The notes under the pieces: generated by a model
What the model saw: only the letters and a program-made list of their open reading frames with translations
Database searches by the model: none
What the model was told of the DNA's origin: nothing
Position numbers and translations under genes: made by a program
Shown here: piece after piece, positions 1 through 48,555 of the stretch
Position numbering within the stretch: position 1 is the stretch's first letter
How the letters are laid out: each line of letters starts with the position of its first letter
IMG/VR virus record: IMGVR_UViG_3300025323_000011
Location: 1 to 48,555 of that record
Strand: one strand, 5' to 3'
Length of the DNA: 48,555 bases
Origin: a virus

Positions 1-568
1 TCAAAGCGAAGACTAGGGGTCAGAGACGATGGGATTCTTCTTTCAGTCCCCTAGAAGTGGGCAAAAGATGGTTCTATTCCGAACTTTGGGGGCTAGCAGA
101 AGTGAAGACAAAGTATGGGTGGGAGACGAAGGCAATGAGAGACACACTAGGTCTCAAGAAGACTAGCAGGAAGATGGCAGAAGTATTTGAGGCGCACTGC
201 GTAGATTCATGGGTACTGGCATCATCTGCTGTTGGGGGAACAGTGCCGGACAATACGCGGCTGCTCTGCGTGACGCCGCTTCGATTTCATCGTCGTCAGC
301 TTCATAGATTTCAGCCCGATAAGGATGGAGTACGAAAACTTTACGGTGGAACACGAAGCCTTGGTTTCAAGAGGGGGTCAGTGGTAACACACTCGAAATG
401 GGGTGTCTGTTATGTGGGTGGGACGATGGGTGGTAGAATTAGTCTGCATTCGGAGGTGGATGGTAAAAGGCTTTGTCAGAACGCCGAGCCATCCGATTGT
501 AAGTTTCTGGCATATTCAAGTTGGAGGACGCGGCTTCTTCCCGGACTAAAGTCCGAGATTTCCGCCGT
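1..568 (+). mobile_element. Right-hand part of IsrB/OMEGA (IS200/IS605-like) element, copy 1
   Basis: The right end carries a perfect hairpin (CGGACTAAAGTCCG, 542-555), the counterpart of 47665-47678 in copy 2. Sequence similarity with copy 2 stops at the GTGA (569-572), which I take as the target-adjacent motif and the start of host phage DNA. The bases after it (GAGGAAGTT then ATG) form a plausible ribosome binding site for the next gene, so the insertion left its translation intact. No Y1 transposase is visible here; the left end is off the window. Confidence 0.7.
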
Positions 569-572
569 GTGA
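1..572 (+). CDS. isrB: IsrB-like RuvC nickase, C-terminal part (runs off the left edge)
   Basis: Open reading frame already open at base 3 and cut by the window edge. It aligns from its first codon with residue 208 onward of the complete IsrB at 46502-47695, about four-fifths identical by eye. The RuvC-III motif (EAHCVDSW) and the C-terminal domain (RRQLHRF, KLYGGTRSLGFKRG, YVGGTMGG, GKRLCQ) are present. The GTG at 57 is internal and should not be taken as the start. IsrB proteins are OMEGA nickases: a RuvC domain guided by an omega RNA, without the HNH domain of IscB. The stop TGA (570-572) lies in a GTGA that appears to be flanking target DNA. The next gene starts 7 nt later. The catalytic RuvC-I and RuvC-II motifs and the omega RNA lie outside the window, so activity cannot be judged. 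Confidence 0.85.
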   Translation, partial: KAKTRGQRRWDSSFSPLEVGKRWFYSELWGLAEVKTKYGWETKAMRDTLGLKKTSRKMAEVFEAHCVDSWVLASSAVGGTVPDNTRLLCVTPLRFHRRQLHRFQPDKDGVRKLYGGTRSLGFKRGSVVTHSKWGVCYVGGTMGGRISLHSEVDGKRLCQNAEPSDCKFLAYSSWRTRLLPGLKSEISAV

Positions 573-579
573 GGAAGTT

Positions 580-780
580 ATGACTGCAAAACTTAAGAAA
601 AATGCCTTTCAGGCTCACAGTCGAGTATCCGGTAATGGGAAAGACAATCTTCGCGAATTGGTAAAGTCTCTCGTAGACGATCTCGCAGCACAAAAGGCTG
701 TTATTGATGCTCTTGTCGATGCCGATGGTGGCACTACTGTGGCCATTGTAAAAGCAGCACTTGGCACCTCTTACGAATAA
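580..780 (+). CDS. Small protein of unknown function, 66 aa
   Basis: Short gene directly downstream of the IsrB element. ATG at 580 is preceded by GAGGA (571-575). The first third is basic and polar; the rest is a probable helix (LVDDLAAQKAVIDALVDADGG) of a kind often seen in small phage virion proteins next to head-tail connector genes. No family is recognised. Its ribosome binding site overlaps the GTGA that borders the element, so it was probably the original gene following the insertion site. Position just before the neck candidates suggests a structural or assembly role, which is inference only. Confidence 0.6.
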   Translation: MTAKLKKNAFQAHSRVSGNGKDNLRELVKSLVDDLAAQKAVIDALVDADGGTTVAIVKAALGTSYE

Positions 781-791
781 GCGAATGATAT

Positions 792-1214
792 TTGGGGTTC
801 CTACCATTTCGAATTAACCCTGTCGAAATAAAAATCCGTCACTTCGATACGGTTGCGACCGTTATTGACGAGGATTTCCGAGAAGAGTTGTCAGGAAAGG
901 TTTTCGAATCCGAAACAACGATAAAGGGACAGGTAAATTTTAGGGGCAAAGACTTAAGAAATTTGACTCCCACAATGGGAGGAGATGCTGAGGCGACGTC
1001 GGGTTATTTTGTTTTCAAGAAATCTGATTTGGACGATGCCGGCGTTGCCCTGAAGAAGGGTGATCGTATCACTGAGATTGCAAATGAACCGATGGACATT
1101 GAGTTAACCCAGATTAGATTTGAAAGTCCGTTGCGGGACCCAAACGGTATTGGAGAATTCCTACTCGTCTATGCCGAGTTTGAGGAGTTAAGGGAGGAAA
1201 GAAGATCCCTCTGA
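792..1214 (+). CDS. Probable head-tail connector (neck) protein, 140 aa
   Basis: Encodes a 140-residue protein with a beta-rich middle (VFESETTIKGQVNF, GYFVFKKSDL, GDRITEI, LLVYAEFEEL), the general pattern of phage head-tail joining proteins. The first possible start after an in-frame stop is TTG 792; no good ribosome binding site precedes it, so the start is uncertain. The stop overlaps the ATG of the next gene (TGATG at 1212-1216), which indicates translational coupling. Size and place just before a gpG/gp10-like gene fit a connector. The family assignment rests on context and rough pattern, not on a diagnostic motif. Confidence 0.5.
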   Translation: MGFLPFRINPVEIKIRHFDTVATVIDEDFREELSGKVFESETTIKGQVNFRGKDLRNLTPTMGGDAEATSGYFVFKKSDLDDAGVALKKGDRITEIANEPMDIELTQIRFESPLRDPNGIGEFLLVYAEFEELREERRSL

Positions 1215-1810
1215 TGGCCGCCCCTAATATAATAAATCAAGTAAATATTGTAAAAAGGGATGCCACCTCGGCCATAAAATTCCTTCAGAAGCTTAAACCC
1301 CGAATGATTCGTGCGGTAGAGAAAGCTAATTCTGAGTTCGCTCAAAAACTGCTGCAAGAAATGCAACAGTACATCCGCGACGGTAGAGCAGAGTGGAAGG
1401 CCCTCAGCAACATAACGATCAAGTTGAAGGGCCACAGTAGACCACTCTATGAACGCGGACTCCTGTTAAATTCATTGGGTGTCGTAACAAGCAAACCACG
1501 TACTTCGGGGGGAATTTCTCAGCAGTTCATCCGAGTCGGATCATTTGACAAAGTATCGGCGTCTTACCCAGACGGAAGAACCCCCAGTCGGGTTGCAAAA
1601 CTGATGGAAAAGGGCTTTGAATTCACGGTAACAGAGGAGATTTCAGCCTCGTTGGCGGCACGCGGAGTTAACCTCGCTGTAGGAACCAGAATAACCGTTC
1701 CTGCGCGACCGTTTTTAGCCCCGGCACAAGAGAAGCTCGATGGAACTTATAAATCGTCTACACGAGAGACTCTGAAGAGAGAACTCGGGCCGCTGGTAAG
1801 GGACTTTTAA
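1214..1810 (+). CDS. Probable neck / tail-completion protein (HK97 gp10 / Mu gpG-like)
   Basis: 198 residues. The N-terminal half is helical (LKPRMIRAVEKANSEFAQKL), then comes WKALSNITIKLKG and near the C-terminus VPARPFLAPAQEK. The ARPFL-type motif followed by a helix is typical of HK97 gp10-like and virion-morphogenesis neck proteins, which join the head connector to the tail terminator. The start ATG overlaps the previous stop (TGATG); the next gene follows directly. About 40 residues longer than many members. The assignment is moderately confident. Confidence 0.55.
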   Translation: MAAPNIINQVNIVKRDATSAIKFLQKLKPRMIRAVEKANSEFAQKLLQEMQQYIRDGRAEWKALSNITIKLKGHSRPLYERGLLLNSLGVVTSKPRTSGGISQQFIRVGSFDKVSASYPDGRTPSRVAKLMEKGFEFTVTEEISASLAARGVNLAVGTRITVPARPFLAPAQEKLDGTYKSSTRETLKRELGPLVRDF

Positions 1811-2476
1811 ATGCCCAAAGACACACTTCAAGTCGCAATTGACAATGTTCTGAACAAGCCGCGTAGACTGTCTACGGATCATCTTATCCGCAAATTTTTG
1901 GAGTGCGTTGTTGATTGGGTTGATTGCCAAGTTAGAGTCCAAGCAGAATTAGAAGTAGGTGACATTGAAATCGGCGCCGTTGAAGTAAAAGACGGCACTA
2001 CCGATACCCGGTTAAAGATAAACACCGATTTTGAGGCACTTGTCCATGATGCTGATACTCACTCGGCACTTGCAAGCATTTTGGCCGCGCTACCGCCGGG
2101 CGGAGTCCACACTACCGCCACATTCTTTGCGCTTGCCGCGCTACCTGCTGCAAGCACACCGGGAGTGTCGGTACTTGTCGATACATCATCACAGGTGGAC
2201 CTATTTCTTTCGTATACAAAGGGTGCAGAAGTTGCGATGGAATTGGTGGTCGAACTTTCGGACGACGGCATAACCTGGGCCGAGCTGGCGGGAGAGTCGT
2301 TCTCTGGGACTGGCCCAACCACCGTTTCGCAGAGCACTCTTTCATATAAATTCCCAGCCTCTGGAAAATACAGAATTCCAGTTCCTGTAAATGACATAGA
2401 AATGAGAGTAAAAGTAAAGGCATCCGCCGGTCCTTTACCGACAGGAACAGTGGCAGTAGAGGGGGTTCTGAACTGA
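1811..2476 (+). CDS. Putative virion protein, 221 aa
   Basis: ATG follows the previous stop without a gap and the stop overlaps the next ATG (TGATG at 2474-2478), so the gene sits in a tightly coupled cluster. An N-terminal segment with two cysteines is followed by the string VGDIEIGAVEVKDGTTDTR, a pattern common in phage structural proteins, then an alanine-rich stretch and a beta-sandwich-like C-terminal half (FLSYTKGAEVAMELVVELSD, KYRIPVPVNDIEMRVKVKA). Probably a virion-surface or tail-associated protein; no precise family recognised. Confidence 0.5.
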   Translation: MPKDTLQVAIDNVLNKPRRLSTDHLIRKFLECVVDWVDCQVRVQAELEVGDIEIGAVEVKDGTTDTRLKINTDFEALVHDADTHSALASILAALPPGGVHTTATFFALAALPAASTPGVSVLVDTSSQVDLFLSYTKGAEVAMELVVELSDDGITWAELAGESFSGTGPTTVSQSTLSYKFPASGKYRIPVPVNDIEMRVKVKASAGPLPTGTVAVEGVLN

Positions 2477-2787
2477 TGTCTTTTTCCAATCAAACAATAC
2501 AAATGGCTACCCTGACGGATTCCTACAAAGTGCTCAGCGGCACAAACGACATTGCTGATTCCCCGGTGTTCGTTGATGTAGCAACGGTTCTAGGAAAAGA
2601 CGCACAATTCGCTGCAGTAACTACATCTGAAGATATGACTGTAAAAATTAACACAACTTTAGGAGACAGTATTCCCATAAGTGCCGGAGAACCAGATCCC
2701 GGAGTCGTGTCTGGCCATAGAATTGACTCTTTATATCTGGATATTTTGACTGATACGACCAGTTGGACCATAATTGTTTTTGGGTAG
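2476..2787 (+). CDS. Putative small virion protein, 103 aa
   Basis: Translationally coupled to the previous gene by a TGATG overlap. The 103-residue product is acidic and beta-rich (FVDVATVLGKDAQF, EDMTVKINTTLGDSIPI, WTIIVFG), with no membrane segment or recognised motif. Its composition resembles the other small beta-sandwich proteins in this region, suggesting a decoration or fibre-associated role, but no function can be assigned. Confidence 0.5.
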   Translation: MSFSNQTIQMATLTDSYKVLSGTNDIADSPVFVDVATVLGKDAQFAAVTTSEDMTVKINTTLGDSIPISAGEPDPGVVSGHRIDSLYLDILTDTTSWTIIVFG

Positions 2788-2819
2788 TCTAGTCTAGCCC
2801 CAATAAGAGGGACAATACC

Positions 2820-4574
2820 ATGGGATTCGCTCAAAGAAGATTGACACGCCTGATTGGTGACACTACCACAAGAACAAATAACACCAATATTCAAGCCCAG
2901 ATGGGTGTTCCAGACACCTCTGTTGCAACTATTTATGATGATTTAGGGGATTTCACTGCCAGAGTTAACCAAACCAGTCTTTTATCGGACATCGGCTTGC
3001 CGGACGTTGCCGGTAAAGATTTGTACACTGTTCTGATCCCTGACCGCCTGAGCCACCCAATATTCGGTCTTTCCGCGCTAAAAACGGAGCATGATGCCAC
3101 TCAGGCGCTTATCGGTACGCCAGTTGGGGTGAGCCTAGCCGCCGACATCGCGGTAATTGATTCGACACTCGGCACGCCCGCTCTGGCAAGTATGTCCGCG
3201 GACATCGCGAACGTGCTATCCGCAATTCAGGCGGTTCAAAACAATACCAGATTCACGGCACAAGTCCCGACTAAATTTGTCTTACCGTCTGCCGGGTCAA
3301 TTGGGATTGAGATTTTTTCCAACCTATATGACACCGCCGGAAATATGGAAAATCCCGACGGTGATATGGCAATTGAGATCAAAAATTCGGCTGGAACAGA
3401 TCGAAGTGGTAATCTATACGATGATGCTGCACTCACCATCGGCGCTACGGGTACGGTCGAGGGTGGTTTGTCCGGCAAGGAGATGATTAGTCTCTCTACG
3501 GGCAGATTTCATACTTATTATAAATTGACATTCTCGGACGCCGAAGAAACATTGAATTTTCACTTTAGTTGGAACGAAAATGCCGTAACTATTCACCAGG
3601 ACCGCTCAACTGTTGTGGTCTCATTTGACGCCGATTTGAGTACCGTCTTGTCTCGTTTGGGGGCTGGTCTGGATGCGCAAGATGCCGCTACGAAACTGGA
3701 CAACATCAAGGCTGCTACGGACGCCGTACAAGCCGATGTCGGGAACCCGAGCGCAAGAGCTAATTTGACTTCGCTTGAAGCCATGCTTGGCAACCCTGAT
3801 GCTGCTGGATCGAGTATCTATGACAATCTTGGTGACTTCGTCGGCATGACAAACTTCTCTAGCCTAAAAGACGTTATCGGTCTACCAGATGTCGCCGGTA
3901 AGAGTTTGTACACCGTTTTGGTTACGGATAGATTAGACAGCGGTGCGTTCGGGCTCTCGGCCATAAAGTCCGCGGTAGATGCGATTTCCGCGACAATCGG
4001 TACATCCGTAGATGCGGCAGATATTGACGGTTCCATTTACGCGGCATTACAGTCCATTTATGACTCCGTCGTGGCAGTAGCTTCATCAACTGGCGCTAGA
4101 TCTAGCAACTACGTTCATTTTATCGCCCCCGGAGGGGCTGGTAGCGAATTAGATTCTACCGACCCAACAGAATTCGAGACATCTACTACGGCAGCAACAA
4201 CGACATCATTTGCTGAAATGTACTCTATTGAGATTGACACCACGGAAACGGATACCAAAACAGTAAATAGTGTTCTCCTAGACCTTTCGTGGAATGGCAT
4301 AGTCTCCGGTCCGGGCGCGAAGACTGGGCTATCCAAGTGGACCGTCGATGGTGGATCTGGCGCCGCTTTCGGATCAAGCGTTGACATCACTACGGATTTC
4401 TCCGAATCTTCAGTCAAAACAGAGCATAACGCGTCTGGCGCTATCAAATTAGCCGATATGGCAACGCTTCCGTTTACCATTTATCTAGCAGGTAAAATAG
4501 ACGACGTTGGGGATACTCTTACTTGCAAGGTGTTGTCAACATCAGAAGTACACATTTATTACGTCCTGTCATAA
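2820..4574 (+). CDS. Large virion / tail-fibre-like protein with internal duplication, 584 aa
   Basis: The protein contains two related segments, about residues 17-105 and 313-400. Both hold GxP..(x)IYD(D/N)LGDF, then IGLPDVAGK(D/S)LYTVL, then FGLSA(L/I)K, so a block of roughly 85 residues has been duplicated. The segments between and after them are beta-rich and Thr/Ser-rich, like phage fibre or whisker proteins. ATG 2820 follows GAGGGACAATACC, which supplies a ribosome binding site. No enzymatic motif is seen. Probably an extended virion-surface protein. Confidence 0.55.
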   Translation: MGFAQRRLTRLIGDTTTRTNNTNIQAQMGVPDTSVATIYDDLGDFTARVNQTSLLSDIGLPDVAGKDLYTVLIPDRLSHPIFGLSALKTEHDATQALIGTPVGVSLAADIAVIDSTLGTPALASMSADIANVLSAIQAVQNNTRFTAQVPTKFVLPSAGSIGIEIFSNLYDTAGNMENPDGDMAIEIKNSAGTDRSGNLYDDAALTIGATGTVEGGLSGKEMISLSTGRFHTYYKLTFSDAEETLNFHFSWNENAVTIHQDRSTVVVSFDADLSTVLSRLGAGLDAQDAATKLDNIKAATDAVQADVGNPSARANLTSLEAMLGNPDAAGSSIYDNLGDFVGMTNFSSLKDVIGLPDVAGKSLYTVLVTDRLDSGAFGLSAIKSAVDAISATIGTSVDAADIDGSIYAALQSIYDSVVAVASSTGARSSNYVHFIAPGGAGSELDSTDPTEFETSTTAATTTSFAEMYSIEIDTTETDTKTVNSVLLDLSWNGIVSGPGAKTGLSKWTVDGGSGAAFGSSVDITTDFSESSVKTEHNASGAIKLADMATLPFTIYLAGKIDDVGDTLTCKVLSTSEVHIYYVLS

Positions 4575-4583
4575 TTTAGACTA

Positions 4584-4598
4584 ATCGACAGTGTCGAT
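4584..4598. repeat. Perfect 15-bp odd palindrome between genes
   Basis: ATCGACA-G-TGTCGAT lies in the 36-bp gap between the genes ending at 4574 and starting at 4611. The single central base leaves no room for an RNA loop, so it looks more like a protein-binding DNA palindrome than a terminator. There is no T tract after it. Function unknown. Confidence 0.45.
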
Positions 4599-4610
4599 GG
4601 GTAGGGTAGC

Positions 4611-5084
4611 ATGTCTGTTCAATTATCTCATGCGGTTAAAATTCTCGTGACCAGATTGAGGGATGAGACGTATCAAAGACTGCGAGGGTCCGATTTAGGA
4701 GACCGCCAATTTGATACAATTATGTCCTCATTAGCAGATTTTATGACGAGAGAATATAATGATTTCTGCAAATTACTAGAAGCATCTCACTTCGTAAAGA
4801 AATGTGAGTGTTTTCAGCAGTTGATAGAAAAGATATCTATTGGTGACAAAGAGGGCGCAGAAGAACAGGCAAAAAACAGAGCAAATTGTAGGTATTGTGC
4901 CGGAACTGGGTACAAAAATATAGTAACACTTCACCTAGCAGAAGATAAAATACTAACAAGTGCCTATCCTACGCCAGATGTTGGCCCACCCGCCGATGAG
5001 CCGAAAAAAGTGGGTAATCACACAATTAACTCCAAAAGGACCATTAGCAGACGACGGGTCGCCGGAGCGGGGCAGAAGCCCTGA
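4611..5084 (+). CDS. Unknown protein with paired-cysteine (DnaJ-type CxxCxGxG) motif, 157 aa
   Basis: The N-terminal 70 residues look helical (AVKILVTRLRDETYQRL, IMSSLADFMTREYNDF). Cysteines follow as KKCECF and, about 35 residues on, CRYCAGTGY, the CxxCxGxG pattern found in DnaJ zinc-binding regions. A single such half-site plus CxC could bind one metal ion. The C-terminus is basic (KRTISRRRVAGAGQKP). ATG 4611 follows GGGTAGGGTAGC. No phage family recognised; a small regulatory, chaperone or nucleic-acid-binding role is possible but unproven. Confidence 0.5.
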   Translation: MSVQLSHAVKILVTRLRDETYQRLRGSDLGDRQFDTIMSSLADFMTREYNDFCKLLEASHFVKKCECFQQLIEKISIGDKEGAEEQAKNRANCRYCAGTGYKNIVTLHLAEDKILTSAYPTPDVGPPADEPKKVGNHTINSKRTISRRRVAGAGQKP

Positions 5085-5090
5085 CAAAAA

Positions 5091-5498
5091 TTGGGTGAAT
5101 TATCACGAAAAGTTCAGGATATCTTACCCGGGCAAAAGGAGGTCTATGTCGAGATTTCCGGAGTAGGCACAGCGCTATCAGCCGGAACATTCATAGTTCT
5201 GAAACAGGTTTTATCGACCCCAACTAAAATTAATGCTGTGTCAATGAAACTCACGATCTCTGGGGGTACACCAGTAAATCCCGTGGCGAGGATAACCTCC
5301 CGTCCCGCCAATACTGGATCGTACGAAAAAATATTCCCCTTCGGTGCGTCGTTTGACGTCACATCAGGCAAGGAGGTGGTCCTTGAAAGAAAATTGACCA
5401 TTCCGCGAGGCAGGGATTATCAAATTGAAATGAAGGTGGATGTTACGGGCGGAGCGTCAGCAACCCTAGATTTCCTCAGGCTGGTTGAGGTGGGTTAA
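5091..5498 (+). CDS. Beta-sandwich virion protein, paralogue of 10042 and 48047 genes
   Basis: A 135-residue protein starting at TTG. Its two 137-residue paralogues also start TTG-GG. All three share the core (L/I)xISGGTPxxxVARI, then KIFPxxASFxVxSxxE, LTIPxxxDY and TGGASATL.F, a compact all-beta fold. Three copies in one window suggest a decoration, collar or fibre-adaptor protein that has been multiplied. The gene is followed after 2 nt by a fibre-like gene, just as the paralogues precede fibre-like genes. No enzyme motif. Confidence 0.6.
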   Translation: MGELSRKVQDILPGQKEVYVEISGVGTALSAGTFIVLKQVLSTPTKINAVSMKLTISGGTPVNPVARITSRPANTGSYEKIFPFGASFDVTSGKEVVLERKLTIPRGRDYQIEMKVDVTGGASATLDFLRLVEVG

Positions 5499-5500
5499 TC

Positions 5501-6592
5501 GTGGCATCGGGAGTTTTCAAAGAAGTAAATGATCCCGATATCATCTTCGATGGCTCTGGGATTCTCGTTCAATCCGGAAGAAGATTGCTTCTTGAACCAG
5601 ATGTCACCTCTATCAGTGCTATAACAGTAAGAAATGCCGGAGATACCGAAGATAGGCTAGACTACGATGAGTCTGGGACTATGACACTGGCGGGGGATGC
5701 GGCAATCGAGTCGGCAGCCGGTTTAGACCTCGTTCTCCGCTCCCCGACTGGTCAAAACATAGAGGCATATCAAAACACAACCCTCGCTCTAACGATTAAC
5801 CCCGTAACGTTAACAATAGAGGGAGATGTCGTCATAAAGTCCGGTCTTGCGTCTGGGATCACTATTGAAAGATCCGGAACTAACCCATCAACACCATATA
5901 CCATAACACTTCCCCCGGCAGATACTGTGATGGCCGGGTTGTCTGTAAACCAGACATTCCTCGGCACAAACGCATTTGCCCCGTCGTCTGGCGTGGCAGT
6001 AACGATCACGGGTGACGGGGCAAATGCATCGTTGATCATAGATTCGACCTCCCTCGTCTTGAATGCACAGAATCTAGGTGTTGGAACGGGCTCTGAATTT
6101 GGAAGCGGGACCAGAGTTTTGGGGTTGCAGAACGCCATAGTCGAGCCAAGTGCCGCCCCCTCCGGTGGTGGCGTATTTTATGCATCTAGCGGCAATGCGT
6201 ATTGGATGGACTCTACTGGAACTAAATCCCAATTAAATGTGTCAACATTTCAAGCTTCTTGCACCGCATCTGAATCCATCGGAGATCTCGTATATTTGAG
6301 TGGAAGTGGGGCAGTAACTAAGGCCGATGCAACTACAGTAGCGACAGCGCCGGCAATCGGCATTATCGTCAATAAACCGAGTGCCACTGTTTGTGATGTT
6401 CGCGTGGGGACCGCCATTATCTCCGGTTTTTCCGGGTTAGTGGCAGGACAAAAACAATTCTTGTCCACGACCGCTGGTGGGATGACATCAACCGCCCCAA
6501 GCACGTTAGGAAATGTCGTACAAGAGATCGGTAGAGCCATTACCGCCACACAAATACTTATGCAGATTGATGCTGATTTTGTAGTAATTTAG
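5501..6592 (+). CDS. Fibre-like virion protein, 363 aa
   Basis: GTG start two bases after the previous stop (TAATCGTGGC). The sequence is beta-rich and low in charged residues. It includes the fibre-type segment TLPPADTVMAGLSVNQTF, similar to TLPDATTTLAGLSLTQTF in the 7932 gene. Residues about 255-360 (GDLVYLSGSGAVTKADATT, GQKQFLSTTAGGMT) resemble the last 120 residues of the 6692 product, so both carry a common C-terminal domain. Probably an elongated trimeric fibre or head-decoration protein. Confidence 0.55.
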   Translation: MASGVFKEVNDPDIIFDGSGILVQSGRRLLLEPDVTSISAITVRNAGDTEDRLDYDESGTMTLAGDAAIESAAGLDLVLRSPTGQNIEAYQNTTLALTINPVTLTIEGDVVIKSGLASGITIERSGTNPSTPYTITLPPADTVMAGLSVNQTFLGTNAFAPSSGVAVTITGDGANASLIIDSTSLVLNAQNLGVGTGSEFGSGTRVLGLQNAIVEPSAAPSGGGVFYASSGNAYWMDSTGTKSQLNVSTFQASCTASESIGDLVYLSGSGAVTKADATTVATAPAIGIIVNKPSATVCDVRVGTAIISGFSGLVAGQKQFLSTTAGGMTSTAPSTLGNVVQEIGRAITATQILMQIDADFVVI

Positions 6593-6691
6593 TCATCTCG
6601 TTGGACACGAAAAGGGTTTTGATGTTTAATGATCTCAGTAGTAAGTTAAATTCTTGGGCAGTGCTCATAACCACGTATTTAGGAGATATTT

Positions 6692-7594
6692 ATGGCCGTT
6701 AGAAAAGCACTAGCCCTAGTTGGGGGGGATTTCCAACAAATTCAGACAGCCGACACGTTGGATGTCGGAACCGTAACACCGTCTTCTGGCTCGCTAACGT
6801 TGGCGGGGGCATCTGGATCTGGATTGCTTGGTACATTATCCGATAACATCGCTACAGCATTAAGTATCGCTGAGGGTGCCAACAGCTACGTAAAAATTAC
6901 AACTACTAACGGCACTGAAATAATGGAGCTTGGTAATGCCACCACCAACCCAGACTTAACGGTCCTCGGAACTGGTGACATTAGCATGGCCGGTGGAACT
7001 TTGAACGTACCGTCTGGTACAAGCTTCAAAATTGGTGGTTCCGCCCTAACATCAGCGAACTTTACGGCCGCGACGTTGTCCGAATCAATGGAGTTCTTCT
7101 TCGCTACGGGCATAACCGGTGCGGAAGCAGAGACTTTGACTGACGGATCGAATGCAGACTCTTTACACACGCATACATCAGTAGATGCAGACCAGGTCGC
7201 CGTTACGTATACCGCAGACGGTACGGGTGTTGGAGCCGGTGACGCCGTCTACATCAACTCCTCGGCCACAATAACCAAAGCAATTGCTACTAGCTCGGCA
7301 GCAGCACAGGCATTTGGTGTCGCTGAATTGGCTATTTCCGCTGCTGGTAGCGGTACCGTCACTGTAGAGGGAGTCGTGGAAACAGCCAAATTCGTTGCGG
7401 GGTTGACGCTGGCTGACGGTGAGAAAGTCTATCTATCTGCTGCAACCGCCGGGGCATTGACCAACGTGGCACCATCGACTGCTGGACAGGTTGTGAAGCA
7501 TGTCGGATACATTAAGGACAAGACTGGTTACAACGGGACAACCGTATTGGTCGCCGATGTCCAACTAGACTTTAGAGCGGCAATAGTACTGTAA
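6692..7594 (+). CDS. Fibre-like virion protein sharing a C-terminal domain with the 5501 product
   Basis: 300 residues, with ATG preceded by AGGAG (TTTAGGAGATATTTATGG). The N-terminal half is a Thr/Gly/Ser-rich beta region; the C-terminal 120 residues (GDAVYINSSATITKAIATS, GEKVYLSAATAGALTNVAP, GQVVKHVG) match the C-terminus of the 5501 product in order and spacing. The domain resembles the small beta-domains found at the ends of phage fibres and capsid-decoration proteins. The 99-bp gap before it contains no other gene. Confidence 0.55.
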   Translation: MAVRKALALVGGDFQQIQTADTLDVGTVTPSSGSLTLAGASGSGLLGTLSDNIATALSIAEGANSYVKITTTNGTEIMELGNATTNPDLTVLGTGDISMAGGTLNVPSGTSFKIGGSALTSANFTAATLSESMEFFFATGITGAEAETLTDGSNADSLHTHTSVDADQVAVTYTADGTGVGAGDAVYINSSATITKAIATSSAAAQAFGVAELAISAAGSGTVTVEGVVETAKFVAGLTLADGEKVYLSAATAGALTNVAPSTAGQVVKHVGYIKDKTGYNGTTVLVADVQLDFRAAIVL

Positions 7595-7622
7595 AAAACC
7601 CAAAGAAGTATGGTCATCAGTG

Positions 7623-7931
7623 ATGGCTCTATTAGGTAGAAATAAAAAACAGACAGAAAATAAAGACCTGTCTGTGGATCGTCCAAGTGACGGGCGTAGA
7701 AAACTGAGCAAGGAAGAATCTCTGACAGTAGAGAATTTGGCCCTTCGTCACCAGATTTTGGAGATGAGGGGCCAAGTTATTGCCCTAGAAAATAAGATTC
7801 TTGCCCTTGAAAAGTCCGATGCCGGGCGCAGAAAAGATTCCGCAATAAAAAAATTGGGCATAGACCCAAATGCCAGCTTTGAGATCGATGACTCAGATGG
7901 TTCCTGGTTCGTGTCCGCAGAGGAAAAATAA
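7623..7931 (+). CDS. Small coiled-coil protein, 102 aa
   Basis: A GTG lies immediately before the ATG at 7623; ATG is the more likely start. Residues about 30-70 (LSKEESLTVENLALRHQIL, MRGQVIALENKILALEKS) form a clear heptad-type coiled coil, flanked by a basic N-terminus and an acidic C-terminal tail (DDSDGSWFVSAEEK). Such proteins often act as trimerisation or assembly factors for the neighbouring fibre. The GAGG near its end serves as the ribosome binding site for the 7932 gene. Confidence 0.55.
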   Translation: MALLGRNKKQTENKDLSVDRPSDGRRKLSKEESLTVENLALRHQILEMRGQVIALENKILALEKSDAGRRKDSAIKKLGIDPNASFEIDDSDGSWFVSAEEK

Positions 7932-9293
7932 TTGGCGGATTTTAGACCATTAGTACTCGCTAGTACAGAGATTAGCCGTCTGCCGAGTGGGGATAGGGTA
8001 GAAGCTAGTGCAATTCTCATCGAGAGCACAGAACCCACCCTGACACTATCAGATACAACAGGTGGATCGGAAAGTTGGTCCATTTTTGCTGATAGTAACA
8101 AGCTACAATTCAAAAATATTACCGATAATGTCAGATATGCTGAATTCACCGGAGGTGGTCAGCTTCAACTATATGAGTCAACCGGAACAAACGCGGCGGC
8201 GATTATTTCATCTGTAACAGCACCAAGATCAATTACATTGCCGGATGCTACAACGACGCTAGCGGGGTTATCCCTTACACAAACATTTACTGCCGACCAG
8301 ACACTTCTGGGTGCCTCAACTGGAAGAAAGCTAAAATTTTCTCGTACCGGAGATGTAACAGCGACAGCAGAGGCGTACATCGACGCGAACGGAAATTTTT
8401 CCGTCGGGTCTACGAGCAATAATGCCGTTATAATTTTAGCGAATAATACTGAATATCTGAGGATATTGGGAACCGGCAAACTCGGTATCGGGACCGCGAG
8501 TCCCGCCTTTCCCGTAGAAATTAAAGTATCAAACTCTGATACTGCTTTTGGCCAAACTACGGGACAGTATGTTTTAGGAATTACCAACAGTAATGGAACA
8601 AATAATACTTGGGCTCAACTTGTTTTTGATGATGGAAGCGGCAATCCTAGTGCATTAATTGGGGCTCAGTTTACAAATACATCAAATGACAATGGAGATT
8701 TGGTATTTGGCACAAGAGGCGGCGCATCTGCAACAGAAAAAATGAGAATTACTTCCATCGGTAACGTTGGTATCGGGACGACGCCAACTCAGATGCTTCA
8801 TGTTGTAAGCACAAGCGTAAATGGGGCCTGCGCGATTACGCAGAGCACGAATGCAGCTCCTACGATAAAGCTAATACAGAATACAGCTAGCAATGTCATC
8901 GATGGGAATCAGGCCGGAGATGGCACCGGCTTCTTCTTTCGAAATACTGGGGTTACTCCTACCAACACACTGATGGTGTTGCGAAACTCAGATGCAACAA
9001 CGCCAGCAAATATCGTCTTCGAGGGAACCCAGGCGGCCAATGTCACCGGATTCTCATTCTTGAAGACAGCAAATGGTTCCGGGGATGTCATGGAACCATT
9101 AAACAACGGAACTGGTGCAGCCATCTCGGTCAAAGGATCTGCTCCTTGGTACGATATCCTTGAGACCACAACAGCCATCGCAACTCCTGCGGCCGACACG
9201 GTGCGACTCTATGCGACAGTCAACGGTGTGCTTACAGAGCTTCGGGCGCGCTTCCAAGATGGCACAGACGTGCTTATCGCGGCCGAAGTCTAG
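7932..9293 (+). CDS. Tail-fibre-like protein with VGIGT repeats, 453 aa
   Basis: TTG start with GAGG about 9 nt upstream. The product has fibre hallmarks: TLPDATTTLAGLS, LRILGTGKLGIGTASP and MRITSIGNVGIGTTPTQML, the LGIGT/VGIGT strings typical of trimeric fibre shafts and of proteins preceding S74-type chaperone domains. No intramolecular chaperone catalytic region is seen at the C-terminus. The stretch around GIGTTPTQMLHVVST recurs almost unchanged in the 43284 fibre, and the following 66-aa gene is also duplicated there, so the two fibre ends belong to duplicated cassettes. Confidence 0.65.
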   Translation: MADFRPLVLASTEISRLPSGDRVEASAILIESTEPTLTLSDTTGGSESWSIFADSNKLQFKNITDNVRYAEFTGGGQLQLYESTGTNAAAIISSVTAPRSITLPDATTTLAGLSLTQTFTADQTLLGASTGRKLKFSRTGDVTATAEAYIDANGNFSVGSTSNNAVIILANNTEYLRILGTGKLGIGTASPAFPVEIKVSNSDTAFGQTTGQYVLGITNSNGTNNTWAQLVFDDGSGNPSALIGAQFTNTSNDNGDLVFGTRGGASATEKMRITSIGNVGIGTTPTQMLHVVSTSVNGACAITQSTNAAPTIKLIQNTASNVIDGNQAGDGTGFFFRNTGVTPTNTLMVLRNSDATTPANIVFEGTQAANVTGFSFLKTANGSGDVMEPLNNGTGAAISVKGSAPWYDILETTTAIATPAADTVRLYATVNGVLTELRARFQDGTDVLIAAEV

Positions 9294-9302
9294 GAGACCC
9301 AT

Positions 9303-9503
9303 ATGGCCATCAGCGACAACACCACCAACACCCCTGCATCCGGAACCAAGGACTGCAAAAGCGTGGCGAAGACTTATAACCTCGTGGCCGGTGAGAGCCT
9401 GAACGCGAAGATCGCAGCCGATGCTGATTTAAATGGCAACATCGCCGTCGGCAAGAAGGCGACCGTCTCGATGCAGGTCCAGATTTGCATCGAGGATGCA
9501 TAG
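9303..9503 (+). CDS. Small duplicated protein following fibre, 66 aa (copy A)
   Basis: Starts with MAISDNTTNTPASGTKDC and has a paralogue at 46062-46262 with about 8 substitutions in 66 residues. AGGAGA lies a few bases before the ATG in both. Conserved blocks are KTYNLVAGESL(N/D)AK and NIAVGKKATVS.QVQ.C, a small beta-rich protein with two cysteines. Always placed right after a VGIGT fibre, so it may be a fibre cap, chaperone or fibre-associated subunit. Function unknown. Confidence 0.6.
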   Translation: MAISDNTTNTPASGTKDCKSVAKTYNLVAGESLNAKIAADADLNGNIAVGKKATVSMQVQICIEDA

Positions 9504-9530
9504 GAAAAATCTGTGCTCAACCCGATCAAA

Positions 9531-9547
9531 GAGGGCAATACCCCCTC
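9531..9547 (+). terminator. Weak hairpin after the 66-aa gene
   Basis: GAGGG and CCCTC are separated by 7 nt, 27 nt after the stop at 9503, followed by GCTAGTTTGTT. The stem is short and the T tract poor, so it is at best a weak terminator. The copy-B cassette has no equivalent. Confidence 0.2.
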
Positions 9548-9621
9548 GCTAGTTTGTTAAAAGAATTAGCAGCTACTGGATTAATCTGGATTCTACTACT
9601 GCTTAACGATGGAATAATTTT

Positions 9622-9666
9622 ATGCCTGTCACCGTTCTATTGCGCACGCAAATGTCTTTACTCTAA
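9622..9666 (+). CDS. Conserved 14-codon mini-ORF (copy A)
   Basis: Reads MPVTVLLRTQMSLL then stop. The duplicate at 46328-46372 reads MPVTALLRTQMSLF with only three base changes in 45, one of them silent. The upstream sequences of the two copies are unrelated, so similarity begins at this ATG. The block contains the inverted repeat TTGCG-CA-CGCAA (9640-9651 here, 46346-46357 in copy B), so conservation could instead reflect a DNA or RNA site. Treat as a candidate leader peptide or regulatory element. Confidence 0.3.
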   Translation: MPVTVLLRTQMSLL

Positions 9667-9705
9667 ACTAATCTTATTCAGTGAATTTCTTCGAGAGGCG
9701 CGAAG

Positions 9706-10026
9706 ATGGAAGATGAACTTATCCTAGACGAAATTGAGTGCGTCGATAGAACCCCCAACATGCTTGGCCGTAATGGGCTATTAATACAAATAATTAATGC
9801 GGGGATGCCGGTTACCGGAGCAGACGTTGAGGCCGTCGCAGACCTAAAAGATAAGATAAAAAATAATCGAGACGATAAACTTACATTCGATGAAATTGAT
9901 CGAATAAGTAATTTTTTTAGAGCACACGTCTGGAATTCTAACGGGGCCGAAGATTTGGCAGAAGTAAGCAGATATCTGGCCGATAAAATAAACACACTAA
10001 AATCAATCGATCAAAGTCCGGTGTAG
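9706..10026 (+). CDS. Helical protein of unknown function, 106 aa (copy A)
   Basis: ATG 9706 follows GAGAGG (9693-9698) at suitable spacing. The protein is acidic and mostly helical (ILDEIECVDRTPNMLGRNG, LTFDEIDRISNFFRAHVWN), with no known motif. A paralogue at 47702-48022 differs at the N-terminus (MEDELI here, MKSLTDELI there) because the sequence just before this point differs between the copies and an IsrB element sits upstream there. This copy is the unoccupied locus and shows the arrangement without the element. Role unknown; probably structural given its neighbours. Confidence 0.6.
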   Translation: MEDELILDEIECVDRTPNMLGRNGLLIQIINAGMPVTGADVEAVADLKDKIKNNRDDKLTFDEIDRISNFFRAHVWNSNGAEDLAEVSRYLADKINTLKSIDQSPV

Positions 10027-10039
10027 GATAAAAGGTAAT

Positions 10040-10550
10040 AATTGGGAAGACTAGATCGACTTGTTGATGAGATAGAATCCGGACAAAGTGAGGTCCGAAC
10101 TGAAGAATCAGGATCATCCACACCGTTAGTAGCATCGTCTTGGGTTTCAATTTTCTCGTTTATATCCACAGTAACTAAGCTACATGTTAGGGGACTAAAA
10201 ATAGACATATCTGGCGGCACTCCGACGGCGCTAGTAGCCAGAATCGTGGCTGGTCCGACTGGTGGGCCGCTCGTAAAGATTTTTCCATCGTCCGCGTCCT
10301 TTACAGTCGTAAGTAGTCGAGAAGAAACCCTGAGACACGAATTGACCATACCAAAAGATTACGATTACGAAGTGCAAGTAAATTGTACCGCTACTGGCGG
10401 AGCTTCCGCTACTTTGTCATTTTTAAGCATCACGGAAATAAATAAGGCCAGCTAGTGTCTGACATAGATTTTGTAAGGGAAATAAAACAAGTACAGGAGG
10501 AGGGGGCAAATCTAACCCTTCGTCCAACAATCAATTTTATTGGTAGCAAT
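10040..10550 (+). repeat. Long direct repeat, copy A (511 bp within the window)
   Basis: Nearly identical to 48045-48555 without any gap, with roughly twenty base differences by eye, mostly silent in the 137-aa gene. The first 96 nt of the next gene are identical up to the window edge. Copy B is cut by the edge, so the true length is greater. The high identity suggests recent duplication or gene conversion. Confidence 0.9.
10042..10455 (+). CDS. Beta-sandwich virion protein, 137 aa (copy A)
   Basis: TTG start (AATTGGGAAGACTAG), after AAAAGG. The TAG stop overlaps the GTG start of the next gene (TAGTG). The product differs from the copy at 48047 at about four residues (SFTVVSSREE here, SFAIVSGREE there, and Q/E in EVQV) and is a more distant paralogue of the 5091 product. 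It shares the ISGGTP, KIFP..ASF, LTIP and TGGASATLSF blocks. A compact all-beta virion or adaptor protein is the best reading; no catalytic motif. Confidence 0.65.
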   Translation: MGRLDRLVDEIESGQSEVRTEESGSSTPLVASSWVSIFSFISTVTKLHVRGLKIDISGGTPTALVARIVAGPTGGPLVKIFPSSASFTVVSSREETLRHELTIPKDYDYEVQVNCTATGGASATLSFLSITEINKAS

Positions 10551-10946
10551 GTAACAGCAATCGATGATCCTTCCAATGATCGCATAAATGTAACAATTAC
10601 GGATGCGGACACAGACCAAGACTCCTATCAAATGCAAATTGGGGGAGAGTTAGAAGATTTTGATCCGCCGACGACGCGGCTTGGAACTGAAATAGTAAGA
10701 AAATCGGTCACGCTAACTAATTTTAGAGCACGAAGAGCGTTGGCTGGCGATTCTGGTACCACAACTATCGAGCTTGAGGTCGACGGCTCTCCATCTGGAT
10801 ACACACTTTCATGGACGTCATCGGATTCAAATTGGGCGCTAAAAAGCACGGTTATTAGCGTGGCCGTTACGCCCGGTCAAGCAGTTTCTTTGAAATTAAC
10901 ATCGGCTGAGGATGATGCCGAAGACATTTTCGCAGAAGTAGACTGA
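10455..10946 (+). CDS. Fibre-associated protein, 163 aa
   Basis: GTG start overlapping the previous stop (TAGTG); its own stop overlaps the next ATG (TGATG). The N-terminus has TLRPTINFIGSNVTAIDDP then NVTITDA, a string common at the N-terminus of phage tail-fibre and structural proteins. The C-terminal two-thirds look like an Ig-type beta-sandwich (TTTIELEVDGSPSGYTLSW, VAVTPGQAVSLKLTSAEDD). The first 32 codons recur identically at 48460-48555. Probably an adaptor or fibre subunit. Confidence 0.6.
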   Translation: MSDIDFVREIKQVQEEGANLTLRPTINFIGSNVTAIDDPSNDRINVTITDADTDQDSYQMQIGGELEDFDPPTTRLGTEIVRKSVTLTNFRARRALAGDSGTTTIELEVDGSPSGYTLSWTSSDSNWALKSTVISVAVTPGQAVSLKLTSAEDDAEDIFAEVD

Positions 10947-11812
10947 TGAGCGCATCTATAGTTCAGTTTGTAAAATTGTTTGGTACGCCCATAGGGACAA
11001 AGGGGTATCCGGTCGGCGGCAAGGATGCGGATGGGCTTTTTCAACCCCTATCCGTAACAACCTCCGGTCTGGTAGTAGCACAAAACTCCACGATAATCCA
11101 AGCCGCTGCTCGTGGTCAGGATGCCAACCTGGCCTTCGTACAGAGGCACGCTGAGATGGTGACTCCGAACACATCGGAAAACCGTTTGTCTCTTGGTGGG
11201 TATACTACACAAACGACGGAAGCTCAGAGATCATTTCGATCCACAAACACGAATGACACGTCGACGGGCACGGGGGCACGAAAAATTCAGCTTCTGTACA
11301 TGAATTCTAGCAGAAGTACGCTTTTGAGTGAGATTATTACGCTGAGTGGAACATCGTGGGTTAATACGGTTGCCACTGACATTCGTTACATTCACGATCT
11401 AAATGTTGTTTCTGTCGGATCAAATGGTGCTCCGTTGGGAGATGTTGAAGTTAACACTGCTGTTGCGGGAGGCGGAACAGTGTTCACTAAAATCGTGGTT
11501 GGGAATAATGAGTGGATGACGGCTTCTATGCATCTTCCGCTAGATAGGCGGCAATACCTAACTAGCGCCATAGTTTCTAGTGAAAGCGGCACACTACTCA
11601 GATTAACAAATCAGGTTGATTTCACATCGATTGGTGGTGGCATTATCACCCAATCTCGAAAAGAGATTTTTACATCAGCCGGTGCAGCTTTCGCGTACGA
11701 TGGGGACATCATCATTACCGACCCCGGAGGTGATTTTGATGCCTTTGTTACGGGTCCGACAAATAAAAGGTGGTTCCTTACGATCTCGGGGTTTGAGGAA
11801 TTACTGACATGA
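10946..11812 (+). CDS. Putative virion protein, 288 aa
   Basis: Coupled to both neighbours: TGATG at the start and an ATGA overlap at the end. The N-terminus reads FGTPIGTKGYPVGGKDADG..QPL, followed by a beta-rich body (RKIQLLYMNSSRSTLLSEI, FTKIVVGNNEWMTASMHLP) and a final beta segment (KRWFLTISGFEELL). The start pattern resembles phage proteins carrying a small N-terminal docking domain for data-poor fibre or tail surface proteins. No named family recognised. Confidence 0.5.
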   Translation: MSASIVQFVKLFGTPIGTKGYPVGGKDADGLFQPLSVTTSGLVVAQNSTIIQAAARGQDANLAFVQRHAEMVTPNTSENRLSLGGYTTQTTEAQRSFRSTNTNDTSTGTGARKIQLLYMNSSRSTLLSEIITLSGTSWVNTVATDIRYIHDLNVVSVGSNGAPLGDVEVNTAVAGGGTVFTKIVVGNNEWMTASMHLPLDRRQYLTSAIVSSESGTLLRLTNQVDFTSIGGGIITQSRKEIFTSAGAAFAYDGDIIITDPGGDFDAFVTGPTNKRWFLTISGFEELLT

Positions 11813-12639
11813 TTATTGAGAACAGAAACTGGACTGAATTCAGAAAGTTGCTAGATGGAACAGAGAAGGATCTGTATCCGTCATTTCTGTCCGATTCCAC
11901 ATCGTACACAATTCGAGTCGGGGATAATTTTACTATTTATGAGTGTGGGATATTCAAAGCTAATTCTGCGCCTAACGGCGCCAATCAGACTCAGCATGAC
12001 TCTGATAGAGATGACTTTGAGACGAATTTTAAGGACAAATCAAGTAAACAAAATACGACTCCGGTTGTTTCACACCATAACATAAAGACAAACGGGCACT
12101 ATAAAGTTGTACCCGTAAAAATATCTATACCCGACACATCAACTTCTGAGATCCAGGTTTCATTATCATTCGATTATGACATAGAAATTCTGTCCGCGAA
12201 CCTAAGCCGGGAAAACCTGACGTCTGGAGAAAAGATTCGGGCCGAAGTTCAATTGGGAATAGTAGGCGTAATAACCGAAAATGCGACAACAGCTACGAAC
12301 ACAATAAAAGTCAGCCCCACGGCATATAAGTATGCAGATCCTGGATTCTTTGTAAAAATAGGTGGCATCGAGTACGAAGTCTCTTCCAAAAACTTGACAA
12401 ACTCATCCTTGATGCTGAGTCGCAACCTAGATGCAAATGTTTCGACTAATGATGTTATTTATTTGCGAGTAGAATTTATTCCAAATACTTTTGAGGTTAT
12501 TGCATCCAATGATTTAGATTTTGGTAAAGAAACTCAAACTGGGTCGCTTCTTCCGGCGGGCGCAGCATTAGACATCTATTACACTCCGGTTAGTGGAGCA
12601 GCACGTGTACTTAGGGGCTGGATAGTAGCTTCCTATTAA
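11809..12639 (+). CDS. Putative virion protein, 276 aa
   Basis: ATGA overlap with the previous gene. The sequence begins MIIENRNWTEFRKLLDGTE, then two probable beta-sandwich regions (VPVKISIPDTSTSEIQVSL, GSLLPAGAALDIYYTPVSG). No membrane segment, signal peptide or enzymatic motif. It ends a run of coupled structural-looking genes, immediately before the small membrane protein. Function unknown. Confidence 0.5.
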   Translation: MIIENRNWTEFRKLLDGTEKDLYPSFLSDSTSYTIRVGDNFTIYECGIFKANSAPNGANQTQHDSDRDDFETNFKDKSSKQNTTPVVSHHNIKTNGHYKVVPVKISIPDTSTSEIQVSLSFDYDIEILSANLSRENLTSGEKIRAEVQLGIVGVITENATTATNTIKVSPTAYKYADPGFFVKIGGIEYEVSSKNLTNSSLMLSRNLDANVSTNDVIYLRVEFIPNTFEVIASNDLDFGKETQTGSLLPAGAALDIYYTPVSGAARVLRGWIVASY

Positions 12640-12641
12640 AC

Positions 12642-12830
12642 ATGATTAGATCCCGTAAATTATCTACTGCTATATTGCTTTTTATCCTTGCAGTTGTTGG
12701 GGGAACAGACGTATATTTTGCTTCTGATGATGCAAAAAGTAACACATACAGTGAAATAATCCTTTCGACAGCCCACAAATATCCGATACCGCCATTCGCT
12801 GTTGGTGTCCTTTCGGGCCACAAGAAATAA
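12642..12830 (+). CDS. Small single-pass membrane protein (holin-like candidate), 62 aa
   Basis: Basic N-terminus (MIRSRK), then one hydrophobic helix at residues 8-22 (STAILLFILAVVGGT), then a soluble part ending in YPIPPFAVGVLSGHKK. Short phage membrane proteins with a PIPPFAxGVLxGH-type ending are often found beside lysis or virion enzymes. The neighbouring 13354 gene encodes a probable hydrolase, which makes a lysis role possible. With one transmembrane segment it could be a class III holin or a membrane anchor. No clear ribosome binding site; start fairly uncertain. Confidence 0.45.
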   Translation: MIRSRKLSTAILLFILAVVGGTDVYFASDDAKSNTYSEIILSTAHKYPIPPFAVGVLSGHKK

Positions 12831-12834
12831 AAAT

Positions 12835-13326
12835 ATGACCAAAAAGATAAAATTAACGATGGGATATGAGGCCGACGTGGATGACGACGACTTTGATCGA
12901 CTAAAAGACTTTTCGTGGCAGGCTGACGTAAGAAAGAGTGGGCAAGTTTATGCCACGCGTAAACTACCAAGAAACGGTGGAAAACTTCGAAAGCTATATA
13001 TGCATCACGATATAATGGCTCGTGAGCCACCCCTTGTCGTGGATCACATTAATGGCCATACACTAGATAATCAAAAAATTAACTTGCGTCTCTGTAGCCA
13101 CGCCGAAAACATAAAAAATCAAAAATTGCGCTCTGACAATACTAGCGGGGCTTGTGGGGTTAGATGGCACAGGGAAAAGAATCTTTGGCAGGCTTATATA
13201 AAAGTCAACGGGCAGTCGACACATCTTGGTTATTTTGGGTCTTTTGACGACGCCGTGGCAGCTCGTAAACAAAGAGAAATCAAACTAAATTGGGTTAAAC
13301 GAAGAGAGAACGCTCATTGTGGGTAA
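12835..13326 (+). CDS. HNH homing endonuclease with AP2 DNA-binding domain
   Basis: ATG 12835 lies 4 nt after the previous stop and is preferred over an upstream in-frame TTG. Residues about 60-105 hold the HNH core: MHHDIM, then VVDHINGHTLDNQKINLR and NIKNQKL, matching the phage HNH pattern DHInG..lDNR.sNLR....qN..N. Residues about 110-155 match an AP2 domain (GVRWHREKNLWQAYIKVNG, LGYFGSFDDAVAARKQRE). Such free-standing enzymes cut phage DNA and spread their own gene by homing. All key histidine and asparagine residues appear intact. It is unrelated to the neighbouring virion genes and is probably a selfish insertion. Confidence 0.88.
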   Translation: MTKKIKLTMGYEADVDDDDFDRLKDFSWQADVRKSGQVYATRKLPRNGGKLRKLYMHHDIMAREPPLVVDHINGHTLDNQKINLRLCSHAENIKNQKLRSDNTSGACGVRWHREKNLWQAYIKVNGQSTHLGYFGSFDDAVAARKQREIKLNWVKRRENAHCG

Positions 13327-13353
13327 TTATCCGCAAAAAAATCGGGAGTATTA

Positions 13354-13839
13354 ATGGAACCTCGACGAGGCGACATCCTCCTCTACTCTGGCCGAAGTCC
13401 GGTATCTCACGCGATAAAAAAAGTAATCGGGTGTGAGTGGAGTCACGGTGCATGGGTATTGGATGCCGGGGCCGAGACAATACTAGAATCAGATTGGCGA
13501 GGTGTACGAGTATCCAAGAATAAATACGCCAAAAACAGAACAAAAATTCTAAGAATAAACGCACCAATTATAGATGTCGAACGAGCGGTCACGCACGCCG
13601 AATCCCAAACGGGGGGTAAATACGACCACAAAGCCCTTTTTGGGATGCTATGGTTGTTCCTGACTTTCCAACGTGAGAATAAAGAACCGTGGCAGAGACA
13701 CAAGGCTTGGTTTTGTTTTGAGTTGATATCGGTCCCACTAGCCCGTTTTGGGTTTATTTTCAACAACAAGATACCACCGAGGGGCATAACGTCGAAAGAA
13801 ATGATTTCGTGTGCAAAAGTGCGCTCTATTGATCAATAG
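13354..13839 (+). CDS. Permuted NlpC/P60-like cysteine hydrolase, possible lysin, 161 aa
   Basis: The N-terminus reads RRGDILLYSG, then CEWSHGAWVLDAG.TILES.WRGVRV and, after YDHKALFGML, WFCFELI. The order GDIL, SH (histidine near residue 31), ..., C-x-EL (cysteine near residue 119) is that of circularly permuted NlpC/P60 (YiiX/YaeF-like) papain-fold hydrolases, with histidine before cysteine. In phages these can act as peptidoglycan peptidases in lysis or in the tail. Location after a small membrane protein supports a lysis role, but the homing endonuclease lies between them. The stop overlaps a perfect palindrome and a promoter follows at once. Confidence 0.6.
   Translation: MEPRRGDILLYSGRSPVSHAIKKVIGCEWSHGAWVLDAGAETILESDWRGVRVSKNKYAKNRTKILRINAPIIDVERAVTHAESQTGGKYDHKALFGMLWLFLTFQRENKEPWQRHKAWFCFELISVPLARFGFIFNNKIPPRGITSKEMISCAKVRSIDQ
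13826..13839. promoter_or_regulatory. Perfect 14-bp palindrome at the gene end, possible operator
   Basis: CTATTGATCAATAG spans the last codons and TAG stop of the hydrolase gene and sits 1 bp before the TTGACA of the promoter. With no loop it is more likely a protein-binding site than an RNA terminator. Its placement directly upstream of the -35 box would suit an operator; inference only. Confidence 0.35.
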
Positions 13840-13840
13840 A

Positions 13841-13870
13841 TTGACACAAACTATTTGATAGTGGTAGGAT
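13841..13870 (+). promoter_or_regulatory. Sigma70-like promoter for the tail operon
   Basis: A perfect -35 box TTGACA (13841-13846), 18-bp spacer, and -10 TAGGAT (13865-13870), followed by the ATG of the next gene at 13898. This is one of the few intergenic gaps in the window and it precedes the long run of tail genes. The sequence match is good, but transcription is not demonstrated. Confidence 0.55.
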
Positions 13871-13897
13871 ATGTACGTAATTATTTGGGGTTAATTT

Positions 13898-15151
13898 ATG
13901 CCCACTAAGTCGTTCGATTTTCAAGATTTTAGTGAGGCTACTTTCGATCCCATCAAAGTGGCCTTGGTAAATCATGAACTTCGATTACGCAAGAAAGACA
14001 CATCGGGGGAATTCTCAAGAACGGGAACATTCGAGTTGGCAGAAGTCGTCTTCCCAGAATTTAAAGCCACCGCACTAATCGATTTATGGGCACTCGAAGA
14101 ATTTTCTACTATTCCGACTGACGAAAATGGCGACCCGGATGGTGCCATCGATTATCAATTCTCTAATGATAACGGCACCACCTTTTATTTCTGGGGCGGT
14201 GGCTCGTGGGATGTTGCTGGCCCCACAGATTTTTCAATCATCGATGATGTAAACCTAAATATCGCAACATTTTATGACTTATTAGACTCAAATAGATCGA
14301 TAAAAATTAAAGTCAGATTCACGCCATCATCAGATGAGAAGAAAACCCCCATTTTACAGTCTCTTGATTTGCACTATGGCTTGAAAATAAGCTTCCTCGA
14401 AGACCTGAAAAGATCGTTGAAGAGGTACATCGAAAACGAGATCAAATTGTGCCTAACAGCAGCCACCAATATACAAATAGCGGGGTCGTCATTTGATCTA
14501 GAGACTCCGTTCACAATTATGAGTGTCGTAAGTGTATATAACACAACCATTGACCCGGCAAAGCAAATAAATCTTTTCGACACATTTACGGCCCCAAAGA
14601 CAGTTACATTAACATCATCCCAGGCAGCGGGAGAAGTACTTGAGTTTCAATACTTTGCGTTGCCAAAAGTAGTGATATCTGCTGATCCTTTTATAGAACA
14701 AACTGAAGTTCCATCAATCGTGATAAACGTTGCCTCATCGTCTGAAAACAGGTTACAGCGGGTTGGGCACCCAATTTATGAAAAAAATACTGCCTTACTG
14801 AAAGCCAGAAAACGCGAGGGCTACACACTAGAAACTCCGACGATACAAATATTCTCACAGAGTCCACGTGATCGAGAATCCCTAATCATGGCAAACGCAG
14901 TTGATGAAATATTCCAGAACAACAAGAGAGTTCCGTCCTTGGGCAGTGGGTTGAAAATGTTTACTACGGATTATACGCCATTTTTACAGCAAGACGAGCT
15001 GACTGGACGGGTTATGCGTAAAATGGCTACACTAGGGATGGCTGGATTTAAATACCACGGGGATACGGAAGAGGTTCCGCTGGCTACCGAAATTAGGTCA
15101 AACATAGGTTTAAACGAAGATGAGACGCCGGAGCAGATTATCAACCTGTAA
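13898..15151 (+). CDS. Probable tail completion/terminator-region protein, 417 aa
   Basis: First gene behind the 13841 promoter; TTGGGGTTAATTT precedes the ATG. No family is recognised with certainty. Residues 1-150 look like a beta-sandwich domain (FELAEVVFPEFKATALIDL, GAIDYQFSNDNGTTFYFWG). The C-terminal half contains SIVINVASSSENRLQRVGHP and IQIFSQSPRDRESLIMANAV, which resembles tail-terminator-type domains with a strand-helix pattern. The position just upstream of sheath and tube genes fits a tail completion or terminator protein. The N-terminal domain is a long addition if so. Confidence 0.45.
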   Translation: MPTKSFDFQDFSEATFDPIKVALVNHELRLRKKDTSGEFSRTGTFELAEVVFPEFKATALIDLWALEEFSTIPTDENGDPDGAIDYQFSNDNGTTFYFWGGGSWDVAGPTDFSIIDDVNLNIATFYDLLDSNRSIKIKVRFTPSSDEKKTPILQSLDLHYGLKISFLEDLKRSLKRYIENEIKLCLTAATNIQIAGSSFDLETPFTIMSVVSVYNTTIDPAKQINLFDTFTAPKTVTLTSSQAAGEVLEFQYFALPKVVISADPFIEQTEVPSIVINVASSSENRLQRVGHPIYEKNTALLKARKREGYTLETPTIQIFSQSPRDRESLIMANAVDEIFQNNKRVPSLGSGLKMFTTDYTPFLQQDELTGRVMRKMATLGMAGFKYHGDTEEVPLATEIRSNIGLNEDETPEQIINL

Positions 15152-15201
15152 TATTGCATCGAAACACAATTAAGTAGATAACATAAGATAGGAATACGGA
15201 T

Positions 15202-15486
15202 ATGGCCAAAAAGTCCGAGGCAAAATCCGAAAATAGAAGCTCCGATCAAATCGAAGATGTACTTGTTGTACTCGATGATCGGCCCGGATTTGAAGTGAAG
15301 CTGAAGAATAAAAATGCTGGCGATCTTCCCGTGAATCTTGACTCGAAGGATCACAAAGGTCAGAGGGAGACCCTCTATATCGGTTCCGGTCGTCAATGGA
15401 CCCCGGTAACTGCCGAGCAAATTAACTGCAAGGAGATTCAGAGGCTTGTGGCCAAAGACTACCTCCTGGTGCGAAAGAAGAGGTAA
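15202..15486 (+). CDS. Small basic protein before the sheath gene, 94 aa
   Basis: ATG 15202 follows AGGAA. The N-terminus is Lys/Ser-rich (MAKKSEAKSENRSSDQ) and probably disordered, followed by a beta-type domain (DVLVVLDDRPGFEVKLKNK, RETLYIGSGRQWTPV) and a basic tail (DYLLVRKKR). Ends 4 nt before the sheath start, so it belongs to the same transcript. Small proteins at this position are often tail assembly factors, but no family is recognised. Confidence 0.5.
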   Translation: MAKKSEAKSENRSSDQIEDVLVVLDDRPGFEVKLKNKNAGDLPVNLDSKDHKGQRETLYIGSGRQWTPVTAEQINCKEIQRLVAKDYLLVRKKR

Positions 15487-15490
15487 TTAA

Positions 15491-17437
15491 ATGGTACAGT
15501 TACTTACACCAGGTATTAAGGTAATTGAGCAGGAGCAGAATCTTCCAGTAATCACTGGCGGGACTACTGACGTTGGTGGGTTCGTTGGCACTGCCGAAAA
15601 GGGGCCTGTCGATGTGCCCGTATTGATTCAAAGTTTTTCTGAATTCTCTTCTGTTTTTGGAGGAATTTTTAGCGGGTCATTCTTGTGGCACTCAGTTCGC
15701 GCATTTTTCCAACAGGGCGGGCAACAGTGCTATGTCGCAAGAGTGATCGGGTCCGCTTCGGCGGCTTCCACCGTCACTCTCCTAGACCATGCTGGGATAA
15801 ATACCCTGACCATTGATGCCACAAACGACGGAGTTTGGGGTGACGAGGTATTTATCAAGACAAACAAGGTCACGGCCGAAACAACCGCCGCCCTAATGAG
15901 CGGAAACACATCTCTTACACTCAATACTGTCGCTGGTTTTGAGGTTGGTGACTTAGTTCAAATAACTGATGCTACGACTACGGTAAACGTGATCGTTCTA
16001 TCTATCGATCTATCGACTCGAACATTGAATTTCCCATCTGTTGGGGCTATCACGACCATCCCAACCGGAAGTGTGGCTGCGACATCTAGTATGCACAGAG
16101 TGAGAACGACACTTGCTCAGGATCTTGAGACTGGGGATACTGAGGCACTCCTCACAAATGGCGCCAACGTACGCCTCGGCCAACAGCTAGTTTTTGCATC
16201 GGCTCTTGAACAAGCAAAAGTAATCGTAACCGGGATCAATGGCAACAAAGTATTTTTCAGTGCGGTAGCTCTCGGAGTAACTATTGTATCCGGGTCTCTG
16301 GCTGTTAGCGCCGAATTTCGTCTTGAAGTTCTATTCCGCGGCACAACCGAAATACACGAATTCTTGTCGATGGAAGACGGTTACGCCCAAGATTACGTTG
16401 AAAACCGCCTCAGTGGAACCTCCAACGCCTCGAATATCATAACCGTTACAGATGAGGACTCGGCGACGCTCGATCTTTACCAGACGCTTCCGGGTCCAAC
16501 TGGTGATAACGTTAAACTTGCTAGTGGAGATAATGGCGGGGCAGTAGGCGATAACGAATATATAGGGACTGACGTAGCTCCACCATCGGGCATTTTCTTG
16601 ATGAATCAGGCATTTGATGTCGATTTCATCTCCACCCCCGGAGTAACATCTGTAGCGGTTATTCAAAACGGAGTTAATTACGCCACCAACCGTGGTGACA
16701 TCATGTATATCGCAAATGTGCCTTTGGCAGATGATGAACCGGAAGAGGCGAGAGAATTCCGTCTTGTTGAGCTACAAACCGACTCATCCTTTGGAGCGTT
16801 ATACTACCCATTCCTAACGGTTCCAGATCCACAAGTAAGCGGGGGGACCATACAAGTTCCAACCGAGGGGCATGTACAGGGACAATGGGCGAGAACGTCT
16901 CTGTCTCGGGGCGTTCACGTAGCGCCGGCTAACTTCCCATTAAGTGGGGTTCTTGGAGTAACTAGAAACGTATCGGATACAGAGCAAGAAGTACTGAATC
17001 CCAACGGGATCAATGCGATCCGCGAGTTTCGTGGTCGTGGGGTTAGGATCTTTGGCGCAAGAACACTCCAAAGCTTGCCGGATGGCAGACATTACATCAA
17101 CGTTCGCAGAACTCTAAACTTTATCAAGCGCACGATAAAGGAACAAAACCAGGATTTTGTATTCAATCCAAACGATACCGATTTGTTCGACCGTCTGAGA
17201 AGTGCAAACTCCACATTCCTGCGCCGCCTGTGGGAAAACGGTGTTTTGGTGCCGAGAAATGACCCCGATAAAGCGTTCTTTGTAAAGGTTGACTCTGAAA
17301 CCACTACTCCCGCTGATCAAGATGCTGGAATTGTGAACGTCGAAATCGGAGTATCCATTGTAAAGCCCGCTGAGTTTATCGTATTCAAACTAGGACTGAT
17401 TAGTGGCGGTGGGGCTACAATCGAAGAACTAATATAA
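15491..17437 (+). CDS. Contractile tail sheath protein, 648 aa
   Basis: The N-terminus LLTPGIKVIEQEQNLPVITGG.TDVGGFVG.AEKGPV.VPVLIQSFSEF..VFGG is the signature of phage tail sheath proteins (gp18/FI family): a PGVxVxE opening then GFxGxxxxGP. The C-terminal domain has FRGRGVRIFGARTL, YINVRRTLNFIKRTIKEQN, FLRRLWENGVL and the final NVEIGVSIVKPAEFIVFKLG, all conserved in the sheath C-terminal fold. Subunits polymerise around the tube and contract to drive it into the host. Residues about 130-290 hold an insertion relative to minimal sheaths. Followed by the tube gene. Confidence 0.95.
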   Translation: MVQLLTPGIKVIEQEQNLPVITGGTTDVGGFVGTAEKGPVDVPVLIQSFSEFSSVFGGIFSGSFLWHSVRAFFQQGGQQCYVARVIGSASAASTVTLLDHAGINTLTIDATNDGVWGDEVFIKTNKVTAETTAALMSGNTSLTLNTVAGFEVGDLVQITDATTTVNVIVLSIDLSTRTLNFPSVGAITTIPTGSVAATSSMHRVRTTLAQDLETGDTEALLTNGANVRLGQQLVFASALEQAKVIVTGINGNKVFFSAVALGVTIVSGSLAVSAEFRLEVLFRGTTEIHEFLSMEDGYAQDYVENRLSGTSNASNIITVTDEDSATLDLYQTLPGPTGDNVKLASGDNGGAVGDNEYIGTDVAPPSGIFLMNQAFDVDFISTPGVTSVAVIQNGVNYATNRGDIMYIANVPLADDEPEEAREFRLVELQTDSSFGALYYPFLTVPDPQVSGGTIQVPTEGHVQGQWARTSLSRGVHVAPANFPLSGVLGVTRNVSDTEQEVLNPNGINAIREFRGRGVRIFGARTLQSLPDGRHYINVRRTLNFIKRTIKEQNQDFVFNPNDTDLFDRLRSANSTFLRRLWENGVLVPRNDPDKAFFVKVDSETTTPADQDAGIVNVEIGVSIVKPAEFIVFKLGLISGGGATIEELI

Positions 17438-17456
17438 CCCACTAGAGGTATTATAA

Positions 17457-17984
17457 ATGGCAACAAATACTGATAATATTCTCCAGTCATTCAGATTTCG
17501 TGTAAGTAGCCCCACCCGTATCACGGGAGTAATCGGCTTTCAAACAGTAACGGGACTTCGCTCTGAAACTGAAGTCATCGAGTACCGCGAAGGCGATGAT
17601 GAAGTAATAATGAGAAAGGTTCCCGGACTTACATCTTCAGACACGATCACCCTAGAGAGGGGTCTGGATCAAAATAGCGATCTAGAAGCGTGGCGTCAAG
17701 ATGTGTTCCAAGTATCTGTAAGAAGCAAAATTGAGGGGGATGCTAACATCTCCAGCATAACCAGGCCGTCTAAAACAAATCGCAGCATTCGCGAGGATGT
17801 TACGATTGAGGTCTTTCGTCAGGGGGATGCTGAGCCATCCAGAGCGTTCTTGGTAAAGAATGCTTGGCCATCAGCATTGGAATACTCCGATCTTTCGGCG
17901 GGAGCTTCCGAAATATTTGTCGCCACGCTAGAACTATCACACGAGGGTCTTGTAGAAATACTTGCCACTAGGGTGGGCGATTAG
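17457..17984 (+). CDS. Tail tube protein (T4 gp19-like), major copy, 175 aa
   Basis: Typical gp19/Hcp-like tube protein: NILQSFRFRVSS, then VIGFQTVTGLRSETEVIEYREGDDE, KVPGLTSSDTITLERGL and, near the C-terminus, FLVKNAWPSALEYSDLSAGASEI..ATLELSHEGL. These are the conserved blocks of the T4 gp19 family (about 150-175 aa). Hexameric rings stack inside the sheath. The start is preceded by AGAGG (CTAGAGGTATTATAAATG). It directly follows the sheath gene, as usual. Confidence 0.92.
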   Translation: MATNTDNILQSFRFRVSSPTRITGVIGFQTVTGLRSETEVIEYREGDDEVIMRKVPGLTSSDTITLERGLDQNSDLEAWRQDVFQVSVRSKIEGDANISSITRPSKTNRSIREDVTIEVFRQGDAEPSRAFLVKNAWPSALEYSDLSAGASEIFVATLELSHEGLVEILATRVGD

Positions 17985-17995
17985 GTAGAAAATAG

Positions 17996-18556
17996 ATGGC
18001 GACCAGAGGTATAACCAGATCAGCAGAAAGGCACGAAAGAAACACGGATAATATATTTCCGGGGTTTCGTTTTAGTGTTTCACCAGCATCTGGGAACAAT
18101 AACACTATTAGTGGCAGAATTGGATTTCAATCCGTTTCCGACTTGGAATCAGAAGTTGATGTGATTCAATATGAGGAGTACGACAACTCATTGTCTTCCT
18201 ATTCCGTGCCAAACAGGGTGATCGATGGCCCAATAACGATGAGCCGTGGCGTCGATGAATTTGATGAGTTGTCAAATTGGCACAATAGAGTAAAGCTTAT
18301 GGACCCCAGCTTAACCCAAGGGGATAAAGATGCCCGCGGTCCAATAGAAGACCTGAAACAGGATTTGATAGTCACATCTTATGGCCGATCCGCGCTAGAT
18401 AACGCCGGAGTCCCGTTTTATCACACCAAATCTTGGATCATTCTTAGGGCGTGGCCGTCAAAATTATCTGTTTCGGGATTCGACGCCCAGGCTAGTAATC
18501 TGCTAATTCAATCAGTAACATTCCAACACGAGGGGATATATCAACTAGACAAGTGA
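17996..18556 (+). CDS. Second gp19-like tube protein, possible tube initiator, 186 aa
   Basis: Shares the whole gp19 pattern with its neighbour (FPGFRFSVSPAS, GRIGFQSVSDLESEVDVIQYEEYD, VIDGPITMSRGVDEFDELSNW, IILRAWPSKLSVSGFDA, VTFQHEGIYQ) but is clearly diverged, with a longer N-terminus (ATRGITRSAERHERN) and an extra loop (DKDARGPIEDLKQ). Two tube-like proteins in tandem recall contractile injection systems, in which one forms the tube and another the initiating ring on the baseplate. That split of roles is inference. Confidence 0.88.
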   Translation: MATRGITRSAERHERNTDNIFPGFRFSVSPASGNNNTISGRIGFQSVSDLESEVDVIQYEEYDNSLSSYSVPNRVIDGPITMSRGVDEFDELSNWHNRVKLMDPSLTQGDKDARGPIEDLKQDLIVTSYGRSALDNAGVPFYHTKSWIILRAWPSKLSVSGFDAQASNLLIQSVTFQHEGIYQLDK

Positions 18557-18566
18557 TAATCAAATG

Positions 18567-18581
18567 CCGAATTGTATTCGG
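18567..18581 (+). terminator. Compact intergenic hairpin
   Basis: CCGAAT-TGT-ATTCGG is a perfect 6-bp stem with a 3-nt loop, 10 nt after the stop of the second tube gene and followed by AATTTGACTTT. The T run is poor, so it may attenuate or stabilise the tube mRNA rather than stop transcription. It suits high tube expression relative to the downstream genes. Confidence 0.35.
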
Positions 18582-18651
18582 AATTTGACTTTGCGATAAA
18601 ATTAAAATCGCATCTACTATTCAAGACTTCAAGTCAGTGACAGGAGTGAAG

Positions 18652-19428
18652 ATGACCGCAGAAACTACCCTTCCAACTTACGACGTGCAACTAATCGCCG
18701 GCTTGCCGGACGAAATTGGCGAAACTAAAAAAACAGCCAAAATCGCTCCGATGACAACGAACACACTAAAGAAACTAGCGGCGATTAAAACGAGGCGCGG
18801 TGCGACAGCAAAAACGCTGGAAACACTGTTCATGGACTGCGTCCTCGAAATCGGGGGTAAAAAACCGAATTCCGAAGACCTCGCACGTATGCTCATGTGC
18901 GACCGCGATGTTCTTATGGTTGAGATTCGAGTAGCATCACGCGGAAAAATTCAAGAAGTTAATATCAAATGCCCCGAATGTGAGCACCTATCCCTACTTC
19001 GTCAAGATGTGACGGAGCTCGAACGTTACCCGATCTCCGGTGACATGAAATCCGATGGTAAAGGTAATTACACATTTGATTTAACTCTGTCGGATTATGG
19101 CTTAAGTGCAACATTTAGACTACCTACTGGACTCGATATAGCGAGGGCAATGCGGGCGGGTGAAGAAAATCCGATGGATATGCAAATCGAATTACTCACA
19201 CGATGCTGCATCAAATGGGACGGGATAGATGGCCCGTTTGGGCCGGAGATGTTCGACAACATGACTACCGGAGTACTTGGAGATTTGATCGATGCTTTCC
19301 AGAGTAGGTTGCCTGGGGTAGACATGCAACCAGAGATCAGTTGTCATATCTGTGGCGCCACTTTCAATGTTGATATTGGTGGTGAGGATTTTTTATTCCG
19401 GAAGCCCAAAGGCCGGAAGAAACATTGA
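18652..19428 (+). CDS. Tail assembly chaperone (T4 gp26 / baseplate-hub-like family), zero-frame product, 258 aa
   Basis: ATG 18652 is chosen over GTG 18637 because AGGAG (18642-18646) sits at ideal spacing. The protein resembles T4 gp26-type baseplate hub proteins found between tube and tape-measure genes in many myoviruses: TYDVQLIAGLPDEIG, KKLAAIKTRRGA, LLTRCCIKWDGID. Two cysteine pairs, CPEC (about residue 107) and CHIC (about residue 227), could form a zinc ribbon. Its position exactly before the tape measure is that of the tail chaperone, and the end of the gene carries a -1 frameshift signal that extends the product. The gp26 family name is from pattern recall. Confidence 0.75.
   Translation: MTAETTLPTYDVQLIAGLPDEIGETKKTAKIAPMTTNTLKKLAAIKTRRGATAKTLETLFMDCVLEIGGKKPNSEDLARMLMCDRDVLMVEIRVASRGKIQEVNIKCPECEHLSLLRQDVTELERYPISGDMKSDGKGNYTFDLTLSDYGLSATFRLPTGLDIARAMRAGEENPMDMQIELLTRCCIKWDGIDGPFGPEMFDNMTTGVLGDLIDAFQSRLPGVDMQPEISCHICGATFNVDIGGEDFLFRKPKGRKKH
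19389..19418 (+). promoter_or_regulatory. Programmed -1 ribosomal frameshift site (T TTT TTA plus stem)
   Basis: TTTTTTA at 19389-19395 is in the exact X XXY YYZ register: zero-frame codons are TTT (19390-19392) and TTA (19393-19395), preceded by T. A stem follows immediately: TTCCG (19396-19400) with CGGAA (19414-19418), and inside it GCC (19404-19406) with GGC (19411-19413) around a CAAA loop. The -1 frame then stays open for 66 codons, against only 10 sense codons in frame 0. The spacer between heptamer and outer stem is unusually short; the inner stem alone would give 8 nt. Confidence 0.8.
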
Positions 19429-19595
19429 CATGGATATATAACTCCTGTAATTTCATTGGGTATAATTTCAAATACTTCAATTATGCTGATTTTATGGGGA
19501 TGCCAATTTACGAGTTCGAGGCGCACTTAGAGCAAGCAAAAGAATTCGATCAGCGTAACAGGGAAGCGTTGGAGCGCGCAAAAAGGCGTCGATAA
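19395..19595 (+). CDS. -1 frameshift extension of the tail assembly chaperone (66 codons)
   Basis: After slippage the next codon is ATT at 19395 and the frame runs to TAA at 19593-19595, giving a fusion of about 248 + 66 = 314 residues. The extension (ETLTWIYNSCNFIGYNF, YADFMGMPIYEFEAHLEQA, NREALERAKRRR) has an aromatic first half, then a helical, basic end. It lacks a convincing start of its own at its beginning; an internal ATG at 19495 or 19501 could express only its last part. It ends 3 nt before the tape-measure ATG, matching lambda G/GT organisation, in which the extended form binds the tape measure. Confidence 0.75.
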   Translation: MPEAQRPEETLTWIYNSCNFIGYNFKYFNYADFMGMPIYEFEAHLEQAKEFDQRNREALERAKRRR

Positions 19596-19598
19596 TAC

Positions 19599-22500
19599 AT
19601 GCCAGTCGCTAACTTCTCTCTAACACTCGTTGCACGAGCCCTAAATCTCAAAGAGATTCAGATGGCTACGATGGGCATTCACGATTTAAGTGGCGCCGTC
19701 AAGGGCTTGGGCACGTCCATGATAAACATGCATCAGGTCGGCACGACACTAGCTATTGCAGGAGTTGCTGGATTCGGTCTTGCCGTGGTAGGTGCCATAA
19801 AATCGGCCGCCGCGCTAGAGTCTGCGATGGCGGATGTACAACGCATAACCGGAAAAACTGGGTCAGAAATTGATGAGTTATCGGCCGGTTTCGTAGAGCT
19901 ATCTCAGCAGGTCCCACAAACAGCAACACAGTTAGCGCGTGTGGGGGTTATCGCCGCACAGCTAGGCATTTCTGGGGCAGAAAATATTAAAGCGGTAGCT
20001 CTAGAGGCATCAAAATTAGCACGAGTTTCTGACCTAACAGAGCAGTCTGCCGCGGCAGCGTTCGCACGACTAAGCACAGTGCTAAGATTGAACGTTCTAG
20101 ATGCTCATAAACTAGGGTCTGCAATGGTCATTCTAGCTAACACGACAACAGCCACAGCCGGATTTATCGTGGATGCCACAGTAAGATTCGGGGCTTTGGG
20201 CGAACGTCTGGGAATATCCACCGGTACTCTACTGGCATTTTCCGCAACAATGCGAGACTCCGGTCTACGAGCGGAAGCGGGCGGAACTGCAATCGCGCGG
20301 TTTTTTGGATTAATCACAACAAGGCAAAAAGATTTTGCAAGAGTGCTGGGAATTTCAGTTTCTGAGTTTGACAAACGTCTAGGCGAAGATGCCACGGGCG
20401 TAATTATGAAATTCTTGGGCACTTTGAGTAGACTAGACGCCGTACGTGCTAGCCAAGTGCTCAAACAGGTGGGTCTTAGTGCTGTCCGTTCTCGCGAGGC
20501 TGTATTCAGCCTTTCACAAGACATGGATAAATTGCGGAGGAACATAAACAACGCTAATGACGCTTTCGAAGAGGGTACGAAACTTCAAAGGTCATTTGAG
20601 GCCGTAATTCAAACCCTAAACTCTCAAATAGACATTCTAGTCGGCAAAATAAAGAACATTTTTATTGAAGTAGGACAAATTCTACTTCCGATTGTAAAGG
20701 CGGTAGTCGCGGTTTTCAATGAACTTATTGACATTTGGTTTCGTGTACCATCGGTACTACGGTCGGTGATTGCTATCGCTGTAATTGCGGGGGCCTCCTT
20801 TGCGACGTTTATTCTAGCGATGGCGGGTCTTACATTCATACTACCGAAAGTTCTAAGTGGGTTCATCCAGATTAATAGCACATTAACTGGTACCGGGGAA
20901 AGAGTAAAAGGCGCATCGGTTTCGTGGGCCGCACTTAAGGCGGAAATCGTCAAATTTGTTGATTTGGCAAGTGCTAAGTTAAAATCGTTAAGATTTCCTG
21001 CGCAATTCACATCCGATGTGGGTGCCGCAACTGCATTAATGCAAAATTTAACTGCATCTATGACGACACTTCAGTCTGGTTTCGCGGCTAAATCGGCGAT
21101 GGGGGCAGCACAAGTACCGCCTCTCGTGGCTAAATCGGCGATGGGGGCAGCACAAGTACCACCTTTCTCGGCGGCTTTCGCGGCTAAGTCAGCAATGGGG
21201 GTGCAGAGCTTTGGGTCAAAAATAAAGGGAATTGGTCCTGCCATTTCCCGTGCTGTTGGAAAACTCGGAAATCTACACAAAAGTTTTGGTGCCCTCGGGT
21301 CATCAATCGGCTTTCTTGTTTCATCACAGTTTGGTTTGCCGGGTATCGCAGTACAAATGCTATTGTTCGAGGGTGGTTTAGCTAAATTAGCTCCCGGGTT
21401 CAAATCATTAATTGGGGGATTTAGAGCTAGTACAGCAGCGGCTGCCGGCACTACAGGAATGATGGGTAAAGTGAGTTTTGCAATCAAAGGATTGTCAAAG
21501 TTTCTTCTGACGAATCCCATCGGTATAATTATATTTGCATTGCTAGTCATAATTCCCCTTACAATCAAATGGATAAAAGAGGTCTCGAAACTCGGCCTTG
21601 CTATGAGACTGCTACTCGGAATTGGATTAATTATCGTACTATCATTATTCGGTCCCGCGGCGTTTTTCCTTGGTGTAATCATATTCCTAGTAACTGAAGT
21701 GGTTGCGGCCATCCGAAAGTTCATCGAAGTGCTGAGATTTTTGAAGATACTAAAACTAATAAATGTTCTATTCACAGAATTCAGTCAAATAGCTAGTCGA
21801 CTCATCAAACTTGTAACAGACATCAAAAACGCCTTCGAAAACGTATTAAAAGCTGCGTTCGAGCCAGTAAGAGAATCTCTAGAAAAGTTATTTTCTACAA
21901 TCTCGAAGGTCAGCGGTGCATTTGATGTGTGGCTAAATAAAGTCGTCGGACCTGGGGCAACATTTTCGAAAGCGTTTGAGACGGTACTTCTCGGCTTGGC
22001 GGAACCTGCGGATAAAGTAGCCGGAGCACTAAAGAAGATAGTTGACAGTGCATCTGATATGGTGACGGAATTTATAGCTGCACTTGAGAGGGGGGAAAGT
22101 ATATCGTTACTATTTGCTCTTATCAGAGTTGATATTGATAGGTTGAGCCGCTCGTTTAGGAAATTTGTTAAGACAGATCTAGATGATTTTGGTAGGGCAA
22201 TAGACAGAGAATTCATACCGAAATTTGAAAAATTCGTTGACTTCATAGCAGATAGTTTAGAAAATGTTGTGCCGTTAGTAATAAACGCTGTTACAGACAT
22301 AATAGACAGTATCTCAAAAACGGGATTAGTACGGGGTTTATCGAATACCGTAGATGAGACCCGCAATAAATTTTCGGTTGCACTTGAAAAAATGGCATTA
22401 ATTCTAATCGATGCATTTGCCAAGGTGTTTTTAAGTGATAAAGTAATTGATGCGGTCACAAAGCTTGGCGGCGTTATTACAACCCTCCTAGCTGGCGCAA

Positions 22501-22949
22501 TGATTGATGCTTTCGTAATAGCAATGCAGGAGATCGGTTCCCTGACCCCGCTTAAAATAGGTCTATTGGCTGCTGCGGCCTTAGCGCGCCAAAGAAAACG
22601 AAAAGAAGATGCTGCGGCCAAGGTAATAGGTGAACAATTATCAATAACATTTGGAAAATTCATTGACTCCATAGCAGGTAGACCAAAAGCCGCAGAGAAT
22701 GTAAAAGCAAGAATGGCGGCGTTAGTCTCGCCGCCACCTTCGGCTGGGAAGGAGTTTCTTTCGATATTCATAGATCAGCTAGACGACATAAATGAAAACA
22801 CAAAGGAAGGAGCTAAAAGTGGTGCAGAGACCGCCAAAAACACCTCCCCGCCGACGGTTTCATTCACCCCATTTACGATAGCAGAAAGAGAACGGGAAGC
22901 GGTGTCTCGCGGACTTGAGCAACTAACAAGAGGACCATTTGGTGGCTAA
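19599..22949 (+). CDS. Tail tape measure protein, 1116 aa
   Basis: The long product has the TP901/PhageMin-type N-terminal core: SAAALESAMADVQRITGKT, ELSQQVPQTATQLARVGVIAA, AAFARLSTVL, ALGERLGISTGTLLAFSATM, AGGTAIARFF. Several hydrophobic segments follow (VIAIAVIAGASFATFILAMA near residue 390; IGIIIFALLVIIPLTIKWI and LLLGIGLIIVLSLFGPAAFF near 640-690), then long helical stretches. These features define tape measures, which set tail length and enter the host membrane. At usual spacing it would specify a tail of medium-long length. Residues about 497-536 contain tandem AKSAMGAAQVPP repeats. Confidence 0.93.
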   Translation: MPVANFSLTLVARALNLKEIQMATMGIHDLSGAVKGLGTSMINMHQVGTTLAIAGVAGFGLAVVGAIKSAAALESAMADVQRITGKTGSEIDELSAGFVELSQQVPQTATQLARVGVIAAQLGISGAENIKAVALEASKLARVSDLTEQSAAAAFARLSTVLRLNVLDAHKLGSAMVILANTTTATAGFIVDATVRFGALGERLGISTGTLLAFSATMRDSGLRAEAGGTAIARFFGLITTRQKDFARVLGISVSEFDKRLGEDATGVIMKFLGTLSRLDAVRASQVLKQVGLSAVRSREAVFSLSQDMDKLRRNINNANDAFEEGTKLQRSFEAVIQTLNSQIDILVGKIKNIFIEVGQILLPIVKAVVAVFNELIDIWFRVPSVLRSVIAIAVIAGASFATFILAMAGLTFILPKVLSGFIQINSTLTGTGERVKGASVSWAALKAEIVKFVDLASAKLKSLRFPAQFTSDVGAATALMQNLTASMTTLQSGFAAKSAMGAAQVPPLVAKSAMGAAQVPPFSAAFAAKSAMGVQSFGSKIKGIGPAISRAVGKLGNLHKSFGALGSSIGFLVSSQFGLPGIAVQMLLFEGGLAKLAPGFKSLIGGFRASTAAAAGTTGMMGKVSFAIKGLSKFLLTNPIGIIIFALLVIIPLTIKWIKEVSKLGLAMRLLLGIGLIIVLSLFGPAAFFLGVIIFLVTEVVAAIRKFIEVLRFLKILKLINVLFTEFSQIASRLIKLVTDIKNAFENVLKAAFEPVRESLEKLFSTISKVSGAFDVWLNKVVGPGATFSKAFETVLLGLAEPADKVAGALKKIVDSASDMVTEFIAALERGESISLLFALIRVDIDRLSRSFRKFVKTDLDDFGRAIDREFIPKFEKFVDFIADSLENVVPLVINAVTDIIDSISKTGLVRGLSNTVDETRNKFSVALEKMALILIDAFAKVFLSDKVIDAVTKLGGVITTLLAGAMIDAFVIAMQEIGSLTPLKIGLLAAAALARQRKRKEDAAAKVIGEQLSITFGKFIDSIAGRPKAAENVKARMAALVSPPPSAGKEFLSIFIDQLDDINENTKEGAKSGAETAKNTSPPTVSFTPFTIAEREREAVSRGLEQLTRGPFGG
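21086..21207 (+). repeat. Tandem repeat within the tape measure gene
   Basis: Two nearly identical 42-bp units (21086-21127 and 21128-21169), starting GGCTAAATCGGCGATGGGGG, are followed by a third, shorter, diverged unit at 21182. They encode AKSAMGAAQVPP repeats. In-frame repeat gain or loss here would change tape length. Confidence 0.85.
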
Positions 22950-23739
22950 CCTTCAATTTTTATCGAACATTACTAGTTTTCCGACAGAGATCGGTAAGTT
23001 ACAGGCATTACCATCGATGAGGGGCATTAATCGGGTCATTTTACAGTTCGATCTGGACTCTATAGTGGGTAGTATTGCAAAAGACGACAAAGAAAAAAGC
23101 GCTCTTGCGCACGTCATCGTAGACTTTCCTATATCTCCTAAAGAGCTAGACGTGAATTTTCCGGTTCAGTGGGAGGGGACCAATCCAGCTAGCGGAGGTG
23201 GTTCAGGTGTTTTACATAGTGCAAGAGTCGGTCCACGAAAAGTATCGTTCACAACAACTTTTGATGCTTATGGACCACCACCGATTTTTGTCGGTGGGGC
23301 TGACGGGCAGAATATTTCGGATGATTGGATTGCGCATTATTTACAACGATTGAGAATGATGTCTGGATTCGTAAACGAGGTCAGCGCACCGGAGCGGGCG
23401 TTGGAAAGAGATGCGAAGGCACAGGTGGGTAAAGAAGTAGCTAACTTAACCCTCATTGAAAAAAATGCTTTATTACAGGAAATCCTAAAAAAAAATCCGG
23501 GGCCGCTACTCTTGACGGCAGCCCCCGTCTCCATGAGCTGCGTAATAACAAAATTCGAGACCAAGATACTAAGAATATCAGCTCAAAATCAAGAAACCTT
23601 CGTTTCTGAGACTGGGTCGGAAAGCGGACTGCAAAAAAAGATTAGTACGAGGGTAATTCGTGCTGAGGTGTCACTAGAACTAACCGAGAAATTTGTCGAG
23701 ACTTCAATTGCCGACACAGATGAGTCACCTACGAAATAA
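22942..23739 (+). CDS. Baseplate / tail-end protein downstream of tape measure, 265 aa
   Basis: GTG 22942 is preferred over TTG 22939 because AGAGGA (22930-22935) lies at good spacing; it overlaps the end of the tape-measure gene. Contains VIVDFPISPKELDVNFPVQW and SARVGPRKVSFTTTFDAYG, a pattern seen in the CIS baseplate proteins (gp53/Afp7-like) that precede the LysM-like and hub genes. The C-terminal half includes SCVITKFETKILRISAQN and VSLELTEKF. Probably an inner baseplate component tying tube to hub; exact orthology uncertain. Confidence 0.6.
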   Translation: MANLQFLSNITSFPTEIGKLQALPSMRGINRVILQFDLDSIVGSIAKDDKEKSALAHVIVDFPISPKELDVNFPVQWEGTNPASGGGSGVLHSARVGPRKVSFTTTFDAYGPPPIFVGGADGQNISDDWIAHYLQRLRMMSGFVNEVSAPERALERDAKAQVGKEVANLTLIEKNALLQEILKKNPGPLLLTAAPVSMSCVITKFETKILRISAQNQETFVSETGSESGLQKKISTRVIRAEVSLELTEKFVETSIADTDESPTK

Positions 23740-23777
23740 TAGTTACGATAAACAATTAGTAGAAGGATGATTTATTT

Positions 23778-24083
23778 ATGCCAGTTTTTAGAGGTAGTAG
23801 ATACGAAAAAGTTAGAGCCGTCGGTGTCATAAGACCCGGAGGTCAAGTAAGGCTTTTTACTACTCTTAGAAAACCAATAACTACAGATGACATCGGAAGG
23901 AGTTTTAAAAAAGTTGCACCTGAAACTAAAGATGTCATTGATTTGATGGCATTTGAGGTGGGGGGTCCGGAGCGATCTGGATGGGTCATTTCTGATGTCA
24001 ACTCATTCACTGATTATCCAGACCCGTTAGAGATTGGGTCTGCATTGACAGTACCCAAGGGATCATTTCTTAGGAGATTATAA
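23778..24083 (+). CDS. LysM-like / gpX-like baseplate protein, 101 aa
   Basis: The ATG is preceded by AGAAGGATGATTTATTT. The C-terminal half (WVISDVNSFTDYPDPLEIG then LTVPKGSFLRRL) follows the pattern W..I.d.N...dP..l..G..L.IP of LysM-like tail protein X and T4 gp53, which sit at the tube-baseplate junction. The N-terminal half (IRPGGQVRLFTTLRKPITT) is beta-rich. Placed directly before the gpD-like hub gene, as in P2-like and CIS gene order. Function by family analogy. Confidence 0.65.
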   Translation: MPVFRGSRYEKVRAVGVIRPGGQVRLFTTLRKPITTDDIGRSFKKVAPETKDVIDLMAFEVGGPERSGWVISDVNSFTDYPDPLEIGSALTVPKGSFLRRL

Positions 24084-24085
24084 CG

Positions 24086-25492
24086 TTGGGTAACGGGTCG
24101 GGAGAATTAATTCAAAACAAGGTAAAATCTGCTACTGATTCCGATGCGGATACGCCTAATGATGCCATCGACAGGGCGGAATTTGGCGCTGGTACAGAAA
24201 TTACAGTAACGGACATTCCGTCCCCAATTAGAACTAACGTACCAAAGAACGTATATGCAACGTTGGGGGGTACAACAGAAACTTTATCCATAGCGGTACT
24301 AATAGGTGATACTCATATCTCTAAATATTCGCTTTCAAGAATAGATATAATTGAGAGCGATTCCGAGGAATTTGACTGGGTAAGAATAGTAGTTAATGCC
24401 AGAGCCGAGAAGCATCATGAAACAGCAATAATAAAGGCATTATTTAAGAAAGAGGGTTTCTTGACAATTAGTGTTCGTGCCACCATCAAAACTGGGGGGC
24501 GGATAGGTGTATCAAGGAACTTTGTCCTCACGAAAATTAGCGATTTGAACCTCGATTATCTGATAGAATTTATCGGTCGAGGTTATTTGTATATCACAAA
24601 TTTTGAACGTGACCGCCGACAGATAGGATGGAAAAAGAGTTCCGATTCTGAAATTGTTTCCAATATTGTTGCAAAACAATCCGAGATGTTCGAGAGAAAA
24701 TTATCTCTGATTATTAGAAACTCAAATATTCAGAAGACGAAATCTATGACGGGCCACTTCGTAACTCAGATGAATGAAACGGATTACGAGCTAATCACTC
24801 GTTTGGCGAAAAAAAATGGGTTTGAATATTTTTTTGCAGAAAATTCATTCCATTTCCATAAATTTAACCCGGTAATTAAAAACAAAACAATAGCACTGAA
24901 CGGCGGGTCATTTGACGAGATAGTATTTGGGCACAGAGACGACTCGAAAATAGTTGGGAAGATCAACTCATCGCTGTTTACAGAATCTGGAAAATTGCTA
25001 TCCACAACAGCCGGGCCAGAAAGTGGCGTAAATAGCGACATCAAAATTACTCGCGAGGCTAAAGACTTGTTGGAGCAGGGGGTTTTTCGCGGTGAAGGAT
25101 CTTTTGTCACGGCCAATCCGGGGGCCGAGGAATTACCTAGCGCCTCAACAGGCGAATTTGTCAGCCCGCCACCATCGATAACTGACAAAGAAACACTCGA
25201 TAATTTTGCTCTCAGTATGCAACGAAAACGTTCGATTAAGTCAACCATCAAAATATCTGGACTGAGAGGTGACCCGGAAATACGGCCAAGATCTGTAATC
25301 TTCCTTTCTGGGGGCAGAATTTATAGTGGAGATTATTACGTAAGCAAGGTTGTCCACCATCTTGTGTCGGGTCGTTATCTGATGAACATTGACGTGCTAT
25401 CGATAAAAGAACCAAATTATGCTGTTCCTCCACACGAAAACGTCAGTGATATCGTAAAGTCCGGTGCCCCCGGAAAAAACACCGTGGAATAA
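24086..25492 (+). CDS. Baseplate hub protein (phage late control gpD / T4 gp27-like), 468 aa
   Basis: TTG start with TAGGAGA upstream. Residues about 180-270 contain SEIVSNIVAKQSE, then MNETDYELITRLAKKNGFEYFFAENSFHFHKF, the diagnostic segment of gpD/VgrG-type hub proteins (phage_GPD family). The C-terminal part SGLRGDPEIRPRSVIFLSGG and YYVSKVVHHLVSGRYLMNID is the usual final beta domain. Trimers form the hub between tube and spike. The product is encoded immediately upstream of the spike gene, supporting this role. Confidence 0.88.
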   Translation: MGNGSGELIQNKVKSATDSDADTPNDAIDRAEFGAGTEITVTDIPSPIRTNVPKNVYATLGGTTETLSIAVLIGDTHISKYSLSRIDIIESDSEEFDWVRIVVNARAEKHHETAIIKALFKKEGFLTISVRATIKTGGRIGVSRNFVLTKISDLNLDYLIEFIGRGYLYITNFERDRRQIGWKKSSDSEIVSNIVAKQSEMFERKLSLIIRNSNIQKTKSMTGHFVTQMNETDYELITRLAKKNGFEYFFAENSFHFHKFNPVIKNKTIALNGGSFDEIVFGHRDDSKIVGKINSSLFTESGKLLSTTAGPESGVNSDIKITREAKDLLEQGVFRGEGSFVTANPGAEELPSASTGEFVSPPPSITDKETLDNFALSMQRKRSIKSTIKISGLRGDPEIRPRSVIFLSGGRIYSGDYYVSKVVHHLVSGRYLMNIDVLSIKEPNYAVPPHENVSDIVKSGAPGKNTVE

Positions 25493-25529
25493 AAATGGAT
25501 GATCAAGATAGAAAGACACTAGGCGGGTG

Positions 25530-27059
25530 ATGGCCGATCAGCTAGAACTTCTCGGCTTACACAAAGGCGTCGTAGTGGATAACCGCGTTCAAGAGGATCT
25601 CGCCAAAAAGGGCCAGTTAACGATAAAAGTTGCCGGATTAATGGGGAACATACCAATTAATGGCGTTCAAGCCATAGGCGGACTTATGGCTGGTGATGAT
25701 GATTACGGGTCGTTGATAATACCAAAAATCGGTAGCAAAGTTGTCGTCGGGTTTTTTGGCGGTGATCCAGATGCCGCTTTTTGGTTCGGTGGTTGGCACG
25801 GGAGTGAAAACGGCGGCGATGCCCCTGACCCGGTGAAGGGGAAAGAAGACGCGTCAATGGGGCCACCTAAGGGCTTTTTAACGACGACTTATGAGACGGC
25901 GGGCAACATATTATTTCAAATAGTTGATCCAGGAACCTCAAGTAACCCAACATATGGAAAAACACATGCCTTATTCAAGTCTGAGACCGGTCATGAGTTT
26001 GTCTTCGAAGACACACCAGATGGAGGGAGGATCTCTCTTTATCACGCAAACGGCGCCGAGATAGAGCTTCGTCCTGGCGGTGGCAGGTCCGACCGCTGCA
26101 ATATTTATCACATGGGGGTCATCGGAGCGTATAACAAACAAATCGGTGGGAACTATTCGATGTCTGTGGGGGGTCTTTCTCAAGAGACTTATAATAGTGG
26201 ACACGAATCCAGCATTCGAGGCAACGCTAAGTACAGTTTTGGGGGAACGATTGATTTAGAGATCGATGGTCGAGTAACAGCAGATTTCGGGAACAATCTT
26301 GAAATAAAATCAAATTCCGGTGTTGGCATAGAGGCTCTCGGAAATGTTGCTGTATTCTCCGGGTCCACGATGACGTTTGGTGTTGGCGGCCAGAAAAACG
26401 ACATAGTCGGGGAGAATTCTCAAGAGCTGATCGCCAATAATCTGGCATCTCCAGATGCCAAAGTAATAAATGCTGTTTCGGGTAACATCAAGATAAATAC
26501 AGACTTGGGTAATCTGAATCTTCGGGGCTTCGATATTAACTTGGAATCTTATGGCGTATCAAGCACCTCAATATTGTTGTCTTCTCCATCCGGCGGGGTA
26601 ACAATACAAAGTCTTTCATCATCGGTTGTTGTTAGTTCAGATATTAGCCTGTTCTCCACTAACCAAGTAGAGATTGAAGCGGCTTCTGGGCCAGTAAGTA
26701 TCGATTCTGGGACGAGTATCAATGTAACCGCATCTGCCGGAAACATCTTGCTAACCGCGAGTTCGGATGCCACTATATCGTCTCAAATCCTAAATTTATC
26801 CGGGTCATCTAACGCAAGTCTAACGTCAAACGGTACTATAGTGATAAATGCTCCGGGCATACTGATTGGGCCAGCACCCGTACCAGTAGCCACACAAGCG
26901 GCCTTGGTTGCCGTAGAAGCACGTTTGAAGGCATTAGAACTACTATTTAGCGGTCATTTCCATGTAATTGCCCCACTAGTCGGCGGGCCAACCAGCCCGG
27001 CACCTTTCTTAGCATCGCCACCAAGCCTCCTCCCCGGTACACAGACGCTAATCACCTAG
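25530..27059 (+). CDS. Baseplate spike protein (gpV / T4 gp5-like OB fold plus beta-helix), 509 aa
   Basis: The N-terminal ~110 residues show the OB-fold pattern of spike proteins: LGLHKGVVVDNRV, KKGQLTIKVAGLMGN, SLIIPKIGSKVVVGFFGGDP..AFWFGGW. The rest is a long run of short repeats rich in S, N, G and I (NLEIKSNSGVGIEALGN, SILLSSPSGGVTIQSLSSS), a triple-stranded beta-helix. A GHFHV near the C-terminus may bind a metal ion, as tips of other spikes do. ATG 25530 is overlapped by the TGA of a 11-residue mini-ORF (25495-25530), which may couple translation. Confidence 0.87.
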   Translation: MADQLELLGLHKGVVVDNRVQEDLAKKGQLTIKVAGLMGNIPINGVQAIGGLMAGDDDYGSLIIPKIGSKVVVGFFGGDPDAAFWFGGWHGSENGGDAPDPVKGKEDASMGPPKGFLTTTYETAGNILFQIVDPGTSSNPTYGKTHALFKSETGHEFVFEDTPDGGRISLYHANGAEIELRPGGGRSDRCNIYHMGVIGAYNKQIGGNYSMSVGGLSQETYNSGHESSIRGNAKYSFGGTIDLEIDGRVTADFGNNLEIKSNSGVGIEALGNVAVFSGSTMTFGVGGQKNDIVGENSQELIANNLASPDAKVINAVSGNIKINTDLGNLNLRGFDINLESYGVSSTSILLSSPSGGVTIQSLSSSVVVSSDISLFSTNQVEIEAASGPVSIDSGTSINVTASAGNILLTASSDATISSQILNLSGSSNASLTSNGTIVINAPGILIGPAPVPVATQAALVAVEARLKALELLFSGHFHVIAPLVGGPTSPAPFLASPPSLLPGTQTLIT

Positions 27060-27062
27060 AAG

Positions 27063-27278
27063 ATGTCAAACTGGAGCAAAGAAACACGCAAAAACGGGAT
27101 GAGTAGGATAGTAAACCTACTTAATGACGCTATGGTTTTGATAAGTAAAGACTACGAAAGAAAAATAGAGTCAATAAAAAAACTAGCAGAATCACAAAGA
27201 AAACAACATGTATTTGGTTCCGTAATTAATAGAAATGGTCGGGGTGACTCATGGCAGAGTGGCAGAGTTTCTCGTTAG
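27063..27278 (+). CDS. Small basic helical protein, 71 aa
   Basis: ATG follows the spike stop by 3 nt; the gene overlaps the next by 28 nt in another frame. The sequence (LNDAMVLISKDYERKIESI, KKLAESQRKQHVFG) is helical and strongly basic, perhaps a short coiled coil. No family recognised. Genuine coding is supported by tight spacing in the operon; role unknown, perhaps spike or baseplate assembly. Confidence 0.45.
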   Translation: MSNWSKETRKNGMSRIVNLLNDAMVLISKDYERKIESIKKLAESQRKQHVFGSVINRNGRGDSWQSGRVSR

Positions 27279-28816
27279 CCGGAATGATTCCGAATGAGCT
27301 GGAGGATGCGGTCGATGCCCTAGACGATCCGATCAATGCTCTGGCAGATGCGATGGATGCTCTAAGCTCTTTCGTGAGCGCACTGCAAGCGCTTTCCACG
27401 GGGTTTGTAGACCCATTGAGTGCGGCGCTACAGGCAATCACTAATCAGTTACACAATGCTATTGATGACTTTAGAAATGGGGCGTTTTTCGTCCTCCCAT
27501 TACCGCCCGGTTTTACTCCTATGGCACCGCTTTCGACGATCGGTGTAAAATTCAAAACACCGTTGCTAAACTCAACCGTATCTCAATTCCCCCTAGTACC
27601 GAAAGGTCGGACATTTTTCAAGGCTAGGAGCATAGATGGTTTCATAAATGACATAGAAGAGAGCCTTTACGATATGTCTGATAGTAGTAGACCGATATTC
27701 TCCAATAATGCTCGAATATTCGCTGTGGTCTTTATGGCCGCCGAAACAAATCTAACAAATTTTATCACACCACTAAAAATTTTATCCAGTTTTTTCCGTG
27801 GATCACAATTCAAGGGCCTTTTTGCTGAATTTCTGTCTGGATTCAAATTCGGGTCAATGGTCCCACTGGGGGAGGTTTTTGAGAGTTTTACGCCAACAGG
27901 TCAGCCACAGTCGCTGCGTATAACCGGAGGATCAAATTTCCCCGCAAATGGGGCAGACATTATTATCGGTGATCCATCAACCGATAATACTACTCTGGCA
28001 ACTTATGAGTCCAAGTCCGCCGTTCCCGGAGAAATTGATATAGTAGATTTGAATGGGGTAATAATAGCACTATCTATTGGTGAAATTCCAGAGGGGGAGG
28101 CGGTTGGCCTGCTACAAGCAGTCCCGCAAGATCCCAGGGGGGTAACGACTACGGGTGACGTGACCCCCAGCTTCCTGGGATTGCAAAGTTTTCCCGTTGA
28201 CATTGATATCAGCGACATCTCGAATTTTAAATCCCCTGATCCAGGATCGCCGTTATCAGCGATTGAAATTGGTGGGACGAAATATAGCTACGAATACGTG
28301 GTTCCAAACAGCCCCAGTGGCCCCTCAGGTACGCTAAAGAATGTCAGAACAGTTACGGCAACTATTCCAAAGGATTCCCTAGTCGTACCCGCTACAAAGG
28401 ATCTTAGGCTGCCCGATTGGACAAGAACCCGCGGTCTTGAGGACGCGATGCCACGCTTTAAGCCGCTACTCGATGGTCTTGATAGGGCAATAGGTCTACT
28501 CGAAGTTCCAAAAAGTATTGCGGATGGATTATCAGATTTCATGGGTGTTCTAACAAAAAGGGCTAACTTACTAAGAGATAACCTGAATAAGGTAAAACAA
28601 GCTCTTATAGCTCTACAGGATTTTTTGGCCGATCCAGACGTTCATATGGTGATTATTGATACGACTGAAGGACTAAGGGGATTTACAAAGGAGCTGAGAT
28701 CCGCGACAAATAGGCCAATTATCGGCTCCCCCGGTTTCACTGCCGGCATAGTTTGGCTAGCTGGTGGAACTGGCGATGTTCCTGGCATAATAGCACTTGA
28801 GGCACTTTTCACGTAG
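27251..28816 (+). CDS. Large putative baseplate protein, 521 aa
   Basis: The N-terminal 90 residues are a helical region (DAVDALDDPINALADAMDAL, LSAALQAITNQLHNAIDDF) with heptad-like spacing. In the middle, FTPTGQPQSLRITGGSNFPANGADI looks like an IPT/TIG-like beta domain, and the C-terminal 150 residues are again helical (NLLRDNLNKVKQALIALQDF). The position between spike and gp25 genes points to a central baseplate component. No named homologue recognised. Confidence 0.55.
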   Translation: MAEWQSFSLAGMIPNELEDAVDALDDPINALADAMDALSSFVSALQALSTGFVDPLSAALQAITNQLHNAIDDFRNGAFFVLPLPPGFTPMAPLSTIGVKFKTPLLNSTVSQFPLVPKGRTFFKARSIDGFINDIEESLYDMSDSSRPIFSNNARIFAVVFMAAETNLTNFITPLKILSSFFRGSQFKGLFAEFLSGFKFGSMVPLGEVFESFTPTGQPQSLRITGGSNFPANGADIIIGDPSTDNTTLATYESKSAVPGEIDIVDLNGVIIALSIGEIPEGEAVGLLQAVPQDPRGVTTTGDVTPSFLGLQSFPVDIDISDISNFKSPDPGSPLSAIEIGGTKYSYEYVVPNSPSGPSGTLKNVRTVTATIPKDSLVVPATKDLRLPDWTRTRGLEDAMPRFKPLLDGLDRAIGLLEVPKSIADGLSDFMGVLTKRANLLRDNLNKVKQALIALQDFLADPDVHMVIIDTTEGLRGFTKELRSATNRPIIGSPGFTAGIVWLAGGTGDVPGIIALEALFT

Positions 28817-28822
28817 GCAAAA

Positions 28823-29254
28823 ATGGGATTTGAAGAATTTTTCACTGATTTAGGCTCAGTAGAACAAGACCACATTCGTGACCTGTTAGTCGATATGTCC
28901 TCTGCCGGCAATCGCACGAGAATAGACTCTTTAGAGGGGAAATTAAGGTCTATCCACCACGAAATAAACAAGATAAATAGTATTCGCGAGGGATTGAGTG
29001 GGAGGTTACTAAGCGCGGAAAGCGCATCTAAAATAGTTGATCAACGTGTTAGCGACAGCAAAAACACACCGATTTGGTTACTTTTGCTACAAGAGCTTTT
29101 ACACTCCTATATAATAGAGCTAAAACAATCTGTGGAGGACACAAAACCAAACGAGCAACTAAAAGATAAGTATTTGATGAGAGAACAAATTAAATCCATG
29201 CAAACTCGTAGCGTTATCGCGGACTCGATTTTGAGTGAAATAAGTGGCAAGTAA
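28823..29254 (+). CDS. Coiled-coil baseplate-associated protein, 143 aa
   Basis: ATG lies 6 nt after the previous stop. Nearly all-helical sequence with heptad-type stretches (RIDSLEGKLRSIHHEINKI, LLLLQELLHSYIIELKQSV). A short hydrophobic piece (TPIWLLLLQELL) is too short and polar-flanked for a clear membrane segment. The end overlaps the GTG start of the gp25-like gene by 11 nt, so the two are coupled. Function unknown; probably a baseplate assembly or wedge accessory protein. Confidence 0.5.
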   Translation: MGFEEFFTDLGSVEQDHIRDLLVDMSSAGNRTRIDSLEGKLRSIHHEINKINSIREGLSGRLLSAESASKIVDQRVSDSKNTPIWLLLLQELLHSYIIELKQSVEDTKPNEQLKDKYLMREQIKSMQTRSVIADSILSEISGK

Positions 29255-29642
29255 TAATGCACTCGGATTTTTGGGCGCTGGAATAAGCTTTCCGCTTAGA
29301 TTCTTCGGCGGTGGAGTGGCAAAGTCATCCGAAGTTCAGCACGTTGAAGAATCCCTCAGACAAATACTAGGTACAGCCATCTCAGAGCGTATTATGCGTC
29401 GAGATTGGGGTTCAAATGTCGAATCGTTGATTTTTAGCCCCAACGACCCGACTTTTGACATCAGATTACGTCGAGTTTTGATCGAGCCGCTAAGACTATT
29501 TGAGCCACGAGTAAATGTTATTTCGGCAGACATTCTCGGCAGGGACCCAGACAGGGGAATAATATTCGTCAACATCGATTTGTCGATCAGAAGAACTAAT
29601 CAGGCATTCAACATAACACTCGCATTTAGTGATAGCGCCTAA
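29244..29642 (+). CDS. Baseplate wedge protein gp25-like (GPW_gp25 family), 132 aa
   Basis: GTG start overlapping the previous gene. Contains VEESLRQILGTAISERIMRRDWGSNVESLIFSPND, the conserved gp25/gpW core (R..yGs.l..l.f.p), then LRRVLIEPLRLFEPRVNVISADI and a closing beta hairpin. In T4 and contractile injection systems gp25 pairs with the gp6/J protein in the inner wedge and initiates the sheath. It directly precedes the gp6/J-like gene, which confirms the assignment. Confidence 0.92.
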   Translation: MASNNALGFLGAGISFPLRFFGGGVAKSSEVQHVEESLRQILGTAISERIMRRDWGSNVESLIFSPNDPTFDIRLRRVLIEPLRLFEPRVNVISADILGRDPDRGIIFVNIDLSIRRTNQAFNITLAFSDSA

Positions 29643-29643
29643 A

Positions 29644-31380
29644 ATGGCTAATAATGAATTCAGAATACCGGCAATAGACTCATTATCCCGCGATTATGAA
29701 GCGATCCGGGACGATATGATCAAAATGATTCCGTTCTTCACTCCAGAGTGGACGGACTTAAATCCATCGGATTTTGGAATCGTTCTGATTGAGCTTTTTG
29801 CAGCACACTTAGATAACTTGCACTGGTATTTGGATCGCAGACTAAGCGAACCTTACCCAGATTTAATGTTACTTCGTCAGAGCGCGATCAATATGTTCAA
29901 GCTCATTGATTTCAGGCTTAGGGCACCAGCAGCCTCTGTAGTGACGCTGGTGTTTGCCCTACCATCAGTACAAGGAACCGATTTTACGATCCCGGCTGGA
30001 ACTCAAGTACAGTCTACAGGCGGACTGATTTTTGAGACAGACGATGATTTGATCATTACTGCGGGATCACTCGGAAATGAGGTTGACTTAGATGATAACC
30101 CCGTATTTGGTGCATCGGCTAGCCGGGGGGAGACGATCACAGAAACGGTTCCTCAAATTCCAACATCTGACGGATCTGCATTCCAAGAAATAGTATTCAG
30201 GTTCAAACCAGTAATCCAAGACAGTCAACAAATGTTCTGGGATGAGGGCGCGGGGGCAGAGTTGTGGCCCGTCGTAGAAACTCTTGCCGACTCTTTGCCT
30301 ACCTCTAAAGAATATGAACTTATAGAGACAGACACAATAAAGTTTCTGAGGTTTGGTGACAATGCCCAAGGAAAAATTCCGGATATCGGCGCAACTCCTA
30401 CCCTCATATACCGTATCGGAGGCGGAGCAGCGGGGAATGTTCCTGCCGGAGAGATTAGTACCGTACTTACAACGCTACCATTATCAGTTACGGTTACAAA
30501 TCCAGAAGCGGCGGCTGGTGGAGAGGATGCTCAGACGCTAGCAGAAGCACGCATAGCCGGTCCACGATCTATTCGTGCGTTGAATCGTGCAGTAACATCG
30601 GAGGATTACAAATTCTTCGCGGAACAGTTTCCGGGAATTGCTCGTATTGCCGCAATATCTCAGGGTACTGGCAGATTGACTACTATTGTAGTGCTGCAGG
30701 AGGGGGGCGGAGAAGCCCCACAGGCACTACTAGATAGCTTGGTAGAATTATTAGACACAAAAAGAATGATAACGGATGTCATTACTGCAAGATCGGCTAA
30801 ATTCGGGGCAATCGATATTATCGGAACAGTTCAAGTTCTGCCAACGTTTCTAAACCTGGACGTTCAAAATAGAGTGATAATCGCCCTAAACAACTTCTTC
30901 GATGCTGATATATCACTAAATGAAAGCTCAAGCGCGATTGACTTCGGAAAAACAATCACTCACAGTGATATTGTAAGACTCATCGACGAAATAAATGGGG
31001 TTGATTATGTTGATCTAACCACACTAACACTACAACCAGAAGTAGATTTCGTTACAAAAACGGGTGACTATACGGTTAGTTCGGTGGCTGTCGGAGCCAC
31101 ATCATTACGAGAAACTTGGACAATCCAATTTAATTCTGCAACCACATTCACGGCATCTGGAACAGCATCGGGTGTGCAAAGTAATACAGGCGTAATGGAT
31201 TCAGCTTATATCTCTGACAACAATGAGGTTAGTTTCACGGTAATTTCTGGCTCAATTCCTCCCGCGATATCTGACCAATTTAGATTTAGAACATCTGTAA
31301 AGGTAGGAAATATTCTTATAGATGAAGATCAAATTGCTGTTCCGGGGATTACTGCGCTTACGTTTGTTGGGGGCGCGTAA
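29644..31380 (+). CDS. Baseplate wedge protein gp6 / gpJ-like, 578 aa
   Basis: ATG 29644 (MANNEFRIPAIDS) is chosen because it follows the gp25 stop; a GTG 15 nt earlier overlaps that gene. Typical baseplate-J features: DPSDFGIVLIELFAAHLDNL-like segment near residue 45 (NPSDFGIVLIELFAAH), RAPAASVVTLVFALPS, TIPAGTQVQSTGG..FETDDDL, LAEARIAGPRSIRALNRAVTSEDYKFFAEQFPG. Residues after about 480 form an extra beta-rich C-terminal domain (WTIQFNSATTFTASGTASG). It forms the wedge ring with gp25 and gpI/gp7. Confidence 0.92.
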   Translation: MANNEFRIPAIDSLSRDYEAIRDDMIKMIPFFTPEWTDLNPSDFGIVLIELFAAHLDNLHWYLDRRLSEPYPDLMLLRQSAINMFKLIDFRLRAPAASVVTLVFALPSVQGTDFTIPAGTQVQSTGGLIFETDDDLIITAGSLGNEVDLDDNPVFGASASRGETITETVPQIPTSDGSAFQEIVFRFKPVIQDSQQMFWDEGAGAELWPVVETLADSLPTSKEYELIETDTIKFLRFGDNAQGKIPDIGATPTLIYRIGGGAAGNVPAGEISTVLTTLPLSVTVTNPEAAAGGEDAQTLAEARIAGPRSIRALNRAVTSEDYKFFAEQFPGIARIAAISQGTGRLTTIVVLQEGGGEAPQALLDSLVELLDTKRMITDVITARSAKFGAIDIIGTVQVLPTFLNLDVQNRVIIALNNFFDADISLNESSSAIDFGKTITHSDIVRLIDEINGVDYVDLTTLTLQPEVDFVTKTGDYTVSSVAVGATSLRETWTIQFNSATTFTASGTASGVQSNTGVMDSAYISDNNEVSFTVISGSIPPAISDQFRFRTSVKVGNILIDEDQIAVPGITALTFVGGA

Positions 31381-31382
31381 CG

Positions 31383-31763
31383 ATGCCGTCCTACATACCG
31401 CAGCCGCCGTCATTTTTTACCATAAGTAATGTTGATGGCGATCCCAATCTTGTGCATCTCGCGTGGAAGCCGACAACGGATGATGATCTAAGACAGGATT
31501 ATCTACTTTCTGATGACATGAATAACCCACCCGAGATGGTCAGCGCCTCTGCCGGAGGGAATCCAGAATTTATTTCTGCACACCTAAGAAAAATGGTGGG
31601 GTATAGATTACACAGAGGATTGGTGCCAACATTCATCCCAGACGTATCAAACGAGTTGGCAAACGAGTCCACACTTGGGCCATACCAGAACGAGTATGAG
31701 GACACAAACGTGATTGACGGAGTAACGTATTACTATAAGCTGAGACAAGTAGTAACTACGTAA
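31383..31763 (+). CDS. FN3-like baseplate-associated protein, 126 aa
   Basis: ATG 2 nt after the gp6-like stop. Contains PSFFTISNVDGDPNLVHLAW, GYRLHRG and, near the end, NVIDGVTYYYKLRQVV, the strand pattern of a fibronectin type III domain (W in strand B, Y.V.R and V.YYYK motifs). A single FN3 domain with an insertion. Related FN3-like segments occur in the next gene and in the gpI-like protein. Probably a small surface-exposed baseplate protein. Confidence 0.55.
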   Translation: MPSYIPQPPSFFTISNVDGDPNLVHLAWKPTTDDDLRQDYLLSDDMNNPPEMVSASAGGNPEFISAHLRKMVGYRLHRGLVPTFIPDVSNELANESTLGPYQNEYEDTNVIDGVTYYYKLRQVVTT

Positions 31764-31792
31764 TAAATGGCAATAATTAGGGGTTAGTTTTT

Positions 31793-33061
31793 ATGCCCGT
31801 ATCCATTGTTAGCTTATTTTCTGGCCCATTATCCGCATTCGTTCCATTCGATGTGGATACGCCACAGGCTGCGAAATTCACTGAATTGTCAATCATGCAA
31901 GATTCGGGTGCCCCGAAGGGGTCTTCGATAGTCACGTTAAACTGGGATCTCCCACAGTTCAATGAGCCCATTGCAGGAGAATTTCTTGGAGTAGCTGACG
32001 GATCAGCCCAAACATTTGAGACGCTGTTCGATCCCATTGATGCTCTTAGTTACACTATTCAAGAAGTAGCGGGGCCATTCGGTGGCGCGGGGCGCGGAGA
32101 TACAACCCTACTTTTGGGTGCAGCGGAGGGACAGAATAGGCTTACAGTCGTGTTGAACGTCAATTTTCATCCCGGAGATGCAGTAAGAGTACAAGAGGGG
32201 GTAAAGATTGAATATTTTGTCGTATCTTCGATAGATGGTAGTGACATTGTATTGACCTCAAATATTTCTATGGTTTCTGGGTTTAGTGCGGGCGCGCTGG
32301 TACAGGAGGCTCAGGGGGTAACCCCCAAAATACCCGTAACCGATTTCTCCATTGCATTACCGAGTGGGGTTATTGATCTTGTTCCAGGCCAATTCACACC
32401 CGCGGCGGAAGTCATAATCGCGTACCAAAGTGAGCTGCAGGACCTAGATCATTTGGAGGTATATCGTTTACCGGGGTCTGATCCCGTTACTGACACCTCT
32501 CGTTCGAACGTTCTCGCTCAAAGTGGGCTTGTCGTCATAGACAACGCGCTAATACCAACAAGTGTACAAGTCATCGATACTCTCGTCGAAGATGAGAACG
32601 GAGAAAACTGGACCTATTATATTTATGCTGTAGATGATGAATCTTCGCCAAATGTCTCTGCTGCAGATTCCGTTGTAGTAGAAACAATACCAACTATACC
32701 ACAGAATCTTATTAAGCAGGTGAGTGAAAATCAGGTCAAAATTTTTTGGGATTTCTTACCCGTAACATCTGACTCAAATACTGACGGTTTTAACGTCTAT
32801 CGATCAGATGGGCCGGTTTTTGATACATCTACTGCTGTAAGGGTTAATACAACTGTAATACCATCTACGACGCCGTTTTTTGATGATTCGGCTGGAAATG
32901 GGGTGAATAGGCGCCCAATCAGCGAGGTGGCAATTCCAGTTAACGGTAACGAATATACCTACAGGATCGAATCTATTGACTCAGTCACATCCTGGGACGT
33001 AGGAACAGAGAATGAATCTGCCGAAACAAATGAAAATCTGATGGCTACTAGGGCTATTTGA
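31793..33061 (+). CDS. Multi-domain FN3-like baseplate protein, 422 aa
   Basis: Begins VSIVSLFSGPLSAFVPF, a tag echoed as VSLYSGPLTAD at the start of the gpI-like protein two genes on. It contains at least two FN3-like units (SSIVTLNWDLPQFNEPI; IPQNLIKQVSENQVKIFWDF then DGFNVYRSDG and EYTYRIESID). FN3 domains in phage baseplates are usually sugar-binding or spacing modules. Its stop overlaps the next ATG (TGATG). Confidence 0.6.
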   Translation: MPVSIVSLFSGPLSAFVPFDVDTPQAAKFTELSIMQDSGAPKGSSIVTLNWDLPQFNEPIAGEFLGVADGSAQTFETLFDPIDALSYTIQEVAGPFGGAGRGDTTLLLGAAEGQNRLTVVLNVNFHPGDAVRVQEGVKIEYFVVSSIDGSDIVLTSNISMVSGFSAGALVQEAQGVTPKIPVTDFSIALPSGVIDLVPGQFTPAAEVIIAYQSELQDLDHLEVYRLPGSDPVTDTSRSNVLAQSGLVVIDNALIPTSVQVIDTLVEDENGENWTYYIYAVDDESSPNVSAADSVVVETIPTIPQNLIKQVSENQVKIFWDFLPVTSDSNTDGFNVYRSDGPVFDTSTAVRVNTTVIPSTTPFFDDSAGNGVNRRPISEVAIPVNGNEYTYRIESIDSVTSWDVGTENESAETNENLMATRAI

Positions 33062-33543
33062 TGTCTACATTTATCTGCAAAAATTGCGGTCGCTATCACT
33101 CATCCGTTCCCAAGGGGAACAAGTGCAGTGGATGTGGCAATCCATTGAGTGTTGATCCGCAGTCTATCCAACACCCCGCTACGCAACTCAGTGCTAGATT
33201 CGTATGCACCGTGTGCCTTAGGAGATTCAGCCTCATCAAAGAGAAGGACACGCAGCTTAAATGTCCGATTTGTGGGTGTGATGGAATTCTACCCGTTTCT
33301 CCGCTGGCCAGAGTAGACGCGATCGGAAACGTGGTGACAAGAAAGAAAGTTAAAGCCGCCAGATTCTTACACAAGTCAATGCGTCAGCAGCAGCACCTTG
33401 AGTCGGTAATAAGTCAGTGGGATGCCCTATTGAATAGCCTCGACACAGATCAACTGAAGTGTGAAGCCTCTAAGAAAGCCATGCAGTCGGTCTTGAAGGA
33501 TGTGTGTGATCGGCAGGCCACAGAGGCGATGGTGAGGATTTAG
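33061..33543 (+). CDS. Double zinc-ribbon protein in the baseplate operon, 160 aa
   Basis: ATG 33061 overlaps the previous stop; a TTG one codon earlier is less likely. Two zinc-ribbon units: CKNCGRYHS..KGNKCSGCG (residues about 5-27) and CTVCLRRF..KCPICG (about 50-74). The C-terminal half is helical (KAARFLHKSMRQQQHLESV, CEASKKAMQSVLKDVCDRQ). Zinc ribbons bind DNA, RNA or protein; one within the baseplate genes is unexpected and may mark an assembly factor or a structural zinc knot. Confidence 0.6.
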   Translation: MSTFICKNCGRYHSSVPKGNKCSGCGNPLSVDPQSIQHPATQLSARFVCTVCLRRFSLIKEKDTQLKCPICGCDGILPVSPLARVDAIGNVVTRKKVKAARFLHKSMRQQQHLESVISQWDALLNSLDTDQLKCEASKKAMQSVLKDVCDRQATEAMVRI

Positions 33544-33546
33544 GCT

Positions 33547-34857
33547 GTGGGCGAAAAATTAGTCAGCCTCTACTCTGGTCCCCTTACTGCCGATCCCGGC
33601 ACTCGTGTTGAGGTTTCCGATTTCCTCGTAGAAACCGCCCACGAGGGTCCGCAGATCCTGGTTACATGGGCGATCCCGGACATCTTCGAGGCGTCAGAAA
33701 TCCGTCTGGTACGCAAACGATTCATGTTTTCTGAGAGAATAGATGACGGTAAGCTTCTTTTGACCGAGGCTGGTCCGCCATTTACAGAAACAAATTATTC
33801 TGATATTGATGTTTTTAATGGCGAAGTTTTTTATTACACCATGTTCCACAAACGAGTTGATACCGGATTGTGGGTCACATCTTCCCGTACACAAGGGAAA
33901 GCGTTCGCGTTAGCGACTGGATTTTTTCACCAGCGCTTGGTAGACCATCTTCCAAGAATTTATCGAACCCAGGATGATCTTCAAACTCAGAAGGAGCTAT
34001 TAGAATCAGTAATCGACAATAGAGGCGAAAGAATAAATTTTCTGGAGCAACAAGAAGACCCCTTTGGCCCGCTCTATCGATTCCTTAAAAACTTCGGCTT
34101 ATCTCTTGATCGAGTCAAGGGAATCCTCGATGCCTATCCAGGCACCATCCTAGACGTCGACAGAACCTGTTCGGATTTTCTCCCCTTTATGGGAAGACTG
34201 GTCGGAATCGATCCTAATTTCGAGATTCCAATCCAAAAACAGCGGTCAGAAATAAAAAATGCAATACCTACGTGGAAAACGAAGGGGACTGTTCCCGGTG
34301 TCGTGGGCTACGCTGAAAATGTTACTCAATTAGATGCTACACCACACGAATTCAGCAACAATGTACTTATTATGCACAAAAAAGGCAGGAAAATAGCTTT
34401 TCTGACCGACTTTACAACGCAAAATGAATCAAACAAACCGGGGGACACAACATCTAGGATCATCAGTGTCAGGAATGACGATAAATATTCTCATGTAAAA
34501 TATGCACTTTATTTCACACTTGAACCAGATATACCGTTACGCAGAGAGGTCGTTGCGAAATTGGTTCGACTGCAACCCGTCTTCGAGCCGCAAAGCTCCA
34601 TTGGATTTTTCATCTTCCTTGACGTGGCATACGAAGATATTTATGATGTAAGTGATGTATTAGAATCATCAGAAGATGTCATAACTACATTAGATGAGGA
34701 ATCTTATGACAGCACTAATGTAAACGAGGATTTTGATGACACTATTACAACAGATATTTCGGTTTTTTTACATTCAGTTGAGTTTCCTCCCAGTGCCGGA
34801 GGAATAGATGGCCTATCAAACGGCCTCAAAATCAGCGAATACATTCCGACGCCGTAG
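33547..34857 (+). CDS. Tail protein I-like (P2 gpI / wedge gp7 region) with N-terminal FN3-like domain, 436 aa
   Basis: GTG start. Residues 1-130 look like an FN3 domain (QILVTWAIPDIFEASEIRL, GEVFYYTMFHKRV) preceded by the tag VSLYSGPLTAD. Residues about 130-280 hold the gpI pattern: LVDHLPRIYRTQDD, PLYRFLKNFGLSLDRVKGIL, CSDFLPFMGRLVGIDPN, RSEIKNAIPTWKTKGTVPGVVGYAENVT. The acidic C-terminal part (YDVSDVLESSEDVITTLDE) is extra. gpI completes the wedge and carries the fibres, so the genes that follow are the fibres, in line with P2-like order. Confidence 0.85.
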   Translation: MGEKLVSLYSGPLTADPGTRVEVSDFLVETAHEGPQILVTWAIPDIFEASEIRLVRKRFMFSERIDDGKLLLTEAGPPFTETNYSDIDVFNGEVFYYTMFHKRVDTGLWVTSSRTQGKAFALATGFFHQRLVDHLPRIYRTQDDLQTQKELLESVIDNRGERINFLEQQEDPFGPLYRFLKNFGLSLDRVKGILDAYPGTILDVDRTCSDFLPFMGRLVGIDPNFEIPIQKQRSEIKNAIPTWKTKGTVPGVVGYAENVTQLDATPHEFSNNVLIMHKKGRKIAFLTDFTTQNESNKPGDTTSRIISVRNDDKYSHVKYALYFTLEPDIPLRREVVAKLVRLQPVFEPQSSIGFFIFLDVAYEDIYDVSDVLESSEDVITTLDEESYDSTNVNEDFDDTITTDISVFLHSVEFPPSAGGIDGLSNGLKISEYIPTP

Positions 34858-34875
34858 TACCGGGGGAATCTTTAA

Positions 34876-35424
34876 TTGTACGAAGAACAATACGATCAAA
34901 ATAGGGTAAAGGGCACTTGGAGGGACATTATACGCAAAAAGCTCCCAGATGGCACCATCGTCGAAACCAGAACAGATTGGAAAGACAATCTGATCGTAGA
35001 GAATTTTGGTGTGCTGGTCGCAGCTTTGCTCGCTAATAGCGGATTGATTACCGGGGGCGCTCTCTACCACGCGGTAGGCCGCGCAAATAGTGCCAATGAC
35101 CCGGCGGCACCTGATCCCGGACTAATTACAGACACAACATTGGAAGATGAGATATTCAGAAAAGCTATTGATAGCATTAAATTCTTAGACCCATCTGATA
35201 ACCCAGTAGTAGGCCCCACAAATAAGATAGAACTTGAAACAACATTTGAATTTGGAGAAGTTCCGCCCGGTAATTACATTCGTGAGCAGGGGCTGTTTGG
35301 TGGGACCGCTACGGCGACTGCCGATTCTGGGCTGATGATTGATACTATCAAACACATCCCTATCTGGAAAGACCCAAGTATTGAATTAGTCAGGCGAATT
35401 AGGCTAGAAATAGTTGTGACATAA
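34876..35424 (+). CDS. Putative fibre-attachment / baseplate edge protein, 182 aa
   Basis: The only plausible start is TTG 34876, after CGGGGGAAT. The sequence starts with basic and acidic strands (VKGTWRDIIRKKLPDGTIV), then a helix (ENFGVLVAALLANSGLITG), then a beta-rich part with the motif NYIREQGLFGG and ends RRIRLEIVVT. It resembles small phage tail proteins found between gpI and fibre genes. No named family. Stop is 4 nt from the next start. Confidence 0.5.
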   Translation: MYEEQYDQNRVKGTWRDIIRKKLPDGTIVETRTDWKDNLIVENFGVLVAALLANSGLITGGALYHAVGRANSANDPAAPDPGLITDTTLEDEIFRKAIDSIKFLDPSDNPVVGPTNKIELETTFEFGEVPPGNYIREQGLFGGTATATADSGLMIDTIKHIPIWKDPSIELVRRIRLEIVVT

Positions 35425-35428
35425 GATA

Positions 35429-38242
35429 ATGGGCGCTAGGTCTGGAAATTACAGTAGATTGATTTTCGATGAGGTGAAGCGTTACGGCTTCGCGCTCTTC
35501 CAGCAGAACACCGAATTTTCTGATGCGGATATCAACGATGCACTAGAGTCATTACACACTCTGTCTCGACGTATAACTGAGTTTTCGGTTGGAAATGGTT
35601 CTCCATTCGACACCCCGAATATGGCGTTCGAGGTCTTAGAATCGACATCACCGCTGAATAATTTCAAACTAAAGGGCGGGGATGGTACGACCGAAGGTGC
35701 CGGACGTATTTTCAACGGTGGATTTCATTGTATTCTCCCGTCTGATACAGAATATAGATCAAACAACGAGGAAATACACGCCCCAATTGTGGGACTTTCG
35801 GATACTGTACTAACTGACACAGCGGCCAAATTCATTGCAGATGAGCTTGTGGGGCGCGACTTAACCCCAGACATATCTGCACCGGCAACGGTCTTTCCCA
35901 TTCTAGCGAACAGTGAGACGACAATTACTGTTGCCGGAGGTCTACTAGCCGCAACCTCTGTTGGGCAATTCTACCGTGTAGAACTATCAACTCCTAATGC
36001 TAATCTAAGTGAGTATACAATAGATTTTATCACCACTTCTACGCTACCCGATGATGGAAAAATAGTAGTTGAGTTCCCAACGGGAACAAACATAAACTCT
36101 ATCACAAACACCGACATTACTAGCAGTGACATTAATGGTACGTTTACAGTGGGGTTGTTAGGGGAAACACTTACAGTCACACGAAACGGGGATGGCACCC
36201 CAACACTCGCGGGATCGTTAAACATCATCGTTGACAAGGTAATAAATCCGAACGTGGGTAGTTACTCCATTCATATGGAGACACAAGATTCCTTGTCCAC
36301 AACAATCGATGAGATGCTTGCGTCAACCCCATACAACATAGTGTCTACCGCTGGATTATCATCTATTATTGTGACTCCGGCAAGCTCCGCCGCGCTGGCG
36401 ACCACATCGTATTTCGTTCAATTTGACACCAACAATACTTTGCCATCAGACGGTCGAGTCGTGATAGAATTTCCTCGTGGAACCGATTTAAGCGGCGTTG
36501 GCGGGGTAGATGTCACCAGCACTACAGTCAATGGAACTTTTACTGCTACCTTCAGCGGGACAACCCTCACAATAGATCGTGCTGGGGGTGGTGGGCTACC
36601 AGAGCCAAACGGCACAATCGACTTCACTGTCGCGGATATTGTTAACCCCGTAGACGGTAGATACGCGATCCACATTCAGACTCAGGACGGGTTGGGTGCG
36701 CCAATCGAGGGCTTTGATGTTAGCCCCACGTATACAATCGGGGCGGGCGCGGGCCTACTTGCCATTACCGTGTCGCCAGATCCCAGTACGCCCGGCTCCG
36801 TCAGGACCGACACGGTATATCTAGATTCATATTTGGATGAAATTGATAGTGTCGAGGATGAAACCCTTCTGCATCAATTTGACTCACTTGTGGAATTAGC
36901 TCGCAGAGCAAAAGTAAGACAAATAATCCGCATAGCCGAGGGGCCATTCGGCTCGCCGGATGATAAATACGTAGATTTTGATGGAAATGTCCATCGTGTG
37001 CTCGTGCTCGCGGAACTCAATCGACCGGATGGTAAAGGTACAATAGAGACTGCCGAAATAGAGAATAAAATTGAGTCTGTCGGCGACATCGCATCGATCA
37101 AGAATGAACTAGCAACCGCTAGACTACCGTTTAACTCCCTAGATGAAAGGCTCGACGATCTAGAGACAAGCATTGGTAATTCCATCGAAGAGTTAAACAC
37201 TGTCTTACCAATCAGGGTCGATGGTGTAACAACCGCCGTCGGTCCTGGTCCCGTCGTAATCACCGTAGATAACGTGATTCCTAGTGGCACAAGCGGCGCA
37301 ATGACGGGTGCCGACAAACAGAAATTGGATGACATCGAGGCGGAAGCTAATAAGACACACACCGGTTTGGACACGCTAGATACGGGTGCGGTTGTTAAGG
37401 ATTCCGTCACGAATCCGGGCGGTCAGATAGGTATCCGAGACACCGAGGGCTTAACTTGGACCGGAGACGACACCACAAATCAGATCCAAGCCGACCTTGA
37501 GCTAGCGACGGGACTAACAAAGGGGGCTCTTTCTGCCACAGATTTTACGAAGCTCGGTGGGGTCGAAACCGGAGCAAATCGAACAAATACGAGCATTGAT
37601 GTAGACATCACACTAGACCCTACTGGTGTCATCTCGACCGCCGGTTCGGTAAGCAATCCCGGTGGACCTATCACGCTGGTCGAGGGCGATGGGATAGTCC
37701 TTCAAGCAGACGATGCCAACAACAGGATAATTATTGCTAGAACCCCACCATTCGGATCTATCGCAGTTGTCGATACATTCAAAATTATTGAGAATGACAC
37801 TGAAACACTGATACCAAATCAGGGCAATTTCAATCGATTTGAAACAATTGACTTTGATGATGGTACGGGCCTCGTATCACCCAATGTACACGGTGTTGGT
37901 GGGCAACTTAACATACCGAGTCAATTTGTTACACCAATAGATGTCAAAATTCAATACGTTATGAGTGGGGTTGGCCCGGGGGATGTAAAACTCGAATTCA
38001 AATATCAAATAGCAGAATTTGATCAAGTTGCAACTACGGATGTAACTGATACCATCACAATAACTCCAAATTCTGTTGCACAAACTTACGAAACAAAAAC
38101 AATAACAACCATACCCATTACCGACTACGAAGCAGGGGAGGATCTCCACTTCGAGATCCGTCGATTCGCACACGATGCGGAAGATACCCATACCGCTGAC
38201 TTCCGATTGATATCCCTATCTTTTGAAGCACAGAATACCTAG
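35429..38242 (+). CDS. Long tail fibre protein 1, 937 aa, with Ig-like insertion in the shared N-terminal module
   Basis: Shares its N-terminal module with the 39202 and 43284 fibres: IFDEVKRYGFALFQQ, then the LKGGDGTTEGAGRIFNGGF block, ELVGRDL, YRVELSTP and VYLDSYLDEIDSVEDETLLHQF. Unlike the others, the module is split after STP (residues 187-189): two Ig-like repeats fill about residues 190-452 (LPDDGKIVVEFPTGT and LPSDGRVVIEFPRGT mark the starts), and the module resumes at STPGSVRTDTVYLD. The rest is a fibre shaft with a helical joint near residue 560 (FNSLDERLDDLETSIGNSI) and a beta-rich tip. Confidence 0.75.
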   Translation: MGARSGNYSRLIFDEVKRYGFALFQQNTEFSDADINDALESLHTLSRRITEFSVGNGSPFDTPNMAFEVLESTSPLNNFKLKGGDGTTEGAGRIFNGGFHCILPSDTEYRSNNEEIHAPIVGLSDTVLTDTAAKFIADELVGRDLTPDISAPATVFPILANSETTITVAGGLLAATSVGQFYRVELSTPNANLSEYTIDFITTSTLPDDGKIVVEFPTGTNINSITNTDITSSDINGTFTVGLLGETLTVTRNGDGTPTLAGSLNIIVDKVINPNVGSYSIHMETQDSLSTTIDEMLASTPYNIVSTAGLSSIIVTPASSAALATTSYFVQFDTNNTLPSDGRVVIEFPRGTDLSGVGGVDVTSTTVNGTFTATFSGTTLTIDRAGGGGLPEPNGTIDFTVADIVNPVDGRYAIHIQTQDGLGAPIEGFDVSPTYTIGAGAGLLAITVSPDPSTPGSVRTDTVYLDSYLDEIDSVEDETLLHQFDSLVELARRAKVRQIIRIAEGPFGSPDDKYVDFDGNVHRVLVLAELNRPDGKGTIETAEIENKIESVGDIASIKNELATARLPFNSLDERLDDLETSIGNSIEELNTVLPIRVDGVTTAVGPGPVVITVDNVIPSGTSGAMTGADKQKLDDIEAEANKTHTGLDTLDTGAVVKDSVTNPGGQIGIRDTEGLTWTGDDTTNQIQADLELATGLTKGALSATDFTKLGGVETGANRTNTSIDVDITLDPTGVISTAGSVSNPGGPITLVEGDGIVLQADDANNRIIIARTPPFGSIAVVDTFKIIENDTETLIPNQGNFNRFETIDFDDGTGLVSPNVHGVGGQLNIPSQFVTPIDVKIQYVMSGVGPGDVKLEFKYQIAEFDQVATTDVTDTITITPNSVAQTYETKTITTIPITDYEAGEDLHFEIRRFAHDAEDTHTADFRLISLSFEAQNT

Positions 38243-38245
38243 TCA

Positions 38246-39193
38246 ATGGCACACATTATTAACAAGTTAGCTTTCGAGATTCGACAGGACTACGGCGAAC
38301 CTGTAGATACTGTCATAGAGTTAAAAGCTGTTTTATCTCCAAAACTACAGGACAAAACAACAAGATATTTGAAGGAAAAGAATTCATACTACACATTCCA
38401 CACCGATTCCACAGATGCCCCAAACGATGATGATGTAATCAAGCCCGATGACATTGACGCAGACCCGGGTAGGTGGATTCGTGCTCATCAGCTACATGAG
38501 CAAATGACCGACCTTCAGGGCGGTATGGCGAATGATCGTTTCCATGTAACTGGAACACAGCACACGGATTTGACTGGCGGGAGTTCAGCAGATGCGCAGC
38601 ACGGGCACAGTACATCCGTCATTACAGGGACGATCTCCGATACTCAACACGGGAATAGGGGTGGAGCTCTTCTACACCCCCTCGCAACACCATCTGATAA
38701 CGGTTTCCTATCTAAAGAGGATAAGAAAATTGTTGATGACCTTGCGGCGGCACCAATTTTAATCGGCTTCACTCTTAGTACTGTTGAAGTAATAACCCTT
38801 GCCGGGACTTCCACCCTTCCGGCGTCATCGGTTACCGTTCCAGCCGGAATCTACAGCAAAATCTGGATTATCGCCTCGGCGCACATGAATTATTCCACGC
38901 AGGGTACGAGTGAAATTCAACTTCTGGCTAATGGGACACCAATTGCATCCACCCTCTCCTTCGCAACGATAGCGGGGGCCGGTCCGGGAATTTTCGCCGC
39001 TTTTGCTGCAGACAATCCGGGACCGGGAGCGAACGGGGGTGCGAACTGCATGCAAGTAATAATACAAGATGGGGCTGGTCCGGGTCAGATAGATTTATCG
39101 TCCGTGACACAAACGATTTCCTGGGGCACACAAACAGCCCAAACCGGTATGTATTCAGCAAACAGAGCATTAACGGTGTTTGGATTTAAATAG
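38246..39193 (+). CDS. Fibre-associated protein, 315 aa
   Basis: ATG 3 nt after the fibre 1 stop. The N-terminal 100 residues (VDTVIELKAVLSPKLQDKT, DADPGRWIRAHQLHEQMTD) form a compact domain, followed by a His-rich linker (FHVTGTQHTDLTGG, DAQHGHSTSVITG) and a C-terminal beta-sandwich (IWIIASAHMNYSTQG, NANRALTVFGFK-like end). The pattern suggests a short fibre or tip adaptor that trimerises. No named homologue. Confidence 0.55.
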   Translation: MAHIINKLAFEIRQDYGEPVDTVIELKAVLSPKLQDKTTRYLKEKNSYYTFHTDSTDAPNDDDVIKPDDIDADPGRWIRAHQLHEQMTDLQGGMANDRFHVTGTQHTDLTGGSSADAQHGHSTSVITGTISDTQHGNRGGALLHPLATPSDNGFLSKEDKKIVDDLAAAPILIGFTLSTVEVITLAGTSTLPASSVTVPAGIYSKIWIIASAHMNYSTQGTSEIQLLANGTPIASTLSFATIAGAGPGIFAAFAADNPGPGANGGANCMQVIIQDGAGPGQIDLSSVTQTISWGTQTAQTGMYSANRALTVFGFK

Positions 39194-39201
39194 AATGGAT
39201 T

Positions 39202-42090
39202 ATGGCAGCACCAACAGCTAATACTTCTGGCGACATTTTCCTGGAAAGCAAACGGTACATTCAAACCGTTTTGCCGCAGGGGGTGCCGTGGGTTGATCGC
39301 GATGAAAACGATCGTTCCCAGATGATCTATAGCCAATTCAGAAGGGTAATTCAGACATCCATTGGTGATGGTGGACGAGATGATTCATTCAAAATTGATG
39401 AGTCATCGTCACCAACAAACAATTTTATTGTAACCGGCGGAGATGGTACGGAAGAGGGGAGTGCGTACTTCTTCCTTGGCGGGCATAAGTGTCTATTAGT
39501 CAGCGATGTGGAATATGAGTCGGGATTAACCCCAACAGATGAAGAAAAATCAATTCATCCCACCATTTCTCCAATTCCCGCAAGTTTCGGAATTTCACCG
39601 ACCGTACTTGAAGACTCGGCAGCGAATTATGCCATCAATGAATTCGCCGGTCGGATGCTTCAGCCCAATATCGAAGATGCTACGGCATTCCTAGTCATAT
39701 CAAATACCGCAAACACAATTACCGTTTCAGCGGGCGATATGACAACAGTAGCGTCCATTGGAGACCGTTATAGGGTCAAATTATCGACTCCGGGGGCTGG
39801 ACCATCGCGAAGTGATGAAGTTTACTTAAACGTATTTATAGACGAGATAGATTCAACAGAAGATCCCGATCTTTTACACCCCCTTCTCGTGCCACAAGAA
39901 GCTCAAGTGCGGTTACAAGTTCAACAAGTTATTCATTACCGCGAAGATGCCCCAAGCTTTTCTGCGCCGTCACAGATGTATACTGACGCCGATGGTCGCC
40001 TGCATTTCGTTAGCAAATTAGCAGAAATTTCACGCCCCGGACTAGACACAGACATCAATTCGCCAGAAATAACTGATACAAGGGAGATCATTGTAGGTGA
40101 TTTGACTGATTTTGTACTGAAATCCGGTGATACTATGACTGGGCCGCTCGTTATAGATGCAAACAGCGCCAATCCACTGCTGAGAATATTAAACGGGGGC
40201 GCATCAAATTCAATTCATGTAGATGTTAACGATTTTGTTTTGAGTTCCACCGGATTGGTGGGGTTTGGACGAATCCCTGGGGTTGGAAATGAGTTTGATT
40301 TTACTAGGTCGGTAGCAGGATCATCATTAAATAAGTTACTAGAAAATACAAGTTCTGTGGCACTGAGCTCATCGATCTCCCACATCCTCACACAAGGTAG
40401 TGGTGACGCATTCGTTAGATTCGGGAGTGATTTGTCGGGGACTCCTCAGAACTGGGTTGCCGGAATTGACACGTCGAATTCCACATTCAGCATTAATCCC
40501 GGAACCGCCCCAACAGCTTCACCAGGGGTATTTATTACTGACCAGACACGAATCGGTATCAACAATGGCATTCCGGGTGCGACACTCGATATTGTTAATG
40601 ATTCTGTTCTGCCGACAGCCATCTTTGATTGGACAAGCGGGTCAACTTCTGGGGCATCTGTGATTCAACTGCTGACATCCAACGCCCTAGCAGCTCATAC
40701 GGGTGCCATGATTTATGCCGAGAATAAATCATCAGACACTAATTCTATCTTTAGAATAAACAACCTATCAACAGGGGATTCTGATGATTTATTAATCAAC
40801 CACGCATTGTCAATGGGTTCAGCGGTATCAATAACGACAAATGCGGCGGGAGTTGGTATTGCAAATTTGATCTCGATAGTCGATTCACGAACTGCTGGAT
40901 TTCCGACTTGTGTATTTGAAAGTTCCGTCCCATCGGCAGTATTAACACTAATTCCTGCGGGAACGGGATCTTCTGGGCTAAGTGTTGCTGCGGCGATATC
41001 AGCTAGTGGATCGGCCACGCTATTCAACGCAACAAATGCTGGATCATCCCACACGGGCATCATCGGACAATTTATTAGTGGAGTACTGTCTGGGTCCAAC
41101 ACCCTAAACGCACTAAAGCAAGATACTGGTGCTGGACTCGCCTTTTTTGCACAAAAGGCTGGACCCGGTAACGTCACTAAAATAGAAACACAGGAAAACT
41201 CAGCGAATGCCGTGCTTGTTTTGTCAAAAACTCATGCGACACCATTTGCGAGCACGACAACCGCAATGCTGGACATCCAGTCATCAGCGCCAAACGATAC
41301 ATTACTGATAAAATTCGCCGGTTCTGCCCTCCATCACACTATTGGGCAGCCCACCGGCGGAGATTTGGCTGTAACTTTGAATACGATGGTGGACAACGTA
41401 ATCGGGATGGCTTGGAGAGCCGTTTCTGGCTCTGCCGCAAATGTTTCTGTTGGACCGAATTCTTTGGGTAATTTGACGGGGGGATCAAACGCCCTTTATT
41501 TATCGGACGGTGCTGCACCATCATCGGTCGCATCGGGTGGCACACTAAACTCGGTAAGCGGAAGCCCTATTTGGACAACAGCCGGAACATCAACAAATCT
41601 AATCACCAACAGTGGATGGGCCGATGATGGGACCGTTGTCAGGCTAATCACGTCAACAGACAACGTAGCAATAGGGACGTCAGTGGCCGCAAGGCAACTT
41701 ACACTATTCGGATCTTCGAATCCTGGAATTCAAATCGAGTCGACGGCTGCCCCAAGTAAGGTGGAATTGATTGCGAACGGAAATGGATCGTACGTCGGTA
41801 CGGTCACGCCCGGAGTTCAGTTTCAGATTTGGGCTGGTAATGCTCCCGTTGCAATATTTGACCCGCTCACACCCAGCATCCAACCGGTATCGGATGCCAC
41901 GGGTTCAATCGGATCTGTGGGGTCTCGGTGGGGCACGATTCGCGGTGTAACCATAATATCCGGGGACCTAGAGCTGTGTAATGACGACGGTAGCAAGCAC
42001 TGGTTGATCCGAGAAGAGGCCGATCATATCGAGGTGACTAACAAAATAACCGGAAAAACCTATAGAATGATGCTGGAGGAAAAAACGTGA
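39202..42090 (+). CDS. Long tail fibre protein 2, 962 aa
   Basis: The N-terminal module (IFLESKRYIQTVLPQGVPWV, VTGGDGTEEGSAYFFLGG, PASFGISPTVLEDSAANY, VYLNVFIDEIDSTEDPDLLHPL) is shared with fibre 3 and, in split form, with fibre 1. Then SGDTMTGPLVIDANS, the usual start of a phage fibre shaft, and long Ser/Thr/Ala-rich repeats. The C-terminus ends GSVGSRWGTIRGVTI, ICGD-like strand and HIEVTNKITGKTYRMMLEE, a common fibre tip ending. The stop overlaps the next ATG (TGATG). Confidence 0.78.
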   Translation: MAAPTANTSGDIFLESKRYIQTVLPQGVPWVDRDENDRSQMIYSQFRRVIQTSIGDGGRDDSFKIDESSSPTNNFIVTGGDGTEEGSAYFFLGGHKCLLVSDVEYESGLTPTDEEKSIHPTISPIPASFGISPTVLEDSAANYAINEFAGRMLQPNIEDATAFLVISNTANTITVSAGDMTTVASIGDRYRVKLSTPGAGPSRSDEVYLNVFIDEIDSTEDPDLLHPLLVPQEAQVRLQVQQVIHYREDAPSFSAPSQMYTDADGRLHFVSKLAEISRPGLDTDINSPEITDTREIIVGDLTDFVLKSGDTMTGPLVIDANSANPLLRILNGGASNSIHVDVNDFVLSSTGLVGFGRIPGVGNEFDFTRSVAGSSLNKLLENTSSVALSSSISHILTQGSGDAFVRFGSDLSGTPQNWVAGIDTSNSTFSINPGTAPTASPGVFITDQTRIGINNGIPGATLDIVNDSVLPTAIFDWTSGSTSGASVIQLLTSNALAAHTGAMIYAENKSSDTNSIFRINNLSTGDSDDLLINHALSMGSAVSITTNAAGVGIANLISIVDSRTAGFPTCVFESSVPSAVLTLIPAGTGSSGLSVAAAISASGSATLFNATNAGSSHTGIIGQFISGVLSGSNTLNALKQDTGAGLAFFAQKAGPGNVTKIETQENSANAVLVLSKTHATPFASTTTAMLDIQSSAPNDTLLIKFAGSALHHTIGQPTGGDLAVTLNTMVDNVIGMAWRAVSGSAANVSVGPNSLGNLTGGSNALYLSDGAAPSSVASGGTLNSVSGSPIWTTAGTSTNLITNSGWADDGTVVRLITSTDNVAIGTSVAARQLTLFGSSNPGIQIESTAAPSKVELIANGNGSYVGTVTPGVQFQIWAGNAPVAIFDPLTPSIQPVSDATGSIGSVGSRWGTIRGVTIISGDLELCNDDGSKHWLIREEADHIEVTNKITGKTYRMMLEEKT

Positions 42091-42767
42091 TGATTCCCCG
42101 CATCTGGAGAGAAAAATTTGCTAACTGGCTTCTAGACGGAATAAAAATTCATAAAGGAATAGCCACAGGCAATAAGTCTGTAACACTAAGTGATATGATT
42201 ACTATTGGTGGCCTTCCACAAACACCTACTTTGACCGGGCAAATAGGGATGAAGGCCGATGGCGTGGCCCAAGTATTTTCTGGCGGTGCCGCCAAGGATT
42301 TAGCGCTAGATGAGAATGTACCGTTCGACTGGGGTGCATTGGGTTACTGGATGGCGGTGTGGTATGAAGTAAACAACGCCGGTGGCCCACCATTGGCTGG
42401 GGCAATGTTTGGTGGCGCCCCATTCAGATTTCCCACTAGAGAGGGTAATCTTCACCTGCCTATAGCAAGTGTTCCGTCCGGAGTTCAGTTAGACGCGCAC
42501 TGTACCATTAAAATAATCAATAGCACCGGGGGGACAATATTCAAGCGGTTATTGACATCTCACCCAGGGGTGTCTGTAAAGGTACTATTAAACTCAGTAG
42601 ACATCAGTGGGGGTTTCGTTTCACCAACGATAGATATTTCAGTGGGATATGCGCCCGGTCTGAATACGCTAGAGCTCATAGTTCTTGGTAATGAATTGGT
42701 GTTCAATCCGAGGATGGATGCTCTCACAGATGTATTCTTAGACCCAAGCCTAACATTTTTACCGTAA
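42090..42767 (+). CDS. Fibre-associated protein, 225 aa
   Basis: ATG 42090 overlaps the fibre 2 stop; a GTG one codon upstream is less likely. The sequence starts with a helix (IWREKFANWLLDGIKIH), then fibre-type beta strands (TLTGQIGMKADGVAQVFSG) and a C-terminal beta domain (TLELIVLGNELVFNPRMDA). Coupled to both neighbours (TAATG at its end). Probably a small fibre tip or receptor-binding subunit; no family recognised. Confidence 0.55.
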   Translation: MIPRIWREKFANWLLDGIKIHKGIATGNKSVTLSDMITIGGLPQTPTLTGQIGMKADGVAQVFSGGAAKDLALDENVPFDWGALGYWMAVWYEVNNAGGPPLAGAMFGGAPFRFPTREGNLHLPIASVPSGVQLDAHCTIKIINSTGGTIFKRLLTSHPGVSVKVLLNSVDISGGFVSPTIDISVGYAPGLNTLELIVLGNELVFNPRMDALTDVFLDPSLTFLP

Positions 42768-43270
42768 TGCCAGTAACCATCTATTACAATATGACTGGTG
42801 AAGAGATAACTAAAGTCGCTCTGGGGGACGTTGCTAGCAATCCAGCCCCGGGCTCAGGGGAGGCTAAGATTGGGATTAGTGACACTGATTGGGGCGGGAC
42901 CACCGGCTATCACTGCCCAGGCGGTGTATACACAAGAAGGGATTACATCGTATTGTCTACAGATGCAGTAGACTCTGTTCAACCATATGATGGTATTCCG
43001 GATGTCCCTGCCGATGGGAGTTCTTTTGCAACAATTACTGCTCAAAAAAAGAACGGTGTTGATGCGTCTAACAATCTGACTGGTATGGATACATTTTACG
43101 TTGAGATGGTCTCTGGCTCGGCCTACATTTCTGTTGTTTCTGTTCAACTGATTTCCGGCGCAGCGTCTTTTACGGTAAAATCTACAAATACGGGTAGATG
43201 TAAAATAAGAGTTTATGACCCGAACAATTTAATAAGTGACAGTACCATTGAACTACAATTCAGACCCTAG
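42767..43270 (+). CDS. Ig-like (Big-type) domain protein, 167 aa
   Basis: ATG overlaps the previous stop (TAATG). The last 90 residues follow the bacterial Ig-like (Big_1/invasin) pattern: VPADGSSFATITAQKKNG, then SGAASFTVKSTNTGRCKIR and ISDSTIELQF. The first 70 residues contain the dipeptide-rich GYHCPGGVYTRRDYIVLST. Ig-like domains on phage surfaces often bind glycans. Probably a fibre-associated accessory protein. Confidence 0.6.
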   Translation: MPVTIYYNMTGEEITKVALGDVASNPAPGSGEAKIGISDTDWGGTTGYHCPGGVYTRRDYIVLSTDAVDSVQPYDGIPDVPADGSSFATITAQKKNGVDASNNLTGMDTFYVEMVSGSAYISVVSVQLISGAASFTVKSTNTGRCKIRVYDPNNLISDSTIELQFRP

Positions 43271-43283
43271 ATTGATGGAATAA

Positions 43284-46052
43284 ATGGGTGCATCCACTGC
43301 CGATGTGATCGGCGATATTTTTGACGAATTAAAGAGATATGCCTTCAACGTATTGCAACAGGCGGTACCGTACGTTGATCAGGACCATAACGACTATTAC
43401 CAGTCGACATACAATCAACTAAGAAGAATAATAAAGGTATTAATTGGAGATGCAGGAACAACCGATGGTTTTCGAGTGGAAGGCGTCGGTCTGCCAAACG
43501 ATTTCAAGATCAATGGTGGCGCAGGATCTGCTGAGACCGCGGAATACTTCTTCCTCGGCGGTCACAAATGTGTTCTGAGTGGCTCTACGTTCTTTGATTT
43601 TGCGGGGCCGTTCACACCGGAGTTGAAGTCCATTCATTCCCGCATATCGCCCCTCCCAGCATCATTTGGGATTTCTCCTCTGACCCTAGAAGACTCTGCG
43701 GCTAACCTCACTCCTGGGGAATTGGTCGGTCGAGAACTTCAACCGAATGTTGATGCTCCTTTCACCTTCACGGTCGTGGGAAATACAATAAACACAATAA
43801 CTGTTGGCGCTGGTGACATGACGCTTGTCGCTTCGATAGGTGACCATTATCGCGTAAAACTTTCAACTCCGCTAGGACCCCCAAGAACTGACTCCGTCTA
43901 TCTAAATGTCTATTTAGATGAAATTGACAGCACGGAAGATCCCGATCTTCTTCATCCACTAGCGATAATGACGGAAGCCCAAAGACGGAAGCAGATCCAA
44001 CAAACAGTTCATGTAAGGGAAGATGATCCCTCCCACCCACCGGTTTCACCATCCTATACTGACGCTGACGGGAATCTACATTTCGTCACAAAAATAGCAG
44101 ATATAATGAGGCCGGGGGCGGGAATGCCGATTATCGCGCCACCGGAGGTGGTTGATTTACGGCAGATAATCCCACCACCGTTTTCCGGTGGGTCTCCGAC
44201 GGGGGCCTCCTATGTCGTTGTTGGTCTAGATGCGACACTAACAGATGAGAGGCGACTCCAAGGAACATCTGATCAAGTTGTTCTCGCCGATGGTGGGGCT
44301 GGCGGCGACATGACACTCTCCTTGCCCCAAAGCATAGCCACAAACAGCGGCGTTCAATTTGGAACTCTTGGTTTAGGAGCGTCATTAACTGACGGCATTC
44401 TGCACGCCCAAACTGGCTCTGCCGGCGCAGTAGCCGCTGACGGCGATGCGGCTATTGGGGTTTTTGAAGCTTCTACTAACGGTGGTATTTCAATACTAAC
44501 GCCCGATGCTTCTCAAGGTAACATCTTCTTTGGCTCTCCTACAAGCGCTGCTGGAGCAATAGTGAGGTGGCAAGAGAGTGTCACAAAGATGACTATTGGG
44601 ACCAACATAGCGGGTGGAGTGATTACATTTAACTCGGGTGTGTCTAACGAATCCGCTAGAATAGACTCTTCTGGTCAGTTTGGCATCGGAACGACAAGTC
44701 CAGGAGCGACACTCGAAGCCAGCAAAGCACGCACGGCAGATGATACCCTACTGATTCTCTCGACGACCGGAACTGGTGTGACCGGCGATTTGGTTAATCT
44801 ACGATTCCGTGGGCCCGGGGGTGGTGGTACCACACGCCATCAGGCACAGATTTCAGGAGTCACCGAGAACGCCTCTGGATTCTTTGGGGCGTTGGCGTTT
44901 TACACGTCGCCGTCAACCGACACATTAACGGAGCAACTGCGCATTACCAGTACTGGTAATGTCGGTATCGGCACCATCTCACCTGCTGCTACGCTTGATG
45001 CCCGATTCGCGCACGTAGCTGTGTCCAACCGGGCACAGGCCGGTAACATCTCACTCCAGAGCACCGATGCGCAAGCCATCGATAAGGGCGCGAGTCTTTC
45101 TCTCGGTGGGGCATATACCGATGCGGGTGCTCTGTGGTCTTTCGGCGTCCTGCACGCCGGCAAGGAGAATGGGACTACAGGAGATTCAGCCGGTTATCTC
45201 AGATTTTTCACGAATCAAGCCGGTGGAACTATCGCCGAGCGGATGCGGATTACCTCTCTCGGTAGAGTCGGTATTGGCACAGCGACTCCCGAAGGAACCT
45301 TGCATGTCCATACGGCGACAGCCGGCACAGTAGCAGCTTCTGGTGTAGCAGATGATTTAGTAGTGGAAGTAAATACTCATGGTGGAATGTCCATCCTGAC
45401 GCCAGATGGTTTCGCTGGAGCGTTGTTTTTTGGGACCCCATCTGATTCAATTGGCGCTCTGCTTGATTGGCAGTACAGCCTGGGGCAACTTCGGCTTGCT
45501 ACACATACGGCTGGGGGTGTAATCTCTTTCCATACTGGCGACTTTGTCGAGCGAATGCGCTTAGATGCAAGTGGCAATCTTGGCATTGGGACGACGCCAA
45601 CCCAGATGCTTCATGTAGTGAGCACGAACGCTAGTGGGGCGTGTGCCATCACGCACAGCACCGCCGATGCTGTCGCATTGAGAATAAACCAAAACACAAC
45701 AAACGTAGCAGTCCAGGCCACAAAGACATTTAGCGGCGCTCCGGGTGTACCGTCGATACTCTGCGATGGGACTGGGACATTAACGGCCGGCGCCACCGAT
45801 GGATTCCACACAGGTCTCGACATGCAGCCGGTATATGCCGGAGCCTTCACGCTCGACCGGCACAACTACATCAACTGTCGCACACCCACTGGCGCAGCCA
45901 CGGTCACAAACGCTTTCGTGATGCGATTTGACGCGGCACTTGGCACGCACAAGGCGACAACCGCGCTCGATAAGACGGCCAATGCGAAAGATGGAACGAT
46001 TAAAATCAACGTCAACGGCGTAATAAAGCATATCCAACTCTACGCCGATTAG
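43284..46052 (+). CDS. Long tail fibre protein 3 with VGIGT repeats, 922 aa
   Basis: Carries the intact N-terminal module (IFDELKRYAFNVLQQAVPYV, EYFFLGGHKCVLSG, PASFGISPLTLEDSAANLT, VYLNVYLDEIDSTEDPDLLHPL). The shaft has repeated LGIGT/VGIGT strings (FGIGTTSPGATL, VGIGTISPAATLDA, VGIGTATPEGTLHV, LGIGTTPTQMLHVVST). The last of these recurs in the 7932 fibre. The C-terminus (TIKINVNGVIKHIQLY) is a plain beta ending with no S74 chaperone domain seen. It leads into the duplicated 66-aa gene, so the fibre end belongs to the duplicated cassette. Confidence 0.8.
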   Translation: MGASTADVIGDIFDELKRYAFNVLQQAVPYVDQDHNDYYQSTYNQLRRIIKVLIGDAGTTDGFRVEGVGLPNDFKINGGAGSAETAEYFFLGGHKCVLSGSTFFDFAGPFTPELKSIHSRISPLPASFGISPLTLEDSAANLTPGELVGRELQPNVDAPFTFTVVGNTINTITVGAGDMTLVASIGDHYRVKLSTPLGPPRTDSVYLNVYLDEIDSTEDPDLLHPLAIMTEAQRRKQIQQTVHVREDDPSHPPVSPSYTDADGNLHFVTKIADIMRPGAGMPIIAPPEVVDLRQIIPPPFSGGSPTGASYVVVGLDATLTDERRLQGTSDQVVLADGGAGGDMTLSLPQSIATNSGVQFGTLGLGASLTDGILHAQTGSAGAVAADGDAAIGVFEASTNGGISILTPDASQGNIFFGSPTSAAGAIVRWQESVTKMTIGTNIAGGVITFNSGVSNESARIDSSGQFGIGTTSPGATLEASKARTADDTLLILSTTGTGVTGDLVNLRFRGPGGGGTTRHQAQISGVTENASGFFGALAFYTSPSTDTLTEQLRITSTGNVGIGTISPAATLDARFAHVAVSNRAQAGNISLQSTDAQAIDKGASLSLGGAYTDAGALWSFGVLHAGKENGTTGDSAGYLRFFTNQAGGTIAERMRITSLGRVGIGTATPEGTLHVHTATAGTVAASGVADDLVVEVNTHGGMSILTPDGFAGALFFGTPSDSIGALLDWQYSLGQLRLATHTAGGVISFHTGDFVERMRLDASGNLGIGTTPTQMLHVVSTNASGACAITHSTADAVALRINQNTTNVAVQATKTFSGAPGVPSILCDGTGTLTAGATDGFHTGLDMQPVYAGAFTLDRHNYINCRTPTGAATVTNAFVMRFDAALGTHKATTALDKTANAKDGTIKINVNGVIKHIQLYAD

Positions 46053-46061
46053 GAGACCAGC

Positions 46062-46262
46062 ATGGCTATCAGCGACAATACCATCACCACACCGGCCGCC
46101 GGGACCAAAGACTGCAAGAACGTGGCGAAGACTTATAACCTCGTGGCCGGCGAGAGCCTGGATGCGAAGGTCGCGGCCGATGCCGATTTGAACGGGAACA
46201 TCGCCGTTGGGAAAAAGGCGACCGTTTCGATTCAGGTGCAGGTGTGCATCGAGTACGCATAA
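46062..46262 (+). CDS. Small duplicated protein following fibre, 66 aa (copy B)
   Basis: Paralogue of 9303-9503, with changes such as NTITTPAAG for NTTNTPASG and the ending CIEYA for CIEDA. AGGAGA lies 5 nt before ATG. Placed immediately after fibre 3, as the other copy is after the 7932 fibre, so gene order is kept in both cassettes. Small, beta-rich, two cysteines; function unknown. Confidence 0.6.
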   Translation: MAISDNTITTPAAGTKDCKNVAKTYNLVAGESLDAKVAADADLNGNIAVGKKATVSIQVQVCIEYA

Positions 46263-46327
46263 AACAGACTATATGATCTATTCTTATTTTATTCCAATAT
46301 ATTTTACCCCTAACTAGAGGTAATTTA

Positions 46328-46372
46328 ATGCCCGTCACCGCTCTATTGCGCACGCAAATGTCTTTATTCTAA
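46328..46372 (+). CDS. Conserved 14-codon mini-ORF (copy B)
   Basis: MPVTALLRTQMSLF then stop; the copy at 9622-9666 differs in three bases. AGAGG lies 7-12 nt before this ATG (CTAGAGGTAATTTAATG), a better ribosome binding site than in copy A. The block ends 46 nt before the IsrB element. It may be a leader peptide or a conserved regulatory site (inverted repeat TTGCG-CA-CGCAA at 46346-46357). Confidence 0.3.
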   Translation: MPVTALLRTQMSLF

Positions 46373-46402
46373 ACTAATCTTACACAGTGGATTTCTTCGA
46401 GA

Positions 46403-46660
46403 GGCCCGAAGATGCAAGGTCAACTACCCCCGGCTAAAGCCGAGGGCTTGTGAGAAGTAGCAAAGCCGATACGAAACGAACAAGTTAAAAAGGAGACTAG
46501 AGTGGCCAAGATCGGCTCGCAAGAGGTCGTTAGAAGGCGACTGAACCACCTGCCCGTGGCAGGGCAAGACACGAGGGGGATGCTCCCCAAGTTCCTCTCC
46601 TCTGTGGTGGTCAGTCTCGATGGGGTGTATACACCTGTTTTCGGTCAGGGCTTACAGCAG
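46403..46660 (+). ncRNA. Omega RNA (HEARO-type) of the IsrB element, guide at its 5' end
   Basis: Expected position for an IscB/IsrB omega RNA: it starts in flanking DNA (guide 46403-46418) and continues into the element. Stem 1 CCCCCGGC/GCCGAGGG (46427-46434 with 46439-46446, one mismatch, TAAA loop). Further perfect stems: CCTGCC-CGT-GGCAGG (46549-46563), GGGGA-TGC-TCCCC (46576-46588) and GGTGTATACACC (46624-46635). The last three lie inside the reading frame upstream of the PLMP motif, so RNA and the apparent coding start overlap. The 3' end is approximate. Length near 260 nt agrees with IsrB-type omega RNAs. Confidence 0.7.
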
Positions 46661-47691
46661 AAAAACCGTGTTTACGTTCCGGTCGTTTCGAATGGTAGGC
46701 CGTTGATGCCGACTACGGAGTCACGGGCTAGGCGGTGGATCAGATCTGGTAAAGCGACTCCGTTCTGGTCGAAAGGAGTGTTCTGTATTCGATTGAATCA
46801 AGAACCGAGTGCGAAGAATGTCCAACCCGTCGCTTGTGGAATTGATCCCGGATCAAAGAAAGAAGGATTTACTGTCAAGTCAGAAACTATGACTTTTCTG
46901 AACATTCAGACCGACGCGGTGACGTGGGTGAAGGATGCGGTGGAAGTACGTCGGAATATGCGTAGAAGTAGAAGATTCAGAAACACTCCGTGTCGAGCAA
47001 ACAGAAAGAATCGGGCTCGTGGTGGTATCCCTCCATCCACGAAAGCACGGTGGCAGTGGAAGCTGAGAATAACGAGATGGCTCTGCCATATCTACCCTAT
47101 TTCTGTCTTTGTGGTCGAAGATATCAAAGCGAGAACTAAAGGACAGAGGCGATGGGATGCCTCTTTCTCACCGCTCGAAGTCGGTAAAAAATGGTTCTAT
47201 AAAGAATTGTCTGAACTCGCCAAAGTAGTGACGAAAAGTGGTTGGGAAACGAAGGAGATGCGGGACGCGCTGGGGCTCAAAAAGACGGGCAATAAGATGG
47301 CGGAGGTCTTTGAGGCTCACTGTGTAGATTCGTGGGTGCTGGCATCTAGCGCGGTCGGGGGGGCTGTGCCGGATAATACGAGACTTTTTTGTGCGACGCC
47401 GCTCCGATTCCATCGTCGTCAACTACACAGATTTAAGCCCGAAAATGGCGGCATACGAAAACTCTACGGCGGGACTCGGAGTCTCGGCTTCAAGCGTGGA
47501 TCACTTGTAAAGCACCCGAAATGGGGCATCTGTTACGTAGGTGGTACTATGGGGGGCAAGATTAGTCTGCATTCTGTTGAAAGTGGTAAGCGGCTTTGTC
47601 AGAAAGCCGAGCCATCCGATTGCAAGTTTCTGACATATTCGAGTTGGAGGACGCGGTTTCTCCACGGACTGAAGTCCGGGGTTTCCGCCGC
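46419..47691 (+). mobile_element. Complete IsrB/OMEGA element (IS200/IS605-like, no transposase), copy 2
   Basis: Left end at GTCAACTACCCCCGG with the subterminal stem 46427-46446; right end at GTTTCCGCCGC with the stem CGGACTGAAGTCCG (47665-47678), followed by GTGA (47692-47695). Similarity to copy 1 stops at GTGA. The flanks match the unoccupied paralogue: left flank 46403-46418 against 9697-9712, and the right side resumes at ATGAACTTATCC (47718 against 9713). The 26 bp between GTGA and ATGAAC are absent from the paralogue and contain AAGGTGA-6 nt-ATG once the left flank is rejoined, a good native ribosome binding site; so I place them in the phage, not in the element. No TnpA is present, so mobility would need a Y1 transposase in trans. 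Confidence 0.8.
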
Positions 47692-47695
47692 GTGA
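46502..47695 (+). CDS. isrB: IsrB: RuvC-only RNA-guided nickase of an OMEGA system, 397 aa as called
   Basis: PLMP motif at residues 67-70 with RARRWIRSGKA, RuvC-I at 113-118 (GIDPGS, catalytic D115), arginine-rich bridge helix at 150-160 (RRNMRRSRRFR), RuvC-II at 203-208 (VVEDI, E206), RuvC-III at 271-278 (EAHCVDSW, H273 and D276), then the C-terminal TAM-interacting domain. Only about 65 residues separate RuvC-II and RuvC-III, with no HNH, so it is IsrB not IscB. All three RuvC motifs are intact. AGGAG precedes GTG 46502, but the first ~50 residues overlap omega RNA stems; a start near GTG 46625 would give about 355 aa, the usual IsrB size. The stop TGA is supplied by the flanking GTGA. Confidence 0.88.
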   Translation: MAKIGSQEVVRRRLNHLPVAGQDTRGMLPKFLSSVVVSLDGVYTPVFGQGLQQKNRVYVPVVSNGRPLMPTTESRARRWIRSGKATPFWSKGVFCIRLNQEPSAKNVQPVACGIDPGSKKEGFTVKSETMTFLNIQTDAVTWVKDAVEVRRNMRRSRRFRNTPCRANRKNRARGGIPPSTKARWQWKLRITRWLCHIYPISVFVVEDIKARTKGQRRWDASFSPLEVGKKWFYKELSELAKVVTKSGWETKEMRDALGLKKTGNKMAEVFEAHCVDSWVLASSAVGGAVPDNTRLFCATPLRFHRRQLHRFKPENGGIRKLYGGTRSLGFKRGSLVKHPKWGICYVGGTMGGKISLHSVESGKRLCQKAEPSDCKFLTYSSWRTRFLHGLKSGVSAA

Positions 47696-47701
47696 TATAT
47701 T

Positions 47702-48022
47702 ATGAAGTCTCTCACAGATGAACTTATCCTAGATGAAATTGAATGCGTTGATAGAACTTCCAACATGCTTGGGCACAACGGACTATTGATACAAATAATT
47801 AATGCGGGGATGCCGGTTACCGGTGCAGACGTTGAAGCCGTCGCAGACATAAAAGGTAAGATAAAAAATAATCAAGATGATAAACTTACATTCGATGAAA
47901 TTGATCGAATAAGCAAGTATTTTATGGCGCACGTCTGGAACTCGAACGGTGCCGAAGACTTGGCGAAAGTTAGTAGGTATCTAGCAAATAAACTAGAAGC
48001 GTTGAAATCACACAACAACTAA
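47702..48022 (+). CDS. Helical protein of unknown function, 106 aa (copy B)
   Basis: Paralogue of 9706-10026; same length, with about a dozen substitutions and a different start (MKSLTDELILDE against MEDELILDE). The present ribosome binding region between the element and the ATG is GTGATATATT. Without the element the left flank would supply AAG just before it, making AAGGTGA six bases from the ATG. Insertion has therefore split or weakened the original ribosome binding site; translation may now depend on coupling to the isrB stop, 6 nt upstream. Function unknown. Confidence 0.6.
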   Translation: MKSLTDELILDEIECVDRTSNMLGHNGLLIQIINAGMPVTGADVEAVADIKGKIKNNQDDKLTFDEIDRISKYFMAHVWNSNGAEDLAKVSRYLANKLEALKSHNN

Positions 48023-48046
48023 GTCATCGAATAAGACACAACACAA

Positions 48047-48460
48047 TTGGGAAGACTAGATCGACTTGTTGATGAGATAGAATCCGGACAAAGTGAGGTC
48101 CGAACTGAGGAATCAGGATCATCCACACCGTTAGTGGCGTCGTCTTGGGTTTCAATTTTCTCGTTTATATCCACAGTAACTAAGCTCCATGTTAGGGGAC
48201 TAAAAATAGACATATCTGGCGGCACTCCGACGGCGCTAGTAGCCAGAATCGTGGCTGGACCGACTGGGGGGCCGCTCGTAAAGATTTTTCCATCGTCCGC
48301 CTCTTTTGCAATCGTAAGTGGTCGAGAAGAAACATTGAGACATGAATTGACCATACCAAAAGATTACGATTACGAAGTGGAAGTAAATTGCACCGCTACT
48401 GGCGGAGCTTCCGCTACTTTGTCATTTCTAAGCATCACGGAAATAAATAAGGCCAGCTAG
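48047..48460 (+). CDS. Beta-sandwich virion protein, 137 aa (copy B)
   Basis: TTG start. Differs from the 10042 copy at about four residues (SFAIVSGREE, EVEV), and most base differences are silent, so the protein is under purifying selection. TAG stop overlaps the next GTG. No obvious ribosome binding site is visible before the TTG here (ACACAACACAA), whereas copy A has AAAAGG; expression of this copy may differ. Same presumed adaptor or decoration role. Confidence 0.65.
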   Translation: MGRLDRLVDEIESGQSEVRTEESGSSTPLVASSWVSIFSFISTVTKLHVRGLKIDISGGTPTALVARIVAGPTGGPLVKIFPSSASFAIVSGREETLRHELTIPKDYDYEVEVNCTATGGASATLSFLSITEINKAS

Positions 48461-48555
48461 TGTCTGACATAGATTTTGTAAGGGAAATAAAACAAGTACA
48501 GGAGGAGGGGGCAAATCTAACCCTTCGTCCAACAATCAATTTTATTGGTAGCAAT
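48460..48555 (+). CDS. Fibre-associated protein, partial (runs off the right edge)
   Basis: The 32 codons present (SDIDFVREIKQVQEEGANL, LRPTINFIGSN) are identical in DNA to the start of the 10455 gene. GTG start overlaps the previous stop (TAGTG). The rest lies outside the window, so whether the full gene is duplicated cannot be seen. Confidence 0.6.
   Translation, partial: MSDIDFVREIKQVQEEGANLTLRPTINFIGSN

What the first reader, a model, noticed from the sequence alone, without database searches (positions are those of the whole stretch)
46403..47721. Phage-borne IsrB/OMEGA element whose junctions can be read from an unoccupied paralogous locus
The element at 46419-47691 sits in copy B of a duplicated cassette; copy A at 9622-10026 lacks it. 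The alignment gives the left junction (…gatgcaag | GTCAAC…) and shows the phage gene intact on the right. Compact RNA-guided nickases inserted in a phage fibre locus, with an internal empty site in the same genome, are rarely this readable.
Basis: partly seen in the sequence, partly recalled or inferred. Interest (0 to 1): 0.85.

Follow-up and report, generated by a model that had tools for sequence, protein, structure and literature searches.

The report
RNA-guided mobile element at start codon
A small selfish DNA element that makes an RNA-guided DNA-nicking enzyme has slipped in front of a phage gene, exactly at that gene's start codon; relatives in other phages and bacteria do the same, which fixes its true ends and suggests how it avoids silencing the gene it lands on.

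Summary
Window 46419-47701 is an IsrB (OMEGA) element: a HEARO-type omega RNA followed by a RuvC-only, HNH-less protein whose best structural match is DtIsrB. It sits in copy B of a duplicated phage cassette and is absent from copy A. The left junction (GATGCAAG|GTCAAC) is correct. The right junction is not 47691 but 47701|47702. The paralogue alone cannot give it, because the copies differ by a 16-nt indel there. Multi-copy phages, and unoccupied sites in 19 sequences from related cyanobacteria, show that these elements run from GTCA to the base before ATGA and insert seamlessly. In the window that ATGA is the start codon of the next phage gene. Copy A keeps a near-cognate target: two guide mismatches, same ATGA. 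Landing at a start codon is general: 37/44 phage and 47/48 bacterial junctions are ATGA, and about 80% open an ORF. In phages the left flank (guide) is enriched for the severed ribosome-binding site. In 19/44 phage elements, versus 3/48 bacterial ones, IsrB's stop codon lies within -4 to +15 nt of the downstream start, suggesting translational coupling. It is a new member of a known kind; guide-directed homing and coupling are inferred, not shown.

The parts
46419..47701 (+). Complete IsrB element, 1283 bp, from GTCAAC to the base before ATGA
   Evidence: Left: conserved GTCA start in relatives and HEARO model start. Right: shared sequence up to |ATGA in multi-copy phages and seamless unoccupied sites of relatives.
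46399..46418 (+). Predicted 20-nt guide (phage flank immediately 5' of the omega RNA scaffold), GAGAGGCCCGAAGATGCAAG
   Evidence: Position from the DtIsrB architecture (20-nt 5' guide, PMC9581776); only one other match in the window with up to 3 mismatches, copy A.
46419..46689 (+). omega RNA scaffold (HEARO-type)
   Evidence: Rfam RF02033 HEARO, model 1-211 of 211, 28.2 bits (below the curated 83), E 0.0016; 25 of 31 consensus pairs covary in an alignment of the window and 22 relatives from viral contigs.
46427..46446 (+). Left-end hairpin CCCCCGGC-TAAA-GCCGAGGG
   Evidence: 8-bp helix in the alignment, six of its pairs changed in both arms across relatives.
46625..47695 (+). IsrB protein (PLMP, RuvC I-III, bridge helix, C-terminal domain; no HNH). 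Start uncertain: GTG at 46625 proposed; longest ORF starts at 46502; conserved domain starts at 46676
   Evidence: PF14239 E 6.6e-32; DtIsrB 8dmb E 7e-44 by sequence and E 1e-23, TM 0.74 by fold. The 46502 start would overlap the omega RNA, where several relatives have stop codons.
47651..47693 (+). Right-end imperfect hairpin
   Evidence: Single-stranded DNA fold -12.8 kcal/mol, z -3.2 against shuffles; conserved layout in relatives.
47702..47705 (+). ATGA: target-adjacent motif and start codon of the displaced phage gene
   Evidence: Same motif at 37 of 44 phage and 47 of 48 bacterial curated junctions; NTGA is the DtIsrB TAM.
47702..48022 (+). Displaced phage gene (106 aa, unknown function), starting 6 nt after the IsrB stop codon
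   Evidence: ORF list; paralogous to 9706-10026.
9693..9716 (+). Unoccupied near-cognate site in copy A: guide match with 2 mismatches (positions 4 and 13 from the TAM) followed by ATGA
1..579 (+). 3' part of a second IsrB element (copy C), cut by the contig start; IsrB stop 570-572, then |ATGA at 580 starting a 66-aa ORF
   Evidence: 77% nt identity to 47124-47695; right end read.

Best explanation
An IsrB/HEARO mobile element without its own transposase is inserted, with no target duplication or loss, directly 5' of the ATGA start codon of a small phage gene. Transcription from outside gives an omega RNA whose guide is the phage flank 46399-46418; with IsrB it would nick guide-matching DNA followed by NTGA, that is the unoccupied allele, helping the element persist or be copied into empty sites by recombination. 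The movement itself would need a TnpA (Y1) enzyme from elsewhere. The displaced gene has lost its own ribosome-binding site and is probably still expressed through translational coupling to IsrB, whose stop codon ends 6 nt before the ATG. Shown here: identity, boundaries, target motif, unoccupied paralogue. Inferred: nicking, homing, coupling. The confidence given is for identity, boundaries and target motif; for homing about 0.5 and for coupling about 0.4.
For: DtIsrB match by sequence and fold with RuvC D, E and H..D kept and no HNH. HEARO model match from 46419; covarying omega RNA. Same-phage copies share sequence from |GTCA to |ATGA in different flanks. Joined flanks of three bacterial elements match uninterrupted DNA in 19 sequences from relatives with no gap at the junction. 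Published: an IsrB element moved into phage Mic1 in culture at an ATGA (PMC11237433). Copy A has the same site unoccupied with ATGA. IsrB stop within -4 to +15 nt of the downstream ATG in 19/44 phage vs 3/48 bacterial elements.
Against: No orthologous unoccupied site for this very phage: none of the genes or flank patterns I searched with has kin in IMG/VR. No TnpA in the record, which is a fragment. HEARO score is below the curated cut-off. 25 of 44 phage elements show no coupling, and the last ~20 nt of phage elements are not enriched for Shine-Dalgarno matches, so many displaced genes have no obvious rescue.
Confidence: 0.85

Rival explanations
1. The element ends at 47691-47695 (end of the RE stem or the stop codon), and the TGATATATT tail is phage flank; GTGA at 47692 would then be the TAM.
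For: The tail is the least conserved part of the right end; GTGA would also fit NTGA.
Against: Same-phage copies share the tail up to |ATGA; three bacterial elements are seamless only when the tail counts as element; ATG lies at a nearly fixed distance from the hairpin in relatives; copy A joins AAG directly to ATGA.
Confidence: 0.05
2. A domesticated IsrB that regulates the adjacent phage gene, like the TnpB-derived TldR repressors, rather than a mobile element.
For: Copies at gene starts in phages; TldR (abstract of PMC13418256) shows that phages can domesticate such proteins.
Against: Catalytic residues are intact; the guide is the element's own flank, differing at each site; ends are conserved; multi-copy phages and unoccupied sites exist.
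Confidence: 0.05
3. Start-codon landing is only a by-product: the TAM is ATGA and insertions inside genes are lost, so start codons are what remains.
For: The Mic1 insertion hit an ATGA inside a gene, where the phage did poorly (PMC11237433), so the enzyme itself need not prefer start codons.
Against: Among ATGA sites outside gene interiors only 39% (phage) and 26% (bacterial) open a gene-like ORF, against 30/37 and 39/47 junctions (rough gene calling, related elements not independent). Some further selection, such as being transcribed, seems needed.
Confidence: 0.5
4. Copy A once held the element and lost it by precise excision, rather than never having been occupied.
For: IS200/IS605-type excision leaves no scar (general knowledge).
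Against: Nothing in the sequence favours it; guide and copy A differ at two positions and by a 16-nt indel.
Confidence: 0.1

Closest known systems
IsrB (DtIsrB, PDB 8dmb; PMC9581776)
   Same: PLMP, RuvC I-III, bridge helix, C-terminal TAM-binding domain, no HNH; omega RNA of ~270 nt with a 5' guide; NTGA TAM
   Different: About 32% identity; phage-borne; ORF runs to 6 nt before the neighbouring start codon; activity untested
HEARO RNA (Rfam RF02033)
   Same: Full-length model match beginning exactly at the element's left end
   Different: 28 bits against a curated 83; no HNH endonuclease ORF. From memory, the original HEARO report already noted integration before ATGA/GTGA; that paper was not held, so not checked
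Microcystis ORF2067 IsrB element that moved into phage Mic1 (PMC11237433)
   Same: IsrB element inserted in a phage at ATGA with ~200 bp upstream and ~60 bp downstream of the ORF
   Different: There inside a gene and harmful; here at a start codon
IS200/IS605 TnpB/IscB elements
   Same: Subterminal hairpins, seamless insertion, guide taken from the flank
   Different: No TnpA in the record

Membership tests
IsrB | RuvC I-III catalytic residues (D, E, H..D) with bridge helix and PLMP motif | tested here: met
   Catalytic residues invariant across 23 aligned sequences; alignment to DtIsrB
IsrB | No HNH domain, about 350 aa | tested here: met
   Only PF14239 found; no HNH-sized insert in the alignment to DtIsrB; 356 aa from GTG 46625
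IsrB | Fold of DtIsrB | tested here: met
   AlphaFold2 model pLDDT 78, top PDB match 8dmb, E 1e-23, TM 0.74
IsrB | omega RNA upstream, guide at its 5' end from the flank | tested here: met
   HEARO match 46419-46689 and covariation for the RNA; guide position is by homology only
IsrB | NTGA TAM 3' of the target | tested here: met
   ATGA at the junction here and at 84 of 92 curated junctions; biochemistry not done
IsrB | RNA-guided nicking of the non-target strand | not testable with these tools
   Needs an assay
HEARO RNA (RF02033) | Score above the curated cut-off | tested here: not met
   28.2 against 83 bits, though full length and E 0.0016; 12 loci of relatives also gave no HEARO match above cut-off
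IS200/IS605-type element | Subterminal hairpins and seamless insertion without target duplication | tested here: met
   for hairpins; for relatives' unoccupied sites; for the window itself by homology
IS200/IS605-type element | Y1 transposase TnpA in the element or genome | tested here: not met
   No PF01797 in the record, which is a fragment; non-autonomous members lacking it are known (PMC9755519 reports few with TnpA)
IscB | HNH domain between RuvC II and III | tested here: not met
   NCBIfam IscB model matches only residues 62-209, 95 against a cut-off of 175 bits

The most novel reading that the evidence does not exclude
Phage IsrB elements form lineages adapted to the gap between ribosome-binding site and start codon: the TAM is the start codon plus A, the guide is the severed ribosome-binding site, and IsrB is read to the element's edge, in some cases using the TGA of the TAM itself as its stop codon, so the displaced gene is translated by 4-nt-overlap coupling and the insertion is tolerated in compact genomes.
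Probability: 0.4. Interest if true: 0.6.

Novelty: new member of a known kind. Interest (0 to 1): 0.45.

Why it matters
It fixes the ends and target of a phage-borne IsrB element to the base and shows that landing on a start codon is general in this family. How an RNA-guided selfish element lives in a gene-dense phage genome becomes testable: a gene cut off from its ribosome-binding site may be kept on by coupling to the nickase ORF. The paralogue in the same genome, with two guide mismatches and an intact TAM, is a natural test of guide specificity.

Tried and rejected
Orthologous unoccupied sites for this phage: protein scans with 47702-48019, 48047-48457 and 2820-4571, and exact DNA patterns of the left flank, all empty. 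blastn of the cassette in the phage collection gave one weak IsrB hit. The genome search does not draw relatives for a virus record. First automatic junction detection by perfect hairpins was too strict or mis-anchored and was replaced by anchored detection plus reading by eye. Phage-level synteny for L028: four related phages (L207-L210) carry the same downstream gene, with ATGA at its apparent start and no element left end found within 2.5 kb upstream, but are only ~63% identical in protein, so no base-level junction. The idea that uncoupled elements compensate with a Shine-Dalgarno in their tail is not supported in phages: tail matches are no better than random flank.

Full report
What is there. 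The longest ORF at 46502-47695 encodes a protein with PF14239 (RRXRR) at E 6.6e-32. It matches Desulfovirgula IsrB (PDB 8dmb) at E 7e-44 over residues 57-352. An AlphaFold2 model (pLDDT 78) has 8dmb as its best PDB match, E 1e-23, TM 0.74. RuvC residues D, E and H..D are invariant in 23 aligned sequences and there is no HNH domain. The N-terminal part of the longest ORF is probably not protein: it overlaps a full-length match to the HEARO RNA model (46419-46689, E 0.0016, below the curated cut-off), and several relatives have stop codons there. In an alignment of the window and 22 relatives from viral contigs, 25 of 31 consensus RNA pairs show compensatory changes.

The duplicated cassette. 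Copies A and B align on both sides of the insert. B reads GATGCAAG then the element; A reads GATGGAAG then ATGAAC. On the right, B has ATGAAGTCTCTCACAG between element and shared sequence, absent from A; an AGATGAA repeat suggests a slip deletion in A or a gain in B. The paralogue alone therefore does not fix the right end.

Fixing the right end. Four elements in one phage record (L078, L080, L083, L088) and two in another (L070, L072) lie in different flanks but share sequence from GTCA up to, and not beyond, ATGA. Flanks of three cyanobacterial elements (L107, L151, L172), joined at this junction, were searched in related genomes: 19 sequences read through without a gap at the junction, e.g. 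GCAAGTCA|ATGAAAAAC. So the element ends just before ATGA, with no target duplication or loss. In the window this is 47701|47702. Published support: an IsrB element moved into phage Mic1 during laboratory culture at an ATGA (PMC11237433), and the DtIsrB TAM is NTGA (PMC9581776).

Start-codon landing. In 44 phage and 48 bacterial junctions (curated by eye; identical contig regions removed, related elements kept), the four bases after the element are ATGA in 37 and 47, ATGG in 3 and 1. The junction codon opens an ORF of at least 40 codons in 35/44 and 40/48. Of ATGA sites lying outside gene interiors in the same loci, only 39% and 26% do so (rough gene calling; p 2e-7 and 2e-16 before any correction for relatedness). 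In most automatic cases the junction was picked as the first ATG in a window, which favours ATG but not the fourth base or the ORF. In phages the 20 nt left of the element are enriched for Shine-Dalgarno complementarity (55% against 24% of random flank, p 4e-4), while the element's own tail is not (16%). The insertion thus tends to separate gene from ribosome-binding site. IsrB's stop codon falls within -4 to +15 nt of the displaced ATG in 19/44 phage and 3/48 bacterial elements (Fisher 5e-5, relatedness not corrected); in nine phage cases the stop codon is the TGA of the ATGA itself. In the window both IsrB copies end 6-7 nt before the next ATG. Translational coupling is the simplest reading but is untested, and 25 phage elements lack it.

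Guide and paralogue. By homology the guide is 46399-46418. With up to three mismatches its only other match in the window is copy A (9693-9712), followed by ATGA, with mismatches at positions 4 and 13 from the TAM. HEARO nucleases tolerate mismatches poorly up through position 13 (PMC9755519), so copy A may be resistant; this is inference.

Mobility and relatives. No Y1 transposase is in the record. A tree of 135 IsrB proteins largely separates phage and bacterial elements, with at least five changes between them forced: long residence in phages with repeated exchange. The host phage has contractile-tail genes (sheath, tube, tape measure, baseplate), and the genes I searched with have no kin in IMG/VR.

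Novelty. Family, omega RNA and NTGA TAM are known, and virus-borne members of the wider group are known (over 16% of HEARO/IscB fragments called viral or prophage, PMC9755519). From memory, ATGA/GTGA integration was noted when HEARO was first described; that paper was not held. What I did not find in the papers searched is the start-codon coincidence with severed ribosome-binding site, and the IsrB stop-codon overlap, in phages.

Noticed in passing
window 1-579: Second, partial IsrB element (77% nt identical) cut by the contig start; its right end also lies directly before ATGA, with IsrB stop 7 nt upstream.
   Followed up: yes
window 48457-48555 and 10452-10550: The contig ends in sequence identical to copy A, so the record probably stops at an assembly repeat and the real genome is longer.
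   Followed up: partly
L174:3570-3764: A bacterial IsrB element sits between a SAM-I/IV riboswitch (43 bits, above cut-off) with its terminator-like hairpin and AGGAG site, and the start codon of the downstream gene.
   Followed up: partly
L078, L080, L083, L088 (IMGVR_UViG_3300023213_000432): One phage record carries at least four related IsrB elements (85-90% identical) in different flanks, all before ATGA.
   Followed up: partly
L128, L129, L144, L161, L169 (Ardenticatenales): In this bacterial group the 3' arm of the right-end stem reads AGGAGC (GGGAGC in L129) 8-9 nt before the ATG, as if the element brings its own ribosome-binding site.
   Followed up: no
window 13354-13839: Phage ORF matching a PHROG called enoyl-CoA hydratase-like (E 2e-17).
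   Followed up: no

Follow-up and report, generated by a model that had tools for sequence, protein, structure and literature searches.

The window, a viral DNA record of 48,555 nt, carries an element that by homology is a further member of the IsrB/HEARO OMEGA elements, in a tailed-phage record (Table 1). The best explanation, which we consider likely, is that this element is guided to the element-free allele of its own site; the match of its guide to a paralogous cassette would be passive, and the paralogue is probably a poor target. The element ends, the IsrB family, the RNA scaffold, the geometry of guide and TAM and the paralogy of the cassettes were read from the sequence.

Table 1. Features of the window, in order of position
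Feature	Position	Strand	Remarks
Second IsrB copy, cut by record start	3..572	+	81% identical, at another site
Paralogous protospacer	9693..9712	+	18/20 vs guide, mismatches at TAM positions 13 and 4
Paralogous 106-aa gene without element (MEDELILDE...)	9706..10026	+	
ATGA beside paralogous protospacer	9713..9716	+	inside paralogous gene, whose start codon is ATG 9706
Putative omega RNA guide, left flank	46399..46418	+	20 nt, directly 5' of HEARO match starting at 46419
IsrB/HEARO element, 1283 bp: omega RNA, IsrB ORF, right-end hairpin	46419..47701	+	both ends as in relatives
Omega RNA scaffold	46419..46689	+	RF02033 HEARO full model 1-211, 28.2 bits, E 4e-4; overlaps 5' part of IsrB frame
IsrB open frame, GTG start possible	46502..47695	+	PLMP from about 46670; RuvC D, E, D; no HNH
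Right-end hairpin CGGAC-TGAA-GTCCG, then GGGTTTCCGCCGCG	47665..47678	+	hairpin read from sequence; similar in relatives
Cognate TAM ATGA of occupied site	47702..47705	+	start codon ATG of downstream gene plus A
106-aa gene behind element (MKSLTDELILDE...)	47702..48022	+	without Pfam or PHROG match
127 nt identical to 10424-10550, ending record	48429..48555	+	likely assembly k-mer junction

The IsrB open frame matched DtIsrB of Desulfovirgula thermocuniculi (PDB 8dmb; PMC9581776) with E 7e-44, or 2e-57 in a profile search, and the Pfam family RRXRR with 6.6e-32. It has a PLMP and the RuvC I-III catalytic D/E/D residues and no HNH; D59, E150 and D220 were invariant in 18 aligned sequences (alignment A1). 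DtIsrB shares this layout, an NTGA-type TAM and a roughly 270-nt omega RNA upstream. Unlike DtIsrB, the window element is phage-borne, its omega RNA overlaps the IsrB frame and the RNA is only a sub-threshold HEARO match. The missing HNH also separates the protein from IscB, which has this domain and cuts both strands. With HEARO RNA (RF02033) and the IscB/HEARO nucleases, the element shares an RNA architecture that starts at the element edge and a guide apparently taken from the left flank. The RRXRR proteins of the Microcystis phages LMM01 and MaMV are likewise phage-encoded relatives, but with about 37% identity and from another phage group. The earlier note's reading of this stretch as an OMEGA unit is borne out, as an IsrB type, by the DtIsrB homology without HNH and by the HEARO RNA at the edge.

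That edge had been placed at 46419, exactly where the HEARO (RF02033) match begins. The match came from a relaxed Rfam search and its 28.2 bits lie below the gathering score of 83; at the gathering threshold, Rfam gave no match. An alignment of 22 sequences showed compensatory changes in 25 of the 32 pairs predicted. The left end, GTCAACYACC, is common to relatives whose left flanks are unrelated, and most relatives share both ends and have elements 1216-1360 bp long. The HEARO-type RNA lies upstream, and the putative guide adjoins its 5' edge. Since no ATG lies near the PLMP start, IsrB translation probably begins inside the omega RNA, which overlaps the IsrB frame at 46502-46689. A similar arrangement was seen in L003, L012 and L013. 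A scan for promoters and terminators gave results at about chance level.

It is improbable that the element is an inactive remnant carried along by the phage. The HEARO score under the gathering cut-off would fit this, as would the lack of a Y1 transposase (PF01797) in the record. However, the IsrB frame is open, the catalytic and TAM residues are conserved, both ends are present and the RNA helices covary. Most related records likewise lack a Y1 transposase, which was found in 4 of 19 records and there no closer than 6 kb to the IsrB gene. The second IsrB copy has a right end followed by ATGA at 580; it too precedes a start codon, its own stop lying 7 nt ahead of that codon.

Many relatives have a right end made up of the hairpin, TTTCC and 12-18 nt, after which comes ATGA or ATGG, in most cases as the start codon of the following gene. 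Because the relatives show this same layout, the element most likely ends at 47701, with the cognate TAM at 47702-47705. The most likely cognate junction would then be 46418|47702, immediately ahead of the ATG that starts the 106-aa gene. A boundary at 47717, which puts ATGA in register with 9713, is less likely: it lies 31 nt after TTTCC, as opposed to 12-18 nt in most relatives with the motif.

Judging from many phage and bacterial relatives, sitting before a start codon appears to be a common placement. Our hand-set boundaries were placed by eye, using whichever fitting ATG came first beyond the right end, and their table is therefore no unbiased test. A scripted search of 24 viral loci found 11 right ends, all 11 with ATG and 10 of them opening a frame of at least 50 aa. 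Among bacteria, right ends were found in 42 of 78 loci; ATG was present at 33 of these 42, and 28 of 42 began a frame of at least 50 aa with ATG, GTG or TTG. For comparison, roughly one in three ATG[A/G] in these loci opens a frame of this kind (binomial p 1e-4 and 1e-5, indicative only, since the loci are related to one another and the script, too, demanded NTG[A/G] at a fixed distance). For L011, the element-free homologues L144, L145 and L149 can be aligned across the joined flanks as far as the ATG; for L028, homologues start near the same place without a clean alignment. L013 has no right-end hairpin and carries CCGACCG on both sides of the element (1206 and 2454), like a short target duplication. 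In the literature searched, we found no direct report of an IsrB or HEARO with start-codon insertion. HEARO RNAs were reportedly described in 2009 as inserting beside ATGA or GTGA; part of the start-codon rule may therefore be known already.

The proposed TAM agrees with the residues predicted to read it. KRLCQ of the window protein aligns with KRIGQ of DtIsrB (R323 and Q326, numbered with an offset of 150 from the 8dmb chain), which places an Arg and a Gln where DtIsrB has these two TAM residues. In DtIsrB, Q326 reads TAM base 4, and Q326R also accepts G (PMC9581776). Among the relatives, Q occurred with A in 16 of 17 cases and R or K with G in five of six (Fisher p 0.001, relatedness ignored), the exceptions being L022 and L012. 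This count leaves out L016, which has L, and includes boundaries without a right-end motif in L012, L013, L018 and L020; the strict set with both ends gave 12 Q-A and two R/K-G (p 0.011). These sequences suggest that A or G at TAM base 4 mostly goes with Q or R/K, respectively, as the TAM-reading residue, and the window combines an NTGA-type TAM with the matching residues.

The earlier note took the 16 nt left of the element as the guide and described a two-mismatch match in the paralogous cassette, followed by an NTGA TAM. The two sequences, GGCCCGAAGATGCAAG at 46403-46418 and GGCGCGAAGATGGAAG at 9697-9712, read as claimed, and ATGA stands directly 3' of the latter. The 16 nt occupy the place expected of a guide, directly 5' of the HEARO match, and form part of the putative 20-nt guide; DtIsrB uses 20 nt (PMC9581776). 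In the 48,555-nt record, the paralogous site was the only one with up to four mismatches and NTG[A/G]. Shuffled guides gave 0.05 such sites, so the match is not due to chance. The left flanks of the occupied and the paralogous site are identical at 89 of 98 positions (91%, nine differences), and at this divergence the probability of two or fewer mismatches in 16 nt is 0.82. The guide is conserved no better than the surrounding flank. Since the flanks are homologous and two mismatches are expected at that divergence, the match is no independent evidence of targeting. Going by these flanks, the resemblance of 9697-9712 is a passive outcome of cassette duplication, expected from duplication alone.

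We also tested 19 other guides, 17 against whole records and two (L006 and L018) against the fetched locus only. Within this scope, none had a target with two or fewer mismatches. Most had no match at up to four mismatches, and the remainder had weak matches with three or four: two each for L007 (shuffled 0.20) and L013 (shuffled 0.35), one each for L010 and L014, and eight for the A-rich guide of L029 (shuffled 2.85). These were near shuffled levels in most and above them in L007, L013, L014 and L029. As nothing comparable occurred among the 19 guides, the two-mismatch match is tied to the cassette duplication of the window.

The earlier note went on to propose that the unit could nick the paralogous locus, allowing homing or gene conversion between the cassettes. 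A complex that nicks the paralogue despite two mismatches would find a correct TAM, an 18/20 match, homologous arms on both sides and an unoccupied target, and nicks can provoke recombination, which here would drive element homing or cassette gene conversion. However, TAM positions 4 and 13 lie in a stretch where relatives tolerate mismatches poorly. In OgeuIscB, cleavage is lost when mismatches fall at positions 1-14 (PMC9640706), and HEARO MG35-1 has low mismatch tolerance through position 13 (PMC9755519), both values being for HNH-bearing IscB and HEARO nucleases, not for IsrB. Because both mismatches fall within these ranges, the paralogous copy is predicted to be a poor target, probably weak or non-functional, at which a weak effect is possible. 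The proposed nicking is thus not supported.

Neither is homing or conversion. Identity between the cassettes is 91% to the left of the site; to its right it is 72-92% per 100 nt over the first 300 nt and rises to 94-100% only at 400-840 nt downstream; along the left flank and in 100-nt steps to the right, no local homogenisation around the site was seen. Conversion is expected to leave high identity there, so the lower identity beside the site counts against it, and duplication alone accounts for the similarity. The paralogue is also still empty, and the other guides examined have no comparable match. Taken together, we regard nicking with homing or conversion as improbable.

Binding of the paralogue without efficient nicking could in principle repress it, as nuclease-dead TnpB-like repressors do, and the site spans the ribosome-binding region and start codon of the paralogous gene. 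We consider this very improbable: the RuvC catalytic residues are intact, nothing ties expression of the two genes together, and the mismatches should weaken binding too.

Both cassettes stand behind tail-fibre genes. Joined without the element, the sites read GATGCAAG|ATGAAGTCTCTCACAGATGAAC (occupied) and GATGGAAG|ATGAAC (paralogue). The occupied copy has an extra 16 nt (47702-47717 compared with 9713), between two AGATGAA copies at the TAM. These were either lost from the paralogue between the repeats or gained by the occupied copy with the element. In the occupied copy, ATG 47702 gives the right frame, while the guide's ATG in the joined sequence runs into a stop. Because of the 16-nt difference behind ATGA, the exact pre-insertion sequence is uncertain. 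The 106-aa protein had no relatives in IMG/VR, INPHARED or GTDB, the 137-aa protein (10042-10455) had none in IMG/VR, the one database searched for it, and the exact DNA pattern GCACGCAAATGTCTTTA did not occur in IMG/VR. These searches yielded no element-free allele of this very locus, and no relatives of the cassette in which occupation of both copies could be looked for. By eye, the 137-aa protein and a 135-aa protein (5091-5498) look like a further paralogous pair. An HNH endonuclease at 12802-13326, with a weak AP2-like match, is perhaps a conventional homing endonuclease.

The last 127 nt of the record are an exact copy of 10424-10550, part of the paralogous cassette. This length is a typical assembler k-mer size, and the repeat is likely an assembly k-mer junction, the assembler link being our reading of the length. 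The cassettes might thus stem from different genomes, or the record be mis-joined, so that guide and paralogue never met in one cell. We think this unlikely, though somewhat less so than nicking of the paralogue. GC is fairly even along the record; neck, sheath, tape measure, baseplate and tail-fibre genes all lie on one strand; and the 38-kb loop has no capsid or terminase gene among the proteins tested, which makes it unlikely to be a closed genome by itself. The presence of both cassettes in one genome is therefore likely but rests on the assembly, since the record ends in the 127-nt copy.

We return to the element-free allele of the element's own site as the preferred target. The omega RNA would take 16-20 nt of the left flank as guide, and the complex, a RuvC nickase without HNH, would recognize the allele in which the guide is followed by ATGA. 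At the occupied locus the left flank is followed by GTCA, not NTGA, and the element should therefore not target it. Insertion would most likely have separated the 5' leader of the 106-aa gene from the start codon, this codon and the next A forming the TAM. TnpB acts on element-free site copies in plasmid populations (PMC11870625); in both systems the guide would record the insertion site, although TnpB makes double-strand breaks and IsrB is a nickase. By this analogy, the element would probably disfavour element-free copies of the same locus, leading to retention or gene-drive-like spread. Expression, nicking, such retention or drive and poor use of the mismatched site are what we infer.

The IsrB stop (47693-47695) lies 6 nt before the TAM/start codon at 47702. 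With boundaries placed automatically, 10 of 16 viral loci but one of 44 bacterial loci had the stop no more than 8 nt from the boundary ATG (p 1e-6, relatedness ignored); with hand-set boundaries, this held for 16 of 24 viral loci. Downstream genes in the relatives include those for head morphogenesis, portal, baseplate hub, DNA polymerase and thymidylate kinase. We tentatively propose, at somewhat less than even confidence, that phage IsrB forms a start-codon-targeting mobile lineage. Its TAM would be ATG plus A/G and its guide the ribosome-binding region, and the IsrB stop would restore translation of the split gene by stop-start coupling, making insertion harmless before essential phage genes, with the element acting against element-free phages.

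The claim about the paralogue is itself modest in reach. The residue-TAM pattern lends support from natural sequences to the idea that a single residue sets TAM base 4, and the wider start-codon pattern yields a rule, open to testing, on which sites in compact phage genomes can harbour IsrB elements. Should the element put element-free phages at a disadvantage in co-infection, IsrB would amount to a phage gene drive that works through an RNA-guided nickase.
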